Below are positions 1-64,000 of a stretch of DNA of 64,000 nucleotides, one piece after another. The DNA is from Natronorubrum tibetense GA33 (GTDB lineage Archaea > Halobacteriota > Halobacteria > Halobacteriales > Natrialbaceae). Position 1 is the first letter of the stretch, and the number at the start of each line of letters is the position of its first letter. Made by a program: the position numbers and the translations under genes. Below the pieces are notes generated by a model that saw nothing but the letters and a program-made list of their open reading frames with translations, made no database searches and was not told where the DNA came from. The stretch lies in the NCBI RefSeq assembly GCF_000383975.1, contig NZ_KB913017.1:3138265-3202264 (forward strand), given 5' to 3'.

Positions 1-785
1 TCGCCGGTGGCACCGCGATCGAGCCGATTGGCCACGGCTCCGGGAACGTCGGTCTCGTACCGCTCGAGCACCGCAATCGCGTCCGTGAACGTCGACTCGT
101 CAGGGACCGTCGGCCCGCTCGCGATCACGCTCGGATCGTTGCCGACGACGTCGCTCAAAAGCAACGAGACGACGGTCGCGGGGGCTGCGCGACGAGCCAG
201 TTGGCCCCCTTTCAGCGCCGAGCAGTGCTTTCGGACCGCGTTGATCTCGCGGATGTCCGCACCGCTCTCGAGCAGCGCGGTGGTTACTGCCCGAAGATCC
301 GCGAGCGAGATGCCTCTCGCGGGCGCGGGCATGAGCGCGCTCCCGCCGCCGGTGATCGTCGCCAGCACGAGCGTCCGTTCGTCCGCGGCGTCTGCGGCCG
401 CGAGCAGTTCGCGCGTGCTCTCGACGCCGCGCTCGCTCGGGACCGGGTGGTCGCCCTCGAGCACCGCGACGCGGTCGGTCTCGGTCGGATCGTCGGTGAC
501 GACGACGCCGCCGTCGATCCGATCGCCGAGGAGGTCCTCGAGCGCCGCGGCCACGTGTGCGGCGGCGTTCCCGCCGCCGAGCACGATGATCTCGTCGTAC
601 CCGCCGAGGTCGTATTGTGCGAGATCGTCCGTCCCGCCGGCGACGCGAAGGGTATCGTCTCCCTCGAGCGAGACGGCCTCGCGGATCACTCGCCGCGGGT
701 GGCCGGCCGCGATTCCCGCTTCGATACACTCGAGAGCGAGGTCACGAGCGTCGGTCGTCGCCAGCCGATTTCGGTTCTCGATCAT
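1..785 (-). CDS. Glycerate 2-kinase, MOFRL/DUF4147 family (partial, C-terminus off window)
   Basis: ATP-dependent phosphorylation of D-glycerate to 2-phosphoglycerate is the family role, feeding lower glycolysis. The reading frame starts at an ATG at 785 (MIENRNRLAT) and runs off the left edge after about 261 codons. Visible family features are a glycine-rich loop (VLGGGNAAAH), the segment ITGGGSALMPAP, and RKHCSALKGGQLA followed by LLLSDVVGNDPSVIASGPT. These are the conserved blocks of the first domain of haloarchaeal and bacterial GckA-like kinases. The C-terminal MOFRL domain lies outside the window. The start overlaps the stop of a small upstream ORF as ATGA, suggesting translational coupling. 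I am confident of the family; the substrate is from family knowledge. Confidence 0.9.
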   Translation of the reverse strand, partial: MIENRNRLATTDARDLALECIEAGIAAGHPRRVIREAVSLEGDDTLRVAGGTDDLAQYDLGGYDEIIVLGGGNAAAHVAAALEDLLGDRIDGGVVVTDDPTETDRVAVLEGDHPVPSERGVESTRELLAAADAADERTLVLATITGGGSALMPAPARGISLADLRAVTTALLESGADIREINAVRKHCSALKGGQLARRAAPATVVSLLLSDVVGNDPSVIASGPTVPDESTFTDAIAVLERYETDVPGAVANRLDRGATG

Positions 786-943
786 AGGCGATCACCCACC
801 GAACGATCCGGTGACCGTCGCAGCAAACGGTCCGGTGGCCGTCGCAGCAAACGGTCCGGTGGCCGTCGCAGTAGTCGGTCGTCGGTGTGTCGCGGTTCGA
901 TGGCCGAATCGCCGGCGAACGGCCCGTACACCGTCTCCTCCAT
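782..943 (-). CDS. Putative 53-aa leader ORF with in-frame 8-codon repeat
   Basis: A small frame starts at ATG 943 (MEETVYGPFAGDSAIEPRH...) and ends in a TGA that overlaps the glycerate kinase ATG as ATGA. A TATA-like CTTTATCGG lies at 965-972, about 26 nt upstream of the ATG, so the ATG would sit at the very 5' end of a leaderless transcript. Its second half is three copies of an 8-residue unit (LLRRPPDR, last copy diverged), and the 24-bp DNA period keeps the frame. The N-terminal half is mixed and the C-terminal half is basic, unusual for a haloarchaeal protein. It could be a translated regulatory leader, a real small protein or a chance frame. No function is recognised. Confidence 0.45.
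   Translation of the reverse strand: MEETVYGPFAGDSAIEPRHTDDRLLRRPPDRLLRRPPDRLLRRSPDRSVGDRL
804..875. repeat. 24-bp tandem repeat, three copies
   Basis: The unit CGGTCCGGTGGCCGTCGCAG plus four more bases occurs at 804-827, 828-851 and 852-875. The middle copy is the reference; the first differs at two positions and the third differs in its last four bases. The period is a multiple of three, so copy-number change would leave the overlapping minus-strand small ORF in frame. Confidence 0.9.
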
Positions 944-964
944 AGTCAGGCGTTTCTCCCGAAG

Positions 965-972
965 CCGATAAA
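965..972 (-). promoter_or_regulatory. TATA box for leader ORF / glycerate kinase
   Basis: On the minus strand the sequence reads CTTTATCG, ending 21 nt upstream of ATG 943. Its centre is about 26 nt away, the archaeal TATA-to-start spacing, so the transcript is predicted to begin at that ATG rather than at the kinase ATG. Confidence 0.5.
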
Positions 973-1093
973 GGTGATCCTGATCCGGCCTCCCTCGAGT
1001 CTTCGACGGGAGACCGAACCGAAATCCCCGAAAGCGGTTGTCGCGAAATTATTGCACGAACGTGTCTATCAGCTATCGGCTCTCGGACGGGAA

Positions 1094-1100
1094 GCTTTAA
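1094..1100 (+). promoter_or_regulatory. TATA-like element for NCS2 permease
   Basis: CTTTAAC about 36 nt before ATG 1133 predicts a start near 1123 and a leader of about 10 nt. Confidence 0.4.
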
Positions 1101-1132
1101 CTAATCGCTCTTGTTATGCTCGATCGTCCAAT

Positions 1133-2569
1133 ATGGGGGCTTCCGATACAATCGCGGCCTACTTCGGATTCGACGAACACGAGACAGACTATCGAACTGA
1201 GACGCTCGCCGGCGTGACGACCTTTCTGGCGATGGCCTACATCATCGTGGTCAACCCCGCGATTCTGGCCGAAGCGATCACCATCGACGGCTACACCGAT
1301 GCCCAGACGCGGGACGTCATTGCGATCGCGACGATCCTCGCGTCCGTTCTGGCGATCGGCGTGATGGCGTTCTGGGCAAACCGCCCGTTCGGACTGGCCC
1401 CCGGGATGGGGCTCAACGCCTTCTTCGCGTTCACCGTCGTGATCATCCTCGGCGTGCCGTGGGAACTCGCTCTCGCCGCCGTCTTCGTCGAGGGAATCAT
1501 CTTCATCGCACTGACGGCCGTCGGGGCCCGAAAGTACATTATCGAGCTGTTCCCCGAACCAGTTAAGTTCGCCGTCGGGGCTGGTATCGGTGTCTTCCTG
1601 CTCTTTCTGGGACTCCAGGAGATGGAGGTCGTCGTCGGCTACGACGCGACGCTGCTGACGCTCGGGAACGTCCTCGAGAGCCCCGTCGCGGCGCTCTCGC
1701 TCACCGGTCTCGCGCTGACCTTCTTCCTCTACGCCCGCGGTATCCGCGGCTCGATCATTATCGGGATTCTCTCGACGGCAGTCGCCGGCTGGCTGCTGAC
1801 GCTCCTCGATGTCGTCTCTCCCGGCTCGCTGGTGCCGGAACCCGCGTACGATCAGGCGACGAACGACGGGCTTTTCAGCATGCTGCTCTCCGTCGAGTAC
1901 GACATCACGCCGCTGATTTCGGGCTTCATCGACGGACTGGGGATGATGGCCGACGATCCGCTCGTCTTCGCGCTCGTCGTCTTCACCTTCTTCTTCGTCG
2001 ACTTCTTCGACACCGCGGGGACGCTGATTGGCGTCTCCCAGATCGGCGGCTTCCTCGATGACGAGGGTGACCTCCCCGAGATCGAGCGGCCGCTGATGGC
2101 CGACGCGGTCGGGACGACGTTCGGTGCGATGATCGGGACGTCGACGGTGACGACCTACATCGAGTCCTCGACGGGTATCGAGGAGGGCGGCCGAACTGGC
2201 TTCACGGCACTGATCGTCGGCGTCCTCTTTCTGGCGGCGCTGCTCTTCGTGCCGCTCATGCGTGCGGTTCCGCAGTACGCGACGTACATCGCGCTCGTCG
2301 TCGTCGGGATCATCATGCTCCAGGGCGTCGCCGACATCGACTGGCAGGATCCCGTCTGGGCCATCTCCGCCGGCCTGACGATCACGATCATGCCGTTGAC
2401 CGCCTCGATCGCGAACGGACTCGCCGCGGGGATCATCAGCTACCCGCTTATCAAGGCGGCTATCGGTGAGGCTCGCGATGTCAGCCCCGGCCAGTGGGTA
2501 CTCGCCGTCCTGTTCGTCGGCTACTTCGCGATTTACTTCGCCGTCGAAGCGGGGCAGATCACGTTCTGA
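1133..2569 (+). CDS. NCS2 family guanine/hypoxanthine-type permease
   Basis: This 478-aa multi-pass membrane protein imports purine bases with protons or sodium, by analogy with AzgA/GhxP-type NCS2 carriers. Visible hallmarks are TTFLAMAYIIVVNP near the N-terminus, GMGLNAFFAF around residue 105, FFFVDFFDTAGTL, and GTSTVTTYIESSTGIEEGGR, the conserved NCS2 substrate and ion segment. About twelve hydrophobic stretches alternate with short loops. I chose ATG 1133 because a TATA-like CTTTAAC at 1094-1100 lies about 36 nt upstream. Longer in-frame extension toward 887 has non-haloarchaeal composition and runs through the promoter. It stands alone, followed by glutaredoxin. Confidence 0.93.
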   Translation: MGASDTIAAYFGFDEHETDYRTETLAGVTTFLAMAYIIVVNPAILAEAITIDGYTDAQTRDVIAIATILASVLAIGVMAFWANRPFGLAPGMGLNAFFAFTVVIILGVPWELALAAVFVEGIIFIALTAVGARKYIIELFPEPVKFAVGAGIGVFLLFLGLQEMEVVVGYDATLLTLGNVLESPVAALSLTGLALTFFLYARGIRGSIIIGILSTAVAGWLLTLLDVVSPGSLVPEPAYDQATNDGLFSMLLSVEYDITPLISGFIDGLGMMADDPLVFALVVFTFFFVDFFDTAGTLIGVSQIGGFLDDEGDLPEIERPLMADAVGTTFGAMIGTSTVTTYIESSTGIEEGGRTGFTALIVGVLFLAALLFVPLMRAVPQYATYIALVVVGIIMLQGVADIDWQDPVWAISAGLTITIMPLTASIANGLAAGIISYPLIKAAIGEARDVSPGQWVLAVLFVGYFAIYFAVEAGQITF

Positions 2570-2668
2570 CCGGCTCGCGCCGTCGCTTTCTGCCCGTTCG
2601 TCCTCGATTGCGGCAATTCGACACCCGACCAGTGGTCTCTTAGGGCTGAGTCGACTATCCGCATCCAT

Positions 2669-2914
2669 ATGGCTGACATTACGATGTACGATCTTCCCGG
2701 CTGTCCGTTCTGCGCGAAAGTCCGCACGAAACTCGACGACCTCGAGCTCGAGTACGATGTCATCGAGGTCCCCCGGTCACACGGCGAGCGCACCGAAGTC
2801 GAGAAGGTCAGCGGTCAGACCGGCGTTCCCGTCATCACCGACGAGTCACAGGGCGTCGAGGGGATGCCGGAGAGCGACGATATTGTCGAGTACTTAGAAG
2901 AAACGTACGCCTGA
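2669..2914 (+). CDS. Glutaredoxin-like small thiol oxidoreductase
   Basis: An 81-aa thioredoxin-fold protein with the CPFC redox pair at residues 12-15 directly after the first beta strand (ITMYDLPG), a TGVPVITD cis-proline loop, and GMPESDDIVEYLEETYA as the last helix. Length and motif order match single-domain glutaredoxins. Haloarchaea use gamma-glutamylcysteine rather than glutathione, so the reductant is probably that thiol (known for the group, inferred here). Start ATG 2669 gives the canonical N-terminal strand. No obvious operon partner: the permease stops 99 nt upstream and the next gene is convergent. Confidence 0.92.
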   Translation: MADITMYDLPGCPFCAKVRTKLDDLELEYDVIEVPRSHGERTEVEKVSGQTGVPVITDESQGVEGMPESDDIVEYLEETYA

Positions 2915-3030
2915 GTCGCCCCTACCGTTCGGTCGTTCGAATCGGTTTCCGGTCTGACGCCCACTCGTGAGCAACGGCTCGCGCGTCGTCTCGAAGCCGG
3001 ACATCACACTCGAACTGTGTAAAAACCGCT

Positions 3031-4002
3031 TTAAGCCGCTTCTTCGTGTTCGGCGCGCTCTCGAATGACCTTCCGGAGCTCCGCGGCGTCGCGAAGCTCC
3101 TCGAGTTCGTCGCGTTCGACCAGCGCGGTGCCGTCGACGGACTCCTGTTTCGCCCGGTCGACGACGTAAACGGACTGCGTGTGGGTGACGTGGCCGATAG
3201 AGCTCATGATCCGAGCCCGTTTCTCGGCCGCCTTCGTGAACTCGGAGTGGCCGGTGAGTACGACCTCTTCGTCGTCGTCCTCGTCGTCCCGGCTGACGGC
3301 TTTGAACGGCGAGCGCAGCGTCGGGTGGACGCTGTATCCGGCCCGCGTGAGGACGGCGACGACCTGTTCGTCGTCGGGATCGGCGTCGGGGTCGTCCGGC
3401 GTCGAGTCGCTCTCGTGGACCTCGTCAGCGCCGTCGAGTACGTCAACCGGACTCGTCAGCGGCGCGTCGAACAGCTCTTGCAGCGTCATCGCGACCTCGA
3501 CGGAGGCGTTCATCCCGTCTTCGTACTTCGAGACGGTTCGCCGGGAGACGCCGAGTTCGGTCGCGAGTTGGCCGAGACTCCACTCTCTGTCCTGGCGTTT
3601 GTCGGCGAGTAAATCGCCGTCGATGTTGACGTAGAGACCGCCGGGTGCGGCGTAGATCAGCGGCGGGACCTCCTCGATGAACAGGTTGTACGCGGTATCG
3701 GGGCTGAGGACGGGGACGCCGTGACGGAAGTAGGTCACGTCGGGTTTGAGATCCTCGTCACGACTCCGGAGGCCGATGACCAGCGGCGTCGCCCGGAGAT
3801 AGGTCCCCAGGCGGCGCATCTCGTGGCCCGTGGCCTCGTTGAACGCGTCGATGTTGCCGAGGATCTTGACCAGAATGAGATCGTCACCCCGGCGTGCAGC
3901 GATATCGAAACTCTTCGGTCGGATCGCACACCGGTCGCTCACCACGAATCCCGCGTCCTCTAACATCGCGGTCACGTTACCGACCAGTGCGGAGCGGGAC
4001 AT
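3031..4002 (-). CDS. Archaeal XRE-type HTH regulator with N-terminal nuclease-like domain
   Basis: A 323-aa protein of the conserved archaeal family annotated as putative HTH-type transcriptional regulator. Residues 1-120 carry a compact alpha/beta domain ([20 protein letters not shown]) reminiscent of restriction-endonuclease-like folds. Residues about 140-185 are a cro/C1-type HTH ([22 protein letters not shown]), and the C-terminus repeats an alpha/beta module ([20 protein letters not shown]). The start is ATG 4002. A TATA sequence CTTATAGG at 4023-4030 is about 26 nt upstream, implying a leaderless mRNA. The biological target is unknown. It is divergent from tiaS and shares its upstream region. 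Confidence 0.85.
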
Positions 4003-4022
4003 AGGGGGATGTAAGCGATTCC

Positions 4023-4030
4023 TCCTATAA
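4023..4030 (-). promoter_or_regulatory. TATA box of the HTH regulator gene
   Basis: The minus-strand CTTATAGG is centred 25-26 nt upstream of ATG 4002, giving a leaderless start. Confidence 0.55.
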
Positions 4031-4069
4031 GACGTTTTCCCCGGGATATCCGGGTGCCGTGTCGTGGTT

Positions 4070-4109
4070 CGGATACGTACCAGCAGTATACTTTTATAGT
4101 TGGTATCCG
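4070..4109. promoter_or_regulatory. Inverted repeat enclosing a TATA element upstream of tiaS
   Basis: CGGATAC at 4070-4076 is matched by GTATCCG at 4103-4109, and the 26 bp between holds a TATA-like CTTTTATAG at 4091-4099. The arms could be an operator over a promoter serving the rightward tiaS transcript. The regulator gene next door is a natural suspect, but that is only inference. Confidence 0.35.
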
Positions 4110-4216
4110 CTCCGTCGGTGGTACGTCGCCTCCGCGAATCGGTTCGGCTCGGTTCGGCCGGGGACTCGCAGAGCGTTCCCGAAAGCGGTTACTCGCTCCC
4201 GTCCCAACTCCGGGCG

Positions 4217-5494
4217 ATGACCGTCGTCGGCCTCGACGATACCGACTCCCGCGAGCACGGGATGTGTACGACCTACGTCGCCGCCCAGATCGCAGAGCGA
4301 CTGCGCCGGCAGGGGGCAACGGTCTCAAGACTGCTGCTCGTCCGACTCAACCCCGCCGTGCCGTACAAGACGCGAGGGAACGCCGCGCTCGCGATCCACA
4401 CCGATGCCGATCCGAAGCGTGCGTTCTCGATCGCTCGAGACCGCCTCGAGTCGCTCTCGGAAACGGCCGACGAGCGAACGAATCCGGGGCTCGTCGTCGC
4501 CGAGGGTGGGCCCCAGGACGTTCCGGACGACGTAAGCGAGTTCGCCGAGCAAGCGATCCGCAAGCACCTCGAGATTTCGGACGCGACGGCGCTGCTCGAG
4601 TGCCATGGCTACCGCTCGTGGCACGCGGGCGACGGTCGGGGTCGGATCGGCGCGCTGGCTGCGATCGGGGGCCGACGGGCGCTTTCCGAGTGGACCTACG
4701 AACACATCTCCTACCGGGACTCGAGTCGGTGGGGAACCCCTCGCGAGGTCGACCGCGAGAGCGTCTTCGACGCCGCCGACTGGGGCTACCCGGATGTCTG
4801 GGACACAGTGGACCGCGGCGAGGACGAGGCCGTCTGCGTCCCCCACACGCCCGGACCGATCCTGTACGGAATGAGAGGCGACGATCCCGAGGCCGTTCGA
4901 ACCGTGGCGGAGCGGATCCAGAGCGAGCCCGTCGCCTCGAGCCAGCTGTTCGTGACCAATCAGGGGACGGACGTCCACCTGCAGGACGGGGACCTCGAGT
5001 CGGTCGTCGACGGCCGGGCGTACCGAATCGACGGACGGGTCGCGAGCGAGCCCGAAACGCGTCGGGGCGGGCACGTATTCGTTGATCTGGCGGCTGGATC
5101 GGCGGACGACGCTCGGCTCGAGTGTGCCGCCTTCGAACCCACGAAACGGTTCCGCGATCGGGTGCGAGCGCTGCGGGTCGGCGATCGGCTCACCGCTTGC
5201 GGCGAGGTGTCGCGGGGAACGCTCAAACTCGAGAAGTTCGCCGTCCGGGAACTGGTGACGACCGAGCGCGTAACGCCGACCTGTCCCGACTGCGAGCGGC
5301 GGATGAAAAGCGCCGGGCGAAACCAGGGCTATCGCTGTCGGGACTGCGGAACCAGCAGGGACGGGAAAGTCGAACGAGGGCTCGACCGCGACCTCGAGAC
5401 GGGCTGGTACGAGGTGCCCCCGTGCGCACGGAGACACATTTCAAAGCCGCTGGTCCGCGGGGGGTTCGACGCGCCGACCCACCCCGAGCGGTAG
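4217..5494 (+). CDS. tiaS: tRNA(Ile2) 2-agmatinylcytidine synthetase TiaS
   Basis: TiaS ATP-dependently attaches agmatine to C34 of tRNA-Ile(CAU) so that it reads AUA, an essential archaeal step. The 425-aa protein begins MTVVGLDDTDSREHGMCT, the signature start of the kinase-like domain. It continues with LNPAVPYKTRGNAA, a ferredoxin-like middle with the DWGYPDVWD region, an OB-fold domain around residues 270-350, and a C-terminal zinc ribbon (CPDC...CRDCG). ATG 4217 is chosen because the GLDDTD motif normally follows within six residues. An in-frame extension to 4100 is low-complexity. Full-length and apparently intact. Confidence 0.95.
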   Translation: MTVVGLDDTDSREHGMCTTYVAAQIAERLRRQGATVSRLLLVRLNPAVPYKTRGNAALAIHTDADPKRAFSIARDRLESLSETADERTNPGLVVAEGGPQDVPDDVSEFAEQAIRKHLEISDATALLECHGYRSWHAGDGRGRIGALAAIGGRRALSEWTYEHISYRDSSRWGTPREVDRESVFDAADWGYPDVWDTVDRGEDEAVCVPHTPGPILYGMRGDDPEAVRTVAERIQSEPVASSQLFVTNQGTDVHLQDGDLESVVDGRAYRIDGRVASEPETRRGGHVFVDLAAGSADDARLECAAFEPTKRFRDRVRALRVGDRLTACGEVSRGTLKLEKFAVRELVTTERVTPTCPDCERRMKSAGRNQGYRCRDCGTSRDGKVERGLDRDLETGWYEVPPCARRHISKPLVRGGFDAPTHPER

Positions 5495-5555
5495 GTGCTG
5501 TGCGAGCGGACGGGGTTCGTCAAACGCGGTCTCTCTCGGACCTGGACGAATCCGA

Positions 5556-6854
5556 TCAGATCTGCTTCTTGAGCGTACCGTAGACTGGGTACAGCGAGTT
5601 GTAGACGGGATACGGAATGTTGCGCGCGACGCCGCGGACGACCTTGCGGTGTGTGGCTTCGGTCGCCGACTCCGTGATCGCGCCGATATCGACGGTTTCC
5701 AGCCACTCGAAGAACGCGGTCGCGCCGTCGACCGGGAACTCCCGACCGTAGCGAACGTGGTCTTGAATGTCCCGCCAGTGGAAGATGGTGTGGTCGTCCA
5801 TCACGAAGGTTCGCTGTTCGAAGCCCTCGCGAACTTCGTGGAACCTCCGCTCGTCCATCTCGTAGCCGAACCGGTTGGGGTCGAGCCCCGCGAGGACCAT
5901 CCCGACCATCGTCCGGTAACACTTCTCGCACTCGTTGCAGTTACCCCCGCGATCCTCGTGGACGCAAGTTCGGATCGGGAACGCCGTCGTCTCGGTCTCG
6001 ACGTAGTCGGCGATGAGTTCGACCTTCTCCTGTCTGCTCAGTTCGTAGCCGTCGTGGTTGCCGCTCGTGTACGTCCAGCGGACGTTATTATCGATGCTGG
6101 GGTGTGATCCCCAGGGGTGCTCGAACTCGTCTGTGTGACTCGAGGCGATGTGGATCGTTCCCAATCCGAGCGCGTACGACAGGGGGGCACAGAGCGCGAC
6201 GAGGCCGATACCGTGGCCGACGGAGCTGTACCACGCGCCGTCGACGTAGCGCTTGTAGTGGGCCTGCAACATCGGCATGTCCAGACAGGAGAGCATGTTC
6301 GAACGGACGTTCTGCACGTCGAGGCCGCGATCCGCCGCGAACGTGTCGATGTCCGTTCTGGCTCCCTCCCACCGATCGTCCTGTTCGACGCCGACGACCC
6401 AGCCCTGAATGCTGATCAGCGTCGGCGTCTCCTCGCGCTGTCGCACGTAGCTCGCGACCGAGTCGATGCCGCCGCTGAACAGCAGTCCGCTGCGGTCGAA
6501 CTCCTCCGGCGAGCGGTCGGTTCGCGTGTCGACGACCTCGCCGACGCGGATGTCGCCGCCCTCGATGAACGACGGGTACATCCCACGGAGGACCTCGCGG
6601 ACCTCCTCGAGCGTTTCCAGGAACGTCTCGTCGACCGCCGACACCTCCACGTCGACACCGTTGGCCCACGCGACCGGACAGACATGTGCGAGCGCGGGTA
6701 TCGTCGCGATTTCCGTCGGCAGTCCCTCGAGATCGACGTTGTACTCCACGCGAAACGGCTCGCCCGAAAAAAATCGCTGCGTGTGACGGGGTGGAGTGAT
6801 CTCACACTCGATCGTCGAGCCCTCGATCGTTGGATCGTGTACAGTGAGGCTCAT
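5556..6854 (-). CDS. Large PP-loop ATP pyrophosphatase with QueC-like zinc site, function unknown
   Basis: A 432-aa protein. Residues 127-132 (SGGIDS) are a PP-loop that binds ATP pyrophosphate in adenylating enzymes of the N-type ATP-PPase family. Four cysteines, C297, C306, C309 and C312, are spaced C-x8-C-x2-C-x2-C and followed by YRTM. That is the zinc pattern of QueC, the 7-cyano-7-deazaguanine synthase, as I recall it. However the protein is nearly twice QueC length: it has a unique N-terminal beta-rich region of about 120 residues, an HPWGSHPSIDNN segment, and a C-terminal helical region of about 110 residues. No neighbours point to a pathway. It may adenylate a carboxylate, perhaps in sugar or nucleobase modification. 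Confidence 0.8.
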   Translation of the reverse strand: MSLTVHDPTIEGSTIECEITPPRHTQRFFSGEPFRVEYNVDLEGLPTEIATIPALAHVCPVAWANGVDVEVSAVDETFLETLEEVREVLRGMYPSFIEGGDIRVGEVVDTRTDRSPEEFDRSGLLFSGGIDSVASYVRQREETPTLISIQGWVVGVEQDDRWEGARTDIDTFAADRGLDVQNVRSNMLSCLDMPMLQAHYKRYVDGAWYSSVGHGIGLVALCAPLSYALGLGTIHIASSHTDEFEHPWGSHPSIDNNVRWTYTSGNHDGYELSRQEKVELIADYVETETTAFPIRTCVHEDRGGNCNECEKCYRTMVGMVLAGLDPNRFGYEMDERRFHEVREGFEQRTFVMDDHTIFHWRDIQDHVRYGREFPVDGATAFFEWLETVDIGAITESATEATHRKVVRGVARNIPYPVYNSLYPVYGTLKKQI

Positions 6855-7413
6855 CGGTGGATGGACCTTCGATCGGGTTCTGTGATCCGTAACTGGGTCG
6901 ATGTCTCTGATACTGGTATTGACATAACAATCGCCGTTAAGAGCTCCTTCTCCCTGTTTCCACTAAGTTAGCAGCGAACTACCCAAGATATTGATACGGG
7001 CTACGTGATACTGACGGAACAGTAGACGGTCTTCACACCCATCACATCGGAAATTGTGACTGGGAAGCTGCACTCGTGATTTTCGTTACCAATTTCCACT
7101 ACGGCCGACGATCAACTGCGTCCTCCGGGAGAAGACGCCATATTTTCCCGCCGTCTTCGCTCGTTCGGCGTCCAGTCTCGACTCGCGAAGCGACTCGTCG
7201 GGCCCACAGCGACCGACAGAACGGACGACAGCTCACCTCACCGAAATCACCGCTGTCCGAGAATCGATACCGTACGACGGTCACTCGAGCAACGGCTCAC
7301 CGATTCCAAGAGCCGGAACGCGGACGCCGGCCGGCGAACTCGAGGGATTCACTGAACGACCGGTTCGATAGCCGGGACACGCTTTCACGACAGCGATATT
7401 GACCGGTGCACTC
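6855..7413. other. Intergenic region, 559 bp
   Basis: The region lies downstream of the small VNG_1110C-like gene and upstream of the PP-loop gene, both on the minus strand. It should hold the promoter of the PP-loop gene near 6880-6960, where the AT content rises. Short open frames here have arginine-rich, non-acidic products and I see no convincing gene. Confidence 0.5.
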
Positions 7414-7617
7414 TCACTGAACTGCGATCCCGCGGCGGACGAGAAACTCGCTGGCCGCCTTGATCTCGACGGGGCTGCCAATGATCCGACAACGATCCTC
7501 GCCGTCGGCCACGATAGTCACGGTAAACTCGTCGTCCAGCGGCGGCTCGAGGTCCTCGAGGAGTTCTCGAGGGAGCACGATCTGAGTGCTATCGCGCAGC
7601 CGCGCCGCGTCTGGCAT
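7414..7617 (-). CDS. Small conserved haloarchaeal protein, VNG_1110C-like
   Basis: A 67-aa acidic protein (MPDAARLRDSTQIVLPREL... ending RRGIAVQ). The blocks LRDSTQIVLP and RIIGSPVEIKAASEFL resemble, from memory, a family of short haloarchaeal proteins named after Halobacterium VNG_1110C. No function is known. The fold is probably a small alpha/beta unit. It stands alone, divergent from the carboxypeptidase gene across an AT-rich gap. Confidence 0.75.
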   Translation of the reverse strand: MPDAARLRDSTQIVLPRELLEDLEPPLDDEFTVTIVADGEDRCRIIGSPVEIKAASEFLVRRGIAVQ

Positions 7618-8006
7618 CGTCTTAATCGATGCCGTGCATGTCGTTTATGGGTATCGAAAACCCGTTGCGAACGGTAATCGAAGCACGCGGTACCATCGAC
7701 CGAGGGGCGGTCCTCGAGCCAGCGTTTTCTAGAAGAAATAGAGGCGATAACTGTCACCCAGCGAAACAGTCGGATACGTACCGCCAACAGGCGTACTACT
7801 CAAAACCCTCATACCACTATATATTATATCTGTGACATAAGGTCTTGAATAACTGATTGAGACACCATCATATTCGACGATTCTATCCTCGATGAATATC
7901 TTTATTTCCTATAAGTATTTCGTTGAGTACGTTAATCTGAGAGTGATAGTCACGATATTATAATACTCTATAATAGCCGGCTGTGCGGAGAGTTACCAAA
8001 TAAAAC
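7618..8006. other. AT-rich divergent intergenic region, 389 bp
   Basis: From about 7790 to 8000 the sequence is markedly AT-rich compared with the surroundings, with many TATA-like runs. The nearest to the carboxypeptidase start is CTATAATAG around 7970, about 35 nt before ATG 8007, so a leader of about 10 nt is predicted. No coding frame is visible. Confidence 0.5.
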
Positions 8007-10880
8007 ATGAGCACTGAACGACACGACTCCGACCGAGCGACACGGGACGACGATCAGGAACGCTACACTCACGAAGAAGCCGCGGAACTGGACGAAAGTG
8101 CCTTCGACGGCGGCAGCGTCGGACGGCGCACCTTCTTGAGCGTCGCGGCAGCAACCGGTGTGGCACTCGCAGTACCGAGTACGGTATCGGCCACCGTCGA
8201 GCACGATGCGCTGACGGAACGGGCCGCCTTCGCCGTCAACGCTACTCCGGATGACTACGAGGTACCTGTCGTCATCACGTTCGAGGGCGGCGTTCCGGCG
8301 ACGTTCGAAGCGGCGTACACCGACCCCGATTGGGACGTCGACGACCAGACTGCGCCGCCGACGGCGGTGACGCGAACCGAGCCGACGGCGGCGGCACACG
8401 CCCACCTCGATGCAGACGAACTCGATTCGGTTCTCGACGAGTTCGGGGACGACATCGAGGGGGTAGGCTACTCCCCGGGGGCGAACCCGTGGTGGCACCT
8501 GGAGGACCCGTACGCAGACGGTGTCTTCCCGCCGGTCGAGGAATCCCGCGATTGGCTCTCGTACGAAGAATCCGTCCAGGGCATCCGATACCTCGAGGAG
8601 GAGGTGAGTCCCGACCGGATCAACTGCTACTCGATCGGACAGTCGCCCGGCTGGAACAACCAGTTCACCGGCGATAATCCCGATCCGAGTGACGTCTACG
8701 TCGCCGAGGTCACGAACGACGTCAACGACGAGGCGTCCTTCGCCGAGAAGGAGAAGGTCGTCTACTCCCTCAACATCCACGGCGACGAGCGCGCCGGCAC
8801 CGAGGCCGGCTGTCGCATCATCGAGGATATCGCCCGCGGCGAGGCCCCCGACTTCGAGGACCTGCTCGACGACATCGTTCTCCTCTTCCTGTTCACGAAC
8901 CCGGACGGCTGGGTCTCGCGGAAGCCCGAAACCGAGATCCCGTGGGTCGCGGGTCACGACTGGAACTTCCAGCGCGGCAACGCGTCGGGTCTCGACACGA
9001 ATCGACAGTATCCAACCATGGGCTGGACGGACCCGTCGTTCTGGCCCGCCGAACCCGAGGACACGCCCGACGTGCGTCCCGACGATCCCGAGGGTCGGGG
9101 CTACCAGGAGATGGTTCCGGACGCGCTGGCCATCGTCGAGCACTTCCGGGCGTACGACAACGTGGAGTTCCTCTGTGACTACCACGGGATGTACACCGCC
9201 GACCACATGGTGTTCAACCTCGAGACGAACGCCCCGTTCACCCACGACAAGACCCACGACTTAGACGAGGTGAGCATCCAGATCGGCGAAGCGATGGCCA
9301 AGGAGTGGGGCTCGGTCGAGACCGAACCGCTGGCGTCCGACATCATGGAGGCCGGTGAAACCGAGTACGGGGCCCCGTTCCTCCCCGAGGGCGACAGCTA
9401 CGAGGGTCTCCTCGACTGGGGGACGATCTACGACTCGCTGTCCTACCAGGTCACGGGTGCGTTCCTGGGTTGGGCCGGCCAGCCCGGGGCGTTCGGCGGC
9501 CTCGGTGCCGTCACCGTCGCCCCCGAGGTCATCATCTCGAATCACTTCGGATCCGCGATCAAGGAGTGGAAGCCCTACTGGTCGCGTCACTACGCCACCG
9601 CTTACCGTCTGTCGATGCGCGAGTACGCGCGGATGACCGCCGCGGAGACCGACGCGACCGTCGGGACCGGAGGCCAGGACACCGCCTACGTCACCTCGGA
9701 GACGCTGACCCGTCGGTCTGCGGATCTTTCGCACACCGACGAGAGCCCCGGTCAGGGCCGCGGGCCCGGGAGAGGCCGGGCCACCGCAGTGCAGCACCGC
9801 CACGAGACCATCCAGTCCGGACCTAGCGGCAGGGCGAGCGTCGACACGTCCGCCGTCGAGTCGTCGCACTCGCTGTTCGTCCACTTCCGGGGCCTCGACG
9901 ACGCGACCGAGGGAACGGTACGGCTCCACAACCCCGCCGGGAACGTCGTCCGCGAACTCGACCTCGCGGAACGGGCGGATCCGACCGCGACGGACGTCCC
10001 TGGACACGACTTCGAGGACTGGTTCGTCCGCCGCCCCGAGGGGGGCGACTGGCGCGTCGAGGTCGACGCCGACGCGGACGTCGACGTCCAGCTCACCCGC
10101 CTCGATTCCGAGGACGAACACCCCGACCCCGAAGAGGTCCTGGGGTACGAGCAACGCGAGTACGTCGTCAACCCGGTGCAGTTCTTCGCCGACCTCGAGC
10201 CGTACGTCGAAGACGGCGCGATGGACGAAATGAGCGTCCACCACGTCAGCCGCGGGCGATTGCTCCGAGGCAACTCCGGACAACGCCACTACGACAAACT
10301 CGTCGTCTCACACGACGACGGGATCGACGACTCCCGGTACATCGAAGCGATCGAAGCGTTCGTCGAGACCGGGGGTGATCTCGTCTTAACGGATAGCGGC
10401 GTCAACCTCCTCGGCACTCTAGATGTCGGCGACGCCGCCCAGCTCAGTGGCGACGACGTCAGCGATATCGAGGTCCAGTTCGCCAACCTCGAGGACCGCG
10501 ACTTCGATCACGATTTCCTCGCGGGGATTCGGCCCCGACAACAGGAGATGTGGAAGGGGTCACAGCTCGGCTACACGACCGGCGTCGACCAGCCGGCGAC
10601 CGTCGTCGACGAGGACGCCTTCCAGGGCGCTGGCGGTGAAGTCGCCGGGACGATCGGTGGCGAGGGCGTCGGTGCCGGCCGGCTCACCGCCGGCGACAGC
10701 GAGATCAACGTCCTCGGCTCCGCCCTGCCGCCGGCCCAGCAGACCGAGCTTCATCCGTTCGGCATGGGCGACTACGCGGTATCGTTTATGGGCCACACTC
10801 TGCTCTGCAACGCCCTCGGATTCGAACAGCGACGGTACGTTGCGGGGGAGCTGGTCGGAAGTTACGGGGAGATACGATAG
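8007..10880 (+). CDS. Tat-exported M14 zinc carboxypeptidase, large multidomain
   Basis: A 957-aa secreted peptidase that should remove C-terminal residues from peptides outside the cell. Residues 39-62 form a Tat signal (GRRTFLSVAAATGVALAVPS). The M14 domain carries the zinc pair H258 and E261 in NIHGDERAGTE, the third ligand H393 in DYHG, and the substrate-binding region LDTNRQYP. After residue about 600 comes a low-complexity G/R linker, then a beta-sandwich like pre-peptidase C-terminal domains (LHNPAGNVVRELDL...GGDWRVEVDA). The last domain has a Rossmann-like segment (LVVSHDDGIDDSRYIEA, TGGDLVLTDSG). The tail domains make it about twice the usual M14 length. It is monocistronic. Confidence 0.9.
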   Translation: MSTERHDSDRATRDDDQERYTHEEAAELDESAFDGGSVGRRTFLSVAAATGVALAVPSTVSATVEHDALTERAAFAVNATPDDYEVPVVITFEGGVPATFEAAYTDPDWDVDDQTAPPTAVTRTEPTAAAHAHLDADELDSVLDEFGDDIEGVGYSPGANPWWHLEDPYADGVFPPVEESRDWLSYEESVQGIRYLEEEVSPDRINCYSIGQSPGWNNQFTGDNPDPSDVYVAEVTNDVNDEASFAEKEKVVYSLNIHGDERAGTEAGCRIIEDIARGEAPDFEDLLDDIVLLFLFTNPDGWVSRKPETEIPWVAGHDWNFQRGNASGLDTNRQYPTMGWTDPSFWPAEPEDTPDVRPDDPEGRGYQEMVPDALAIVEHFRAYDNVEFLCDYHGMYTADHMVFNLETNAPFTHDKTHDLDEVSIQIGEAMAKEWGSVETEPLASDIMEAGETEYGAPFLPEGDSYEGLLDWGTIYDSLSYQVTGAFLGWAGQPGAFGGLGAVTVAPEVIISNHFGSAIKEWKPYWSRHYATAYRLSMREYARMTAAETDATVGTGGQDTAYVTSETLTRRSADLSHTDESPGQGRGPGRGRATAVQHRHETIQSGPSGRASVDTSAVESSHSLFVHFRGLDDATEGTVRLHNPAGNVVRELDLAERADPTATDVPGHDFEDWFVRRPEGGDWRVEVDADADVDVQLTRLDSEDEHPDPEEVLGYEQREYVVNPVQFFADLEPYVEDGAMDEMSVHHVSRGRLLRGNSGQRHYDKLVVSHDDGIDDSRYIEAIEAFVETGGDLVLTDSGVNLLGTLDVGDAAQLSGDDVSDIEVQFANLEDRDFDHDFLAGIRPRQQEMWKGSQLGYTTGVDQPATVVDEDAFQGAGGEVAGTIGGEGVGAGRLTAGDSEINVLGSALPPAQQTELHPFGMGDYAVSFMGHTLLCNALGFEQRRYVAGELVGSYGEIR

Positions 10881-11039
10881 TAGCGGCCTCGTGTTCTCCG
10901 CCGAAGCTATTTTTCGTTCGTGCTCGGACTCGGCCGTTCGGAGCCGTCGCTCGCGAGCGGACGCGAACCACAACGGAGGATCCCCACTCGCCGTGCGTCT
11001 CGAAAGGGTTTTTCGGCACGGGCGGTTGGGTACAGACAA

Positions 11040-12149
11040 ATGGGGCTCGAGGACGAAATCGAGAAGATCGAAGACGAAATCGCCAACACGCCCTACAACA
11101 AGTCGACGGAGGCCCACATCGGCCGGCTGAAGTCCAAGCTCGCGGAGAAAAAGGAAAAGCTCCAGAATCAGAGCTCGGCCGGCGGCGGCACCGGCTACTC
11201 CGTCGAGAAACACGGCGACGCGACCGTCGCATTGGTTGGCTTCCCGAGCGTCGGCAAGTCCTCGCTGTTGAACTCGCTGACCAACGCCGAGAGCGAGACG
11301 GGGTCCTACGAGTTCACGACGCTGGACGTCAACCCCGGCATGCTCCAGCACCGCGGGGCGAACATCCAGATGCTGGACGTGCCCGGGCTGATCGAGGGCG
11401 CGGCGTCGGGACGGGGCGACGGCCAGCAGGTGCTGGCGGTCGTCCGGAACGCCGACCTGATCATTTTCACCCTCTCGGTGTTCGAGATCGAGCAGTACGA
11501 TCGACTGCAAGAGGAGTTGTACGACATCAACATCCGCGTCGATCAGGAACCGCCGCGGGTCACCGTCCGGCCGAAGATCAAAGACGGCATCAAGATTACC
11601 TCGAGCACCGAGCAGGACTTAGACGAGAAGACGATCTCGGACGTGTTGCGCGATCAGGGCTACGTGAACGCCGACCTCAATCTCCAGGAGAACGTCGATA
11701 TCGACCGACTGGTCGACGGCCTGATGGAGAATCGGGAGTACATTCCCTCGATCACCTGCGTGAACAAGGTCGACCTGATCGAACCCTCCTACAAAGAAAC
11801 CGTAGACGAGCAACTCCGCGAGCGCGACTTAGATCCCGAAGAGGTGACGTTCATCAGCGCCGAGGAGGAGAAGGGACTGGACGTCCTCAAAGACCGCATC
11901 TGGGACAACCTCGGACTCATCCGAGTCTACATGGAGAAACCCGGACGCGGCATCGACTGGGAGGAGCCGCTCGTCATCGAGGAGGGCGCGACCGTCGCCG
12001 AAGCCATCGAGAAACTCGGCGGCGAGATGGAAGAGCGGTTCCGGTTCGCCCGCGTGACGGGGTCCAGCGCGACCCACGACCAGCAACAGGTCGGGAAGGA
12101 TCACGTGCTCGAGGACGAGGACGTGCTGAAACTGATTCTGCGACGGTAG
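11040..12149 (+). CDS. DRG/Obg-family GTPase with TGS domain
   Basis: A 369-aa developmentally-regulated-GTP-binding-type protein, conserved across archaea and eukaryotes and linked to ribosomes. It begins with a charged helix pair (LEDEIEKIEDEIANTPYNK). The G domain then has G1 GFPSVGKSS, G2 TTLD, G3 DVPGL, and NKVD as the base-specificity motif. The C-terminal TGS domain ends DHVLEDEDVLKLILRR. ATG 11040 matches the family's N-terminal MG(L/I)EE-type start; frames further upstream are not acidic. It follows the carboxypeptidase after 159 bp and is probably transcribed alone. Confidence 0.94.
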   Translation: MGLEDEIEKIEDEIANTPYNKSTEAHIGRLKSKLAEKKEKLQNQSSAGGGTGYSVEKHGDATVALVGFPSVGKSSLLNSLTNAESETGSYEFTTLDVNPGMLQHRGANIQMLDVPGLIEGAASGRGDGQQVLAVVRNADLIIFTLSVFEIEQYDRLQEELYDINIRVDQEPPRVTVRPKIKDGIKITSSTEQDLDEKTISDVLRDQGYVNADLNLQENVDIDRLVDGLMENREYIPSITCVNKVDLIEPSYKETVDEQLRERDLDPEEVTFISAEEEKGLDVLKDRIWDNLGLIRVYMEKPGRGIDWEEPLVIEEGATVAEAIEKLGGEMEERFRFARVTGSSATHDQQQVGKDHVLEDEDVLKLILRR

Positions 12150-12310
12150 CCGTCTTCAGCGTCGAGACGGCGGGAGCAGTTTCGTTCGATGGTAGTGTGG
12201 ACTCGAGGAACTGTTCGCCCGCTCGTTCAGTCACTCCGGAATTAGTTAGCAAATTGAGTGTACCGTTCTGATCGACTAGCGTTATTCGCCAGCCCGATGG
12301 GATCTCTAGC

Positions 12311-13984
12311 ATGTCCGAATTCGGTGCTCTGTCGCTGGTTCCGCCGCTGCTCGCGATCGTCCTTGCGATCGTCACCCGGCGGCCGATGCTCTCGCTGTTC
12401 CTCGGCGTCTGGTCGGGAGCCGTCATCTACACCGAGGGCCTCGGTCTCGCACAGACGTTCGACTGGATCGTCGGGGCGATCATCGCCGACGAGGGGTTTC
12501 ACGTCCAGATACTGCTGTTTACGATCTTGCTCGGCTCGGGCGTCGCGCTCATCTGGCGTCTCGGCGGGGCAACCGCCGTTCGTAACTGGGCGACGGCCCG
12601 ACTCGAGACCCAGCGAACCGTCGGGCTGACGACGTGGGTACTGGGGTTGCTGATGTTTTTCGACGACTACGCGAACACCGCGATCGTGGGCAGCACGATG
12701 CGCGAGATCTCGGATCAGTTCCGCATCTCTCGCGAGAAGCTCTCCTACATCGTCGACTCGACGGCCGCGCCCGTGGCGACGATCGGGCTCTCGAGTTGGG
12801 TCGCTTTCCAGCTCTCGCTGATCGCCGCCGGCTACGACGATCTCGGCGTCGAGGAGGAGGCCCCGACGGCGTTCGAGACGTTCGTCTGGTCGATTCCGTA
12901 CAACACCTACTCGCTGCTCGCGATCGCGATGGTCGGCATCGTCGTCTACACCCGCCGGGACTACGGCGAGATGCTCGACGCGGAACACCGCGCGTGGACG
13001 ACCGGGAAGGTCAGCCGGGAGGACGCCCAGCCGTTACAGGAAGTCGAGAAGGACCTCGGCGAACCGATCGACGATCGGCCGATGCTGCGGACGTTCTTCG
13101 CCCCCGTCGTCGTCCTGATCGCGGTCACGCTGGCCGGTGCGCTCTGGACCGGGTACGACGGGTGGACCGCGGAGCAGGCCGAGGAAGGCGCGCCGACTGC
13201 CGTCGGCACCGCCGCGGGCGAGGACGGCTGGCTGCAGGTGCTCGTCGATATCGTCGGCGCGGGGGACTTCGCCGGCGCGCTGGTCTGGGGCTCGTTCGCC
13301 ATGGTGGCGACCGCGATCGCGATCGGCGTCGCCTACGATCTCTTCGATCTCGGCGACGGCGTCGACACCGTCATCGACGGCTTCCGGCTCATGGTGACCG
13401 CCGTCACGATCCTCGTCCTCGCGTGGGCGATCAGCGACGTCGCGTCGGCGCTCGAGACGGGCGACTACGTCGCCGGTGCGGTCGGGGACGCGATTCCGAT
13501 CGCCGTGTTTCCCATCGTGATCCTCCTCGTGGCGGCGTTTATCGCGTTCACGATGGGGTCGTCATGGGCGACGATGGGGATCGTGACGCCGCTCGCGATC
13601 GAACTCGCGTACAGCCTGACGGGAACGTTCGATCTGATGCCGGTCGTCGTCGGGGCCGTCTTTTCGGGGGCGATCTTCGGCGACCACACTTCGCCCATCT
13701 CCGACACGTCGGTGCTGTCGTCGACGTTCACCGGGGCCGATCTGATCGACCACGTGCGCACACAGATCTACTACGCCGCGACCGTCATGGTCGTCGTGAT
13801 CGTCTGTTACCTGCTCTACGGCTATCTGGACGTTTCGCCAGTCATCTTCCTGCCACTGGGAGTCGTGCTTCTCTACGGGCTCGTCCGCGGGCTGTCGGAG
13901 TTCGACGGGGCGCGCAAGGGACTCGATCCGATCGCGTCGCGGACGTCCGCGGAGCGCGCCGACGGCGACAGCAGTGACGAGTAG
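12311..13984 (+). CDS. nhaC: NhaC-family Na+/H+ antiporter
   Basis: A 557-aa multi-pass carrier predicted to expel sodium in exchange for protons, important in salt-in halophiles. The NhaC signature appears as LMFFDDYANTAIVGSTMR near residue 120 and SSWVAFQLSLIAAGYD near 165. The C-terminal block reads GAIFGDHTSPISDTSVLSSTFTGADLIDHVRTQ (shown partly at 13668-13760). Eleven to twelve hydrophobic segments are visible with an acidic soluble loop around residues 215-255. ATG 12311 directly precedes the first hydrophobic helix. The close homologs are NhaC/lactate-malate type, so organic-anion exchange is an alternative. Confidence 0.9.
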   Translation: MSEFGALSLVPPLLAIVLAIVTRRPMLSLFLGVWSGAVIYTEGLGLAQTFDWIVGAIIADEGFHVQILLFTILLGSGVALIWRLGGATAVRNWATARLETQRTVGLTTWVLGLLMFFDDYANTAIVGSTMREISDQFRISREKLSYIVDSTAAPVATIGLSSWVAFQLSLIAAGYDDLGVEEEAPTAFETFVWSIPYNTYSLLAIAMVGIVVYTRRDYGEMLDAEHRAWTTGKVSREDAQPLQEVEKDLGEPIDDRPMLRTFFAPVVVLIAVTLAGALWTGYDGWTAEQAEEGAPTAVGTAAGEDGWLQVLVDIVGAGDFAGALVWGSFAMVATAIAIGVAYDLFDLGDGVDTVIDGFRLMVTAVTILVLAWAISDVASALETGDYVAGAVGDAIPIAVFPIVILLVAAFIAFTMGSSWATMGIVTPLAIELAYSLTGTFDLMPVVVGAVFSGAIFGDHTSPISDTSVLSSTFTGADLIDHVRTQIYYAATVMVVVIVCYLLYGYLDVSPVIFLPLGVVLLYGLVRGLSEFDGARKGLDPIASRTSAERADGDSSDE

Positions 13985-14032
13985 CCCGCCGGCTTCGCCA
14001 CGCTTTTTGATCCCGCAGGCGTCGTGTCGCGT

Positions 14033-14821
14033 ATGGACGGAACGCTCGACCACACGATGATTCGCGTCGAGGATCTCGAGGAGTCCCTCGACTGGTACCA
14101 GACGCACCTGGAGTACGAGGAGAAAGACCGCTACGAGGGCGACGGTTTCACCATCGTCTACCTCGGGCCCGAGGAGATGCACGAGGAGGGCGCGATGCTC
14201 GAGCTCACCCACAACGAGGGCGCGGATCTCGAACTGGGCGACGCCTGGGGACACATTGCGGTTCGCGTGCCCGAGGGGGAGCTCGAGGACCACTACGAGC
14301 AGCTGATGGACGCGGGCGTCGAGGACTACCGCGATCCGGAGAGCTGCGGCGGCCGGTACGCGTTCGTCAAAGATCCCGACGGCCACGAGATCGAGATCGT
14401 CCAGCGTGATCAGGGCGAGACGTGGTCGCTCGACCACACCATGATCCGTGTCGAGGACGCCGACGAAGCCCTCGGCTTCTGGACCCGGAAGTTCGAGTAC
14501 GACGAGATCGGTCGCTGGGAGTCCGACACGTTCGCGAACTACTTCGTCGAGCCGAGCGACGCCGCCGACGAGGCGATGTCCGTCGAGCTGACGTACAACT
14601 ACGACGGCCGCAGCTACGACCTGGGCGACGCCTGGGGACACCTCTGCGTTCGGATGGACGACCTCGAGGAGGATTGGGACCAGTTGCTGGTTCGGGAGGC
14701 CGAGGACTACCGAGATCCCGAGAGCAACGACAACATGTACGCCTTTACGAAAGATCAGGACGGCCACGAGATCGAACTGATCGAGCGCGACCTCGAGGCC
14801 GACTCGCTGTTCCCGTTCTGA
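14033..14821 (+). CDS. Tandem VOC (glyoxalase-fold) protein
   Basis: A 262-aa protein built of two repeats of about 130 residues. Each repeat starts LDHTMIRVED and ends KDPDGHEIEI or KDQDGHEIELIERD. This is the vicinal-oxygen-chelate pattern of lactoylglutathione-lyase-like proteins, with a metal-binding His near each repeat start and a Glu near each repeat end. Two such modules can form one metal site in a single chain. The true substrate is uncertain because haloarchaea lack glutathione. ATG 14033 is preferred over the GTG at 14024 since the repeat starts immediately after MDGT. Confidence 0.9.
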   Translation: MDGTLDHTMIRVEDLEESLDWYQTHLEYEEKDRYEGDGFTIVYLGPEEMHEEGAMLELTHNEGADLELGDAWGHIAVRVPEGELEDHYEQLMDAGVEDYRDPESCGGRYAFVKDPDGHEIEIVQRDQGETWSLDHTMIRVEDADEALGFWTRKFEYDEIGRWESDTFANYFVEPSDAADEAMSVELTYNYDGRSYDLGDAWGHLCVRMDDLEEDWDQLLVREAEDYRDPESNDNMYAFTKDQDGHEIELIERDLEADSLFPF

Positions 14822-14922
14822 GCGACGAACAGCCGTTTCATTGTTCTAACGCGATCGCAGGACGAATCTCTTCCTCCGAACAGTTCAAAAACGAACGAGT
14901 GCTCGAATCTGTACCGACCAAG

Positions 14923-14970
14923 CACTACGTAGTGTGGGCTAACGCTGACCCGGCACACCTATTGGTGTGC
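14923..14970. promoter_or_regulatory. Two palindromes upstream of the HTH-PIN operon
   Basis: CACTACGTAGTG at 14923-14934 is a perfect 12-bp palindrome. GCACACC TATT GGTGTGC at 14953-14970 is a perfect 7-bp-armed inverted repeat 26 nt before the HTH start, extended by CCC/GGG with one bulge. Their position suits autoregulatory operator sites of the toxin-antitoxin pair, or an RNA hairpin in the leader. Confidence 0.45.
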
Positions 14971-14996
14971 GGGTACTTTCTCGAGTAGAGAAGGAG

Positions 14997-15359
14997 ATGT
15001 CCGGAAACGCCGATCGGGACGAATCGGGGCAGTTCGAATCGACGTTCGACGACGAGGAGGTTCTCGCATACTTCGCCGACGGTCGGCCGTTCCATACCGC
15101 TCAGGAGGTCGCCGACCGCTTCGGTGTCGACCGATCCACGGCCTATCGTCGATTATCTGACTTGGCGGCAGCCGGGGCGCTGGAGAAAGTCACCCTCGGT
15201 AGTCGGACCGTCGTGTGGTGGTACCCGACGGAGACGGCCGGAGAGCACACGGAAACGGAGGCCGACGACCCACTTTTTACTGCTCCTGCGTTTGCTGTCG
15301 ACGAATCGGTCGACGAAGACGACATCGACGACGTCCTCTACGGTGAACTCGAGGAATGA
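14997..15359 (+). CDS. Winged-HTH antitoxin-like protein of an HTH-PIN pair
   Basis: A 120-aa acidic protein. Residues 20-75 form a winged helix-turn-helix (FHTAQEVADRFGVDRSTAYRRLSDLAAAGALEKV), and the C-terminal 45 residues are an acidic tail (VDESVDEDDIDDVLYGELEE) of the kind antitoxins use to wrap a toxin. Its stop overlaps the PIN gene start as ATGA, typical of toxin-antitoxin operons. ATG 14997 sits next to AAGGAG; a GTG at 14967 is possible but lies inside the upstream inverted repeat. It probably represses its own promoter together with the toxin. Confidence 0.75.
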   Translation: MSGNADRDESGQFESTFDDEEVLAYFADGRPFHTAQEVADRFGVDRSTAYRRLSDLAAAGALEKVTLGSRTVVWWYPTETAGEHTETEADDPLFTAPAFAVDESVDEDDIDDVLYGELEE

Positions 15360-15805
15360 GCGGTCCGGGAACGACTCCGCTGTTCGTCGATACGGGTGCG
15401 TTCTTCGCACACTTCGTCCGGGATTCTCCTCGTCACGAACGAGCACGTACCGTCATGAACGGGATTCAGACGGGTGACCTCTGGTTTCGTCCGCTGTACA
15501 CCACCGGATACGTTCTCGGCGAATTAGCGACGCTTATTCTCCGAAAAAAGAGCCACGAAAAGGCGTTCGAGACGCTTCGAAGGATTCGAAATTCGTCGGC
15601 GGTCACGGTCCTCCACCCCGACGAAACGCAATTCGATGCGATCTGTGACGAATTCGCTCACTTCGACGACCAGCAGATTTCGTTCGTCGATCACGCGACG
15701 GGATCGCTCGCGGCTGCCTACGAGGTTGAACACGTGTTTGCGTTCGATAGCGATTTTCGAACGCTCGGGTTCACGCTCGTTCCCGACGACGTGCCCATCC
15801 CGTAA
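15356..15805 (+). CDS. PIN-domain ribonuclease, VapC-like toxin
   Basis: A 149-aa PIN domain, a metal-dependent endoribonuclease fold used by VapC toxins to cut tRNA, rRNA or mRNA. The acidic active-site set is visible: D12 in LFVDTGAFFA, E56 in VLGELATL, D112 in SFVDHATGS, and D131/D133 in FAFDSDFRTLG. All are intact, so it looks active. It overlaps the HTH antitoxin by 4 nt. The pair differs from ordinary VapB-VapC in having a winged HTH rather than AbrB, RHH or Phd antitoxin. Confidence 0.85.
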   Translation: MSGPGTTPLFVDTGAFFAHFVRDSPRHERARTVMNGIQTGDLWFRPLYTTGYVLGELATLILRKKSHEKAFETLRRIRNSSAVTVLHPDETQFDAICDEFAHFDDQQISFVDHATGSLAAAYEVEHVFAFDSDFRTLGFTLVPDDVPIP

Positions 15806-15810
15806 ACCGA

Positions 15811-16914
15811 TTACTCGAGCGCCTCGTTGTCCGCATCCCACGACGCCTGCGCCGTGACCCGACCGTCTTCGACCTCGAGGCTCCGATCGTCGGCCGTCGC
15901 GCCGAGTTCGGTCTCGAGTTCGGTTTCCGTCTCGTCGTCGATCGTCTCGAAGGTCGCCGCGAAGTCGCCCTCGGCGCTGCCGTCCGCGTCGAACGTGAGC
16001 GAGCTGACGATCGTGTTCGCCTCTTCGACGTCGTCGATATCCTCCTCGCCGCCGTAGATGCCGAGGACGACGTGGCCCTCGCCGGCCGTCTCGAGCGTCC
16101 AGTCGAACTCGTCGCGCTCGTCGGTCGCGCGCTCGCGATCGCCCGCTTCGGTCTCGAGGACGGATCGAACGTGGTCGATTCCGTCCGCAGTCTCGGAGTC
16201 GCTGGCGAGGAGGATTGCGTCGGGACCGACGGCCACGGCCTGGTCCGACGGGTCGCCGAATCCGTCGTCGTCGGATTCGCTCTCGTAGAGTTCGAAGTCG
16301 CCGACATCCTCGACGTGGCCGAACGTCGTTCCGGCGGCGTACGGGTCGTCACTGGTTTCGGTGAGCGCGTCAACGACTTCGTCGGTCGCGACGTCGCCCA
16401 GGAAGAGCACCGTCTCGTTGACGACCAGCAGTTCGTTGAGCGTCGTCTCGGCGTCCGCCGCAGCCAGGTCGTCCTCCATATCGACGATTCGATCGAGTCC
16501 GGTTCCCGGAATCGCGAAGCCGGCCGACATCGCGCCGACGAAGAGCCCGAGCATCGGCAGTTGGATCATCGGATCCTCCGCGTCGGTGTGGTCGTCGTCG
16601 GGCATCGGTTCGTCCTCGTCGTCCTCGAACGCCTCGAGGCCGGCCCAGTCGATGTAACTGAATAGCAGTTCGTCCTCGTCGTCGCTCGCCAGCCACCGCT
16701 CGTAGGTAGGGTGGGTGGTGGACTCGCTGGCGTCCTCCGACTCGGGTTCCCCGTTGTCGCCGTTTTCGTCGGTGTCACCGTTTTCGTCGCTGTCGTCGGC
16801 CCCGTTTCCGTCATCGTCGCCATCATCGGCGCTCGTACAGCCGGCCAGCGCGGCCATCGAAGCGGCTGCGGTCGCCCCGGTGAGCCCGAGCAAGCGTCGT
16901 CGGTCCAGATTCAT
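15811..16914 (-). CDS. Tat lipoprotein, haloarchaeal, unknown function
   Basis: A 367-aa exported protein. The N-terminus MNLDRRRLLGLTGATAAASM continues to the lipobox ALAGC, giving a lipid-anchored Cys at residue 25. It is followed by an acidic D/E/G/N linker of about 45 residues, then a folded region containing two similar alpha/beta segments (PTYERWLASDDEDELLFSYID and later IVSSLTFDADGSAEGDFAATFE). No enzymatic motif is seen. ATG 16914 is chosen because it places the twin arginines at residues 5-7. It is convergent with the PIN gene and only 5 bp from it. Confidence 0.8.
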   Translation of the reverse strand: MNLDRRRLLGLTGATAAASMAALAGCTSADDGDDDGNGADDSDENGDTDENGDNGEPESEDASESTTHPTYERWLASDDEDELLFSYIDWAGLEAFEDDEDEPMPDDDHTDAEDPMIQLPMLGLFVGAMSAGFAIPGTGLDRIVDMEDDLAAADAETTLNELLVVNETVLFLGDVATDEVVDALTETSDDPYAAGTTFGHVEDVGDFELYESESDDDGFGDPSDQAVAVGPDAILLASDSETADGIDHVRSVLETEAGDRERATDERDEFDWTLETAGEGHVVLGIYGGEEDIDDVEEANTIVSSLTFDADGSAEGDFAATFETIDDETETELETELGATADDRSLEVEDGRVTAQASWDADNEALE

Positions 16915-17323
16915 ACCGCTCGTGTTCTGAGGGATTCGCCAAAATCGTTCTGATCGGGACTGTCCCGTTTTCGGACCGATCATCCGCGCTCTCGTCGTGG
17001 GTTGGTTCGCCTCGCTCGAGACCAATTTGGTTGTTGTGCGCGCGAGGGGGCGTTCGTGTCGGTTTCCAAGGTGGTAATCAGTGGTTAGGAGAGAATGGAC
17101 TCGCGACTGTGGCGTGGTCGGGACGAGTAACAAGGGGTGAAGATCCACACCAAATCGAGAAAGTCAGGTTTCTTTATGAGTAATTCTCAGTTGGAATCGA
17201 TCTTCACGAAGTGGTATCAATTGGTGACTCGAGTCGTTAATCGCTGCCACGTCATGCGGTTTTATCCAATCGAAGCCGAAGTAATCGATCACTGAGTGTT
17301 CCAGAAAGCTTATTACGTGATGC

Positions 17324-17330
17324 TTTATAC
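17324..17330 (+). promoter_or_regulatory. TATA box of the S-layer glycoprotein gene
   Basis: TTTATAC centred at 17327 predicts a start near 17352 and a leader of about 94 nt before ATG 17446. The long leader resembles the one known for the Haloferax S-layer gene. Confidence 0.55.
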
Positions 17331-17356
17331 ATTTCTGATACCCCTACCCGGTGCGG

Positions 17357-17380
17357 GTCAGTGCGGCGGTTTGCACTGGT
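17357..17380 (+). promoter_or_regulatory. Predicted hairpin in the S-layer mRNA leader
   Basis: CAGTGC at 17359-17364 pairs with GCACTG at 17373-17378 around an 8-nt loop, extended by two G-U pairs. It falls within the first 30 nt of the predicted leader and could protect the abundant mRNA or tune its translation. Confidence 0.45.
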
Positions 17381-17445
17381 CGCTCACTCGCACTCCTGTC
17401 GTATCGCTCGCAGACCAACCAACAACAAAAGACAACACAACATAA

Positions 17446-19788
17446 ATGACAAACGAAATTTCATATCGCGAAAAGGGACGCGCAGTGTTCCTGGCCGCGC
17501 TTATGGTACTCTCTGTTGTCGCCATGTCCGCAGCGTTTGCGGGTGCGGCGGCGGCAAATGAGCACGCAGATAGGTCGCTTGACGCAACCGACCTCAATGG
17601 AGACGACGTATGGATCGGACAGCAAGTCGAATTCACGAACCTCAACGACCCTGCTGACCTGAAACAGGGCGACGAGGTCATCCAGAACCTCCGTGTCGGT
17701 CAAGACGGAACCGCTACTGTCGACACGACCGAACTCGACGAGGGTCGGTACTACATCAACCATGACGATGTGGACACCGGTTCTTTCTGGGTCAATGAGC
17801 AGGAGATTGATGTAGAATTCGAATCCTCTGTTGCTGGTCAGGACGACCCAGTTACCGTTAACTACGAAGACGTTAGTGATGTCGAACGATCTGACGGTAA
17901 CATCGCCCTTAATGTGACTGGTGAACTCGACGGCGAAACCCTCAGCGACGACGAACTCGCTGCGATCTTCACCGACAGCGAAGAGGTCGGCGATGAGACC
18001 GTCCAGATTGACGACCTCGACGTTGAGGATGACTTCGAAGCTGACTTCGCCGAAAGCGAAGTCGGTGACTACGAATTCACGTTCGATGTAACTGACACGA
18101 CGGCATCCGACAATGCTTCGGTCTCTGTGACCGACGACGATGCTGACTACGAATTCGTCAATGTGGAGGATGTCAACCAAGGTGACTTCGCTGAGATCAC
18201 CATCGGTGTCGAGCAGGCTAGCAGTGCCTCCGTTGTTCTCTACGAAGAGGACGTAGACTTCGCCTCGGGCGTTGAGGTGACCGACATTGAGGGTGACGAG
18301 GTCACTCTTCTGTACAACACGCACGCACCCAGCGACGACGAAGCGTGGACAGTCCACGATGACTCCGATGCTGAAGTGAGTGAAGCGTTCCACGGTGACC
18401 AGAAGATCGATGATCAGGCACTGCCAGTCCACAACTGGGACCTGAGCATCGGTCAGGGCGACCAGCTGGATGACCCGGTTGACCTCGAGGACTTCGAGGA
18501 TTTCGACCGTGACCGACTCGTCGTTAACGAGCACGCTGGCTTCGGTGACACGGTTAGCTCCACCGCACCAGCCGATGAAGATGTTGACGACTTCGAAGAC
18601 TTCCACGAGTACGCAACTGAGACGGACACCATCGCAGAGGGTGACCAGCTGTTCCTGACGCTCGAGGACTTCGGTGCCGATGGCGCAGTTGAGAACCTCG
18701 ACACTGATGAGTTCGTTGTTGAAATCGTTCAGGACGAATCGACAGTGCTTGGTGAAGACGACGTCACCTGGAACAGCAGCAACACCAGCCTGGATTTCGT
18801 CGAACTCCTTGACGATGACCTTGATGAGTACGACGGTGACCTGATCTTCGAAATCGACCTCGATGAACTCGACGGCTTCGAGTACGAAGATTCCGAACAC
18901 GAAGTCACCTTCACGGTGACTGACGACAACTACTACGTCGCTGACGATGACGAGTACGAGGCTGAACTCGACATCGACTTCGACGAGCGTACTCTCGAAT
19001 GGAACGATATCGACTCGCTCCCAGCAGAGTCTGACGCAACCGCATACGGTGAGACAAACGTCGCACCGGGTACGGAACTCGAAGCTGACGCAGACTCGCC
19101 AAGTGACGAGGGTGGCTTCGTCGACTACACCGACGCTGTTGTCGGTGACGACTACACCTTCGCAGCTGAGTTCGACCTCGAAGGCGAACAGGTTGGTTCG
19201 CTCTTCACCATTACCGCTGAAGACTCGACTGTCGACAGCGGAATCGCAGCAGACGATGCTGTCCTCGAGGACCTGACGCTCACCGGCGCTGACGATGCTG
19301 ACGCCCTCGAGCTCGGCGCTGACTACGACGCAGAGATCACCACCGAAGAGTCGACCGACATCGACGCTGTCGTTACGAACAACGACGCCGACGAAGTCAC
19401 GGTTGACCTCGAGCTCGAGCTCGACGGTGAGGTCTACGACGAAGAAGTCACTGTTGACGGAGAGGACTCCGAGACTGTGACGCTCACCACCGCCGACGGT
19501 GCAGACCTCGGCGAGGGTGAATTCGACTTCACCATCACCGCAGAGAGCGACTCTGACGACGCCTCCTACGACGGTACGCTGAACGTCGAAGAGGCTGCTA
19601 CGGACGATGATGATGACGACGACGGCGTTGAGGACGACTCCACTGAGGACGACTCCACTGACGCCACTGACGACGATGATGACGACGACGATGACGACGA
19701 CGATGACGGAACGCCCGGCTTCGGTGTCGCTGTCGCTGTCGTCGCTCTGCTCGCAGCCGCCATGCTGGCCCTGCGACGCCAGAACTAA
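17446..19788 (+). CDS. csg: S-layer surface glycoprotein (PGF-CTERM)
   Basis: A 780-aa cell-wall protein forming the surface lattice. The N-terminus YREKGRAVFLAALMVLSVVA is the haloarchaeal surface-glycoprotein signal peptide, cleaved after about residue 34 (AAAA|NE). The mature part is extremely acidic, beta-rich and contains four N-glycosylation sequons (NVT, NAS, NSS, NTS). Near the end is a Thr/Asp-rich spacer with a run of about ten aspartates, then PGF at the start of a 20-residue hydrophobic helix ending in RRQN. That is the PGF-CTERM signal processed by archaeosortase A and lipid-anchored. Codon use is shifted to A/T-richer codons than its neighbours, as in other very highly expressed haloarchaeal genes. 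Confidence 0.95.
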   Translation: MTNEISYREKGRAVFLAALMVLSVVAMSAAFAGAAAANEHADRSLDATDLNGDDVWIGQQVEFTNLNDPADLKQGDEVIQNLRVGQDGTATVDTTELDEGRYYINHDDVDTGSFWVNEQEIDVEFESSVAGQDDPVTVNYEDVSDVERSDGNIALNVTGELDGETLSDDELAAIFTDSEEVGDETVQIDDLDVEDDFEADFAESEVGDYEFTFDVTDTTASDNASVSVTDDDADYEFVNVEDVNQGDFAEITIGVEQASSASVVLYEEDVDFASGVEVTDIEGDEVTLLYNTHAPSDDEAWTVHDDSDAEVSEAFHGDQKIDDQALPVHNWDLSIGQGDQLDDPVDLEDFEDFDRDRLVVNEHAGFGDTVSSTAPADEDVDDFEDFHEYATETDTIAEGDQLFLTLEDFGADGAVENLDTDEFVVEIVQDESTVLGEDDVTWNSSNTSLDFVELLDDDLDEYDGDLIFEIDLDELDGFEYEDSEHEVTFTVTDDNYYVADDDEYEAELDIDFDERTLEWNDIDSLPAESDATAYGETNVAPGTELEADADSPSDEGGFVDYTDAVVGDDYTFAAEFDLEGEQVGSLFTITAEDSTVDSGIAADDAVLEDLTLTGADDADALELGADYDAEITTEESTDIDAVVTNNDADEVTVDLELELDGEVYDEEVTVDGEDSETVTLTTADGADLGEGEFDFTITAESDSDDASYDGTLNVEEAATDDDDDDDGVEDDSTEDDSTDATDDDDDDDDDDDDDGTPGFGVAVAVVALLAAAMLALRRQN

Positions 19789-19802
19789 ATCGTAACTAAC
19801 CA

Positions 19803-19842
19803 CCGGACTTCGTCCGGCTCCGACGCACTTTCATTTCTTTCG
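19803..19842 (+). terminator. Hairpin plus T-rich tract after the S-layer gene
   Basis: CCGGAC TTC GTCCGG at 19803-19817 is a perfect 6-bp stem with a 3-nt loop, followed by the T-rich TTTCATTTCTTTC ending near 19842. It starts 15 nt after the stop codon. Confidence 0.6.
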
Positions 19843-19994
19843 ACCGCTACACCACACAGCGACAGCCGTCGCAGTCGTTACTGTCGTTTCTGTTCTCCTC
19901 GAGGCCACGTTTACACCCGGACAGCGACCGCGTTCTGTTCTGCCTCCGTTCGTGACTACTGGTCGAACCGGATCCGTTCGAAACCAGTCCACCG

Positions 19995-20014
19995 TCTCCA
20001 CTCGACAGTGGAGA
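19995..20014 (-). terminator. Perfect 8-bp hairpin downstream of the decayed toxin gene
   Basis: TCTCCACT CGAC AGTGGAGA is a perfect inverted repeat about 35 nt beyond the stop of the toxin remnant (minus strand). It lacks a T tract, so termination is only a suggestion. Confidence 0.3.
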
Positions 20015-20048
20015 TCCAATGGGAGCGTACGTCTCGAGTCCAGCCCAG

Positions 20049-20239
20049 TTACCAGTCCGTCTCGTTCGCTTCGATCCGTCGAAGGGCGTGTTCCACGAGC
20101 GGATCCGACAGGTAGAGCGATGTCGACCGTTTCAACCCCCTAATGAGTTCCCTTGCCTGCGAGGCATCGATCGAACCGGACGAATACGCCCGCAAAATGA
20201 TCCCTATCAATTATCGATCACGACGCGACTCCCGCTCAC
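20049..20239 (-). pseudogene. Remnant of a DUF3368-type PIN toxin, internal deletion
   Basis: The minus strand downstream of the antitoxin keeps both ends of a PIN toxin but not the middle. A GTG at 20239 overlaps the antitoxin stop (GTGA) and encodes MSGSRVVIDN, a PIN-like beta-1 with the first aspartate, then hits TGA at 20207. In another frame, 20201-20049 encodes a 50-residue tail (IILRAYSSGSIDASQ... SLYLSDPLVEHALRRIE). As I recall, that matches the DUF3368 C-terminus. The roughly 90-100 residues between, including most catalytic acids, are gone and the frame is shifted. The gene cannot make active toxin. Confidence 0.7.
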
Positions 20240-20487
20240 GCATCGAGGCCCCACTCGACGTCCGCTTCGACGTACTGCGCTGCAGTATCCACTTTCCGGA
20301 CCGTCTCGCGCCCGAGTTCGTCGATAGCCGCCTCTCGCGAGAGCTCTCCCTCGAGATACTGCGTAATCACGATATCTCGCCAGAGCTCCTCAAGTCCCTT
20401 CTCGACGGCCCGCTGAATGATTTGGGACTCGTCGACGCCGCGATGGCGAGCAATTTTCCGCACGCGAGTAGAGACATCCGTGGACAT
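20236..20487 (-). CDS. Antitoxin of a DUF3368/UPF0175-type pair (now orphan)
   Basis: An 83-aa protein. Residues 1-40 look like a ribbon-helix-helix or helical DNA-binding unit (MSTDVSTRVRKIARHRGVDE, then SQIIQRAVEKGLEELWRD). The second half, YLEGELSREAAIDELGRETVRKV, resembles UPF0175-like antitoxins that accompany DUF3368 PIN proteins. ATG 20487 is preferred to a longer frame from 20556, whose extra residues lack haloarchaeal character. Its intact partner is missing: only a broken toxin follows with a 4-nt overlap. It may persist as an anti-toxin for another locus or be on the way to loss. Confidence 0.75.
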   Translation of the reverse strand: MSTDVSTRVRKIARHRGVDESQIIQRAVEKGLEELWRDIVITQYLEGELSREAAIDELGRETVRKVDTAAQYVEADVEWGLDA

Positions 20488-20799
20488 GGGCGACTGTAAG
20501 CCGTACAACGCTATAAATTGACCCCCGATCGATCTCGAGACGCTGTAGCCGACCACTGAAAATCACTGCACAATCGCCGTACAATCGGTGTGTACACCGT
20601 TTCAGTTGTCACTCTAGCACTCGATTGTCGTGAGGCGACACGCACCGCTTACTGTCCGAACTCAACACTGTTCAATAAGCCTAAATAACTGCCGCGAGAA
20701 CGCGTATCCGGAAGCCACCTCCCAGAGGGCGCGCGTCGAAACGCCCCGGGTGCTAGGACCACCCGAGACTGGCTTCCAAGCCGTGCGGCTTCGAAAGCC
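20488..20799. other. Intergenic region, 312 bp
   Basis: This is a divergent region between the minus-strand antitoxin and the plus-strand zinc-finger protein. It should contain both promoters; AT content rises around 20500-20600 and 20660-20690. No coding frame is visible. Confidence 0.45.
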
Positions 20800-21225
20800 A
20801 TGTCCGAATTCTCACCACCGAGGCTTAAACGTCTCGCAAGCCGACAGTATCGACCCCGAGCACCGCCAACGACCGTCCGTCGACGAGGACCGACCGCGAG
20901 CGCGGGTCTCGAGTCGCCACCACCGATCGTCCCCACCACGGCCGATCGACGACTGGCGGTCGACGAACGCGACTCGAGCGAGAACGCGGATTCCGGAGGC
21001 ATCGACGACACTTCGGGCGACGATCCGAACGACGCTTCCGGCGACGGTCCGGACGACGCTCTTGATCCCGATCCGGCCGACTCGAGCGACACCGACACGC
21101 ACTCGTTCCCGCCGTGTCCCACCTGCGGGAGGCCCGTCATCGCCGTGACGGTCACCGGACCGACCGAGCACCGAGCGTCACCGTGTGGCTGTTGGGTGCA
21201 CGCGGACTCGCTCGAGCGGGAATAG
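20800..21225 (+). CDS. Small zinc-binding protein with disordered N-terminal region
   Basis: A 141-aa protein. The first 100 residues are low-complexity, basic then Asp/Ser-rich. The last 35 form a compact putative zinc site, PPCPTCGRPVIAVTVTGP followed by SPCGCWVHAD. Four cysteines in C-x2-C...C-x-C spacing fit a small CPxCG-type zinc finger common in haloarchaea. The composition of the first 50 residues is less acidic than usual, so the true start could be further in (for example near 20950). No operon partner. Confidence 0.6.
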   Translation: MSEFSPPRLKRLASRQYRPRAPPTTVRRRGPTASAGLESPPPIVPTTADRRLAVDERDSSENADSGGIDDTSGDDPNDASGDGPDDALDPDPADSSDTDTHSFPPCPTCGRPVIAVTVTGPTEHRASPCGCWVHADSLERE

Positions 21226-21600
21226 GTCCCACTCGAGACCGTCCCGGTTCGGTGCGTCGGAAACCGCGTCCGTTTGGGGCCCTGACAGCAGTTCGATTCC
21301 GAGAGCGGCCCGCCTCGGCGTTCGACCGCGCTCACGGGCCGACCGACATAATTCTACGAAACCGTCAACTGATAAAACATATCTGGTTCTTGGTGTACAG
21401 GACGTTCGTCCCGAATAATTACCATCACGGATTCTCACGAGTCCGTCTTATAGGCTCCTTACCTCCCGTGGTGAGTGAGATAGCAGATTCGATACAGTCA
21501 GTCTCCACCCCGAAAACCGATCCGTGTATCGCCAATTCATCCTCGGTCTGACACCGTTTTCAACAACGTTATGACACTGCCGACTCGTTCATCGTAACGA
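21226..21600. other. Intergenic region upstream of the sugar transferase, 375 bp
   Basis: AT-rich between 21345 and 21430, with TATA-like runs. No convincing gene. The promoter of the sugar transferase should lie in its right half. Confidence 0.45.
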
Positions 21601-23109
21601 ATGCTTACTGGGTGGCGATATCGAATCGTGAGCGTCCTCGGCGTGGTCGGGTTGACCATCGCCGCCGTGTTCGCCACCAACCACCCGTTCGCCCAGCACG
21701 TCTTCACGACGTACGTCCCCCTGTTCGATCGCCTCGAGGTGACCGTCCTGACTGGGAGCTCGTTCTACTGGGCCGTCGCCCTCACCGTCCTCGCCGTCAC
21801 GGCGTGTCTCCTACCGCTTTATCGCCCCCGCCCGCGTCGCCTCCTGGATACCGTCACGATGGCCCAGAAACGGGTGCTGGTCGCCGGACTCGGGCTCGCG
21901 GCCCTGGGCTACTTCAAGTGGTCCCACAGGCTGCCTCGCGCAACCCTGGTCATGATCGTCGGGCTTCTCGCGATACTGCTCCCGGCGTGGTTCGTCTGGA
22001 TCCGCCGACGACCGGCCGCGTCGGACGGCCGCACGCTGTTCGTCGGCGACGATCTGGCCCAGATCGAGCGTATTGCACCGGCCGTCAACGCCCCCGTGCT
22101 GGGCTATCTCTGCCCGTCGAGCGTCGGCTACCACGGGTTCGACGAGGACGATATCGACGGCCACGGCCCCCAAGCGACGACCGGCAACGTCAGAGCCGAC
22201 GGTGGCGTCGCCGTGGAGCGCCGTCAGACGGGTGGCCCCGAACCGAGACCCTCCCCCGACTCGACACTCGACGAGCCGCGAGCACTCGCCGGACTGACCC
22301 GACTCGGTGGGCTCTCGCGACTCGAGGACGTGCTCGTCGAGCGCGACATCGATACCGTCGTGCTCGCGTTTCGAGAGGCCGATCGGGCGGAATTTTTCGG
22401 CGCGCTCGACGCCTGTCACGAACACGGTGTCAACGCCAAGGTTCACCGAGAGTACGCTGACAGCGTGCTCGTCTCCCCGGGGGATGTTGGCGAACTGGTC
22501 GACGTGGATCTCGAGCCCTGGGATCCGCTTGACCACCTGTTCAAGCGCGTGTTCGACGTCCTGTTCGCGACGGTCGGGCTGCTCGTTTTCGCGCCGGTTA
22601 TGCTGTTGATCGCCGCTGCGATCAAATACGACAGCCCCGGGCCGGTTTTCTACAGCCAGGATCGGACGGCCGGGCTGGGCGAGACCTTCTCGGTCTACAA
22701 GTTCCGTTCGATGGTCCCCGAAGGTGAGGACGCGACGCCCACCGACGACGAGACCAACGATCGAATCACGCGCGTCGGCCGCGTCCTGCGGAAGACGCAT
22801 CTGGACGAACTCCCCCAGCTGTGGTCGATCTTCGTCGGCGACATGAGCGTCGTCGGCCCGCGCGCTGTCTGGACGGAAGAAGAGGAACTGCTCGAGCGAG
22901 ACGCACCGGCCTGGCGCAAGCGCTGGTTCGTGAAACCGGGGCTGACCGGGCTGGCCCAGATCAACGACGCGAACAGCACCGATCCGAACGCGAAGCTGCG
23001 GTACGACCTCGAGTACATCCGCCGACAGTCGTTCTGGGTCGACGTAAAGATCGTCGTCCGACAGGTCTGGAACGTGCTCGCGGACGTCTGGAAGATGGTT
23101 CGAGGGTAG
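21601..23109 (+). CDS. Polyprenyl-phosphate sugar-1-phosphate transferase (WbaP/bacterial sugar transferase type)
   Basis: A 502-aa membrane enzyme expected to transfer a sugar-1-phosphate from a nucleotide sugar to a polyprenyl phosphate, the priming step of surface glycan assembly. The N-terminal part has about four transmembrane helices. The middle (residues about 145-290) resembles a CoA-binding-like Rossmann region. The C-terminal catalytic domain begins DHLFKRVFDVLFATVGLLVFAP and shows the family motifs YSQDRTAGLG, YKFRSM, TRVGRVLRKTHLDELPQLW, and VGPRA, plus KPGLTGLAQIN. All are intact. It lies between the S-layer gene and the GlmU-GlmS-STT3 genes, supporting a role in cell-surface glycosylation. 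Confidence 0.92.
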   Translation: MLTGWRYRIVSVLGVVGLTIAAVFATNHPFAQHVFTTYVPLFDRLEVTVLTGSSFYWAVALTVLAVTACLLPLYRPRPRRLLDTVTMAQKRVLVAGLGLAALGYFKWSHRLPRATLVMIVGLLAILLPAWFVWIRRRPAASDGRTLFVGDDLAQIERIAPAVNAPVLGYLCPSSVGYHGFDEDDIDGHGPQATTGNVRADGGVAVERRQTGGPEPRPSPDSTLDEPRALAGLTRLGGLSRLEDVLVERDIDTVVLAFREADRAEFFGALDACHEHGVNAKVHREYADSVLVSPGDVGELVDVDLEPWDPLDHLFKRVFDVLFATVGLLVFAPVMLLIAAAIKYDSPGPVFYSQDRTAGLGETFSVYKFRSMVPEGEDATPTDDETNDRITRVGRVLRKTHLDELPQLWSIFVGDMSVVGPRAVWTEEEELLERDAPAWRKRWFVKPGLTGLAQINDANSTDPNAKLRYDLEYIRRQSFWVDVKIVVRQVWNVLADVWKMVRG

Positions 23110-23313
23110 GCCCGAATCGTATCGAAACTCGAGTTCGCTGACTCTACTGATGAGGCGCCGACTCGAAACCGGCCACCGGTTTTTTGGACCGCGTCCCCTC
23201 GAATATCGACAGCCGTCTCGAGTCGCGTACGGCGACGTCAGCTGTTCGAGAACGGGGCGCGGTTCGAGAAGAGATATCCGCGGTGGTCTGGAAGTCCGTC
23301 CGCGATGGCGAAC

Positions 23314-23859
23314 CTATCGCTTTTCGGGCGGCTCGGGCGGTTCGAACGCGGCAGCGAGCACCGTCCAACCCCGCGTCTCGGTGATCTCCTCGAGCGTCCG
23401 CTCCGAACGCAGTCCCGAAATCGAAATCAGTACGAGGACCGCGTGCGCGACGATCGATACCGTCCCTGGTCGACCGAGCGCAAGGGAGACGACCAGCGAA
23501 CCGAGTACCGCCGCGGTCATCGCCAGCCCGACGACCCGCAACGGCCGAACCCGAAACGCCGCGTCGACTCGAGCGGCGACGGCGGCCGTTTTCGACGATT
23601 CCGCGGCGTCCGAAACCCCCTCGAGACAGCGGTCGAGAAGTCGGATGAACGGCCCGACCGTGTACGTCTCGCGGAGGTCGATGACGATCACGTCCGGCTC
23701 GGGTTCGGTCGTGAACCAGCGATACAGCCGCGAGTGACGAACGAAGCGCGCGAGCGTTCGGACACCGCCAGTGAGCCGCGACTGCGAGACTCCCCGCCGA
23801 AGTCGCTCTTCGAGGGTTTCGAGCGTCGATTTCGGGGAGTCGGCGTTCGAATCGAGCAT
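23314..23859 (-). CDS. Haloarchaeal membrane protein of unknown function
   Basis: A 181-aa protein. The N-terminal half is charged with a DVIVIDLRETYTVGPFI segment; residues about 105-150 hold two adjacent transmembrane helices (VVGLAMTAAVLGSLVVSLAL and SIVAHAVLVLISISGL). The tail is proline-rich (EPPEPPEK). It begins 2 nt after the stop of the DUF4330 gene, so the two are surely co-transcribed. This suggests a membrane-associated pair near surface-glycan genes; no known family is recognised. Confidence 0.75.
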   Translation of the reverse strand: MLDSNADSPKSTLETLEERLRRGVSQSRLTGGVRTLARFVRHSRLYRWFTTEPEPDVIVIDLRETYTVGPFIRLLDRCLEGVSDAAESSKTAAVAARVDAAFRVRPLRVVGLAMTAAVLGSLVVSLALGRPGTVSIVAHAVLVLISISGLRSERTLEEITETRGWTVLAAAFEPPEPPEKR

Positions 23860-23861
23860 GA

Positions 23862-24983
23862 TCAGTCGTCGACGATCCAGACCCGTTCCTCGACGGACGT
23901 TACGCCGAAGTCGAGGTAGACGGTGTCGCCGTTGTTGAGAGCGTCTCCTTTGAATCGGGGGCCTAGTTCAGTGTCTCGAGTCTGCAATTCGACGGTGAGC
24001 GTCACGTCGTCTCGCGTCGGATGCTCGTGCTCGTGGAGTTGGCCGTCCTCGCTTTCGACGACGACCGACGCGGGTTCGCGCTCGACGTCTTCGATCGTGG
24101 CCCACGTCTCGCCGCCGGCGGTCTCGGTCAGTCCGGGCTCGAACAGACTCGCCTCGCGGTCGCTCAGTTTCTCGAGGTCGATTTCGACGGTCGTCGTCGC
24201 TGGCTCTCCGGTCTCTTCGATGGTCTCCGTTTCGAGCACGTCCAACATGAGATCGTAGTCGGCGGTCGAGAGCGGGATCACTGACCCGGATTCGACCGGC
24301 GCGTCTCCATACCGAAGATCCGCCCCTCGCTCGAGGGTCGTCAGCGTTGCGCCGACGAACACTCGGTGTTGCTCGTCACTGACGGGGTAGACGGAGACCG
24401 TTTCGACCGTCGCGACGGTGTCGTCACCGAACGTGACCTCGTCGCCGACCCGAACGTCTGCGGCGGCGGACGGCGAGAGCGTCGTCTCGAGTAGCACGTC
24501 GGTCTCGGTGCGCGGGAGGTCCGTTCCCTCGTCTTCGACGGCGTCGATACCGCCGGTGGCGGCGTACTCGCCCGTGTCGATCGAGACGTTCTGTCCGGGG
24601 GCGAACTCTTGATCGCCGAAGGCGTAGGTTCCGTTCTCGAACTGCGTTCCCTCGATCTCCGTTCGGACGGTCACGTGTGCCTCACTGCTCGAAACCGGCG
24701 TCGCGTACACGTCGGTAACGGTGAGCGTGTGGGGATAGTCGTCGTGAGCCATTTCGTCTCCGACCGAGATATCGTCGGCCGTCGACGACAACTGTGTCCC
24801 GAGATCGATAGTCGCGTAGCGAGTCTCGATGTGAGGTTCGTCGGTCTCGGTCTCTTCGCTTGCCCCGAGCGTCCCGACGGCCGCGACGCCGGCGACGAGG
24901 ACTGCGAGGACGAGGCAGACGGCGAGCGCATCGACGACGTTGACGGCCCCGAAGAGGTTCCCGTCTTCGTCGATTAGCTCCAT
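23862..24983 (-). CDS. DUF4330-type membrane-anchored protein
   Basis: A 373-aa protein with one N-terminal transmembrane helix (DALAVCLVLAVLVAGVAAVG) after the motif MELIDEDGNLFGAVNVVD, which is the DUF4330 opening. The exterior part is a series of beta-rich repeats: three related modules containing VGDEMAH or VGDEVTFGDDTV and TVTDVYATPVSS or TVSVYPVSDEQHRVFVG. DUF4330 proteins have no established function; in other prokaryotes they occur near exopolysaccharide genes (family knowledge, from memory). It is the first gene of a two-gene operon with the protein at 23314-23859. Confidence 0.85.
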   Translation of the reverse strand: MELIDEDGNLFGAVNVVDALAVCLVLAVLVAGVAAVGTLGASEETETDEPHIETRYATIDLGTQLSSTADDISVGDEMAHDDYPHTLTVTDVYATPVSSSEAHVTVRTEIEGTQFENGTYAFGDQEFAPGQNVSIDTGEYAATGGIDAVEDEGTDLPRTETDVLLETTLSPSAAADVRVGDEVTFGDDTVATVETVSVYPVSDEQHRVFVGATLTTLERGADLRYGDAPVESGSVIPLSTADYDLMLDVLETETIEETGEPATTTVEIDLEKLSDREASLFEPGLTETAGGETWATIEDVEREPASVVVESEDGQLHEHEHPTRDDVTLTVELQTRDTELGPRFKGDALNNGDTVYLDFGVTSVEERVWIVDD

Positions 24984-25097
24984 GGCGCACCCGAATCGTT
25001 CATATCACTGTTGAGTTCATCGCATCCACATAGGCATTTTGACCTGGCGATAGGGATGAGGGGTTTCCCTTTCGGTCCAACGACCGTGCGTCGCGGC

Positions 25098-25583
25098 TCA
25101 CTCGTTTCGAGTGCGGTCTCTCCACCAGACGAGAAGTGTCCCGGTACCGACAACTGCGAGGACGGCCGGATCCGACGAGACGTACAGGTTCGGGGTTGGA
25201 TGGCGGGCCCAGGTGACCGGATACAGCCACGCGCCGGCGGCACCGTCGGCGTACGCCTTGAGCGCGTCCACGAGCAGATGCGAGAGCGCGCCCGCGAGCA
25301 ACACGCCGAATGCCCGCCGGTGCTGGTCGACGACGACCATCGCGCCGACACCCGAGAGGAGCACGACGCCACCGAGCGTGTGGATCGCGTCGACGCTGAA
25401 CGGGACGCCGAAGACGCTCTCGAGCGTCGCATCCGCGACGAAGAGACCGATGCGGTTGAGATCCGGCAGGAGTGCGCCGATCATCGCGATGGCGACCCAG
25501 CGCGTTGTCAGCCACTCGAGTCGCCAACTCGCTACGGTAGCGAGAGCGTAGGCGACGAGGACGTGCGAGAGGAGTTCAGCCAT
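25098..25583 (-). CDS. YdjM/DUF457-type membrane metal-dependent hydrolase
   Basis: A 161-aa integral membrane protein of the LexA-binding, inner-membrane-associated putative hydrolase family. Visible are MAELLSHVLVAYALA at the start, GALLPDLNRIGLF, DAIHTLGG, and GALSHLLVDALKAY. These are the conserved His and Asp residues (SH, PD, H, SH-xx-D) thought to bind metal in the membrane. ATG 25583 is chosen because it supplies the family N-terminus; it overlaps the preceding gene by 8 nt. It is the last gene of the STT3-like operon. Substrate unknown. Confidence 0.82.
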   Translation of the reverse strand: MAELLSHVLVAYALATVASWRLEWLTTRWVAIAMIGALLPDLNRIGLFVADATLESVFGVPFSVDAIHTLGGVVLLSGVGAMVVVDQHRRAFGVLLAGALSHLLVDALKAYADGAAGAWLYPVTWARHPTPNLYVSSDPAVLAVVGTGTLLVWWRDRTRNE

Positions 25584-26091
25584 CGTCGGGAGCCTCCACA
25601 ATATCGGTAGCATCCTGCCCCCGCGGTTCGACGGCGAGCGTTCGCGGGTTCACGGTCCAGTGGCGGCCGAAGTAGCCGATCGCGAGCAGGACGCCAACGA
25701 CGGAGGTTCCGAGCTTGTAGTCGAACGCGCTCTCGTCGCGGTCGACGACGACCGTTTCGTCGGCCGTCATCGTTCGATCGGAGTCGAGGATACCGTAGAC
25801 CTGGACGGTGCCGCCGGGGGCCACCGAGTCGTCGACGCCGTAGATCTCGAGTTCGGCCGCGACCTCGTCGGCGGAGTCCGTGACGTGGATCACGGTCGTC
25901 TCGCCATCGACCGACTCGACGCTCCCGAACAGGAGGACGCGTTCGCCCGCGTAGGCGTCGTACTCGTCCTGTAACTGGTCGCCCGTCGGATGCGGCCAGT
26001 TGTCGTCGTAGGCCCCACCGTAGTGCACGCAGAGTCCGAAAAGTGCCGCGAGCAAGAGCGTGGAGACGGCGATTCTGGCGGCGAGACGCAT
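25576..26091 (-). CDS. Membrane-anchored OB-fold-like protein, unknown
   Basis: A 171-aa protein with an N-terminal signal or anchor helix (IAVSTLLLAALFGLCVHYGGA). A beta-rich middle follows (GERVLLFGSVESVDGETTVIHV through VYGILDSD) that reads like a small OB fold, as in outside-facing nucleic-acid- or oligosaccharide-binding domains. It ends with a second membrane helix (SVVGVLLAIGYFGRHW) and a short cytosolic tail. It starts 57 nt after the STT3-like stop and overlaps the next gene by 8 nt, so all three are likely one transcript. No family name is recognised. Confidence 0.75.
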   Translation of the reverse strand: MRLAARIAVSTLLLAALFGLCVHYGGAYDDNWPHPTGDQLQDEYDAYAGERVLLFGSVESVDGETTVIHVTDSADEVAAELEIYGVDDSVAPGGTVQVYGILDSDRTMTADETVVVDRDESAFDYKLGTSVVGVLLAIGYFGRHWTVNPRTLAVEPRGQDATDIVEAPDDG

Positions 26092-26148
26092 TCGTCTCTG
26101 TGCTGGACCGTCGTCGTCTTGATGGTGTCGGTCGAATACGATCTCGCC

Positions 26149-28602
26149 TTAGCTCGAGTCCCCGTCGCCGTCCGCGCCGACCTCGAGGACCGCACCCTCC
26201 AGTACGTCCGACTCGGCCACGTCGACGCTGTCGTCGCCGACCGCGTACGTCCCGTCGTAGGGAACCGTCGCCTCGAGTTGACCGTCGTCTCCGACGGTCA
26301 CGTCGCGCTCGTAGGTGAACGACTCGTCGTCGACCGACACCGAGGTACTGACGGACACCGTCTCGCCCGGTTCGGCGTCCGTTTCGATCGTCGCACCCGG
26401 AACGACGGCGAACGCCGCCGCAGACCGATCGTCGGCCGCGTAGAGCAACTGGTAGTGGGCGAGCGCCTCGCCGCCGTCGCCGCCGGCTCCGAGGTCCTCG
26501 AGCAGTTTCGCGTGTGCGCTCTCGGCCGGCAGCTCGCCCTCCCGTTCGGTTACGACGACGTAGCCGACCCTGTCCTCGAACTGGCTGTAGTTGCCGTCCG
26601 GATCGTTGCCGAACCGGAAGTCGTCGAAGTTCGACATCGCGTAGCCGTATCTCTCCGACTCCCCGCTCACGTGGTAGTTGTACATCCGGTTGTCGCCCCA
26701 CTCGCTCAGCACGAAGCTGTCGGGGTACTCCCGGTCAGCGTCGGCGGCGTGCTCGTCGATCGTCAGTGCGGCTTCGAACTCCGAATCGCCGTGAGCGACC
26801 TGCCCGGAGAGTCCGGGAACGTAGAGCAGGCTGAACCCGCAGACGAGAAGACCGATGCCGAGGACGTATCCCAGCTTCCGTGCGTCGGGCAGCGTGATCG
26901 AGGGCTCGTCGCTGCCGCCGTCCGCGGCCACCGCGTTCGGTCGTTCAGTTTCTCGCCGGAACGGGAACGGTCGCCGCGCCAGGTCGATCGTCGAGAGCGC
27001 GTAGACGAAACCGACGCCGCCCAGAACTGACAGCGGAACCGCGAACTGTGCGGCGAACCGAACCTGAATCGCGGCGAGTAGCATGAGAGTCGACGTGTAT
27101 ACCGCAAGCAGCAACCACGCCGGTTCGTACTGGCGAGAGACGTGCCAGACGGCCCAGATCAACACCGCGACCCCGAGATAGAAGCCGACCCCGAGCTGGA
27201 TCAGCGGTCCGAAAATCACCGCGTACTCGGGAGTAAACAACGACGACGTCTCCGTGATGCCTTCCCGGAGGAGCAGATCATCAGCACGAGACCGCGCCTC
27301 GGCCCAGTCGTCCGGTCGAAGCCGGCGCAGCGCGTAGAGTCCCGCGCCGACGACGGCCGCCTCGAGCGCGAGGAGTCCGCCGACGTGAAGCTCGAACTGT
27401 CGCCACAGGTCGCCGAGTGCGAGTACGACGACGCTACCCCCGAGCACCATCGCGGGCGTGTACGCGACGAACCCGGAGTGCCAGCCCCAGTTGGTGTAGA
27501 GCCAGACCGAGATCGCCGTCCCGATTCCGATCCCGACCAGCACTGGGAGGTTCGCCAGCGTTGGCGAAAGTCCCTCGCGGGCGTCGACGACGGCTCGGAG
27601 GCCGACGTACGCGGCCAACGGTACAAACAGCAGTGAGGAACCGCCCCACAGGTGGGCCGACACACCCAGCGCAACACCCAGAACCACCGCAGTGAGCCAC
27701 GTTCCGGGCGACGAGAGGTGGTCACGAACCGCGTCCCGACCGGCGTTCGTCTCACGACGACGGGTCAGATCGACCGCGAGCCACGCCAGCGCCAGGAGCG
27801 TCACCCCGAGCCAGAGGTACTGGTGTAACCGGTGTTCGAGAAATCCTACCTGCGTGTACACGGCGTGTACGGGCGTGACCGCGAGCAACACCACGGAGGC
27901 AATCCCGACTCTGACGTCCCTCGTCACCACGACCGCCAGCGCGTAGATAACGACGGCGAGCGCGACGGAGGCGACGACGGGCAGCCAGGCCGCGACCGCA
28001 TCGGCGGCCCACTGATCCCCGCCTAACAACGTCGCGAACCACCAGTTCAGCCCGTGGGTTAGCGGCCGCCGAGCGGCGGCCCCGGCCGGCAGTTCCGCGA
28101 GGACGCCGATGTCCGTCGGACTCGTCGATTCGGCCAGCAGTTCGTTCGTCCAGTACCGGTAATAGTACGGGTCGTTGCCCGGCGAGACGACGTGGTCGCC
28201 GCGGAACACCGACTGGAACTGCGTGAGCCGCATCGCGACGACCAGCAAGAGCGCGCCAACTAATCCGGCGAGTGCCCGTCGGTCGCCCCAGACGCCGAGG
28301 TCGATCGCCGAGCGGAGATCGAACGAGTCTTCGTCGGAGTCCGACTCCACCGCCTCGCCCGACAGCACGGCCCGGACAACGGCCGCGTCGGCGACCCGGT
28401 ACTCGCCGTCAGCCTTCTCAACGATCCCGCGAGAGACGAGTTCGCCGAACGTTCCGGAATCAAGCGAGAGGTCGTCGAAGGTCCAGGTTTCGGCTCCGGC
28501 GTCGACCTCGAGTGCGGTCTCGAGCGCCCGTTCCGCCTCGTCGTGATCCGCGAGAAACGAGGCGGTCGCATCGGCGAGCGCGCTCGAGTCGGCGTCGGTC
28601 AT
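26149..28602 (-). CDS. STT3/AglB-like membrane glycosyltransferase with N-terminal winged-helix-like domain
   Basis: An 817-aa protein. Residues about 22-82 look like a winged helix (TFDDLSLDSGTFGELVSRGIVEKADGEYRV). From 110 onward there are about 12 transmembrane helices. The first periplasmic-side loop carries FRGDHVVSPGNDPYYYRYW (D144), like the STT3 DPYY motif; a later loop reads VGFLEHRLHQ, matching the second STT3 acidic/His motif. The soluble C-terminal domain should contain WWDYG but instead has SEWGDNRMYNYHVSGES at residues 633 onward. It is a divergent oligosaccharyltransferase-like enzyme, perhaps a second glycosylation route next to classical AglB. It is followed by an OB-like protein and a YdjM-like protein in one operon; glmS lies 100 bp upstream. 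Confidence 0.82.
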   Translation of the reverse strand: MTDADSSALADATASFLADHDEAERALETALEVDAGAETWTFDDLSLDSGTFGELVSRGIVEKADGEYRVADAAVVRAVLSGEAVESDSDEDSFDLRSAIDLGVWGDRRALAGLVGALLLVVAMRLTQFQSVFRGDHVVSPGNDPYYYRYWTNELLAESTSPTDIGVLAELPAGAAARRPLTHGLNWWFATLLGGDQWAADAVAAWLPVVASVALAVVIYALAVVVTRDVRVGIASVVLLAVTPVHAVYTQVGFLEHRLHQYLWLGVTLLALAWLAVDLTRRRETNAGRDAVRDHLSSPGTWLTAVVLGVALGVSAHLWGGSSLLFVPLAAYVGLRAVVDAREGLSPTLANLPVLVGIGIGTAISVWLYTNWGWHSGFVAYTPAMVLGGSVVVLALGDLWRQFELHVGGLLALEAAVVGAGLYALRRLRPDDWAEARSRADDLLLREGITETSSLFTPEYAVIFGPLIQLGVGFYLGVAVLIWAVWHVSRQYEPAWLLLAVYTSTLMLLAAIQVRFAAQFAVPLSVLGGVGFVYALSTIDLARRPFPFRRETERPNAVAADGGSDEPSITLPDARKLGYVLGIGLLVCGFSLLYVPGLSGQVAHGDSEFEAALTIDEHAADADREYPDSFVLSEWGDNRMYNYHVSGESERYGYAMSNFDDFRFGNDPDGNYSQFEDRVGYVVVTEREGELPAESAHAKLLEDLGAGGDGGEALAHYQLLYAADDRSAAAFAVVPGATIETDAEPGETVSVSTSVSVDDESFTYERDVTVGDDGQLEATVPYDGTYAVGDDSVDVAESDVLEGAVLEVGADGDGDSS

Positions 28603-28702
28603 TGGCCATCACGTGAGTGTACGGACTCATCACGTTTTCGCTCCGAGCCGGCGGTGGCGATCCCGTTTCGCCGCGTTCGAGCGGCGAATTCAGGCCGGGC
28701 CA

Positions 28703-30496
28703 TCACTCCACCGTCACGCTCTTCGCCAGATGTCGCGGTTTGTCGATCGACCGACCCAGCCGGTGGGCGATCCAGTAGGAAAGCAGTTGCAACTGGACGT
28801 TCGCGGTGATCGCTGCGCCGATTTCGTTCGACGCCGGTACCTCGAGGACGTGATCCGCGTAGCGTTCGACATCGGTTTGCCCGTCGGTCACCGCCACGAC
28901 GGGCGCGTCGCGGGCCTCGACCTCCTTGACGTTACTGACCGTCTTGTGTGCCCGTTCGTCGTCTCCGGTGACGAGCGCAAACACCGGCGTTTCCTCAGTT
29001 ACGAGCGCCAGCGGCCCGTGTTTCAACTCGCCGGCGGCGAACCCCTCGGCGTGGCGGTAGCTGATCTCCTTGAGTTTGAGCGCGCCCTCGAGCGCGACGG
29101 GATACTGGTAGCCCCGACCGATGAAAAAGAAGGCGTCCGACTCGGCGTACTCCGCGGCGATCTCGGTCGCCTGCGACGTATCGAGAACGGTCTGAACCTG
29201 GTCGGGAACGTCGCGCAACGCGCGAATCACGTCGTGGTTCGACCCGTCGCTCAGCCGACACGCGAGCAGCGTCAATGCGACCTGCTGGCTCGCAAAGGTC
29301 TTCGTCGCGGCGACGCCGATTTCGGGACCCGCGCGAATGTACAAGGCGTGGTCGCACTCCCGTGCCGCCGAACTGCCGACGGTGTTCGTCACGGCGACCG
29401 TCTCCGCGCCTGCGCGGTTTGCCTCGCGCAACGCGCGCATCGTATCCGCGGTCTCGCCGCTCTGGGTGACGCCGACGACGAGCGTCGACGAGTCGACCGG
29501 GATCCGGTCGGTCGAGTACTCGCTGGCGAGAAACGACTGAGCCGGGACGCCACGGTCGCGTAACAGCGTGGCCCCGAACAGCGCGGCGTGATAGGACGTT
29601 CCGCAGGCGACGAACTGTACCGGCGACGACGACTCGAGCTCGTCGAGTTCCTCGAGCGTCACCGTCCCGGTCAGTTCGTCCACGCGGCCGCGAAGACACT
29701 GTCGCAGCGCCGTCGGCTGTTCGTGGATCTCCTTGCGCATGTAGTGGTCGTAGCCGCTCTTGCCGGCGTCTTCGGCGTCCCATTCGATTGTCTCGACGGA
29801 CGTTTCGACGACGTTTCCGTTCGAGTCCGTGACGACGACCGCTTCGGGCGAGAGTCGCGCGAACTCCCCGTCCTCCAGATAGACGACGCGGTCGGTGTAG
29901 TCGATGAAGGCCGGCGCGTCGCTCGCGAGGTAGTAGCCGTCGTCGCCGATCCCGAGCACGAGCGGCGACGCCTGTCGGGCGGCGTGGATCGTCTCCGAAC
30001 CGGCGAAGACGGCCGCGACGGCGTAGCTCCCCTCGATCCGATCGATGGCAGTCCGAAACGCCGTTTCGGGGCTCGCACCCGCCGAGAGGGCCTGACTGAT
30101 CAGGTGCGGGACGACTTCGGTGTCCGTCTCGCTCTCGAACGTGACGCCGTCGGCCGTCAGCTCGTCGCGCAGTGATTGGTAGTTCTCGATGATTCCGTTG
30201 TGAACGACGGCCACTCGTCCTTCGCCGTCCGTATGGGGATGCGCGTTGACGTTCGAGGGCGGCCCGTGCGTGCTCCAGCGCGTGTGCCCGATGCCAATCG
30301 AGCGTCCGCGCAGTTCCGCGGTCGGCAGCGCCGACTCGAGCGCGGCGAGTTCGCCCTCCCGCTTGTGAACCGCGAGCGTTCCGTTCGCCAGCGCTACACC
30401 TGCAGAATCGTAGCCGCGGTACTCGAGGCTGGAGAGCCCGTTCAGCAGGACGTCGATAGCGTCGCTCGAGCCGACGTACCCGACGATGCCGCACAT
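28703..30496 (-). CDS. glmS: Glutamine-fructose-6-phosphate aminotransferase (isomerizing)
   Basis: A 597-aa enzyme making glucosamine-6-phosphate from fructose-6-phosphate and glutamine, the first committed step to UDP-GlcNAc. It has the N-terminal glutaminase domain (MCGIVGYVG, Cys2 nucleophile; RWSTHGPPS; HNGIIEN). Two SIS domains follow, the first with FVACGTSYHAA and TQSGETADT, the second with GRGYQYPVALEGALKLKEISY and GELKHGP. It ends KPRHLAKSVTVE, the standard family C-terminus. Its start shares one base with the glmU stop (TGATG), so the two are translationally coupled. Confidence 0.97.
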   Translation of the reverse strand: MCGIVGYVGSSDAIDVLLNGLSSLEYRGYDSAGVALANGTLAVHKREGELAALESALPTAELRGRSIGIGHTRWSTHGPPSNVNAHPHTDGEGRVAVVHNGIIENYQSLRDELTADGVTFESETDTEVVPHLISQALSAGASPETAFRTAIDRIEGSYAVAAVFAGSETIHAARQASPLVLGIGDDGYYLASDAPAFIDYTDRVVYLEDGEFARLSPEAVVVTDSNGNVVETSVETIEWDAEDAGKSGYDHYMRKEIHEQPTALRQCLRGRVDELTGTVTLEELDELESSSPVQFVACGTSYHAALFGATLLRDRGVPAQSFLASEYSTDRIPVDSSTLVVGVTQSGETADTMRALREANRAGAETVAVTNTVGSSAARECDHALYIRAGPEIGVAATKTFASQQVALTLLACRLSDGSNHDVIRALRDVPDQVQTVLDTSQATEIAAEYAESDAFFFIGRGYQYPVALEGALKLKEISYRHAEGFAAGELKHGPLALVTEETPVFALVTGDDERAHKTVSNVKEVEARDAPVVAVTDGQTDVERYADHVLEVPASNEIGAAITANVQLQLLSYWIAHRLGRSIDKPRHLAKSVTVE

Positions 30497-31698
30497 CAGG
30501 ACCGAACCTCCGTTTCAGAGTTGATCGTCCCGCTGACGGTGGTTCCGGACCCGATGACGGCACTCGAGCCGACGATCGTCCCCGGCGCGTACGTCACGCC
30601 GCCCTCGTCGCGGACGCGGTCGGCGATGAGCGCGCCAAGATCCTCGTTTCGGTGGATCCGATCACCGACGTGGACGTCACCCGGGCCGCCGACGACGGTG
30701 GATCCGGCACCAACCCGGACGCCGCGGCCGGTCACGCAGTCGACGAGGGTGGCGTTCGGACCGATCCGCGTATCGGCGTCGACGACGCTGTGCTCGCAGA
30801 CGACGTTCGAGCCGACGGTAACGTTCTCACCGAGACAGACGTTGGGACCGATCACCGCGCCGGGCCCGACGACGCAATCGTCGGCGATGACGACGGGACC
30901 ACGGATCGTCGCACTCTCGTGAATTCGGGCGGATGCCGCGGTCGTGCTCTCGACGCCGTCATCGCTCTCGAGGAGGACATCGGCGACCTCGAGTAAGTCC
31001 CACGGATAGGTCGCGTCGATCCAAATACCCTCCGAGCGCACCCCTCGAATCGGCTCGTCTCCGTCGATCAGCGCGGTGAGTCCGTCCACGAGCGAGTGCT
31101 CGCCGCCCCGCGAGTTCGCCGATCGGACGGTGTCGAACGCACGCTTCTCGAGGGCGTAAACGCCCGCGTTGAGCAGGTAGCTTCGTCCGTCGGTCGGATT
31201 CTCCACGATTTCGGCGACGCGACGGGACGACATCGACGGCTCGTCGGGCTCGAGGAGGACGCCGCCGTATTCGGTGACGTCGCGGTGCTGGATCGTACCG
31301 ATGGTCGCCGCGGCGTCGTCCGTCTCGTCGTGTGCGTCGATGACGTCCTCGACGATCCGCTGGTCGACGAGCTGGTCGCCGTTCACCACGAGCGACGGAC
31401 CCGTCACCGTCGATTCGGCAGCCGCCAGCGCGTGACCGCTCCCGAGCTGTTTCTCCTGAGTCACGTACGTCACGGGGACGTCGCGGTACGTCGGGCCGAA
31501 GTGCGACTGGACGCGATTCCGTCCGTAGCCGACGACCACCGTTAGCTCCGTGATTCCGGCAGCGATCAGCGCGTCGAAGACGTGGGCCAGAATCGGGTCG
31601 GTGGCGGCGGGAAGCATGGGCTTCGGTCGGTGCTCTGTCAGCGGCCGGAGCCGCTTTCCTTCCCCCGCGGCGAGGACGATAGCGGATCGAACGGTCAT
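30496..31698 (-). CDS. glmU: GlmU-like bifunctional sugar-1-phosphate nucleotidyltransferase/acetyltransferase
   Basis: A 400-aa enzyme predicted to acetylate glucosamine-1-phosphate and join it to UTP, giving UDP-GlcNAc. The N-terminal nucleotidyltransferase domain has AIVLAAGEGKRLRPLTEHRPKPMLP, VNGDQLV, and GIWIDATYPWDLLE. The C-terminal half is a left-handed beta-helix of hexapeptide repeats (IRGPVVIADDCVVGPGAVIG through VVGSSAVIGSGTT). It matches archaeal GlmU/ST0452-type proteins. It is the first gene of the operon glmU-glmS; ATG 31698 is the only start giving the LAAG loop at the right place. Confidence 0.93.
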   Translation of the reverse strand: MTVRSAIVLAAGEGKRLRPLTEHRPKPMLPAATDPILAHVFDALIAAGITELTVVVGYGRNRVQSHFGPTYRDVPVTYVTQEKQLGSGHALAAAESTVTGPSLVVNGDQLVDQRIVEDVIDAHDETDDAAATIGTIQHRDVTEYGGVLLEPDEPSMSSRRVAEIVENPTDGRSYLLNAGVYALEKRAFDTVRSANSRGGEHSLVDGLTALIDGDEPIRGVRSEGIWIDATYPWDLLEVADVLLESDDGVESTTAASARIHESATIRGPVVIADDCVVGPGAVIGPNVCLGENVTVGSNVVCEHSVVDADTRIGPNATLVDCVTGRGVRVGAGSTVVGGPGDVHVGDRIHRNEDLGALIADRVRDEGGVTYAPGTIVGSSAVIGSGTTVSGTINSETEVRS

Positions 31699-31964
31699 GT
31701 TGCCTCCTCGTCACACGGTCGGTGTAGGTCTTCCGGTCTTTCGGCCGGCAAACGGCCGTAAACGCTATTTGTCGGGCTTGAAACGGCGTCTCGAGCGACC
31801 GGCCGCGAGATCAGAATCGGGTAGTCAGGAAACGTCGAGAGCGGCGGATCGGTACGGTCGATCGCTCATTCGCGCGGTCGATCGCTCACCTGCGCTATCA
31901 GTACGGCTCTCGAGGAGCCGTATCGAACAGCGATAGAAAAGCGGTCGTTCGGCGATCGGACCGA

Positions 31965-33290
31965 TCAGTCGTCCGCGGCGACGGCCTCGCCCTCGCTCGT
32001 CGACTCCGCGCGCTCGAGATCCTCGAGATACTCGTCGGCATCGAGTGCGGCCTTCGATCCCATTCCGGCGGCCGTCACGGCCTGCTGGTAGTGGAAGTCG
32101 ACGACGTCGCCGGCGCCGAAGATGCCGGGGACGTCAGTTTCGGTCTGGCCGCCGCCGTCGCCGCCCTGGGTTCGGAGGTAGCCTTCGTCGTCCATCTGGA
32201 CTCCGGTGCCCTCGAGGTACGCCGTGTTCGGCGTGTGACCGATCGCGAAGAAGACGGCGCCGACGTCGAACTCGAACTCCTCGGTCTCGGGGTCGTCGAG
32301 GCGATCCGTGGGGTGGCCCTTGTCGTTTCGCACGAGGGTGACGTGGTCGACGCCCTCCGCCTGCGAGCCGTGGAGTTCGGTCACTTCCGTGTTCTTCATA
32401 ATCTCGATCTCGCCCGCCTCGACCTTCTCGTGGACGCGGTTGACCCAGTACTGTTCGGCGCGGAACTCCTCGCGTCGGTGGGCGATGTAGACGGTGTCGG
32501 CGAACTTCGTGAGGAAGGTCGCCTCCTCCATCGCGGCGTCGCCGCCGCCGACGACGAGCATGTCCTCGTCGCGGAAGAACGCGCCGTCGCAGGTGGCACA
32601 CGTCGAGAGACCGTACCCCATCAGTTCGTCCTCGCCGGGGATACCGAGCGTTCGCGCGCTCGCACCGGAGGCGGCGATGACGGCGTCGGCGGTGTAGACG
32701 TCCCCGTTGGTCAACTCGACGCGGAACGGCTTGGTGTCCGCGTCGACAGATTCGATGATGCCGTTTTTCAGCTCGGCGCCGAACTGCGTGGCCTGCTCTT
32801 TCATGTTGTTGACCAGTTCGGGGCCGCTGATCCCCTCGGGGAAGCCGGGGTAGTTCGCCACGTCGGTGGTCAGGGTGAGCTGGCCGCCGGGTTCGTCGCC
32901 CTCGATGACTAACGGCTCGTTGTCACCGCGACCGGCGTAGATCGCCGCCGTCAGGCCCGCGATTCCGGTTCCGGCGATGATCAGTTTTCGGTGTTCGAGC
33001 ACTTCACCGTCCTCGGTGTCGCTTTCGACGCCGAGTTTCGCGTCCAGTTCGCCCGTCTCGTCGAGGGCACTGGTGTCGTCCCAGCCGCCGATCAGTTCGT
33101 CGTCGATGAACACTTCGGGGGCCGTCTTGCGCCCGTTTGCCCGCTCGACCATCTCCTCGAACAGGTCGTCGTCGCCCGTGACGTTGTACGTCTCGTACTC
33201 GACTCCCTTCGCGTCGAAGAGGTGCTTGGCTTTGTCGCAGTACGGACAGTCCTCTTTGGTATAGATCTCGACTCGAGGCTGTTCGCTCAT
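31965..33290 (-). CDS. Glutaredoxin-thioredoxin reductase fusion
   Basis: A 441-aa single-chain redox enzyme. Residues 1-85 are a glutaredoxin domain with CPYC at 15-18 and TAPEVFIDDELIGGWDD. Residues 100-420 are a thioredoxin-reductase-type flavoprotein with GTGIAG (FAD) at 107-112, the redox-active CATC at 231-234, GGGDAA (NAD(P)H) at 248-253, and GIFGAGDVVDFHYQQ near the end. The fusion implies the reductase passes electrons directly to its own glutaredoxin. ATG 33290 is chosen because it begins the glutaredoxin strand. In-frame sequence beyond it is arginine-rich and implausible. No operon partner. Confidence 0.93.
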   Translation of the reverse strand: MSEQPRVEIYTKEDCPYCDKAKHLFDAKGVEYETYNVTGDDDLFEEMVERANGRKTAPEVFIDDELIGGWDDTSALDETGELDAKLGVESDTEDGEVLEHRKLIIAGTGIAGLTAAIYAGRGDNEPLVIEGDEPGGQLTLTTDVANYPGFPEGISGPELVNNMKEQATQFGAELKNGIIESVDADTKPFRVELTNGDVYTADAVIAASGASARTLGIPGEDELMGYGLSTCATCDGAFFRDEDMLVVGGGDAAMEEATFLTKFADTVYIAHRREEFRAEQYWVNRVHEKVEAGEIEIMKNTEVTELHGSQAEGVDHVTLVRNDKGHPTDRLDDPETEEFEFDVGAVFFAIGHTPNTAYLEGTGVQMDDEGYLRTQGGDGGGQTETDVPGIFGAGDVVDFHYQQAVTAAGMGSKAALDADEYLEDLERAESTSEGEAVAADD

Positions 33291-33370
33291 GGCTACGGAT
33301 TGGGACAGAGTGCCTAAACCGCTTGCGTTCTCAGCAACGCTGCGCTCTCCTGTGACACCGAGTAACGTCG

Positions 33371-34666
33371 TTAGGCCTCGGTAGATCGCGCCGCGTCGAC
33401 GAACTCGACGACGACGGCGACGTCGCGGTCGGTCCGATCCTCGAGGGCCGTTTCGAGATCGGAGACGAGATTCGGGTACGGCGCGTCGGCGGGTCGCTGG
33501 ACGACGACGGTCACCTCCGTTCCGTCGTCCACGCCGACGCCGACGAACTCGGTTCGCACTTCGACGAGTTCGAGGTCGGCGTACTCGTCGTCGTCGAGGA
33601 CGGTTCGAACGTCGTCGTTGACGCTGTTCTCGTAGAGGACGTACTGACCGAGCACGAAACCGCCCAGAGAGAGGACGACCACGCCCAGAACGACGGCGAC
33701 GGCGAGCGTGCCGACCCAATCGCCGGAGATATTCTCCCGAATCGAGCCGCGCGTCCAGCCGTCGGGTCGATACCCCAGATACCAGAAGACGGCGAGCCCG
33801 GAGAACAGGATCGACGTGGCGTTGACCGCGACCAGGACGAACGCACCGAGCGCGACGGAGACGTTACCCCAGGCCATCCCGATACCGACCGCCGCGGCCG
33901 CCGGAATGAGGGCGACGGCGATCATCACACCGACCAGCGAGACCGGAATCGCCGTCGCGAGACCGAACGCACCCGCGGCGCCGGCACAGATTCCCACGAC
34001 GATAGCGAGCAGTCCGGGCGAGATCCGGTTCTGGACCTGGACGATGGCCGTGATGTCGATCGTCGAGGGGACGATCCCACCCGAGCGGACGATCCAGGCG
34101 AAGACGAACGCGCTGGCGATGGCAACCACGAGCCCGACGGCCAGCGACGTGAGCCCGTCGACGATCATCTTCCGGTCGTCGAGCACGAGCCCGACTGTTC
34201 CCGTCAGCGCGGCGCTGACCTGCGGCGCGATCACCATCGAACCGACGACGATCGCCGGCGAGTCGAGCAACAGTCCCGCGGTCGCGACGATCGCGCTCAA
34301 CACGGTCATCGCGTAGTAGGTGACGCGGCCGGGCGTCATGTTCATCGCTCGAGATCGGATCTCCTCGTGGGCGATGCTGTCGTCTTCCTCCTGGCCGTTG
34401 ACGTATCGCTCCTCGAGTTCGTCGATCCGCGGCGTTCGCGCCGTCTCGATCGAGGAAACGACGACGAACTGGTCGTCGATTCCGGCCTCGCGAAGTGACG
34501 ACAGCACGCGTTCGACTGCCTGGGGCGGAAGCGGGAAGCTCACGAGTTCGCCGTCGGTCCCGTCGCCGGCTTCGGCAGTCCGGACGTAGTCGATCCCCTC
34601 GTCGTCGAGGACCGACAACGCGTCGTCGGATCTGTCGTCCGGCACGAACAGTTCGATCAGTCGCAC
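33371..34666 (-). CDS. DUF389 (TIGR00341) membrane protein
   Basis: A 431-aa protein. The N-terminal soluble domain (about 130 residues, RLIELFVPDDRSDDALSVLDD) precedes a block of about seven transmembrane helices beginning MNMTPGRVTYYAMTVLSAIVA. That block contains the DUF389 signature DSPAIVVGSMVIAPQVSAALTGTV. A C-terminal cytosolic beta-alpha domain follows (YADLELVEVRTEFVGVGVD). The family function is unknown. I prefer GTG 34666 as the start: the DUF389 N-terminal strand begins there, whereas the ATG at 34777 adds 37 residues and runs toward the neighbouring promoter. It is divergent from DUF357. Confidence 0.88.
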   Translation of the reverse strand: MRLIELFVPDDRSDDALSVLDDEGIDYVRTAEAGDGTDGELVSFPLPPQAVERVLSSLREAGIDDQFVVVSSIETARTPRIDELEERYVNGQEEDDSIAHEEIRSRAMNMTPGRVTYYAMTVLSAIVATAGLLLDSPAIVVGSMVIAPQVSAALTGTVGLVLDDRKMIVDGLTSLAVGLVVAIASAFVFAWIVRSGGIVPSTIDITAIVQVQNRISPGLLAIVVGICAGAAGAFGLATAIPVSLVGVMIAVALIPAAAAVGIGMAWGNVSVALGAFVLVAVNATSILFSGLAVFWYLGYRPDGWTRGSIRENISGDWVGTLAVAVVLGVVVLSLGGFVLGQYVLYENSVNDDVRTVLDDDEYADLELVEVRTEFVGVGVDDGTEVTVVVQRPADAPYPNLVSDLETALEDRTDRDVAVVVEFVDAARSTEA

Positions 34667-34830
34667 GCTCGAGCACAGCACGCCCGGTTTCAAACCTATG
34701 AAGGCGTTAACGCCGTCGAACGCGTTCCATACGTGTTCACGGTCGAACCGTTCGATATCTGGGACCGTCCCCGCCACCGGGACCGGCTCGGTGACGACAC
34801 AGTTACGGTGGCGACGACCGACCGTCGACT

Positions 34831-35115
34831 ATGGCTGCGGATCTCGAGGAGAAGACGGATCGCTACGGGGAGTTGCTCGCGGAGGCGCTCGAGGAAGCAT
34901 CGATCGCCCCACCGGACGGAACGCCGATGGCGGAGGCGGCCGACGAATGTTACGAGATGGCGGCCTCGTATCTCGAGGACGGTCGGCACTTCCGCGAAGA
35001 GGGCGACCGCGTCAACGCGCTGGCGTCGTTTTCCTACGGCCACGCGTGGCTCGACGCCGGTGCGCGCGTTGGGCTGTTCGATGTCCCGACGGAGGGACAT
35101 CTGTTCACAGTCTGA
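34831..35115 (+). CDS. DUF357 family protein
   Basis: A 94-aa all-helical, acidic archaeal protein (KTDRYGELLAEALEEASIAPPDG ... DRVNALASFSYGHAWLDAGAR) matching the small archaeal DUF357 family. Its function is unknown; it resembles a helical bundle such as ferritin-like or HEPN-type folds. Start ATG 34831. It is immediately upstream of the tfb promoter region and probably transcribed alone. Confidence 0.85.
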   Translation: MAADLEEKTDRYGELLAEALEEASIAPPDGTPMAEAADECYEMAASYLEDGRHFREEGDRVNALASFSYGHAWLDAGARVGLFDVPTEGHLFTV

Positions 35116-35487
35116 TCTCGAGCGCTGTCGTCACGGGATAGGAACCGGGCCAATGGGGTGATTCCCAACGTGTGTTGACGGTAGCTTTCTGTACCTACTC
35201 GACGTGGACTCGAGTGACGTGACAGTACCGAGAACCGATCGCGAATCGGGCTGCGTTTGCGCCCGTCCGTCTGCAGCGGCCGCGGGGGCAAGTAGTCGGT
35301 CACTGCGACACCAATCAGTAACGATCAATCACCATATAACCAAAACATATATAACAGCTTTCCCGATTAGCTTATAAAGTAGGCGAAATCTTTATATGGC
35401 TTACGGCCTAACTATACGTTAGCCGAGGCGACCGGGTTTCTTCTGGATTCCCCACCCGGGAGCCCCGAGTAACCATCCCGATACACC
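35116..35487. promoter_or_regulatory. AT-rich regulatory region upstream of tfb, several TATA-like boxes
   Basis: No gene is visible in this 372-bp stretch. Between 35325 and 35420 the sequence is very AT-rich, with TATA-like runs at about 35331 (CATATAACC), 35346 (ATATATAAC), 35370 (CTTATAAAG) and 35391 (TTTATAT). The last two predict transcription starts near 35398 and 35418, giving a leader of 70-90 nt. Multiple start sites are plausible for a general factor gene. Confidence 0.5.
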
Positions 35488-36459
35488 ATGACAGACACGA
35501 CAATCAGAACCTATACGGACGAGGAAGAGCGCGAAGAAACGACCGAAAAATCGGGTGAGCGAGAAACCTGTCCCGAGTGTGGCGGCCGAGTCCTCTCGGA
35601 CGCCGAACACGCCGAGACCGTCTGTGAGGACTGCGGGCTCGTCGTTGAGGAGGACGAGATCGATCGCGGTCCCGAGTGGCGCGCATTCGACGCCGCCGAG
35701 AAGGACAAGAAGTCCCGCGTCGGTGCCCCCACGACGAACATGATGCACGACCAGGGGCTCTCGACGAACATCGGCTGGCAGGACAAAGACGCCTACGGCC
35801 GCGCCCTCTCGAGTCGCCAGCGCCAGAAGATGCAGCGGCTTCGCACGTGGAACGAGCGCTTCCGCACTCGCGACTCGAAAGAGCGCAACCTCAAGCAGGC
35901 CCTCGGCGAGATCGACCGCATGGCCAGCGCGCTCGGTCTCCCGGAAAACGTCCGCGAGACCGCCAGCGTGATCTATCGGCGCGCCCTCGAGGAGGATCTC
36001 CTCCCGGGCCGTTCGATCGAGGGCGTCGCGACGGCGTCGCTGTACGCGTCCGCACGGCAGGCGAGCACGCCTCGCAGTCTCGACGAGATTTCGGCCGTCA
36101 GCCGCGTCGAGAAGATGGAACTGACCCGAACCTACCGGTACATCATCCGGGAACTCGGTCTCGAGGTCAAACCCGCTGACCCCGAACAGTACGTCCCGCG
36201 GTTCGTCAGCGATCTGGACCTCTCGGACGAGACCGAGCGCATGGCCCGCGAACTGCTCGAGTCCGCGCGTCAGGAAGGCGTCCACAGCGGCAAGTCGCCA
36301 GTCGGCCTCGCGGCCGCCGCCGTCTACGCCGCCGCGCTGTTGACCAACGAGAAGGTGACCCAGAACGACGTCAGCGAGGTCGCGAGCATCTCCGAGGTTA
36401 CGATCCGAAACCGCTACAAGGAACTCCTCGAAGCTTCCGACACGGCAGCCCCAGCGTAA
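35488..36459 (+). CDS. tfb: Transcription initiation factor IIB
   Basis: A 323-aa TFB that bridges TBP-DNA and RNA polymerase at promoters. The N-terminal zinc ribbon uses C28, C31, C46 and C49 (CPECGGRV...CEDCG). A B-finger linker includes RVGAPTTNMMHDQGLSTNIGW. The first cyclin repeat spans about residues 115-205 (ERNLKQALGEIDRMASALGL) and the second about 215-305 (SDETERMARELLESARQEGV). Length and all motifs are typical. Haloarchaea carry many tfb paralogues; this one has a standard architecture and probably serves general transcription. Confidence 0.96.
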   Translation: MTDTTIRTYTDEEEREETTEKSGERETCPECGGRVLSDAEHAETVCEDCGLVVEEDEIDRGPEWRAFDAAEKDKKSRVGAPTTNMMHDQGLSTNIGWQDKDAYGRALSSRQRQKMQRLRTWNERFRTRDSKERNLKQALGEIDRMASALGLPENVRETASVIYRRALEEDLLPGRSIEGVATASLYASARQASTPRSLDEISAVSRVEKMELTRTYRYIIRELGLEVKPADPEQYVPRFVSDLDLSDETERMARELLESARQEGVHSGKSPVGLAAAAVYAAALLTNEKVTQNDVSEVASISEVTIRNRYKELLEASDTAAPA

Positions 36460-36578
36460 ACAACGTCTTTCGGGGATCTGTCATCGGCGGTACCGGTGTG
36501 ACGTCGGGATCTGCGATCGACCGTTTCGTGAGTATTCGTGCGGCAACACTTTTGAGGCATGGTGTGGAATACCGTGAC

Positions 36579-36758
36579 ATGGACCAGACGACAGTCCAAT
36601 TGTTGTGTCCTGAATGTACGAAAGAGTGGCAGATTACTCCGGGTGACCTCCCCGAATCCACCGCGATGTTCCACTGTCCGAACTGTCACGCTTCCCGACG
36701 ACTCTCCGAGTTCATGCGGACGGACCGCGATCTCCAGACGCTAAAACAACTCGGCTAA
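36579..36758 (+). CDS. Small zinc-ribbon protein, 59 aa
   Basis: The 59-aa product is MDQTTVQLLCPECTKEWQ... with two Cys pairs, CPEC at residues 10-13 and CPNC about 24 residues later. This is a classic zinc ribbon. It ends RTDRDLQTLKQLG. Such small CPxC proteins are very common in haloarchaea; this one could bind DNA, RNA or a protein partner. ATG 36579 is preferred over a start at 36498, because the extra residues are not acidic and cross the promoter. An ACACTTTTGAGG stretch about 30 nt upstream may be the TATA element. Confidence 0.8.
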   Translation: MDQTTVQLLCPECTKEWQITPGDLPESTAMFHCPNCHASRRLSEFMRTDRDLQTLKQLG

Positions 36759-37017
36759 CCCTGATCGCCGTCATCGTTCTCGCGTTCGGTCCAACAGTAG
36801 TGACGGTTTAACTCTCCGAAGTAGTGCCATTGGAAACTGAAACGAACGCGTGATTTACGGCGGTAATACTTTCTTGTAGTCGGCTCCTTCGGGCGATTTC
36901 CGAGCGGTAGGAACGACCTTCGTTGACATCTAGCCGGTGACATACCCCGGTCCGAGCACGGATTGCGTGTTAACGCGACTCAAGATAATAATATAACCCT
37001 GCAGTGGGTAGGATTGG

Positions 37018-37260
37018 ATGGTTATGAAGAAGCAGGAGCTCATTCACCTTCACGGCCTTCTCGCGGAGGTATCGAACCAGTGTGCGGCGTGGGACGACTG
37101 TCAGATTGATCTCGAGGAGTACGAAACACTCGGGATCCGACCGACATCGATTCACAAATCGAAAACAGATCACAAAGCTGCTGTCTTTGCACTCGCGGGG
37201 GGAATCACGATGAATATGCGCGAGGGGGAGCAGGAAGCAGTTGCCGCTACTGCAGACTGA
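37018..37260 (+). CDS. UPF0058 family protein
   Basis: An 80-aa protein (MVMKKQELIHLHGLLAEVSNQ ...) whose N-terminus is the UPF0058 signature. It also shows HKSKTDHKAAVFALAGGIT, rich in histidines that likely bind metal. The function is unknown; the family is archaeal and nearly always small. A TATA-like AATATAAC at 36989-36996 lies about 26 nt before the first ATG, giving a leaderless start at 37018; the second ATG at 37024 is also possible. Confidence 0.87.
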   Translation: MVMKKQELIHLHGLLAEVSNQCAAWDDCQIDLEEYETLGIRPTSIHKSKTDHKAAVFALAGGITMNMREGEQEAVAATAD

Positions 37261-37462
37261 GAAACAAGACGTCTCCTTCGAGTACGCTATAATTGACTGC
37301 CGAGACGTATCTTCTTGTTGACCGTTCCGATCGGTTTCGTCGACGATATACTGTTTCGGTCCACTCAATTCGAGTCAACGGATCGTTCTAGCAGGTAACA
37401 TCAAGGTCCACCGAAAAGTGACCGCTCGGGTACTCGATTCGATCCTCGAACTCGGAAACAAC

Positions 37463-37939
37463 TTACTCGACTAGATCTTCGAACTCGGGAAGGATCTCGT
37501 CGTCATCGTCGTCCGTCGTCTCGGACGATGTCGATTCGTCCGACTCCGTCTCGTCGGTCGATTCCGTCTCGTCGTCCGCCGTTGACTCATCGTCGTCGTC
37601 TTCGTCCTCGAACTCCTCGATGCTGATGACCTCGAGCGGGATATTCTCGAGACGCTGTCCGATCTCCTTGCGAGCAATTCGAGAGGCATGTTCCTCGCGC
37701 TCGACGTTGAAGACGGACATCTCCAACTCGAGTGCGACGAGTGCTTCGTCGGCCGCGATGAAGGCGGGCGGCAGCTCCTCCCCCGATGGAGTCGTGCGCT
37801 CGCCCATGTTGATCTCGACGTAGTTTAAATCAGGGTTCAGCATCTCGCCCGTCTTCGAGATGGCGATACGGATCGCCTCGTCTTCCGTCTCAACGTCGAA
37901 CACCGGCACGGCGGCTTCGACGACGACCCTGCAGTGCAT
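37463..37939 (-). CDS. UPF0212 (DUF555) protein with acidic tail
   Basis: A 158-aa protein. Residues 1-105 are the UPF0212 core (MHCRVVVEAAVPVFDVETED, DEAIRIAISKTGEMLNPDLN, EYVEINMG-type strand, and EREEHASRIARKEIGQRLEN). After it comes an extra acidic Asp/Glu/Ser/Thr tail of about 50 residues (DETESTDETESDE...). The core is conserved throughout Halobacteria and Methanomicrobia with unknown function. The tail looks like a lineage-specific solubilising extension. ATG 37939 gives the exact family start. Convergent with UPF0058. Confidence 0.9.
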   Translation of the reverse strand: MHCRVVVEAAVPVFDVETEDEAIRIAISKTGEMLNPDLNYVEINMGERTTPSGEELPPAFIAADEALVALELEMSVFNVEREEHASRIARKEIGQRLENIPLEVISIEEFEDEDDDDESTADDETESTDETESDESTSSETTDDDDDEILPEFEDLVE

Positions 37940-38104
37940 ACCTAGACATTGTGTCGCCTGCAGTATGAAGGTTCGCCTCACCTCAATCTGATTCCACGAA
38001 CCGCTGTGCCGTCCCCTCGGTCCACGCCTCCGATCACGACGAGACGATACCGGTCGCCGGCCAGTTCGAAAGGCAAAAGCCTCCGCTCTCGAAGGGTCGG
38101 ACAG

Positions 38105-38986
38105 ATGGACACAGGGACCATTTCGGTCGACAACCTCTCCGGCGGGCTCGACCTGTACCGGACGCTCGAGAGCGGACAGAGCTACTGCTGGCGACGCAGC
38201 GACGGTGAGATGTACGGCGGTGCGTCGCCAGATGGCGCGTGGTATCACACCGTTGTGGGCGGCGATGTCGTTCGCATCCGGCAGGTCGACGACGTCCTCG
38301 AGTGGGAGTCGACCACCGATGCAGAGGCGACCGTCCGTCGACTGGTGCGGCTGGACGACGACCTTGAGGCCATCGTGGCGGCCGCGCCGGACGATCCGCT
38401 CCTTCGGGAGGCGTACGACGCCCACCGCGGGATGCGACTGGTCGAAGATCCCCCCTTTGGGTGTCTGATCTCGTTTATCTGCTCCGCTCAAATGCGTGTC
38501 AGTCGGATCCATACGATGGTCTCGACGCTGGCCCGCGAGTACGGCGACGCGATCGAGTTCGACGGCGAGACCTACCACGCGTTTCCGACGCCGGACCAGC
38601 TCGCGACGGCGACCGAAGCGGAACTCCGAGAGCTTGGACTCGGCTACCGTGCGCCGTACGTCGTTCGCACGGCCGAGATGGTGGCGAACGGCGAGGCGGA
38701 TCCGGCCGCGGCTCGAGGGCTCGAGTACGAAGCCGCTCGCGACTTCCTCACGCAGTTCGTCGGCGTCGGCGACAAGGTGGCGGACTGCGTCCTGTTGTTC
38801 TCGCTCGAGTTCGATGAGGCCGTCCCGTTGGACACCTGGATCAAGTCGGCCATTGAAGAGTACTACCCCGACTGCGATCGGGGCTCCTACGCCGACACCT
38901 CGCGAGCGATCCGCGAGCGATTAGGCGGGGAGTACGCGGGCTACGCCCAGACGTACATCTTTCATCACCTGCGGACCGGGGAGTGA
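38105..38986 (+). CDS. 8-oxoguanine DNA glycosylase/AP lyase (OGG1-like)
   Basis: A 293-aa bifunctional DNA repair enzyme that excises oxidised guanine. The OGG N-terminal beta domain (LYRTLESGQSYCWRRSDG) precedes the HhH-GPD domain. The catalytic Lys is K224 in FVGVGDKVADCVLLFSL and the essential Asp is D243 in VPLDTWIKSAI, with YAGYAQTYIFHHLR at the end. These match eukaryotic-type OGG1 motifs. ATG 38105 is selected because the beta domain begins at once; longer in-frame extension enters the UPF0212 promoter. Divergent from UPF0212, sharing a 165-bp promoter region. Confidence 0.93.
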   Translation: MDTGTISVDNLSGGLDLYRTLESGQSYCWRRSDGEMYGGASPDGAWYHTVVGGDVVRIRQVDDVLEWESTTDAEATVRRLVRLDDDLEAIVAAAPDDPLLREAYDAHRGMRLVEDPPFGCLISFICSAQMRVSRIHTMVSTLAREYGDAIEFDGETYHAFPTPDQLATATEAELRELGLGYRAPYVVRTAEMVANGEADPAAARGLEYEAARDFLTQFVGVGDKVADCVLLFSLEFDEAVPLDTWIKSAIEEYYPDCDRGSYADTSRAIRERLGGEYAGYAQTYIFHHLRTGE

Positions 38987-39032
38987 ACTCGTTCTCGAAA
39001 CGATTTTGTTGGTTCGGCATCACTAACCAGCT

Positions 39033-39350
39033 ATGGTTGACGGGACGGTCGCTTCACTCCTTCTCGCGGCTGGATTCGTCGGCGCGCTCGGCGTCCTGAT
39101 CAAGTATTTCGGGATGGTCCAGTTGATCGCGGGCTACGACTCCGACCGCGTCACCGACGAGGAGGGATTGTCGAGGTTCATCGGAACGAACACGCTCTAC
39201 GTCGCTGCGATGCTCGTGCTCGTCGCCGCCGTCGAGTATACGGAGACGTTCGCGGCCGCCGAACTGGTCTGGATTGGCTTCCTCATCGTGGTGTTTGGAC
39301 TGACCGCTCGCATGATCGTCGGCGCTCGCCGGTACGAAGACGCTGGATGA
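39033..39350 (+). CDS. DUF3784-like membrane protein
   Basis: A 105-aa protein with three transmembrane helices: SLLLAAGFVGALGVLIKYFG, TLYVAAMLVLVAAVEY and WIGFLIVVFGLTARMIVGAR. Between the first two is the motif IAGYDSDRVTDEEGLSRFIG, characteristic of DUF3784. Function unknown. Starts 46 nt after the glycosylase stop and may be co-transcribed with it. Confidence 0.78.
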   Translation: MVDGTVASLLLAAGFVGALGVLIKYFGMVQLIAGYDSDRVTDEEGLSRFIGTNTLYVAAMLVLVAAVEYTETFAAAELVWIGFLIVVFGLTARMIVGARRYEDAG

Positions 39351-39417
39351 GAGTTGCGTTCGCATGCAGTCTGGGGAGCGCGTTGTATGCGTCGGCGTCC
39401 CGTTCGGCGCTGATCGA

Positions 39418-39666
39418 CTACGTCCGGTAATCGTCACGTCCAGTCACCGCCCAGTACGCCTGCGAGACGAGCGTGACGGCGAAGATCACCGCGAGAATCG
39501 CCCCGACGGCGAGGGCGATGGTCCTGCCGAGCAGGTAGTACGCGAGGGCGCTCGCGACGACGGCGAAGACGACGGCCCCGGCAAATAACTCGAGTAACTC
39601 GCGAACCGTCGCGCGGCTGTTCGAGACGTCGAGATACTCGTCTTCGAAGCGTTCGATGATACCCAT
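39418..39666 (-). CDS. Small two-helix membrane protein, unknown
   Basis: An 82-aa protein. A short acidic N-terminus (MGIIERFEDEYLDVSNSRAT) is followed by two adjacent transmembrane helices, AGAVVFAVVASALAYYLLG and IALAVGAILAVIFAVTLVSQA, and a short tail. It looks like many small haloarchaeal membrane proteins. ATG 39666 is chosen over the frame from 39789 because the upstream part is arginine-rich. Divergent from acylphosphatase. Confidence 0.72.
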   Translation of the reverse strand: MGIIERFEDEYLDVSNSRATVRELLELFAGAVVFAVVASALAYYLLGRTIALAVGAILAVIFAVTLVSQAYWAVTGRDDYRT

Positions 39667-39767
39667 CTCTCGTCGTCGAGTGAGTAGCGGGCGGCGTATA
39701 TCGTAATCGCCTCGATACAGGGTGACACGAAGCCGGGTTTTTGACGCTCGCGGTCGATGACCCGCAC

Positions 39768-40046
39768 ATGACAGATCGAATCCGCGCACACGTCTTCATC
39801 ACGGGGACGGTCCAGGGCGTCTACTACCGCGCGAACACTCGCGACACGGCTCGAGAGAAGGGCGTCGACGGCTGGGTGAAGAACCTCGAGGACGGCCGCG
39901 TCGAGGCGATCTTCGAGGGACCCGAAGACGCCGTCGGGTCGATGATCGAGTGGTGTCACACGGGGAGTCCCGCGGCCGAGGTCGAGGACGTCGACGCCGA
40001 GTTCGAAGAGCCACAGGGCGAGGACGGGTTCGAGATTCGGTACTGA
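39768..40046 (+). CDS. acyP: Acylphosphatase
   Basis: A 92-aa enzyme hydrolysing acyl phosphates. It shows the two family signatures, RAHVFITGTVQGVYYRANTRDTA with the phosphate-binding loop and catalytic Arg, and GWVKNLEDGRVEAIFEGPEDAV with the catalytic Asn. One variation is that the first signature has VYYR where bacterial enzymes have VGFR. Length is normal for the family. ATG 39768 gives the expected start. Alone in its transcript. Confidence 0.95.
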   Translation: MTDRIRAHVFITGTVQGVYYRANTRDTAREKGVDGWVKNLEDGRVEAIFEGPEDAVGSMIEWCHTGSPAAEVEDVDAEFEEPQGEDGFEIRY

Positions 40047-40102
40047 ACTGTTGTCTTGGGGATGGACCGACGACGAAGGTACGTCGACCGTTGCCCGGCC
40101 GA

Positions 40103-40600
40103 TCACTCGAGGTCGGCGGCGTACTCCGCGAGCCACGGCGGCTCGTCAGTGTAACGCCACTCGGCCCAGTCGGCCTTCTCGCCGGCGTAGTAGGCCCGAT
40201 ACGCTGCGACCGGATCGTCGGGTCGCCTGTACTCGTCGGGCATCGCCTGCGGGCGAGGTGTCGGCTCGTCGCTCGGGAACGCGATTCGGTCGGGATCGAT
40301 CCGCTCGATTACCTTCCACGAAGCGTGATCGTCGTCCTTCTCGTACCGTTCGACGAACTCCGCGTTGAGCGCCTCGGCGTGCTCGCGCAACCGAAGCCAG
40401 TTAGCTCGAGACTCGGTCGCCCACTGCGTCACCGGGTGGCCGGTGTGGGTCGGCTGGTAGAGGAACTCTTCCTCGGAGCCGTTCTCGCGGGCCGCCGTAC
40501 AGAGCACCTGGGCGGCCTCGAGCAGCAGTTTGTTCACGTGCTGGTCGCAGTGATACCGCGCCGCGAGCCGCGGGTCCTCGTCGAGCCAGAAGACGTTCAC
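40103..40600 (-). CDS. Conserved protein of unknown function (HCDxHVxK family)
   Basis: A 165-aa protein beginning VNVFWLDEDPRLAARYHCDQHVNKLLLEAAQVLCTA. I remember similar sequences in bacteria, phages and haloarchaea without an assigned function. The block YHCDQHVNK and the later HPVTQWATESRANWLRLREHAEAL are the conserved parts, with a His/Cys/Asp cluster suggestive of a metal or nucleotide-binding site. GTG 40600 is the likely start: homologues start at this point, and the extra 18 residues from ATG 40654 are not acidic. No operon. Confidence 0.65.
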   Translation of the reverse strand: MNVFWLDEDPRLAARYHCDQHVNKLLLEAAQVLCTAARENGSEEEFLYQPTHTGHPVTQWATESRANWLRLREHAEALNAEFVERYEKDDDHASWKVIERIDPDRIAFPSDEPTPRPQAMPDEYRRPDDPVAAYRAYYAGEKADWAEWRYTDEPPWLAEYAADLE

Positions 40601-40918
40601 AGCGGTGCTGGGGGACACGAGAACTTGAGCGTATTGGCGACGCGAGTAGGCCAATCGCGCAGTTTAGTGTGTCGACCGGTGTTCGGTGATCGATTCGGTT
40701 CGGTCGACCAGCGGCGTTCACCGGAGTGGACCGACATCGGCGTCCGCACTCTTCGACGGAGGGGTCGACGAATAGAGAGGGATGTCGGTCTCGTACCGGT
40801 TTTCGTGAATTGCCGTGGAGAGCGTCTCTGCAGGGGCGAACAGCATGTCCACAGTGCACTGATTACGTTGTTACTGCCATGACAGAAAAAACTTGAATGC
40901 CGTCATATTATGTAGAAT
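40601..40918. other. Intergenic region, 318 bp
   Basis: This is a divergent region between the HCDxH-family gene and the lipoprotein gene. Its right end is AT-rich (AAAAAACTTGAATGCC near 40886 and CATATTATGTAG near 40903). It contains no acidic coding frame. Confidence 0.45.
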
Positions 40919-41461
40919 ATGAATCGGCGAGCGTTACTGTCGGTCACTGTATCCAGCTTCTCCATCACGTTAGCAGGGTGCCAATCAATGGATGATTCAG
41001 AGAGCGATCGTTCTTGCCCAGAACCAGATATCGAGGAAGGTGACACGTTGTCCTACGAACGATTGCATTTCGAACAGCTCGACGAAGAGTGGATAGGAAT
41101 CTATCTATTCACGGAACGAGATCAGCTATCCGAAATCGATCTTCTCGATGAGCGAGATCTCAGTACCGAAGAGCGGCAGTGGATCGACGAGACGGATTTT
41201 ACACGGAATTCCATTCTTGCGATACAAGTCTTCTCGTCAACTGACTCGAGTGAATTACGGCCAGTTGATGTAACGCGTGAGAAAATTATTGGCGAACGGG
41301 ATGCATACAAGATGCACGCATATACGTGTATTAGCGACCCAGGGGACGATGAAAATCGGAAACGTTCTGCTCAACTTCTTCGGGTGTCGCACAACGGCGA
41401 AGCGCCGAGTGATGCCGACCTTACACACTGGGAAGGAGATAGTTCGGTTTTCCACGCGTAG
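40919..41461 (+). CDS. Short lipoprotein, unknown function, atypical base composition
   Basis: A 180-aa protein. MNRRALLSVTVSSFSITLAGC is a signal with a lipobox (LAGC, lipid Cys at residue 21), then a soluble acidic domain with SYERLHFEQLDEEWIGIYLF and QIFSSTDSSELRPVDVTRE-like strands. Its GC content is visibly lower than its neighbours, with A/T third positions more frequent, which suggests recent acquisition or a poorly adapted gene. No homolog family is recognised. The ATG sits at the end of an AT-rich promoter. Confidence 0.72.
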   Translation: MNRRALLSVTVSSFSITLAGCQSMDDSESDRSCPEPDIEEGDTLSYERLHFEQLDEEWIGIYLFTERDQLSEIDLLDERDLSTEERQWIDETDFTRNSILAIQVFSSTDSSELRPVDVTREKIIGERDAYKMHAYTCISDPGDDENRKRSAQLLRVSHNGEAPSDADLTHWEGDSSVFHA

Positions 41462-41640
41462 ATTTGGTGAACCATCTCCCGCGCTGGACGGCGGTTGAGG
41501 AACTGTTCTGTACCTCAAATACAGTTGATAAGGTCAATTTGTGATTTGTTGAGAAATTAACGCCAACCGAGTTGAAAGGGTGGGTGAAATCCGGCGTGTC
41601 GTCCGCAATCTTCAACGGTCGGCCCGTCGAACGCTTCCGC

Positions 41641-43068
41641 ATGATCACAGGCGAGCGGATGGCCGCCGTCGACGAGAACGCCGCGGCGCTCGGCGTGGCA
41701 CAAAAGCAGTTGATGGAGTCGAGCGGGCACGCAGTCGCCCGCGCGGTTCGGGAGGTTGCCGAACCGGACTCGAGCGTCGCGATCGTCGCCGGCCGCGGAA
41801 ACAACGGCGGCGACGCGTTCGTCACGGCTCGCTTCTTGGACGACTACTCGGTTACGACCCTCCTGCTCGGTAAGGCCGAAACCATCGGAACCGAGATCGC
41901 CCGTGAGAACTGGGACGCCCTCCAGCAGAGCGAGTACGAGACGCGAGAGATCACGGACTCGAGTCAGTTCGACCTCCCCGACTGTGACGTCGTCGTCGAC
42001 GCGATGCTCGGCACCGGAATCAGCGGGGACCTCCGAGAGCCCGCCGCGACTGCAGCCGAGGCGATCAACGACGCCGACGCGACCGTCGTCGCGGTCGACG
42101 TTCCCTCCGGCTTCGACGCGAACGACGGTGACCACGCGGGCAACGGCGTCGAGGCCGATCGCATCGTCACCTTCCACGATACGAAACCGGGGCTGGACGA
42201 ACTCACAGCCGACGTGACGGTCACAGACATCGGCATCCCCGCAGCAGCCGAGCGCTACGTCGGGCCGGGCGATGTCTCGCTCGCGCGGCCCGACGGCCGG
42301 GACGGTCGGCCCTACGTCATCGGCGGCGGACCCTACACCGGCGCGCCGGCGCTCGCCGCGCAGGGGGCGCTTCGAGCCGGCGCGGAACTCGCCTTCGTCG
42401 CCGCCCCCGACGCCGTCGCAGGCGAGATTCAGGGCTACAGCGAGGACCTCATCGTCCAGCCCTACGCGGAGGACGTGCTCACGCCCGAACGAACCGAGGA
42501 ACTCCTCGAGACCGCCGAGCAGTACGACAACGTCGTCGTACTTGGGCCGGGACTGGGTATCGCCGACGAGACGCTCGAGGCCGCGAAACAGTTCCTCGAG
42601 TCCTACGACGGCCGCGTCGTCGTCGACGCGGACGCCTTGCGGGTCGTGCCCGACCTCGAGACCGACGCGACGCTGGTCTGTACGCCTAATCGCGTCGAGT
42701 TGGCCCGGATGGGCGGCCCCGATACCGACGATCTGGCCGGCGCGGCCGACAAGATCGAATCCTTCGCCGCCGAACTGGGCCACATCGTGCTCGCGAAGGG
42801 CGCGGCCGACGTGATCACGGACGGCGAGCGGACTCGGATCAGCCGCTCCGGCACCGTCGGCATGAAAGTCGGCGGCACCGGCGACACGCTGGCCGGCATC
42901 GTCGCGGCCCTGATGGAACACGCCGAGCCGTTCGACGCCGCGGCGGCGGGCGCGCAGGTCAACGGCCTCGCAGGGGAACGGATCGCAACGACTGAGGCGT
43001 TCGGCTTCCTCGCGTCCGATATGCTCGACGAGATTCCTGCGGCACTGTGGGGTGGGGTCGATGAGTGA
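41641..43068 (+). CDS. nnr: Bifunctional NAD(P)HX epimerase/dehydratase
   Basis: A 475-aa repair enzyme restoring hydrated NAD(P)H. The N-terminal epimerase domain (residues 1-210) has GRGNNGGDAFVTARFL and DAMLGTGISGDLREPAATA and VDVPSGFDAN. The C-terminal dehydratase (230-470), related to ribokinases, has YVIGGGPYTGAPALAAQGALR, VLGPGLG, VVDADALRV, and GTGDTLAGIVAALM with the catalytic Asp. It starts at ATG 41641 (MITGERMAAVDENA). It overlaps moaC by 8 nt, so both are on one message. Confidence 0.95.
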   Translation: MITGERMAAVDENAAALGVAQKQLMESSGHAVARAVREVAEPDSSVAIVAGRGNNGGDAFVTARFLDDYSVTTLLLGKAETIGTEIARENWDALQQSEYETREITDSSQFDLPDCDVVVDAMLGTGISGDLREPAATAAEAINDADATVVAVDVPSGFDANDGDHAGNGVEADRIVTFHDTKPGLDELTADVTVTDIGIPAAAERYVGPGDVSLARPDGRDGRPYVIGGGPYTGAPALAAQGALRAGAELAFVAAPDAVAGEIQGYSEDLIVQPYAEDVLTPERTEELLETAEQYDNVVVLGPGLGIADETLEAAKQFLESYDGRVVVDADALRVVPDLETDATLVCTPNRVELARMGGPDTDDLAGAADKIESFAAELGHIVLAKGAADVITDGERTRISRSGTVGMKVGGTGDTLAGIVAALMEHAEPFDAAAAGAQVNGLAGERIATTEAFGFLASDMLDEIPAALWGGVDE

Positions 43069-43591
43069 AACGCCCGACGAGCGGTCGAACGCGGCGGAGT
43101 CCTCCGAGGCAGCCGCGGCCGACGAACTCACCCACACCACCGACGACGGCGATGTCCAGATGGTCGACGTCGGCGAGAAACCGGACAGCGAACGCCGCGC
43201 CGTCGCGGTCGGGGAGATCCACCTTCAGCCGTCGACGATCGAGGCGATTCGGGAGGACCAGGTCGGTAAGGGCGACGTGCTCGCGACCGCCCGAATCGGC
43301 GCGATTCAGGCCGTCAAACACACCTGGGAGACGATCCCGATGTGCCACCAGATTCCGATCACCAACGTCGACACCGATTTCTCGCTCGCAGAGGACCGTA
43401 TCGAACTCGAGGTCGGCGTCGAAACCACCGGCAAAACGGGTTGCGAGATGGAGGCCCTCGAGGGCGTCACGACCGGACTCAACGTCGTCTGGGATATGGT
43501 GAAAGCCGTCGAGAAGGACGACGACGGACAGTATCCCTCGACGGGCATCGAGAACGTGCGGGTGCTCGCGAAGGAAAAAGAGCGAGCCTGA
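43061..43591 (+). CDS. moaC: Cyclic pyranopterin monophosphate synthase MoaC
   Basis: A 176-aa molybdenum-cofactor enzyme making cyclic pyranopterin from the MoaA product. After an acidic N-terminal extension of about 25 residues come VDVGEKPDSERRAVAVGEIHL, KGDVLATARIGAIQAVKHTW, the catalytic MCHQIP, and KTGCEMEALEGVTTGLNVVWDMVKA carrying the conserved Glu, Asp and Lys. ATG 43061 is preferred over a GTG at 43052 because it follows the usual MSE start. Overlaps nnr by 8 nt; the rest of the Mo-cofactor pathway is not in the window. Confidence 0.95.
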   Translation: MSETPDERSNAAESSEAAAADELTHTTDDGDVQMVDVGEKPDSERRAVAVGEIHLQPSTIEAIREDQVGKGDVLATARIGAIQAVKHTWETIPMCHQIPITNVDTDFSLAEDRIELEVGVETTGKTGCEMEALEGVTTGLNVVWDMVKAVEKDDDGQYPSTGIENVRVLAKEKERA

Positions 43592-43604
43592 GCCGCGTTT
43601 GTCG

Positions 43605-44009
43605 TCAGTCCACGTACTCGAGCAGTTCGATCCGTGTTCCGGCGGGGTCCTCGAAGAAGGCGACCTTCAGGTCGCCGAAGACAGTCGGCTCCATGACGAA
43701 CGAGACGTCGTCCGCGAGATCCGCGACCGCCGCGTCGACGTCGTCGACGGTGTAGCCGAAGTGGAGCACCCCGTACGGTAACTCGTCGACCAGTCCCGCG
43801 GCCTCGTACGGCGCTCGGTCGAAGACGTAGAGGTGTTTGTCGCCGACCATCAGCGCGGCGTGCTCGACGGCCGTCGCGCCCGTGGCCTCTTCGTTGGGCT
43901 GTTCGTGCTCGATGAGGTCCCCGTTCAGGTGCTCGCGATAGAACGCGACGGCCTCGCCGACATCCGGGACTTTCAGCGCGACGTGGAAGAACGCATTCGG
44001 CGAGATCAC
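43605..44009 (-). CDS. VOC-family protein downstream of the PHA genes
   Basis: A 134-aa single glyoxalase-fold domain (NAFFHVALKVPDVGEAVAFYREHLNG ... YGVLHFGYTVDDVDAAVADL ... VAFFEDPAGTRIELLEYVD). The metal-binding His and Glu positions are present in the first and last strands. It starts 6 nt after the reductase stop, so it is the last gene of the PHA-linked transcript. Role unknown; a CoA-thioester or aldehyde-related activity is possible. Confidence 0.85.
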   Translation of the reverse strand: MISPNAFFHVALKVPDVGEAVAFYREHLNGDLIEHEQPNEEATGATAVEHAALMVGDKHLYVFDRAPYEAAGLVDELPYGVLHFGYTVDDVDAAVADLADDVSFVMEPTVFGDLKVAFFEDPAGTRIELLEYVD

Positions 44010-44015
44010 GGTGCG

Positions 44016-44759
44016 TTACAGGTCCATCCCGCCGTTGACGTCGATCACTTCGCCCGTCACGTAACTCGAGTCCTCGCTGGCGAGGAATCGAACGACGGCG
44101 GCGATATCCTCGACTTCGGCCAGTCGCTCGAGCGGGATGCCCGAGATGATCCGCTCCAGGACGTGATCCGGCACGCTCTCGAGCATATCGGTCGCGGTGA
44201 AGCCGGGCGCGACGCAGTTGGCCGTCGACCCGCCCTTCGCGAGTTCGAGGGCGATGGTGCGGGTAAAACCGAACATGCCGCTCTTGGCGGCGGCGTAGTT
44301 GGCCTGTCCGAAGTTCCCCTGTTTGCCGACGACGCTCGAGATGTTGATCAGTCGCCCCTCGTGGGCGTTCCAGATGTCGTCGAAGAACTCCTGGGTGCAG
44401 TTGAACATCCCGCCGAGATTGACGTCCATGACACGGTCCCACTCCTCGCGAGTCATCTCGGTGAACTGTTCGTCGGCCGTGATCCCGGCGTTGTTGACCA
44501 GTACGTCCGCCGGCCCGAACGCGTCGTGGCAGACCTCGCGCATGTGTACGACCTCGTCGCGGTCGGCGACGTCGGCCCGTGCGGTCACGGCGCTTCCGCC
44601 GGCCGTTTCGATGGCGTCGACTGCCTCGAGTGCCGATTCTTCCGACGACCGGTAGTTGATCACGACGTTCGCCCCTTCCGCACCGAGGTACTCCGCGATA
44701 CCGCGTCCGATCCCGCGCGCCGAGCCGGTGATAACACAGGTCCGCCCATCCATAGACAT
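44016..44759 (-). CDS. phaB: SDR acetoacetyl-CoA reductase (PhaB/FabG type)
   Basis: A 247-aa NADPH-dependent short-chain dehydrogenase supplying 3-hydroxyacyl-CoA for PHA synthesis. The TGSARGIGRGIAE Rossmann loop, NNAGITAD, the catalytic Ser in ISSVVG and Tyr/Lys in YAAAKSG are all present, as is GEVIDVNGGMDL at the end. ATG 44759 is the start giving MSMDGRTCVITGSARG. It follows phaC by 133 nt and precedes the VOC gene by 6 nt. FabG-type activity in lipid synthesis is a weaker alternative as haloarchaea make few fatty acids. Confidence 0.9.
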   Translation of the reverse strand: MSMDGRTCVITGSARGIGRGIAEYLGAEGANVVINYRSSEESALEAVDAIETAGGSAVTARADVADRDEVVHMREVCHDAFGPADVLVNNAGITADEQFTEMTREEWDRVMDVNLGGMFNCTQEFFDDIWNAHEGRLINISSVVGKQGNFGQANYAAAKSGMFGFTRTIALELAKGGSTANCVAPGFTATDMLESVPDHVLERIISGIPLERLAEVEDIAAVVRFLASEDSSYVTGEVIDVNGGMDL

Positions 44760-44892
44760 GGTACACCCGTTCAACGTCCGGCGATAAATAACAACATGTT
44801 GGGTATCATGATATACACCGGTGAGAAGAACAAGCGGGGACACGTATCGACGATCCGTACCGTCGTGTGAACTGCCGATTCCCGCAGCGACG

Positions 44893-46491
44893 CTATCGAT
44901 TCTGGGCCTGCTCGATCCAGTCTTCGATTCGGCTGGGTGAGATGCCGGTTTCGGTAGCCAGCTCCGCGGTATCGGCGTCGGCCAGTTGGTCGAAGGTTTC
45001 GATACCGGCTTCCGTCAGACCATCCGCGTAGGCCTGCCCGACGCCGTTGAGATCGGTCAGGTCGTCGGTCTCGGACTCGATCTCGGAGGCGGCGTCCTCG
45101 CCGGCGACCTCCTCGACGACGTCTTCGTCGACGGTCATCTCACCCGGTTCTGCGGGCTCCGCTTGGATGTCGTCTTCACCGCGTGCGGTGACTTCCTCGT
45201 CGGTCCGGTCGGTCGTCTCCGCGCCGATGTCGCCGTTTTCGGCGTCGACACCGGTCTCCTCCATCTCCGCGTTGCCCTCGGACTCGACCGCCGCGCCGCC
45301 GTCGGTCAGGTCGTTGGAACCGGACTCGTCGCCGGCGATGTCTTCTGCGAGTGCGGCGTCCGCCGCTTCGGGCTCCGGCGTCTCCGGTTCAGCCTCAACC
45401 TCTGTGCCGTTCGAGCGCGCCTCGAACCACTCGCTGACCTGCGGCCAGAGTTCGTCGTGGCTTCTCGAGGAGACGGACATCCCGATGTGGCCCGTCGCGA
45501 ACTCGAGGATCTCGGTATCGTCCGAGCTGATGACGTCGTTGAACGGTTTCGACGCCTCCGGTGGGATGAGGTGGTCGTACTCCGCAACGATCTGGAGAAC
45601 GGGCATGTCGATTTTCGTGAGGTCGACGTGTTCGCCGTTCAGGTAGAGCTCGTTTTTGTAGAGCTTGTTCTCCTGGTAGATGTCGCGGATGAACTCCTCG
45701 TAGGCCTTGCCGGCGACATCGATCCCCTCGTCGAGCCAGCGCTCCATCCGGGCGAAGTTCTCGACGAAGTCCTCGTCTTCCATGTTGTCGTAGAACCGGA
45801 CGTACTTCGTCATGTTGTTCGCGACGGGATCCATCAGCGCGAAGCCGACGTCGAGGAATTCGGCGGGAACGTTGTCGAAGGTGTCTGTGACAGTTTCGGG
45901 ATCGTAATAGTCATCGGCGCCCCACAATTCGAGCACGCCGCCGTCCCCGGCGAAGCAGAGGCCGGCGGCCATCAGCGCGAGGTTCTTGACCTTCTCGGGG
46001 TAGAGCGCGGCGTACATGGCCGACTTCGTCCCGCCCATACAGTAGCCGAGGATGTTGATCGAGTCCTGTCCGGAGCGCTCGCGGACCACGTCGACGCAGT
46101 TGTCGATGTAGCGGTTGACGTAGTCGTCGAGACCCAGCGTGCGGTCGAGCTTCGAGGGCTCGCCCCAGTCGATCAGGTAGACGTCGAAGCCGGCCTCGAG
46201 CAGCGTCTGGACGACCGATCGATCCGGCTGGAGGTCGAGGATGTACGGCTTGTTGATCAGCGCGTACGTGACGAGGATCGGCACGTCGTGTTGCTCCTCG
46301 GTCATCGGCTCGTAGTGGAGGAGTTTGAGCTTGTTCTCCTCGTAGACGATCTTGCTCGGCGTCTGGCCGACCTCGACGTTCTCGAGCGTTTCGGTCCGAT
46401 CGGGTGCGACTTTGCTCTTGTCGGCCAGATCGGCGGTCGCCTCCCAGGCCTGGCGCTGCATGTCGAGGACGGATGTGAACGGATTCATCAT
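44893..46491 (-). CDS. phaC: Class III PHA synthase catalytic subunit PhaC with HhH tail
   Basis: A 532-aa poly(3-hydroxyalkanoate) synthase polymerising hydroxyacyl-CoA at granule surfaces. The core (1-360) has the lipase-like box GYCMGG with nucleophile C151, D306 in AEYDHLIPP and H335 in ATGHIGM. After residue 360 there is a roughly 115-residue acidic Glu/Asp/Ala linker, then a helix-hairpin-helix domain at about 478-532 ([20 protein letters not shown]...). That domain normally binds DNA or protein and is not part of the basic synthase. The start overlaps the phaE stop as ATGATGA. Long C-termini are known in haloarchaeal PhaC; an HhH module there is the unusual part. Confidence 0.94.
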
Positions 46492-47033
46492 TCCTCCTCG
46501 AGGTGGTCGAGAACGCGGTCGAGTTTCTGCTCGACGGCGTGCTGGCGGCGCTCGAGTTCGACGAGGCGATCGCCGACCTCGACGACGGTGTCTTCCGTCG
46601 CGAAGCCGAGCTGGCTGAGCGTCTCCTGTGAGGCCTCATCAGCCTGTTGCTGGAGTTCGAGGATGTCGCCGACGGTCTCGCCGGTCATCTTCGCGAAGGC
46701 GGTCGTCGACATGACGTCCTTGAACGCCTCGTTGGCCGTGTTGAGCCAGATATCGCGGAACTCATCCATATCGACCTCTTCGCCCTCTATGCTGTCGTTC
46801 ATCCGCTCGACCATCTGCTGGGAGGCGTTCATCCACGTCTCGTAGGCCCGCGCATAGCCCTCCACGCCCTCGGAAATCTCGTCTTCCTCGGTGGCCTCGC
46901 CGACGGCCTCGGACCAGCTCTCGACGAACTGGGCCTGGGCTTCCATGTTCTCCTCGATCGCGTCCATAAACTGTTCATTCCACTGTTCGACGACTGCGTT
47001 CCAGTTCTGGGCCTGGGGCTGTGAATCTGTCAT
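46488..47033 (-). CDS. phaE: PHA synthase subunit PhaE
   Basis: A 181-aa partner subunit of the class III synthase, almost entirely helical and acidic. Characteristic features are [17 protein letters not shown], a W-rich N-terminus, the central [28 protein letters not shown], and the C-terminal coiled coil ([25 protein letters not shown] partly). It ends by overlapping the phaC start. Haloarchaeal PhaE is much shorter than the bacterial one and this length fits. Confidence 0.93.
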
Positions 47034-47084
47034 TGTGCTAAAATTGGGGAGCGGCGCTGAAAAAGGTACGCCTGATGCTGCGGT

Positions 47085-47570
47085 CTACGCCGAGACGTCG
47101 AACTCTTCGGCGGCTTCGTCTACGTTTTCGGCGACGGATTCGACGTTCGCTTCGACCTGTTCGTGGGCCTCGAGTGCGGCGTCGAACGAGTTGTCGACGA
47201 CCTCGGAGTAGCTCGCGGCGAACTCGTCGTAGGCAGCCTCGGACTCGTCGATGGCCTCGATCATCGCTTCCATCGACTGGTGCTGTGCCTCGGTCGCGGA
47301 GTCGAAGCCTTCGTCGACGAGTTCACGCATCTCGTCGAAGTCAGCCGCTTCCTCGGGCATCGAAGCCTCGAGAGCGTCGAAGTAGGCGTGGACGGCGCCC
47401 TTGGTCAGTTCGGCGTTGGATTCGAACAGCGTGCCGGAGCTTTCGACGGCGTCGCCGAAGGCGCTGATCGAGGACTTCTGGGCCTCGAGGGCGTCGTGGG
47501 TGAGGTTCTGGGACTGTTCGAGTGCGGTGCGCTGTGCGTCGAAGACGGCGGTGAATGGGTTCTGAGTCAT
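47085..47570 (-). CDS. phaP: Phasin-like PHA granule protein PhaP
   Basis: A 161-aa helical acidic protein (MTQNPFTAVFDAQRTALEQS...) with continuous amphipathic helices, no Cys, and the usual phasin start. Phasins coat PHA granules and control their size; haloarchaeal PhaP does this in Haloferax mediterranei. Its start overlaps the phaR stop as ATGA (47567-47570), and phaE follows after 51 nt. Confidence 0.88.
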   Translation of the reverse strand: MTQNPFTAVFDAQRTALEQSQNLTHDALEAQKSSISAFGDAVESSGTLFESNAELTKGAVHAYFDALEASMPEEAADFDEMRELVDEGFDSATEAQHQSMEAMIEAIDESEAAYDEFAASYSEVVDNSFDAALEAHEQVEANVESVAENVDEAAEEFDVSA

Positions 47571-47890
47571 GATTGATCTTCTCGGTTTCGCTTGACGGGT
47601 ACGACGATCGTTTGGACGATATCGCCCTCTTCGATGTCGAGGGCTTCCCGTTCCGGGCCGGGAATGCTGATCCGACCGCCGCTCTGGACGCGAGCTTTGA
47701 ACGTCGCCGTTCCCATGTTCATCGGGCCGAAGCTGGAACCGGTGTCGAACGGGTTCGAGCCGCTGGCCTGCATCATCTTCTTCATCATCTCCTGCTGGGA
47801 TTCGGCAACCTGCTCGCCTGCCTCCTGCATCTGTTCGGAAAACATCGCAGGCGGGAACCAGAGCGATCGGTCGGAGTCGTCCGTCATCAA
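47567..47890 (-). CDS. phaR: AbrB-type PHA regulator PhaR
   Basis: A 107-aa protein. Residues 1-55 form a helix (LWFPPAMFSEQMQEAGEQVAESQQ) likely to sense or bind granules, rich in Met and Gln. Residues 60-100 are a SpoVT/AbrB swapped-hairpin domain (FKARVQSGGRISIPGPEREALDIEEGDIV). This is the architecture of haloarchaeal PhaR, which represses the phaRP promoter when not bound to granules (known for H. mediterranei). A TATA CTTATAAG at 47911-47918 gives a leaderless start at the first or second ATG. Confidence 0.9.
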   Translation of the reverse strand: MMTDDSDRSLWFPPAMFSEQMQEAGEQVAESQQEMMKKMMQASGSNPFDTGSSFGPMNMGTATFKARVQSGGRISIPGPEREALDIEEGDIVQTIVVPVKRNREDQS

Positions 47891-47910
47891 CAGTACGTAT
47901 GGGCTCCGGG

Positions 47911-47959
47911 CTTATAAGGCTTCCCACTAGATACCATCTAATACCATTTGATGGCGTAT
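47911..47959 (-). promoter_or_regulatory. phaR promoter and candidate operator
   Basis: CTTATAAG at 47911-47918 is the TATA box, about 25 nt upstream of phaR ATG 47890. Directly behind it ATACCAT occurs at 47931-47937 and again at 47941-47947, exactly 10 bp apart, followed by an inverted partner ATGGCGTAT at 47951-47959. Same-face spacing near the promoter suits binding by the AbrB-type PhaR itself. Confidence 0.5.
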
Positions 47960-48182
47960 TAAGTATCGGGTACGCTCTCACGGATTTCGAACGGACGACG
48001 ATTCGGCAGCTCCAACCGACCGAGGTGACGGCGACTCACTCCCCTCGAGGGGACGATAACCCTTGATCGACCGATCGATCGAACCTGGCGATCGAAAGTG
48101 GGTAATAATCGTGTATAAATCGGTTAAAATCGTCCAGGTCAGCCAAAGAAGTCATAACCACCACACGCATATCGGCCCGTAG

Positions 48183-48818
48183 ATGTCCCACGAGAAGCCT
48201 GCGAAACACAACTTCGCTGCCATGACAGACGCGTGGACGTCGATGGCCCAGACTCTCTTCGAAAGTGCGACTGCTGCCAACCGTGCGGCTATGTCCGCTA
48301 TGTTGACACCCGACGTATCGAACGGTGCCGACGACAAGACCGTCGCCGCCTCGATCCCCTCGATCGAGCACTCCCACCTCGACTGGCAGTTCGACCGAAC
48401 GGTCGACGAACCAGCCCACATCAGCGTCGGTGACACCGTCACCTTCGAGAAGGTTTTGAGCGAGGACGACGTTCGGGCGTTCGCCCACGTTAGCGGCGAC
48501 ACGAACCGACTCCACCTGGACGAGGGCTTCGCCGCCGGCACGCGGTTTGGCGAACGGATCGTCCACGGGACCCTCGTTTCCGGTCTCATCAGCGCCGCGC
48601 TGGCACGACTCCCGGGGCTCACGATCTACCTCTCCCAGGACCTCGAGTTCAGCGGCCCCGTCGGTATCGGCGACCGCGTCTCCGCTCGCGTCGAGATCGT
48701 CGAGGACCTCGGGAACAGGCAGTACCGCCTCGAGACGATCATCCGGAACGAGAGCGAGGACGCGACCGTCATCAACGGCGAGGCGGTCGTCCTGATCGAC
48801 GACATGCCCGAAGAGTAG
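48183..48818 (+). CDS. phaJ: R-specific enoyl-CoA hydratase PhaJ (MaoC family)
   Basis: A 211-aa MaoC-type hydratase converting enoyl-CoA into (R)-3-hydroxyacyl-CoA for PHA. The hydratase-2 motif is complete: FAHVSGDTNRLHLDEGFAAG with catalytic Asp and His, then FGERIVHGTLVSGLISAAL. The N-terminal 80 residues are an extra helical segment (MTDAWTSMAQTLFESATAANRA...) resembling a phasin-like helix, so the enzyme may be held at granules. That extension is not found in plain bacterial PhaJ. It is divergent from phaR and shares a 292-bp control region with it. Confidence 0.92.
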   Translation: MSHEKPAKHNFAAMTDAWTSMAQTLFESATAANRAAMSAMLTPDVSNGADDKTVAASIPSIEHSHLDWQFDRTVDEPAHISVGDTVTFEKVLSEDDVRAFAHVSGDTNRLHLDEGFAAGTRFGERIVHGTLVSGLISAALARLPGLTIYLSQDLEFSGPVGIGDRVSARVEIVEDLGNRQYRLETIIRNESEDATVINGEAVVLIDDMPEE

Positions 48819-48966
48819 TCGACACACCGCCCGTCGACCGACCGTTCAGGCAGTCTGGCAGCCTCTCGTTTTCAGTTTTCCCCTCCCGCGCCCGCCGATC
48901 CCGTAGCGACGGGCCTCCGAATCCGGGTGCAACGTTGCTAAGTAGTTCCTCGCGGAACGGCCTGCT

Positions 48967-50364
48967 ATGACGCTCTTCGGGACTGCAGGGATCCGCGGCC
49001 CGGTCGAGGAGGTAACGCCAGCGCTCGCGCTCGCGGTCGGTCAGGCCGCCGGCGATCCCGACACGACGTTCGTCGTCGGCCGAGACGGTCGAGAAACGGG
49101 GCCAGCACTCGCCGCCGCGGTCGAAGCCGGCCTCGAGAGCGCCGGCTCGGACGTGTATCGAATCGGCGAAGTACCGACGCCGACGCTGGCGTTCGCCTCG
49201 CGCGGCCGCAAGGGCGTGATGCTCACCGCGAGCCACAACCCGCCCCAGGATAACGGCATCAAACTCTTCGCGAACGGCGTCGAGTTCGACCGCAACGCCG
49301 AACGCGCCGTCGAGGATCGGGTCGAGGGTGACGACGGGCTCGAGTCCGCCCGTTGGGATCGATGGGGCGAGTCGGCGACGCTCGAGGTCCTCGACGCGTA
49401 TCGGGACGCCGTCGTCGCCTACGTACGCGAGCAGTTCTCGTCGTCGAGCGACGGTCCGGCCGACGACGCGCCGCTCGAGGGCCTCGAGATCGCCGTCGAC
49501 TGCGGCAACGGGGTAGGATCGCTCGCGACACCACACGTCCTCGGACGACTCGGCGCCGATGTCGTCGCGCTCAACGCGAACGTCGACGGTCACTTTATCG
49601 CCCGCGAGAGCAAACCGACGCCGGAAACGTTGTCGGACTTTTCGGCCTTTTTGGAGACGGGATCGTTCGATCTCGGGCTGGCCCACGACGGTGACGCCGA
49701 TCGACTGGTCGTGCTCGGCCCCGACGGCGAGGTTATCCACGAGGATACCGTGCTCGCCCTCGTCGCGGCCCACTACACGGCGGCGAGTGACGCCGACGAC
49801 CCCGTTGTCGTGACGACGCCCAACGCATCGGCCCGTATCGACGAACAGGTCCGAAACGCAGGCGGACGCGTCGAACGGGTCCGTCTCGGCGCGCTTCACG
49901 AAGGCATCGCTCGAGAGCGCCGCGCGGCGGCGGACGACAACGAGACCGCCGTCGTCTTCGCCGCGGAGCCGTGGAAACACATCCACACGGCCTTCGGCGG
50001 CTGGATCGACGGCGTCGCGAGCGCCGCCGTTGTCAGCGCTCTCGTCGCCGCGGCCGGCGATACGGAGACGCTCCGCGCTCCCGTCACCGAACGACCCTAC
50101 CGAAAGGTCAGCGTCGACTGCCCGGACGACGCCAAGGCCGACGCGATGGCCGCCCTCGAGACCGACCTTTCCGATGCATTCCCGGCGGCAACGGTCGACA
50201 CGAGCTACGGCGTTCGTCTCGAGTTCGAGGACGCCTCGTGGATCCTCGTCCGCCCGAGCGGGACCGAGCCCTACGTGCGGATCTACGCCGAGAGCGACAC
50301 CGTCGACAACCTGGTCGCGGACGCTCGCGACGTCGTCGAGACTGCGATCGCCGCCTCCCGGTGA
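48967..50364 (+). CDS. glmM: Phosphoglucosamine mutase (GlmM-like phosphohexomutase)
   Basis: A 465-aa phosphosugar mutase. Motifs are FGTAGIRGPV at the start, the phosphoserine loop TASHNPPQDNG, the metal loop DGDADRLV, a sugar-binding AAEPWKHIHTAFGGW in place of the common GEESGH, and RPSGTEPYVRIYAE for phosphate binding. The non-standard sugar loop leaves the exact sugar uncertain; GlmM is favoured because glmS and glmU are encoded in the same window and complete UDP-GlcNAc synthesis. Starts 148 nt after phaJ. It is alone on its strand until the BMP gene. Confidence 0.88.
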   Translation: MTLFGTAGIRGPVEEVTPALALAVGQAAGDPDTTFVVGRDGRETGPALAAAVEAGLESAGSDVYRIGEVPTPTLAFASRGRKGVMLTASHNPPQDNGIKLFANGVEFDRNAERAVEDRVEGDDGLESARWDRWGESATLEVLDAYRDAVVAYVREQFSSSSDGPADDAPLEGLEIAVDCGNGVGSLATPHVLGRLGADVVALNANVDGHFIARESKPTPETLSDFSAFLETGSFDLGLAHDGDADRLVVLGPDGEVIHEDTVLALVAAHYTAASDADDPVVVTTPNASARIDEQVRNAGGRVERVRLGALHEGIARERRAAADDNETAVVFAAEPWKHIHTAFGGWIDGVASAAVVSALVAAAGDTETLRAPVTERPYRKVSVDCPDDAKADAMAALETDLSDAFPAATVDTSYGVRLEFEDASWILVRPSGTEPYVRIYAESDTVDNLVADARDVVETAIAASR

Positions 50365-50542
50365 GGAGTTGGTTCCGGAGCGTCGTATCGGGGACACGAC
50401 GGCGGAGTCGAACCGGATCGGGTCTCGTGAGAGCCGAACGACTTCAATTACGGCTGTGGTTTTCACACCGTTCGTGTTCGGAACGAATAGCAAATGTAAT
50501 CCGAATAGTTCTGTTGCTATTACATTCGTCGATTTCGACGAG

Positions 50543-50548
50543 TATAAA
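50543..50548 (+). promoter_or_regulatory. TATA box of the nucleoside importer operon
   Basis: TATAAA lies 26 nt before ATG 50574 and supports a leaderless transcript and that start codon. Confidence 0.6.
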
Positions 50549-50573
50549 CCGAATGTCTACGCTATTCAGGACT

Positions 50574-51638
50574 ATGGCGCAGAATCGACGGCGGTTCCTT
50601 ACTGGAGCAGGTGTCGCAGGACTAACAACGATAGCTGGCTGTGTCGGCGGCTTCGGCGAAGACGCCGATACGGAGTTCAACGTCGGCATGATCTACGCGA
50701 GCGGTGGACTCGGCGATAACTCGTTCAACGATATGGCGCAGTCGGGCATCGACGACGCGGTGGACGACTTCGACGTCAGTTACGACCAGGCCGAACCTGA
50801 CGACGAGGGCGAGTTCGACGGCCATCAGCGCGACTTCGCCGAGGGCGGCGAGTACGATCTAATCTCCTGTGTCGGCTTCGCACAGGAGGACGCGCTCGCG
50901 GAGAACGCACCCGAGTACCCCGAACAGAACTTTATGATCATCGACACCGCGGGTATCGAGGAAGACAACGTCCGAAACTACGTCTTCGACGAGCCGGGCG
51001 GCTCGTTCCAGGTCGGCCACCTGGCGGGACTGTTGACCGCCGAGGAGTTCTCGGCCGGCGACGGCGAGACGAACCCGGACGAGGACGTCGTCGGCTTCGT
51101 CGGCGGCGTCGAGTCGCCCCTGATCGAGTCGTTCGAGGCCGGTTTCACTGCCGGCGTCGAGTACGCGAACGACGACGCCGAGGTCATCTCGTCGTACGTC
51201 GGCGACTTCAACGACACGAGCGGCGGTCAAGAGGCCGCACTCTCGATGTATCAGGACCACGGCGCCGACATCGTCTTCCATGCCGCTGGTGCGACCGGCG
51301 TCGGCGTCTTCCAGGCCGCCGAATCCGAAGGCCGATTTGCGATCGGCGTCGACTCCGATCAGTCGCTCGAGGAGGAAGACTACGCCGACGTGATCCTCGC
51401 GAGCATGGTCAAACGTGTCGACGAGGCCGTCTACACCGCAGTCGAGTCGGTCGTCAACGACGAGTTCGAGGGCGGCGAAACCGAGGAGCTCGGACTCGAG
51501 GACGGCGGCGTTGAGGCCGTCTACGGCGACACGATCGGCGACGAGATCCCCGACGAGATCACGGATCAGGTCGACCAATCCAGACAGGAACTCATCGACG
51601 GCGAGATCGAGGTTCCGGACGATCCCGACGACGTCTGA
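50574..51638 (+). CDS. BMP-family lipoprotein, nucleoside-binding component
   Basis: A 354-aa lipoprotein that should capture nucleosides outside the cell for the ABC importer downstream. A Tat signal (MAQNRRRFLTGAGVAGLTTI) ends in the lipobox IAGC. The BMP/PnrA fold then shows VGMIYASGGLGDNSFNDMAQ, EYDLISCVGF, FVGGVESPLIESFEAGF, and DIVFHAAGATGVGVFQAA. TATAAA at 50543-50548 is about 26 nt before ATG 50574, giving a leaderless start; an ATG at 50553 would lie before the transcription start. First gene of the importer operon; the ATPase begins 6 nt after its stop. Confidence 0.92.
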   Translation: MAQNRRRFLTGAGVAGLTTIAGCVGGFGEDADTEFNVGMIYASGGLGDNSFNDMAQSGIDDAVDDFDVSYDQAEPDDEGEFDGHQRDFAEGGEYDLISCVGFAQEDALAENAPEYPEQNFMIIDTAGIEEDNVRNYVFDEPGGSFQVGHLAGLLTAEEFSAGDGETNPDEDVVGFVGGVESPLIESFEAGFTAGVEYANDDAEVISSYVGDFNDTSGGQEAALSMYQDHGADIVFHAAGATGVGVFQAAESEGRFAIGVDSDQSLEEEDYADVILASMVKRVDEAVYTAVESVVNDEFEGGETEELGLEDGGVEAVYGDTIGDEIPDEITDQVDQSRQELIDGEIEVPDDPDDV

Positions 51639-51644
51639 TCGCGC

Positions 51645-53291
51645 ATGACCGAGCCGGGAACGGAACACACCGACGACGCGGGCGCGGTCGAGACAGCGGC
51701 TGCGGACGATCTCGCGGTGCATCTCGACGGAATCACCAAACGGTTTCCGGGCGTCGTCGCGAACGACGACGTCGACCTGCGGGTGGAGCGAGGATCCGTC
51801 CACGCCCTGCTGGGGGAAAACGGGGCCGGAAAGACGACGCTGATGAACGTCCTCTACGGACTCTACGAGCCGAACGAGGGGCGAGTCGTCGTCGACGGCA
51901 CCGAACGGGCGTTTGACTCGCCGCGCGACGCCATCGACGCGGGGATCGGCATGATCCACCAGCACTTCATGCTGGTCGACACGATGACCGTCGCGGAGAA
52001 CATCGCGCTCGGCAACGAGCCGCGAAAGTGGTTCGGGATGGCGGTCGACCGCGAGCGTATCGAGCGCGAGATCCGGGATCTCTGCGATCGCTACGGGTTC
52101 GACGTCGATCCGACGGCGACGATCGCCGACTGTAGCGTCGGCGTCCAGCAGCGCGTCGAGATCCTCAAAGCGCTCTACCGGGGCGCCGACGTCCTCATCC
52201 TCGACGAGCCAACGGCCGTTCTCACGCCCCAGGAGGTCGAGGGGCTCTACGACGTGCTCGAGGAGCTGACGGCCCAGGGGAAGACCATTATTTTCATCAC
52301 GCACAAACTCGGCGAGGCGACCCACGCCGCGGACGCGATCACCATCCTCCGGGACGGGGAGTCCGTCGGCACGGTCGATCCGAACCGGACGACGCGGGAG
52401 GAGTTGGCCGAGTACATGGTCGGTCGAGAGGTCCTCCTCGAGGCCGAAACCGAGCCGAACGAGGTCGGCGAGACGATCCTCTCCGTCGACGAGCTGTCCG
52501 TCGAAGACGCGCGCGACGTTGAGGTCGTTTCGGGCATCGATCTCGAGGTTCGGGCCGGCGAGATCCTCGGCATCGCCGGTGTCGACGGCAACGGTCAGGC
52601 CGAACTGATCGAAGCGATTACGGGGCTTCGAGCGCCCGAACGCGGATCGGTCGTCTTCGACGACGCGGACGTGACCGGCTGGTCGCGCCGCGACCGAATC
52701 GACGCCGGCATGTCGTACATCCCGGAGGATCGCCACGAGCGCGGTCTCGTGATGCCGTTCGATCTCGTCGAAAACGGCGTTCTCGGGAGCCAGCGCTCCG
52801 AGGAGTTCTCCGAATCCGGACGCATCGACTGGCAGCAGGTTCGGGACCACTCAGAGGAGATCATCGAGACCTACGACGTTCGCCCGCCCGACGCGGAGGC
52901 GGACGCCGAATCACTCTCGGGGGGCAACCAGCAGAAGTTCATCGTGGGGCGCGAGTTCGAACGCGATCCGCGGCTGGTCGTCGCGACTCACCCGACGCGC
53001 GGCGTCGACATCGGGTCGACCGAGTTCATCCACGAACGGCTGCTCGAACTCCGGCGCGCGGGTATCGCCATCCTGCTCGTCTCGTCGAATCTGGACGAGG
53101 TACGGAGCCTCTCCGACCGGCTGGCGGTCATCTACGAGGGGTCGTTCATGGACGTCACTGATCCCGACGATCTCACCGAGGAAGGACTCGGCTTGCTCAT
53201 GGCCGGCGAACGGCCGGAGTCACGAGCCGCGTCCGACTCTGCCGGCGGAATGTCACCGACCACCGACGCCGACTCCGGAGGTGACGCATGA
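51645..53291 (+). CDS. Nucleoside ABC importer ATPase (two ABC domains)
   Basis: A 548-aa tandem ATPase powering the importer. The first domain (about 30-260) has Walker A GENGAGKTT, a signature CSVGVQQR, Walker B VLILDEPTAVL. The second domain (270-510) has a degenerate Walker A (GVDGNGQAE) but an intact signature LSGGNQQKF, the usual asymmetry of RbsA/YufO-type proteins. It starts 6 nt after the BMP stop and overlaps the first permease as ATGA. The acidic N-terminal 25 residues are a lineage extension. Confidence 0.94.
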   Translation: MTEPGTEHTDDAGAVETAAADDLAVHLDGITKRFPGVVANDDVDLRVERGSVHALLGENGAGKTTLMNVLYGLYEPNEGRVVVDGTERAFDSPRDAIDAGIGMIHQHFMLVDTMTVAENIALGNEPRKWFGMAVDRERIEREIRDLCDRYGFDVDPTATIADCSVGVQQRVEILKALYRGADVLILDEPTAVLTPQEVEGLYDVLEELTAQGKTIIFITHKLGEATHAADAITILRDGESVGTVDPNRTTREELAEYMVGREVLLEAETEPNEVGETILSVDELSVEDARDVEVVSGIDLEVRAGEILGIAGVDGNGQAELIEAITGLRAPERGSVVFDDADVTGWSRRDRIDAGMSYIPEDRHERGLVMPFDLVENGVLGSQRSEEFSESGRIDWQQVRDHSEEIIETYDVRPPDAEADAESLSGGNQQKFIVGREFERDPRLVVATHPTRGVDIGSTEFIHERLLELRRAGIAILLVSSNLDEVRSLSDRLAVIYEGSFMDVTDPDDLTEEGLGLLMAGERPESRAASDSAGGMSPTTDADSGGDA

Positions 53292-54553
53292 GACAGCGAC
53301 TCGAGACCCTTATCGAGCGCCTCATCCGCGCGTCAATCCTCGAGCGGGTCGCCATCAGTATCGCGGCCCTGTTCGCGTCGATCCTGGTCGGCGGCGTGCT
53401 CGTGTTCGTTTCGGGCGCCTTCGCCTCCTGCCAGACCGGGCTGAACCTCGCCGGCTGGACCTTCTGTTACAACCCGGTGCAGGTCTACTACGAGCTGTTC
53501 TTGGGCGCGCTTGGCCACCCGCTCGAGGGCGGCTGGAGTCCGGGGAACCACCGACTGGCGACGACGCTCCAGCAGACGACGCTGCTGATCTTCACCGGGC
53601 TGTCGTTCGCGGTGGCCTACCGGGCCGGCCTGTTCAACATCGGGACGCAGGGACAGTTAGTCGTCGGCGGTCTCGCGACGGCGGTCACCGTCGTCTACGC
53701 CTCGCTGGTCGTTCCCAGCGGCGTCGTCGGGACCGTCGTGCTCATCCCAATCGGCGTCCTCGCCGGCGCGGTCGCGGGTGGGTTCTTCGGCGCAATTCCG
53801 GGCGCGCTCAAGGCTTACGCCGACGCGAACGAGGTCATCACGACCATCATGCTCAACTTCGTCGCCCTCGGAATTACCTCGACGCTACTGTCCTGGCAGT
53901 TCCAGGATCCCGACAGTGCCAACCCACAAACCGAGCGCGTTCCCGCGTACGCCGAGATTCCGAACATCCCGCTCGTCGGCTTCAGTAGCCGGGCGAACTT
54001 CTCGCTGCTCGCGCTCGCGTTCGCGGTTGCGTTCATGATCGGGATCGCCTGGCTGCTCGCGCGTACTTCCTTCGGCTACGAACTCCGGACGAGCGGCGTC
54101 CAGCCGGAGGCGGCCGCCTACAGCGGCGTCGACGAGAAACGGATGATCGTCACGAGCATGACCCTCTCCGGCGCGCTCGGCGGCATCGGCGGTGCGCTCT
54201 GGGTGCTCATGCAACACGGCCGCTGGCTAGAGAGCGTGCCGCCGCTCGGCTTCGACGGCATCGCCGTCTCGATCCTCGCGGCCAACAACCCGCTGGGTAT
54301 CGGCGCGTCGGCGTTCCTGTTCGGCGTTCTCGACAGCGGCTCGAGCGCCATCGGGACCGCGACGGCCGTCCCGCCGGAATTGGTGGGGATTCTGAGCGGT
54401 CTCATCATCCTGTTCGTCGCGATGCCGGAGTTCTTCCGTATGATCGGCACACGATACGTCGACGTCAGCAGTAGCGACCCCGTCCGCGCGGACGGTGGTG
54501 AACCAGCCGACGACGGAGCAACGGCCGACGACGGAGGTGAATGCAATGATTGA
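53288..54553 (+). CDS. Nucleoside ABC importer permease 1
   Basis: A 421-aa permease of the BPD_transp_2 family with about ten helices. Visible blocks include TGLSFAVAYRAGLFNIGTQGQLVVGGLAT, NEVITTIMLNFVALGI, and the coupling-region GVDEKRMIVTSMTLSGALGGIGGA, as in YufP. The acidic C-terminus (ADGGEPADDGATADDGGE) is typical of haloarchaea. Overlaps the ATPase by 4 nt and the second permease by 8 nt. Confidence 0.93.
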   Translation: MRQRLETLIERLIRASILERVAISIAALFASILVGGVLVFVSGAFASCQTGLNLAGWTFCYNPVQVYYELFLGALGHPLEGGWSPGNHRLATTLQQTTLLIFTGLSFAVAYRAGLFNIGTQGQLVVGGLATAVTVVYASLVVPSGVVGTVVLIPIGVLAGAVAGGFFGAIPGALKAYADANEVITTIMLNFVALGITSTLLSWQFQDPDSANPQTERVPAYAEIPNIPLVGFSSRANFSLLALAFAVAFMIGIAWLLARTSFGYELRTSGVQPEAAAYSGVDEKRMIVTSMTLSGALGGIGGALWVLMQHGRWLESVPPLGFDGIAVSILAANNPLGIGASAFLFGVLDSGSSAIGTATAVPPELVGILSGLIILFVAMPEFFRMIGTRYVDVSSSDPVRADGGEPADDGATADDGGECND

Positions 54554-55613
54554 CGGACTCTCACGCTGGACCATCGTCGCGATAACCGCCTCGATCGCGG
54601 TTGTCTGGATCGCTCTTGGCGTCGTCTTTCCCGACTCGTGGGCGGGCGTCACGCTGTCGGTCGCCGCCAGCCCGGGAACGCACACGGCGATGCTCCGGCT
54701 GGCCGTCCCCATCGCGCTCGCCGCGATCGGGGGAATCTTCGCGGAGAAGAGCGGCGTGATCAACATCGGAATCGAGGGGCTGCTCATCGTCTCGGCGTTC
54801 AGCGCGGTGATCGTCACCTTCTGGCTGGGCTCCGGCGAGTCGACGTTCGCGGTCTCACACCACTGGTGGGGGCTGCTCGCGGGCGTGCTCGTGAGCACGC
54901 TCTTCGCGCTGCTGTTCGCGGTCGTCTGCATCGAGTACAAGGCCGATCAGATCATCGCGGGACTGGCGCTCTGGCTCATCGCACTCGGATTGGCACCGTT
55001 CGTCTCGCGAATCGTCTTCGACAGTCCGAACACCGGAAACGTCGGCACGTTCGACAACGTGACGATCCCGGTGCTGTCCGAGATTCCGCTGCTCGGCTAC
55101 CTGCTGTTCGACACGCCGCCGCAGGTCTACCTCATGTTCGGGGCCGTCCTCGTCGGCTGGTACGTGCTCAACTGGACGAGCTTCGGGCGCTGGGTCGTCG
55201 CCAGCGGCGAGAACCCAAAGGCGCTCGATACGGCCGGCGTCGACGTCCGAAAGGTCCGCTACGCGGCGGTCATCCTCTCGGGCGTGTTCGCCGGTCTCGG
55301 CGGTGCGGGGTTCGCCCTCGGCCAGCTCGGGACCTTCGCCGGCGGCGGCGAAACCGACATGCAGGGCCGCGGCTTCATCGCCATCGCGACCTACCTGTTC
55401 GCGAACTACCACCCCCTCGGCGCGCTCGCTGGCTCGTTCCTCTTTGCGGGCCTCGACGCGTTCCAGCTCCGAATTCAGAACATCGGCTACGCCGTCCCGT
55501 CGGAGCTCGTCCGCACGATCCCCTACGTGGTGGTGATCCTCGTGATCACCTTCGTCGGGAAGACTCGGCTCCCGGATGCCGCCGGCGAAAACTACGAGTC
55601 CGGCGAGGACTGA
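54546..55613 (+). CDS. Nucleoside ABC importer permease 2
   Basis: A 355-aa permease, the second half of the heterodimeric channel (YufQ-like). It has about nine helices with AAIGGIFAEKSGVINIGIEGLLIVSAFSAV and DTAGVDVRKVRYAAVILSGVFAGLGGAGFALG (shown only in part). ATG 54546 overlaps the first permease stop by 8 nt. It ends just before a long hairpin (55613-55692) that may terminate the operon. Confidence 0.93.
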   Translation: MIDGLSRWTIVAITASIAVVWIALGVVFPDSWAGVTLSVAASPGTHTAMLRLAVPIALAAIGGIFAEKSGVINIGIEGLLIVSAFSAVIVTFWLGSGESTFAVSHHWWGLLAGVLVSTLFALLFAVVCIEYKADQIIAGLALWLIALGLAPFVSRIVFDSPNTGNVGTFDNVTIPVLSEIPLLGYLLFDTPPQVYLMFGAVLVGWYVLNWTSFGRWVVASGENPKALDTAGVDVRKVRYAAVILSGVFAGLGGAGFALGQLGTFAGGGETDMQGRGFIAIATYLFANYHPLGALAGSFLFAGLDAFQLRIQNIGYAVPSELVRTIPYVVVILVITFVGKTRLPDAAGENYESGED

Positions 55614-55692
55614 TACGGTCTGCTGTAACGATTTACTGGAGCAACCGCAGGCGGCCGCGGTTGCTCTGGAAATAACTTACAGCAGTCCGTAT
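55613..55692. repeat. 80-bp nested inverted repeat, MITE-like or terminator
   Basis: Outer arms ATACGGTCTGCTGTAA (55613-55628) and TTACAGCAGTCCGTAT (55677-55692) pair at 15 of 16 positions. Inside them GAGCAACCGC (55639-55648) pairs perfectly with GCGGTTGCTC (55657-55666) around an 8-nt loop. The left arm begins on the last base of the permease stop. It looks either like a long terminator for the importer operon or a miniature transposable element with 16-bp terminal repeats. Confidence 0.6.
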
Positions 55693-55766
55693 GACGACCG
55701 CTTCGCTTCCGACGGCGGTTCTACGGCTGTCGGTGGCTTCTTGTCCGCGCTCGAGTTAGCAGCGTT

Positions 55767-56165
55767 ATGAACGAAACCGAACTCCTCGAGGCCGCCCGCG
55801 ACGTCCAGTCCGACGCCCACGTTCCCTACTCCGAGTACCGCGTCGGTGCCGCCCTCGAGACCGCCGACGGTGAGGTCTTCGTCGGCTGCAATTTAGAGAA
55901 CGCGAACTACAGCAACAGCTTACACGCGGAGGAGGTGGCCGTCGCCGAGGCGGTCAAGAACGGCCACCGCGACTTCGCCCGCCTCGCCGTCAGCTCCGGC
56001 CGCCGCGACGGGGTCACCCCCTGCGGGATGTGTCGCCAGACCCTCGCCGAGTTCTGCGACGACGACCTCCTCGTGATCTGCGACGAGGGCGAGGACGAGG
56101 ACCCGATGGAGTACACGCTCGGTGGCCTGCTGCCGAACACGATCACCGAGGAGATGCTCGAGTAG
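55767..56165 (+). CDS. cdd: Cytidine deaminase
   Basis: A 132-aa zinc enzyme converting (deoxy)cytidine to uridine. Motifs are PYSEYRVGAALET, GCNLENANYSNSLHAEEVAV with the zinc Cys/His-Glu (HAEE), and TPCGMCRQTLAEF with two zinc cysteines. Length matches the homotetrameric family. It lies 154 nt after the nucleoside permease, so together they suggest import then deamination. It could be co-transcribed if the intervening hairpin allows read-through. Confidence 0.96.
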   Translation: MNETELLEAARDVQSDAHVPYSEYRVGAALETADGEVFVGCNLENANYSNSLHAEEVAVAEAVKNGHRDFARLAVSSGRRDGVTPCGMCRQTLAEFCDDDLLVICDEGEDEDPMEYTLGGLLPNTITEEMLE

Positions 56166-56466
56166 CTTCGTTGCCCGTCCTCGCGTAACTGTCTGTTGAC
56201 GGCGCGCTGCGGCACGGCGAACGACAGTGAGCGGTGCCGCAACTCGCGAGGGATGAGCGACTGAAAGGAGCGTAGCGCGGAACCAACGGTTCCGCGGACA
56301 TTCGAACGGACGCGTTGCGCCCGTGAGAAGAAATCGGTTGGGGAGGGTGTGGAAACCCTCAGTGCCAGCCTCGAGGCGATGTTTTGAGTTCCGGACTGCC
56401 AAGATCGGTGCACTGTCCTCCGTATCGCCTCGAGTCGCACCTTCCGTTGTGTCGGAACACCACCAC
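56166..56466. other. Non-coding region with three strong hairpins
   Basis: No acidic coding frame exists in these 301 bp. Three perfect stem-loops occur: TGCGGCAC/GTGCCGCA at 56208-56241 (18-nt loop), CGCGGAACC-AAC-GGTTCCGCG at 56276-56296, and GAGGGT/ACCCTC at 56343-56360. The region could encode a structured small RNA, be the terminator zone of cdd, or be a decayed mobile or repeated element. Confidence 0.5.
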
Positions 56467-56733
56467 TCAGAACTGGCGATCGAACTCGACCGGGTCGGAG
56501 ACCGTGTAGTACGGCCCACCGAGCCGGCCGACGGTCGGGAGATTGCGCATATCGAGTTTCCCGTCCTCCTCATCGAGCAGTTCGTCGTCAACGTGGACGT
56601 GCTGGACATCGCCGAGGATCATCAGTTTGTCGTGGGCCTCGAGCGAGTCGTGCAACGTACACTCCATCGAGACGGCCGCGTTCGCGACCCGCGACGCCAA
56701 GACGGTTCGACAGTCGGCGCGCTCGACGCCCAC
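56467..56733 (-). pseudogene. C-terminal fragment of a flavin reductase-like protein
   Basis: The 88-codon frame (starting GTG at 56733) reads ECTLHDSLEAHDKLMILGDVQ, VHVDDELL and TVGRLGGPYYTVSDPVEF, the C-terminal part of flavin-reductase-like/FMN-binding proteins that are normally about 190-200 aa in haloarchaea. The N-terminal half, with the flavin site, is missing. There is an in-frame TGA just upstream and the DUF488 gene ends only 54 bp away, leaving no room. So this is a truncated remnant, probably not functional. Confidence 0.65.
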
Positions 56734-56787
56734 ATCAGTTCAATCGGTTTCGGCGATTTGCTCGAGCACGCAAAACAACCGAGTCAG

Positions 56788-57264
56788 TCAGGCTCGTTCC
56801 GCGAGCACGTCCCGAAGCACCGTTCGGTGACAGCGCTTCTTTGCGGTGTTCTCGAAACAGACCAGCGCCAGCGACTCGCCGTCCGCGAGTCGGGTCTCGA
56901 GGCGCTCGAGCGCTGCCCGCGCGTCGGCCGACTCCTCGAGGTAGCCTCGATACCGCTCCTCGAATCCGACTTCGTCCCACGCGGCGTTGTGCGCGCCCTC
57001 CTCGCAGACGCCACGCATCTTGCAATCGTCGACGGTCGTCCGGAACGACTCGAGCAACGCCGCTGGCGGCCCGAGTGCCGGCAGATTCTCGTCGACGGCC
57101 CCGTGAAACCACGGCGTCGGTTTCCGGACGACGCCGACGAGCGTCGTCTCGGACGAGAGACCGACGAGATCGTGTTGCAGCGCGGCGACGTAGGTGTCCG
57201 TGAGCGTTCCCTCGAACCCATTCTGGTCATCGGCTTCGTCCGTCCCCTCGGTTTCGCGTGCCAT
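56788..57264 (-). CDS. DUF488-family protein
   Basis: A 158-aa DUF488 protein. Conserved blocks are LVGVVRKPTPWFHG, CEEGAHNAAWDEVGFEERYRGYLEE, and the end ESLALVCFENTAKKRCHRTVLRDVLAE, with the Cys-x-E-x...CHR motif. This motif is typical of DUF488, where conserved Cys and His have an uncertain role. Its start at ATG 57264 lies 59 nt from the divergent udp start. The flavin reductase remnant lies just downstream. Confidence 0.88.
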   Translation of the reverse strand: MARETEGTDEADDQNGFEGTLTDTYVAALQHDLVGLSSETTLVGVVRKPTPWFHGAVDENLPALGPPAALLESFRTTVDDCKMRGVCEEGAHNAAWDEVGFEERYRGYLEESADARAALERLETRLADGESLALVCFENTAKKRCHRTVLRDVLAERA

Positions 57265-57323
57265 ACCGCTGGTACATCGGCCCTGCAGTTATATACGGCG
57301 GCGGTGCGAATCACTGCGTCTGA

Positions 57324-58151
57324 ATGACCGGCGACAGCGAAGATCCGAACGCCGACGTACAGTACCACCTCGAGGTCGGCTCCGACGACGTCGCGGAGAC
57401 CGTGCTCCTCCCGGGGAATCCGGAGCGACTCGAGAAGATCGTCGACTTCTGGGACGACCACGAAGTCACGGCACACCACCGCGAGTACCGAACTGCGACG
57501 GGTACGACCGACGGAACGCCGATCTCGGTCACGTCGACGGGGATCGGCAGTCCATCGGCCGCCATCGCCGTCGAGGAACTGGCTCGCGTCGGCTGTGACA
57601 CGTTCATCCGCGTCGGCTCCTGCGGTGCGATCCAACCGGAGATGGACGTCGGCGATCTGGTGATCACGACCGGTGCAGTTCGCCAGGAGGGCACCAGCGA
57701 CGAGTACGTGCGGGAGGACTACCCCGCCGCAGCCGACCACGAGGTCGTCTGCGCGCTCATCGCGGCCGCCGAACGACTCGGCTACGACTACCACACGGGC
57801 ATCACGATGAGCGCGGACTCCTTCTACGCGGGCCAGGGGCGGCCCGGCTTCGACGGCTTCGAGGCTGCCGGCGCGGACGACCTCGTCGATCAGTTGAAGG
57901 AGGCGAATGTGAAGAACATAGAGATGGAAGCGAGCGCGATCGTGACCATCGCGAATATCTACGGCCTGCGGGCCGGTGCCGTCTGTACCGTCTACGCGAA
58001 CCGCGAGACCGGCGAGTTCCGAACCGAGGGGGAGTCTCGCGCCGCCGAGACGGCGACGCTCGCGACCCACCTGCTCGCGAAGATGGACGCCGTCAAGCGG
58101 GAGGCGGGCGCGGATCGATGGCACGCCGGGCTCTCGCTCGAGGACGCGTGA
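57324..58151 (+). CDS. udp: Uridine phosphorylase / nucleoside phosphorylase
   Basis: A 275-aa enzyme splitting uridine (or a purine nucleoside) with phosphate. Motifs are VLLPGNPERLEKI with the phosphate-binding Arg, VTSTGIGSPSAAIAVEEL, RVGSCGAIQPEMDVGDLVI, and KNIEMEASAIVTIANIYGLRAG, which carries the ribose-binding Met-Glu of the Udp family. Together with Cdd and the BMP importer it completes a pyrimidine salvage module: cytidine to uridine to uracil plus ribose-1-phosphate. Starts 59 nt from the divergent DUF488 gene. Confidence 0.93.
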   Translation: MTGDSEDPNADVQYHLEVGSDDVAETVLLPGNPERLEKIVDFWDDHEVTAHHREYRTATGTTDGTPISVTSTGIGSPSAAIAVEELARVGCDTFIRVGSCGAIQPEMDVGDLVITTGAVRQEGTSDEYVREDYPAAADHEVVCALIAAAERLGYDYHTGITMSADSFYAGQGRPGFDGFEAAGADDLVDQLKEANVKNIEMEASAIVTIANIYGLRAGAVCTVYANRETGEFRTEGESRAAETATLATHLLAKMDAVKREAGADRWHAGLSLEDA

Positions 58152-58202
58152 GCGACGGTCGGTCGATAACCGGTCGCTGAATCCAAACGCGTGCGGTTCG
58201 CC

Positions 58203-59576
58203 TCAAATCTGCTCGTTGTCGTGGAGGCGTTTCATCCGGCTCTCGAGGTCGATACCGCGCTTCTCGAAGTACGAGATTCGAGCGCGGTAGAAGAGATAGC
58301 CGAGGAGTATCCAGCCGGCGAGGACGGCGACCATCACCGGTAGCTGCGTCGACACCAGTACCCAGAGGATCGCCGCGGAGACGACCGCACCCACGGCGGT
58401 GGTCTTGAGCAGCCACGGCGGCAACTTGTACAGCGAGTACTCGTAGCGGTCCGGGAACACCTTCGGCAGGTTCCACAGCGCGACGCCGGCGACGGCGAGG
58501 CCGAACAGGATCGTCAGCGAGAGCGCCACGGAGAGGGTGACCGTTCCCGGCGAGATCGGCGCGACGAGCAGCGGCGGAATACCCAGCAGGAGGACGGCCA
58601 CGTACGGCGAGTCGTAGCGCTCGTGAATACGGGCTGTCGCCCCCGGGATGATGTTGTCACGACCAGCCCGCATCAGGAGCCTCGAGTACGCGGTGTAGGT
58701 CATGTTGATCGACGTTAGCGCACCCATCGCCGCGGCCATCAGGACGAGTGCAGTCAGTGCCGTCGGGAAGTTCTGCAGGGACACCTCCGCGACGGCGGCG
58801 TCCATCCCGCCGAGCACCTCGTAATTCGCCGAGCCGACGAGGACGACGACGAGTCCGACCAGCAGCGAGAGGGAGATCGCGGCCGACAGCCCGAGCACGC
58901 GCGGGATGTTCTTCGCGGGGTTCTCCATCTCTTCGCCGAGTTCGACGACGAGTCGGAAGCCCCGAAGTGGAAAGTAAAGCGAGACGACGGCGACGATAGC
59001 AGGGCCGGTTCCCTCGGGGAACAGCGGCGTGTAGTTGGTCGTATCGACGATGAATGCGCCCGGAAGGATGAACGCGAGTATTCCGACGACGATGATCGAG
59101 ACCATCATGAACTGGACGATGGCGACCATCTTGATCCCGAGTACGTTCAAAACGATAAACGGGATAAGCAGCCCGTAAATCAACCAGAGATCGGGAATCG
59201 CCGGAATAGCCGAGATGTTGTCGGCGACGAACCCGGCGTACTCGGCGAAGCCGAGTCCGATGAACAGCATGCCGGCCCAGACGCCGGGGATGGTGATCCA
59301 CGGGAGCAAAAAGCCCCAGAACGGCCCCACGAGCCGCGACGCGTAGACGTAACTTCCCCCGGCGACGGGTATCGCACTGCCGAGTTGGAGCGACATCAGG
59401 ATCCCGAAGGTCAGCGGAATCAACGCGAGCAACAGCGCGAAGATGATCCCCGGCCCGGCATCCCCCGCCAGCGGCCCGGGCAGCACGAACGCGCTCACCC
59501 CGATGACGTTTCCGATTATCAGTACCGTGGCCCCTATCAGTCCAACTTTCTGATCGATTATTCCGTGTTCAGACAT
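58203..59576 (-). CDS. APC-superfamily amino acid permease
   Basis: A 457-aa transporter with about 12 transmembrane helices. The first helix starts IDQKVGLIGATVLIIGNVIGVSAFVLPGPLA, the glycine-rich APC substrate segment, and VAGGSYVYASRLVGPFWGFLLPW marks the second and third helices. The C-terminus is basic (ESRMKRLHDNEQI). ATG 59576 gives the standard MSEHGIIDQKVGL start. Substrate cannot be read from sequence; convergent with udp and 51 bp from it. Confidence 0.88.
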   Translation of the reverse strand: MSEHGIIDQKVGLIGATVLIIGNVIGVSAFVLPGPLAGDAGPGIIFALLLALIPLTFGILMSLQLGSAIPVAGGSYVYASRLVGPFWGFLLPWITIPGVWAGMLFIGLGFAEYAGFVADNISAIPAIPDLWLIYGLLIPFIVLNVLGIKMVAIVQFMMVSIIVVGILAFILPGAFIVDTTNYTPLFPEGTGPAIVAVVSLYFPLRGFRLVVELGEEMENPAKNIPRVLGLSAAISLSLLVGLVVVLVGSANYEVLGGMDAAVAEVSLQNFPTALTALVLMAAAMGALTSINMTYTAYSRLLMRAGRDNIIPGATARIHERYDSPYVAVLLLGIPPLLVAPISPGTVTLSVALSLTILFGLAVAGVALWNLPKVFPDRYEYSLYKLPPWLLKTTAVGAVVSAAILWVLVSTQLPVMVAVLAGWILLGYLFYRARISYFEKRGIDLESRMKRLHDNEQI

Positions 59577-60007
59577 TGTATTTATCTCGAGCGATTGTTC
59601 GAGACAACCCCGGTAATCAATAACAATGTTGCGGATTGTCGACGCACACGATAACAGTGGTTGCAACATTTGCCAAGAGAAATACGACAGCGAACGCTCG
59701 GGGTATGTTCGCCAGAACGCTGGAGGTAGTGGTCCCGACCTCACGGAAGGATAGTAACAACTGAAACGCATTACACACCGATCACAACGCCGTCCTGCGA
59801 TCGGGTATGCAGTGACGTTCAGCGGCTACGAGAGTGAGTGTCGATCCGCCTACGTCGGTTGCGAAACGACGCGTTTCTCGTTTCGGAGCGTGCATAGCGC
59901 CGATCGGGAGCGTGTTCTTTGCCCCTCTCTACTCATGGGTCGTTTCACTCTTCGCTCGTTAGCGGGACCGACTCTCTACTTAGGCGTGAAGCGCCGTTCA
60001 CGCCTCA
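59577..60007. other. Intergenic region, 431 bp
   Basis: Upstream of the APC permease and downstream of mscS, both on the minus strand. It should hold the permease promoter in 59585-59650, where an AT-rich stretch (AATCAATAACAATG) occurs. I see no credible gene; open frames on the plus strand are not acidic. The right edge holds a hairpin (next feature). Confidence 0.5.
59982..60005 (-). terminator. Hairpin at the end of the dacZ-mscS operon
   Basis: AGGCGTGAA (59982-59990) pairs with TTCACGCCT (59997-60005) around a 6-nt loop. It begins 2 nt after the mscS stop on the minus strand. There is no long T tract, so it may stabilise the 3' end or act as a weak terminator. Confidence 0.45.
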
Positions 60008-60772
60008 CTATTCCCGAATACGGATGATTCCGTCTTCGAAGACTTTCCGATTGGGGACGATATACTCCTCGGACTCGTCCTCGATTTTCGTCACGAACAG
60101 GTCGACTTCCTGGACGATTCCCGTCTGGTCGCCGATCCGGATCCGGTCTCCGATCCCGTAGGGCTGGTTGAGCAACAGGTAGATGCCCGCCGCACTCGAG
60201 ACGAGAAAGTCCTTGAAGGCGAGGGTTCCCACGAAGACGATTCCGAGGGCGTACACCGTCAACAGGATCAACAGCGCGACGACATGCACTCCGATCTGAC
60301 CCAGCGCGATGATGAAGGTCACGTAGAGGACGGTATACTTGACGAGTTTGGGGAGGACCGATACCTCCGGGAGTTTGACGCCGCGGAGGTACTCGCCGAC
60401 GACCAGCTCTGCCTTGTCCGCGACGATGAAGCCGATAATAAGCACGAGGACGGCGATGAATACCTGTGGGATGAACTCCGTCACGCGCAGCCAGAACGCG
60501 TCCGTATCCAGCAACTGCGCGATGTGAATCGCCGTGAGCACGGCGATTCCGTAGATGAACCACGAACTCAATCGCGCGACGATGCCGACCGTGGAGGTCC
60601 CGATCGACTGAGCGGTCCGCTCGAACGGCGTTCCCTCGACCGTCTCCGGCACGCCGGATGCTGTCAGCAACTCCTCGTTGAGCCGTCCGACGAGATAGCC
60701 GACGACGATCCCGAGCGCCAGCACTGCCGCGGCTATCACGGCCGGTTCGTCGATGAGGGTCTGCCAGTCCAT
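60008..60772 (-). CDS. mscS: Small-conductance mechanosensitive channel (MscS)
   Basis: A 254-aa channel that opens under turgor. It has an N-terminal helix, two further helices (SSWFIYGIAVLTAIHIAQLL and VFIAVLVLIIGFIVADKAEL), the pore helix region with LILLTVYALGIVFVGTLAFKDFLVSSAAGIYLL, and the beta domain GDRIRIGDQTGIVQEVDLFVTKI. It begins one nucleotide after the dacZ stop, so translation is coupled. MscS genes beside DacZ are widespread in Euryarchaeota and suggest regulation of osmotic release by c-di-AMP (inference). Confidence 0.92.
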   Translation of the reverse strand: MDWQTLIDEPAVIAAAVLALGIVVGYLVGRLNEELLTASGVPETVEGTPFERTAQSIGTSTVGIVARLSSWFIYGIAVLTAIHIAQLLDTDAFWLRVTEFIPQVFIAVLVLIIGFIVADKAELVVGEYLRGVKLPEVSVLPKLVKYTVLYVTFIIALGQIGVHVVALLILLTVYALGIVFVGTLAFKDFLVSSAAGIYLLLNQPYGIGDRIRIGDQTGIVQEVDLFVTKIEDESEEYIVPNRKVFEDGIIRIRE

Positions 60773-60773
60773 A

Positions 60774-61586
60774 TTAGTACGCCTCCGGATCGACCTCCAG
60801 AATGAGCTCGCCGGCCTTGAACGCCCGCACGAGTCCGTCGCTCTCGGAGAGGACGATCGTTATCGAGTTCGTGTCCCGCGTGATCGCCCCGCCCGCCATG
60901 TGGCGAGCGCCGAGCCCTTTGGGAATGTCGACCCCTTCGGCGGACGGCTCGAGGTACCGGTACGCCGAGACGATCTTTCCTGCGTCGGAGATGACGAACG
61001 CTCCGTCGAGCCGCGAGAACTCCTTCAACATCACGTTCACGATCGGGTCGCCGACGTGAACGTGGGACTTCTCGAAGGGGTTGTACGACAGCGGCCGAGA
61101 CTTGTTCATCACCTTGCCCGCGTCGCCGACGACGAACAGCGCGCCGACCGGTTTCCCCTTCTGGCCTTTCTTTCCGAGTTCGATGGCCAACTCGAGGACC
61201 GCCTTGACGACCTCCGGCTCCGCTCGTGACTTGACAAAGAGGTCGTAGATCCCCGTGTGGGCTTCGGCATCCGCGCGGACGCGAGAGAGAGTGTCGATAC
61301 TGTCGCTAAAGGTGTTCGTCGCACACAGAAGTTCGTCGCCACCGTCGATCAATCCCTGCTCTAACGCACCCTCGAGTCCGAACTTGATTCGCTCTCTGAT
61401 GTCGTCGAACGCCAGCGGCAGTTCGACGAACGTCTCCGCGCCGACGGCGTTTTCGGTCCCGATGACGATCAGATCGAGGTCCTCGATCTCCGTAAACCGC
61501 TCGTAGTACGAGCCGCTCGGCGAAAAGAGAACGACTGCATCGACGTTCGCATAGAGATCCCCGAACACGTCATCTAACCCGTCCAT
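60774..61586 (-). CDS. dacZ: Diadenylate cyclase DacZ (c-di-AMP synthase)
   Basis: A 270-aa enzyme making c-di-AMP from two ATP, a signal essential in Haloferax. The N-terminal half (1-120) is a regulatory alpha/beta domain (DAVVLFSPSGSYYERFTEIED, LDLIVIG). The DisA_N cyclase domain follows with GALFVVGDAGKVM, LDGAFVISDAGKIVSAYRY (DGA motif) and GLGARHMAGGAIT (RHM in place of RHR, as in archaeal DacZ), then ITIVLSESDGLVRAF. All key motifs are present. It is first of a two-gene operon with mscS. Confidence 0.95.
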   Translation of the reverse strand: MDGLDDVFGDLYANVDAVVLFSPSGSYYERFTEIEDLDLIVIGTENAVGAETFVELPLAFDDIRERIKFGLEGALEQGLIDGGDELLCATNTFSDSIDTLSRVRADAEAHTGIYDLFVKSRAEPEVVKAVLELAIELGKKGQKGKPVGALFVVGDAGKVMNKSRPLSYNPFEKSHVHVGDPIVNVMLKEFSRLDGAFVISDAGKIVSAYRYLEPSAEGVDIPKGLGARHMAGGAITRDTNSITIVLSESDGLVRAFKAGELILEVDPEAY

Positions 61587-61957
61587 TGATCATACAAGTC
61601 GGTTCCGCGTGAATAAGCGTTGTGGACCGTCTGACGCGCGTCTGTCGCGTGGCATCCATCCTCGCCGCACAGAGGGCCGCTCCCGCCCGTATCGGACGTT
61701 CAGCGACGGTTGATGCACCGATTCGGGTCGGTTCGTTTCTCGAGTGTCGACGCTCGAGTGGTGTCGGTTCGATTGTGTTGCGTGGGGTTGTACTCAAGGT
61801 TGTGGGGGACCGGATTCTCCGCTCACGACGTAGTTCGTCTAGAAAGGGCGGGACCGGATTCGAACTACGCGAAGACGTGCTCGCTGCGCTGCGTGCGTCT
61901 TCTCTCGTTCGAATCCTCATCGCGATGCTTCTCCTCGCGTAATCGCTCGGAGAAGCA
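61587..61957. other. Repeat-rich intergenic region between dacZ and tRNA-Leu, 371 bp
   Basis: No gene is seen. It contains the dacZ promoter at its left and, at the right, partial copies of the tRNA-Leu 3' end: GGGACCGGATTC at 61806-61817 and GCGGGACCGGATTCGAAC at 61848-61865. A 10-bp inverted repeat ATGCTTCTCC/GGAGAAGCAT sits at 61925-61958. Confidence 0.6.
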
Positions 61958-61978
61958 TGCGCGGGACCGGATTCGAAC
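61848..61978. repeat. 18-bp direct repeat of the tRNA-Leu 3' end
   Basis: GCGGGACCGGATTCGAAC occurs at 61848-61865 and again at 61961-61978, the second copy being the T-arm and acceptor end of tRNA-Leu. The copies are 113 bp apart. This duplication is typical of attachment sites used by tyrosine recombinases at tRNA genes; no integrase is present, so it is a scar or a minimal leftover. Confidence 0.6.
61925..61958 (-). terminator. 10-bp inverted repeat just 3' of tRNA-Leu
   Basis: ATGCTTCTCC (61925-61934) pairs perfectly with GGAGAAGCAT (61949-61958), with a 14-nt loop. It begins right at the tRNA 3' end on the minus strand; it may assist 3' processing or termination, or belong to the decayed repeat. 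Confidence 0.35.
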
Positions 61979-62042
61979 CGGCGGACCCCTACGGGACAGC
62001 GTCCTAAGCGCTGCGCCGTTGGCCTGGCTTGGCTACCCGCGC
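61958..62042 (-). tRNA. tRNA-Leu (anticodon UAG)
   Basis: The minus strand reads GCGCGGGTAGCCAAGCCAGG... to ...CCGGTCCCGCGCA. The 7-bp acceptor stem GCGCGGG/CCCGCGC, the D-arm with GCC-AAGCCAGG-CCAACGGC, the anticodon stem CAGCG/CGCTG around CTTAGGA, a long class II variable arm (TCCCGTAGGGGTCC) and the T-loop TTCGAAT are all present. The anticodon UAG occupies 62004-62006 (minus strand) and reads CUA and CUN codons. No intron and no encoded CCA. Confidence 0.95.
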
Positions 62043-62088
62043 GCACTCTCAGCTATCCACGAACTCAGTAAGAAACTGTCGATACGTA

Positions 62089-62262
62089 CTACGGGTGTGT
62101 CAACGGTTCCTCGGGTGACCAGTCCGGCGGAACGATGAACGTCACGTGCTCCGAGTCCCGGAGTTGATGTAGCTCCGCCGCTTGTTCGGCCAGCGATCGA
62201 TCCCGGTACGGCATTTCTAAACCGCATCCGGTGCAGACGAGCTTGCATGTTGGCTCTTTCAT
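62089..62262 (-). CDS. Small Cys-rich protein, 57 aa, putative zinc finger
   Basis: The product is MKEPTCKLVCTGCGLEMPYR... ending THP. Three cysteines (C6, C10, C13) and a His (H31) could bind zinc, and the tail FIVPPDWSPEEPL is acidic and proline-rich. It is preceded by ATG 62262 on the minus strand and ends 46 bp before tRNA-Leu. Such small haloarchaeal Cys proteins are common and of unknown role. The acidic composition and Cys pattern make it more likely than the overlapping frames. Confidence 0.65.
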   Translation of the reverse strand: MKEPTCKLVCTGCGLEMPYRDRSLAEQAAELHQLRDSEHVTFIVPPDWSPEEPLTHP

Positions 62263-62493
62263 AGACGAGACGCAGCCGCGGATCGTACCCGGACGACGAG
62301 CGTCTATTGGAGTGGAGGGACAGCGACGGTTTAGTAGTTGTATCCTAGTGAAAATGACAGTGAACGGCCAATCCGCCTACTCGTTCGTAGCTGAACGTTG
62401 TCCGGGACAGCGCTGCATTGGCCGATCGTTTCGTCGAGTGTACGTCTCGAGGACCACCGATATACTCCACTTTTGACATACCTATTCCGTAGC

Positions 62494-62499
62494 TTTATC
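62494..62499 (+). promoter_or_regulatory. TATA-like box of the TFB-like gene
   Basis: TTTATC, 25-30 nt before ATG 62524, supports a leaderless start. Confidence 0.45.
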
Positions 62500-62523
62500 G
62501 GCGATGCACCGATATCCTGTCGT

Positions 62524-62832
62524 ATGCACAGCGCTCGAGATCGTATCGAATACGAACAGTGGCTCGATGAACTCGAGTGCGTCGCGGACCGGCTGGAGCT
62601 TTCGACCGACGCACGGTCGTGTGCGGTGGATCTCTTTCTGGCCGACGTTCCCGACGAAGACCGGTCGAAACAGGCTGTTCTCGCGGCCAGCGTCTACGCC
62701 GGATCGCTCGTCGCGGGCGACGGCCGAACGCAGGGGGCCGTTGCCGACGCTGCAGACGTCTCGCGACTCTCGATTCAATCCCGCTGGAAGGAGTTACTCG
62801 AGACGGCGGGTCTCGAACCACCGCGATGGTAG
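62524..62832 (+). CDS. Lone TFB-like cyclin-fold protein, 102 aa
   Basis: A 102-aa protein (MHSARDRIEYEQWLDELECV ... AADVSRLSIQSRWKELLETAGL). It resembles a single TFB/cyclin repeat: five helices with a final SRLSIQSRWKELL equal to the DNA-contacting end of TFB repeat 2 (TIRNRYKELLE in the tfb of this window). The zinc ribbon and first cyclin repeat are absent. TTTATC at 62494-62499 lies about 26 nt before ATG 62524, so it is leaderless. It could modulate promoter recognition or be a degenerate factor. Confidence 0.75.
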   Translation: MHSARDRIEYEQWLDELECVADRLELSTDARSCAVDLFLADVPDEDRSKQAVLAASVYAGSLVAGDGRTQGAVADAADVSRLSIQSRWKELLETAGLEPPRW

Positions 62833-62974
62833 GTCGATCTAAGCCTCCGTTTCGACCGTTTCAGGAGGACAGTTTTACACTGAGACACTGTAAGTAGACG
62901 ATACGCAGCCGAAACCGAGTACAACAGCAGTGAACGGGCACCTACATCGGAGGTGATGGACGCAACTCTCCGAC

Positions 62975-63466
62975 TCACTCCGAGCGGTCCGTTTCGCGCT
63001 CCGCGTCCTCGAGGACGTTCCCGTGTTCGTCAATTTCGCCCATGACGATTCGCGTACTCGAGATGATGTCGCCGTCGTCGGCCCGCAGGTGCGGAACGAC
63101 GACAACCTCGAGTGGGTCGTGCCCTCGTTCGCGACGGATTTCGTTGATCCGTTCGCCGCCATCTTTGGTTTCGGGCGAGACGACCAAATAGTCGAACTGC
63201 GGTTCGGTCGCGATCCCGGTCGGTCCGTCGAGGCGTCGAATCTCGAACTCGCGGTCGTAGTTGTCGGTGATCGACTCGAGTTCGTCTTCGAGCGCCGCTT
63301 TCCGCTCGTCGAACGCTCTGACCCGTCGCTCGACGTGTCGTGTCTTCGGTGCGAGTTCGTCGCTCGTCAGTCCCACAGTCACGTCCCCGAGTTCGAACGC
63401 CCGTTCGAACAGCCGACGATGGCCATCGTGGACGGGGTCGAACGTCCCACCAAGCGCGACGTCCAT
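62975..63466 (-). CDS. coaD: Phosphopantetheine adenylyltransferase (archaeal CoaD)
   Basis: A 163-aa enzyme transferring AMP to 4'-phosphopantetheine in CoA synthesis. The nucleotidyltransferase start MDVALGGTFDPVHDGHRRLFERAF holds the HxGH-type motif (HDGH), and ISSTRIVMGEID near the end is the ISST(R/K) motif. This is the eukaryotic-like archaeal family, not bacterial CoaD. ATG 63466 is chosen because it supplies the family start; the frame to 63634 is arginine-rich. Divergent from the malic enzyme. Confidence 0.94.
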   Translation of the reverse strand: MDVALGGTFDPVHDGHRRLFERAFELGDVTVGLTSDELAPKTRHVERRVRAFDERKAALEDELESITDNYDREFEIRRLDGPTGIATEPQFDYLVVSPETKDGGERINEIRRERGHDPLEVVVVPHLRADDGDIISSTRIVMGEIDEHGNVLEDAERETDRSE

Positions 63467-63612
63467 ACCCCACCTCACTCGAGCGGTGCGTATAAAACGG
63501 TCGAATCGGGGAACGAAGCGACGCGAGACGCGAGACCGATCGCGAGTGGTTTCGACAACTGTCGTACCTCCCCTTCGCATTGTTTTTAGTAGTCGCCCGC
63601 AGTGTCCCCGAT

Positions 63613-64000
63613 ATGGGATTAGACGAGGATTCACTGGAGTACCACCGAACCGATCCGCCCGGAAAGATCGAAATTTCGACCACGAAGCCGACGAACACGC
63701 AGCGTGATCTCTCGCTCGCGTACTCGCCCGGTGTCGCCGCGCCGTGTTTAGAGATCGACGAGGACGAGAACGAGGCGTACACCTACACGGCCAAGGGCAA
63801 CCTCGTCGGCGTCGTCTCGAACGGCTCCGCGGTGCTCGGACTCGGCGACATCGGCGCGCAGGCGTCGAAACCCGTCATGGAAGGGAAGGGCGTCCTCTTC
63901 AAGCGCTTCGCTGATATCGACGTCTTCGACATCGAACTCGACGAGGCCGATCCGAACAAGATCGTCGAGGCCGTCAAGATGATGGAGCCGACGTTCGGCG
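63613..64000 (+). CDS. maeB: NADP-dependent malic enzyme (partial, C-terminus off window)
   Basis: The visible 129 residues are [20 protein letters not shown], then [14 protein letters not shown] with the catalytic Tyr region, [21 protein letters not shown], and [24 protein letters not shown] with the catalytic Lys. These are MaeB hallmarks: oxidative decarboxylation of malate to pyruvate, producing NADPH. Whether the phosphotransacetylase-like C-terminal domain is present cannot be told. GTTTTTAGTAG near 63582 may be the TATA region for a leaderless start. Confidence 0.93.

Follow-up and report, generated by a model that had tools for sequence, protein, structure and literature searches.

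Introduction

Which acceptor could be served by an oligosaccharyltransferase-like protein in which the motif that reads the glycosylation sequon has been replaced? This question is raised by an 817-residue relative of STT3/AglB (hereafter the paralog) encoded in the window, the whole 64-kb stretch of Natronorubrum tibetense DNA that was analysed. Protein N-glycosylation outside eukaryotes was first discovered in Halobacterium. In Halobacterium salinarum, Asn-2 of the S-layer protein bears one of two N-glycans, a repeating-unit glycan with a GalNAc linkage and a dolichol-diphosphate carrier; its attachment is blocked by bacitracin and persists when Ser-4 is replaced by Val, Leu or Asn (PMC2952790; PMC8674786). 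Only one oligosaccharyltransferase gene has been recognised in this species, and no enzyme is known for Asn-2 (PMC2952790; PMC8674786); its characterised AglB pathway uses a monophosphate carrier (PMC11980604).

An AglB-like core with an altered WWDYG site

The open reading frame of the paralog is genuine and has full-length relatives in many haloarchaea, the closest named one being from Natronorubrum texcoconense (93% identity). The archaeal STT3 model TIGR04154 matched the membrane core with 132 bits, below its cut-off of 450. As a phmmer search of the PDB with just the paralog sequence yielded no relative, we turned to the predicted fold. The AlphaFold2 model (pLDDT 87.4, pTM 0.81) bore out the kinship with AglB for which a structural comparison had been proposed in the initial annotation, its best PDB match being Archaeoglobus fulgidus AglB (7e9s, E 2.5e-20). 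STT3 and PglB came next, and DPY19, ArnT and PMT gave weaker matches than AglB and STT3. The features discussed here are collected in Table 1.

Table 1. Features of the paralog and of its surroundings, in window coordinates
Feature	Position	Strand	Remark
STT3/AglB-like paralog, 817 aa	26149..28602	-	ATG start
N-terminal winged-helix-like domain, aa 1-85	28348..28602	-	homologous to N-terminal domain of haloarchaeal EMC3/TMCO1-family insertase
First catalytic motif N143-D144-P-Y	28165..28176	-	Asp equivalent to D47 of AfAglB / D56 of PglB
Second DXD-type motif G253-F-L-E256-H257-R258	27829..27846	-	GFADHH in the other subfamily
TIXE-type motif I-T-E451-T	27247..27258	-	equivalent to E360 of AfAglB
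Q-V-R515-F516-A	27052..27066	-	common to AglB and the paralog
S633-E-W635-G-D-N638-R639-M-Y-N642-Y in place of WWDYG	26674..26706	-	
AglB_L1-like beta domain, aa 736-785	26248..26397	-	Pfam AglB_L1, 31.6 bits, above cut-off
GlmS, glutamine--fructose-6-phosphate transaminase	28703..30496	-	735 bits, above cut-off; upstream of the paralog, co-directional
GlmU-like sugar-1-phosphate nucleotidyltransferase, hexapeptide repeats	30496..31698	-	
Bac_transf polyprenyl-phosphate sugar-1-phosphate transferase	21601..23109	+	predicted starter of diphosphate-linked glycan
DUF4330 protein	23862..24983	-	travels with the paralog family
Protein adjoining DUF4330	23314..23859	-	small 'unk9' family travelling with the paralog
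S-layer glycoprotein, PGF-CTERM	17446..19788	+	sole TIGR04207 signal-peptide match in the genome; predicted acceptor
Codon of Asn38, predicted mature N-terminal Asn	17557..17559	+	...AGAAAA-N-E-H, not a sequon; predicted glycosylation site

Both membrane motifs that had been read from the sequence, a DPYY-type first motif and FLEHR as the second, are present, as N143-D144-P-Y and within G253-F-L-E-H-R, respectively. In an alignment of 61 family members, N143, D144, H257 and R515-F516 are kept in 61/61, whereas position 256 is Glu or Asp in 60/61 and the TIXE-type Glu, E451, is found in 60/61. Near the donor site, three positions change together between two subfamilies, of which one has mostly Y249/E256/R258 and the other R249/D256/H258; from the aligned sequences, an arginine seems to have moved place.

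The WWDYG motif is absent from the 817-residue paralog, and no WWDYG-like DNA occurs anywhere in the 64-kb window. As initially annotated, EWGDNRMYN (residues 634-642) occupies the WWDYG position of AglB. The nonapeptide is in part a family trait: W635, R639 and N642 (61/61) and N638 (57/61) are conserved, whereas its E and D vary across the family. The alteration, with the consensus V-x-S-x-W-G-x-N-R-M-Y-N-Y-F-V at this site, is common to the 61 members and thus not due to chance.

A profile alignment of the paralog family with 32 classical AglBs (E 3e-38) had all core motifs in register, with D144 on the first-motif Asp and E451 on the TIXE Glu. As to a WWDYG equivalent elsewhere in the protein, the same alignment superimposes the altered motif precisely on the WWDYG site, and the Asp and first Trp of WWD are lost in every family member. 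The WWDYG Asp faces D637 in the MAFFT alignment and G636 in HHalign; residue 637 is variable among the members, so this Asp is kept in neither alignment. The known enzymes use two acidic residues to bind the amide of the acceptor Asn and WWD to bind the Ser/Thr at +2 (PMC7226087). The core with D144 and E451 being kept and WWD lost, the paralog appears to retain the Asn-activating machinery without the sequon reader. The pocket reading the +2 Ser/Thr is replaced by W-G-x-N-R-M-Y-N-Y, so that an N-X-S/T sequon should not be needed.

Distribution of the paralog alongside classical AglB

Full-length paralogs were found in 56/97 haloarchaeal genomes (matches with E < 1e-40 among genomes G000-G096), and classical AglB in all 97 of the same genomes. 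The separate classical AglB that the initial annotation suggested looking for exists in the paralog's own genome and has both WWDYG and TISE unaltered (878 bits). The paralog is an addition to AglB, not a substitute for it. In a phylum-wide sample, full-length matches (> 700 bits) were confined to the window's own order, and outside this order the STT3 core alone matched, with at most 103 bits. By these sequence searches the family is restricted to haloarchaea, and in the open-access literature it is undescribed so far.

A second copy in the same genome (L007:9739-12183; genome C1:3772741-3775182) is 55% identical and has the same EWGDNRMYN; an RmlA-like nucleotidyltransferase gene lies before it and a Bac_transf gene after it. 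In another genome, G067, a broken remnant of the paralog (C1:214025-214499, locus L218) lies less than 1 kb from a csg-type S-layer gene, and an intact copy is located about 50 kb from the remnant. We also asked whether the paralog family might supply the low-salt enzyme that is missing in Haloferax volcanii. It cannot, because the sole homolog reported from that species is AglB (PMC3871713), and the idea was abandoned.

Gene neighbourhood

The description of the region as one with UDP-GlcNAc synthesis and an S-layer gene was accurate, the window containing GlmS, a GlmU-like nucleotidyltransferase and a PGF-CTERM S-layer gene. To place this neighbourhood in a wider frame, we built neighbour families from the paralog loci and counted them at paralog loci (two overlapping samples of 41 and 80), 21 AglB loci and 20 random loci. 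Bac_transf genes were present in 56% and 52% of the paralog loci as opposed to 0/21 AglB and 0/20 random loci, and were found on the same strand directly downstream of the paralog in 26 loci. BacA/UppP (17% and 12%), UDP-sugar dehydrogenase (17% and 18%) and S-layer genes (15% and 24%) were likewise seen at paralog loci, against none at AglB or random loci. AglB loci carry instead GT4 (90%), GT2 (67%) and sulfatase (48%) genes. Sugars linked to polyprenyl diphosphate are the products of Bac_transf enzymes, and polyprenyl diphosphate is the compound that UppP recycles.

With their Bac_transf, glycosyltransferase, flippase and, in some cases, Wzy_C genes, the paralog loci resemble exopolysaccharide clusters, as would suit a WaaL-like ligase that transfers a diphosphate-linked polysaccharide to a lipid or another glycan and is linked to the N-terminal Asn of the S-layer only indirectly. 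We consider such a ligase unlikely because the catalytic Glu and the first-motif Asp, which bind the acceptor Asn amide in AglB and PglB (PMC7226087), are kept, and because it leaves unexplained why presence of the paralog goes with Asn, and this at mature positions 1-2 only (see below).

Several neighbours deserve mention in their own right. The DUF4330 protein and the small protein next to it (window 23314-24983, minus strand) travel with the paralog in about one fifth of the loci, often with BacA/UppP, and are possibly further parts of the pathway. A single open reading frame at 31965-33719 (minus strand) has a glutaredoxin domain fused ahead of thioredoxin reductase, and a 957-residue protein at 8007-10880 (plus strand) combines an M14 carboxypeptidase domain with a weak DUF4350-like stretch.

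The paralog is associated with an N-terminal Asn of the S-layer protein

The starting hint was that S-layer proteins encoded near the paralog seemed to begin with Asn. In each genome we took the best protein with the TIGR04207 S-layer signal and predicted its cleavage site by a simple A-x-A rule only: the first A-x-A located 28 or more residues into the signal was used, further Ala were removed, and Asn was scored in the first two residues. An earlier rule, which cut too early within the signal peptide, was replaced before the hold-out was drawn. Among genomes G000-G096, Asn occupied mature position 1 or 2 in 37/55 with the paralog and 2/40 without it (p 1.8e-10). For the hold-out, with rule and prediction written beforehand, 30 + 30 new genomes, mostly of the same genera, were used, giving 21/30 with and 5/30 without the paralog (p 6e-5). 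Stratification by genus, across the 17 genera in which both states occur, gave p 5.5e-7. Combined, the counts are 58/85 and 7/70 (p 4e-14, with congeneric species not fully independent). The exceptions are 27/85 paralog genomes whose chosen protein has no Asn at positions 1-2, and 7/70 paralog-free genomes whose chosen protein does.

The paralog and the S-layer gene are often close, and S-layer regions are swapped between strains (PMC11078007). S-layer alleles and the paralog might hence merely share the same variable islands, with no functional link. We give very little credence to such hitch-hiking, as the association is undiminished in the subset of genomes where the two genes are unlinked (51/74 vs 7/70), persists within genera and is confined to two residues. 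Indeed, mature positions 3-22 showed no difference between paralog and paralog-free genomes. Of all residues, Asn separates the two groups most strongly, by a wide margin; in the genomes lacking the paralog it is Asp that is most enriched (30/70 vs 12/85).

The N-terminal Asn is not part of an N-X-S/T sequon in 44/58 cases, sequons occurring at about the rate that an S/T content of 21% predicts. The paralog could still be ordinary in function, a second N-X-S/T oligosaccharyltransferase whose WWDYG differs only cosmetically, given its AglB-like overall fold and the one motif Trp it retains. This is improbable, however, considering that the profile alignment has the WWD Asp and the first Trp gone throughout the family, that a normal AglB always accompanies the paralog and that S/T is not enriched at +2 of the N-terminal Asn. 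More doubtful still is an O-glycosyltransferase reusing the AglB fold for Ser/Thr of surface proteins: the loss of the sequon pocket and the weaker structural matches to PMT-type proteins would be in keeping with it, but every one of the closest structures belongs to an enzyme of N-glycosylation, E451 and D144 are conserved, and mature positions 1-2 in paralog genomes are Ser-depleted with Thr not enriched.

The initial annotation had predicted an acceptor other than N-X-S/T. The family-wide motif change, the presence of AglB in every genome surveyed and the mostly non-sequon N-terminal Asn support this prediction and suggest the function. Since genomes with the paralog tend to have Asn at the start of their S-layer protein, the paralog probably adds a second type of glycan at this site.

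With a csg probe, the N-terminus of the H. salinarum S-layer protein, which served as a search query only, we located the paralog about 5 kb from a csg homolog in two Halobacterium-type genomes (68% and 53% identity). In three such genomes, the paralog sits with GlmS, one or more nucleotidyltransferases and Bac_transf. One of them has the mature S-layer start A-N-A-D, that is, Asn-2 without a sequon.

An N-terminal domain shared with an EMC3/TMCO1-type insertase

The N-terminal winged-helix-like unit noted initially is recovered in the AlphaFold2 model as a predicted helix-helix-helix-strand-strand-helix arrangement, and residues 1-85 have no Pfam match of their own. Searching the paralog's own genome with a profile of this domain returned only the two paralogs and one 314-residue EMC3/TMCO1-type protein. 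The counterpart of the latter in another haloarchaeon matches Pfam EMC3_TMCO1 (158 bits) and adjoins genes reading as secY and adk. A profile comparison between the N-terminal domains of the paralog and the insertase gave E 5.5e-11. Haloarchaeal EMC3/TMCO1 proteins (e.g., L238:799-1743) begin with a winged-helix-like domain that no Pfam family matches and that, within the genomes searched, recurs only in the paralog family.

As the shared domain suggests, the N-terminal domain may hold the paralog near SecY, at a docking site on the translocon or the ribosome. We tentatively entertain the possibility that the enzyme is specific for a position rather than a sequence. The EMC3/TMCO1-type domain would dock by the Sec translocon, and the Asn exposed by cleavage of the S-layer signal would be glycosylated with a diphosphate-linked polymer.

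Discussion

The paralog is probably a second, haloarchaea-specific oligosaccharyltransferase that transfers a diphosphate-linked glycan to the N-terminal Asn of the S-layer protein with no sequon needed. This reading best explains the observed fold, intact core, motif exchange, distribution, neighbourhood and link to the N-terminal Asn, from which we infer catalysis, donor type, acceptor and docking. In such a pathway, GlmS and the nucleotidyltransferases would supply amino-sugar nucleotides, and Bac_transf would load the first sugar-phosphate onto dolichol phosphate. Glycosyltransferases would extend the diphosphate-linked glycan, and a flippase would turn it outward. The AglB-type membrane core of the paralog would bind a metal ion and the polyprenyl (dolichol) diphosphate-linked glycan, and the N-terminal domain near SecY would let it meet the new N-terminus. 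After signal cleavage, the glycan would be moved to the amide of the mature N-terminal Asn of the S-layer protein, and BacA/UppP, where present, would recycle the released carrier.

The family provides a concrete and widespread candidate for the H. salinarum-type Asn-2 transferase, which has been missing for decades. If the proposal is true, an oligosaccharyltransferase independent of N-X-S/T would change the prediction of glycosylation sites in haloarchaea, and a natural enzyme for glycan attachment at a protein N-terminus would be at hand.

Among known systems, AglB (TIGR04154; Archaeoglobus fulgidus 7e9s/3wak) shares with the paralog the fold, the first DXD Asp, the second DXD-type motif, the TIXE Glu, the RF motif and part of the C-terminal beta domain. 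Unlike AglB, the paralog lacks WWDYG, has an extra N-terminal domain and resides in another gene neighbourhood, and its soluble part from the motif to the end comprises 182 residues as opposed to about 400 in AglB. The C-mannosyltransferase DPY19, PMT and ArnT, which are GT-C enzymes without WWDYG, have the GT-C membrane core in common with the paralog, but match it structurally much more weakly than AglB and STT3 do. The EMC3/TMCO1-family (DUF106) insertase encoded near secY is alike in its homologous N-terminal domain, some 80 residues long, whereas the remainder of that protein is unrelated to the paralog. The likeness to the second N-glycosylation pathway of H. salinarum comprises the N-terminal Asn, for which the +2 Ser is dispensable in H. 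salinarum, and the amino-sugar supply, and it is in related Halobacterium-type genomes that the paralog lies near the csg homolog. The diphosphate carrier of H. salinarum likewise has its parallel in the carrier that Bac_transf and UppP suggest for the paralog.
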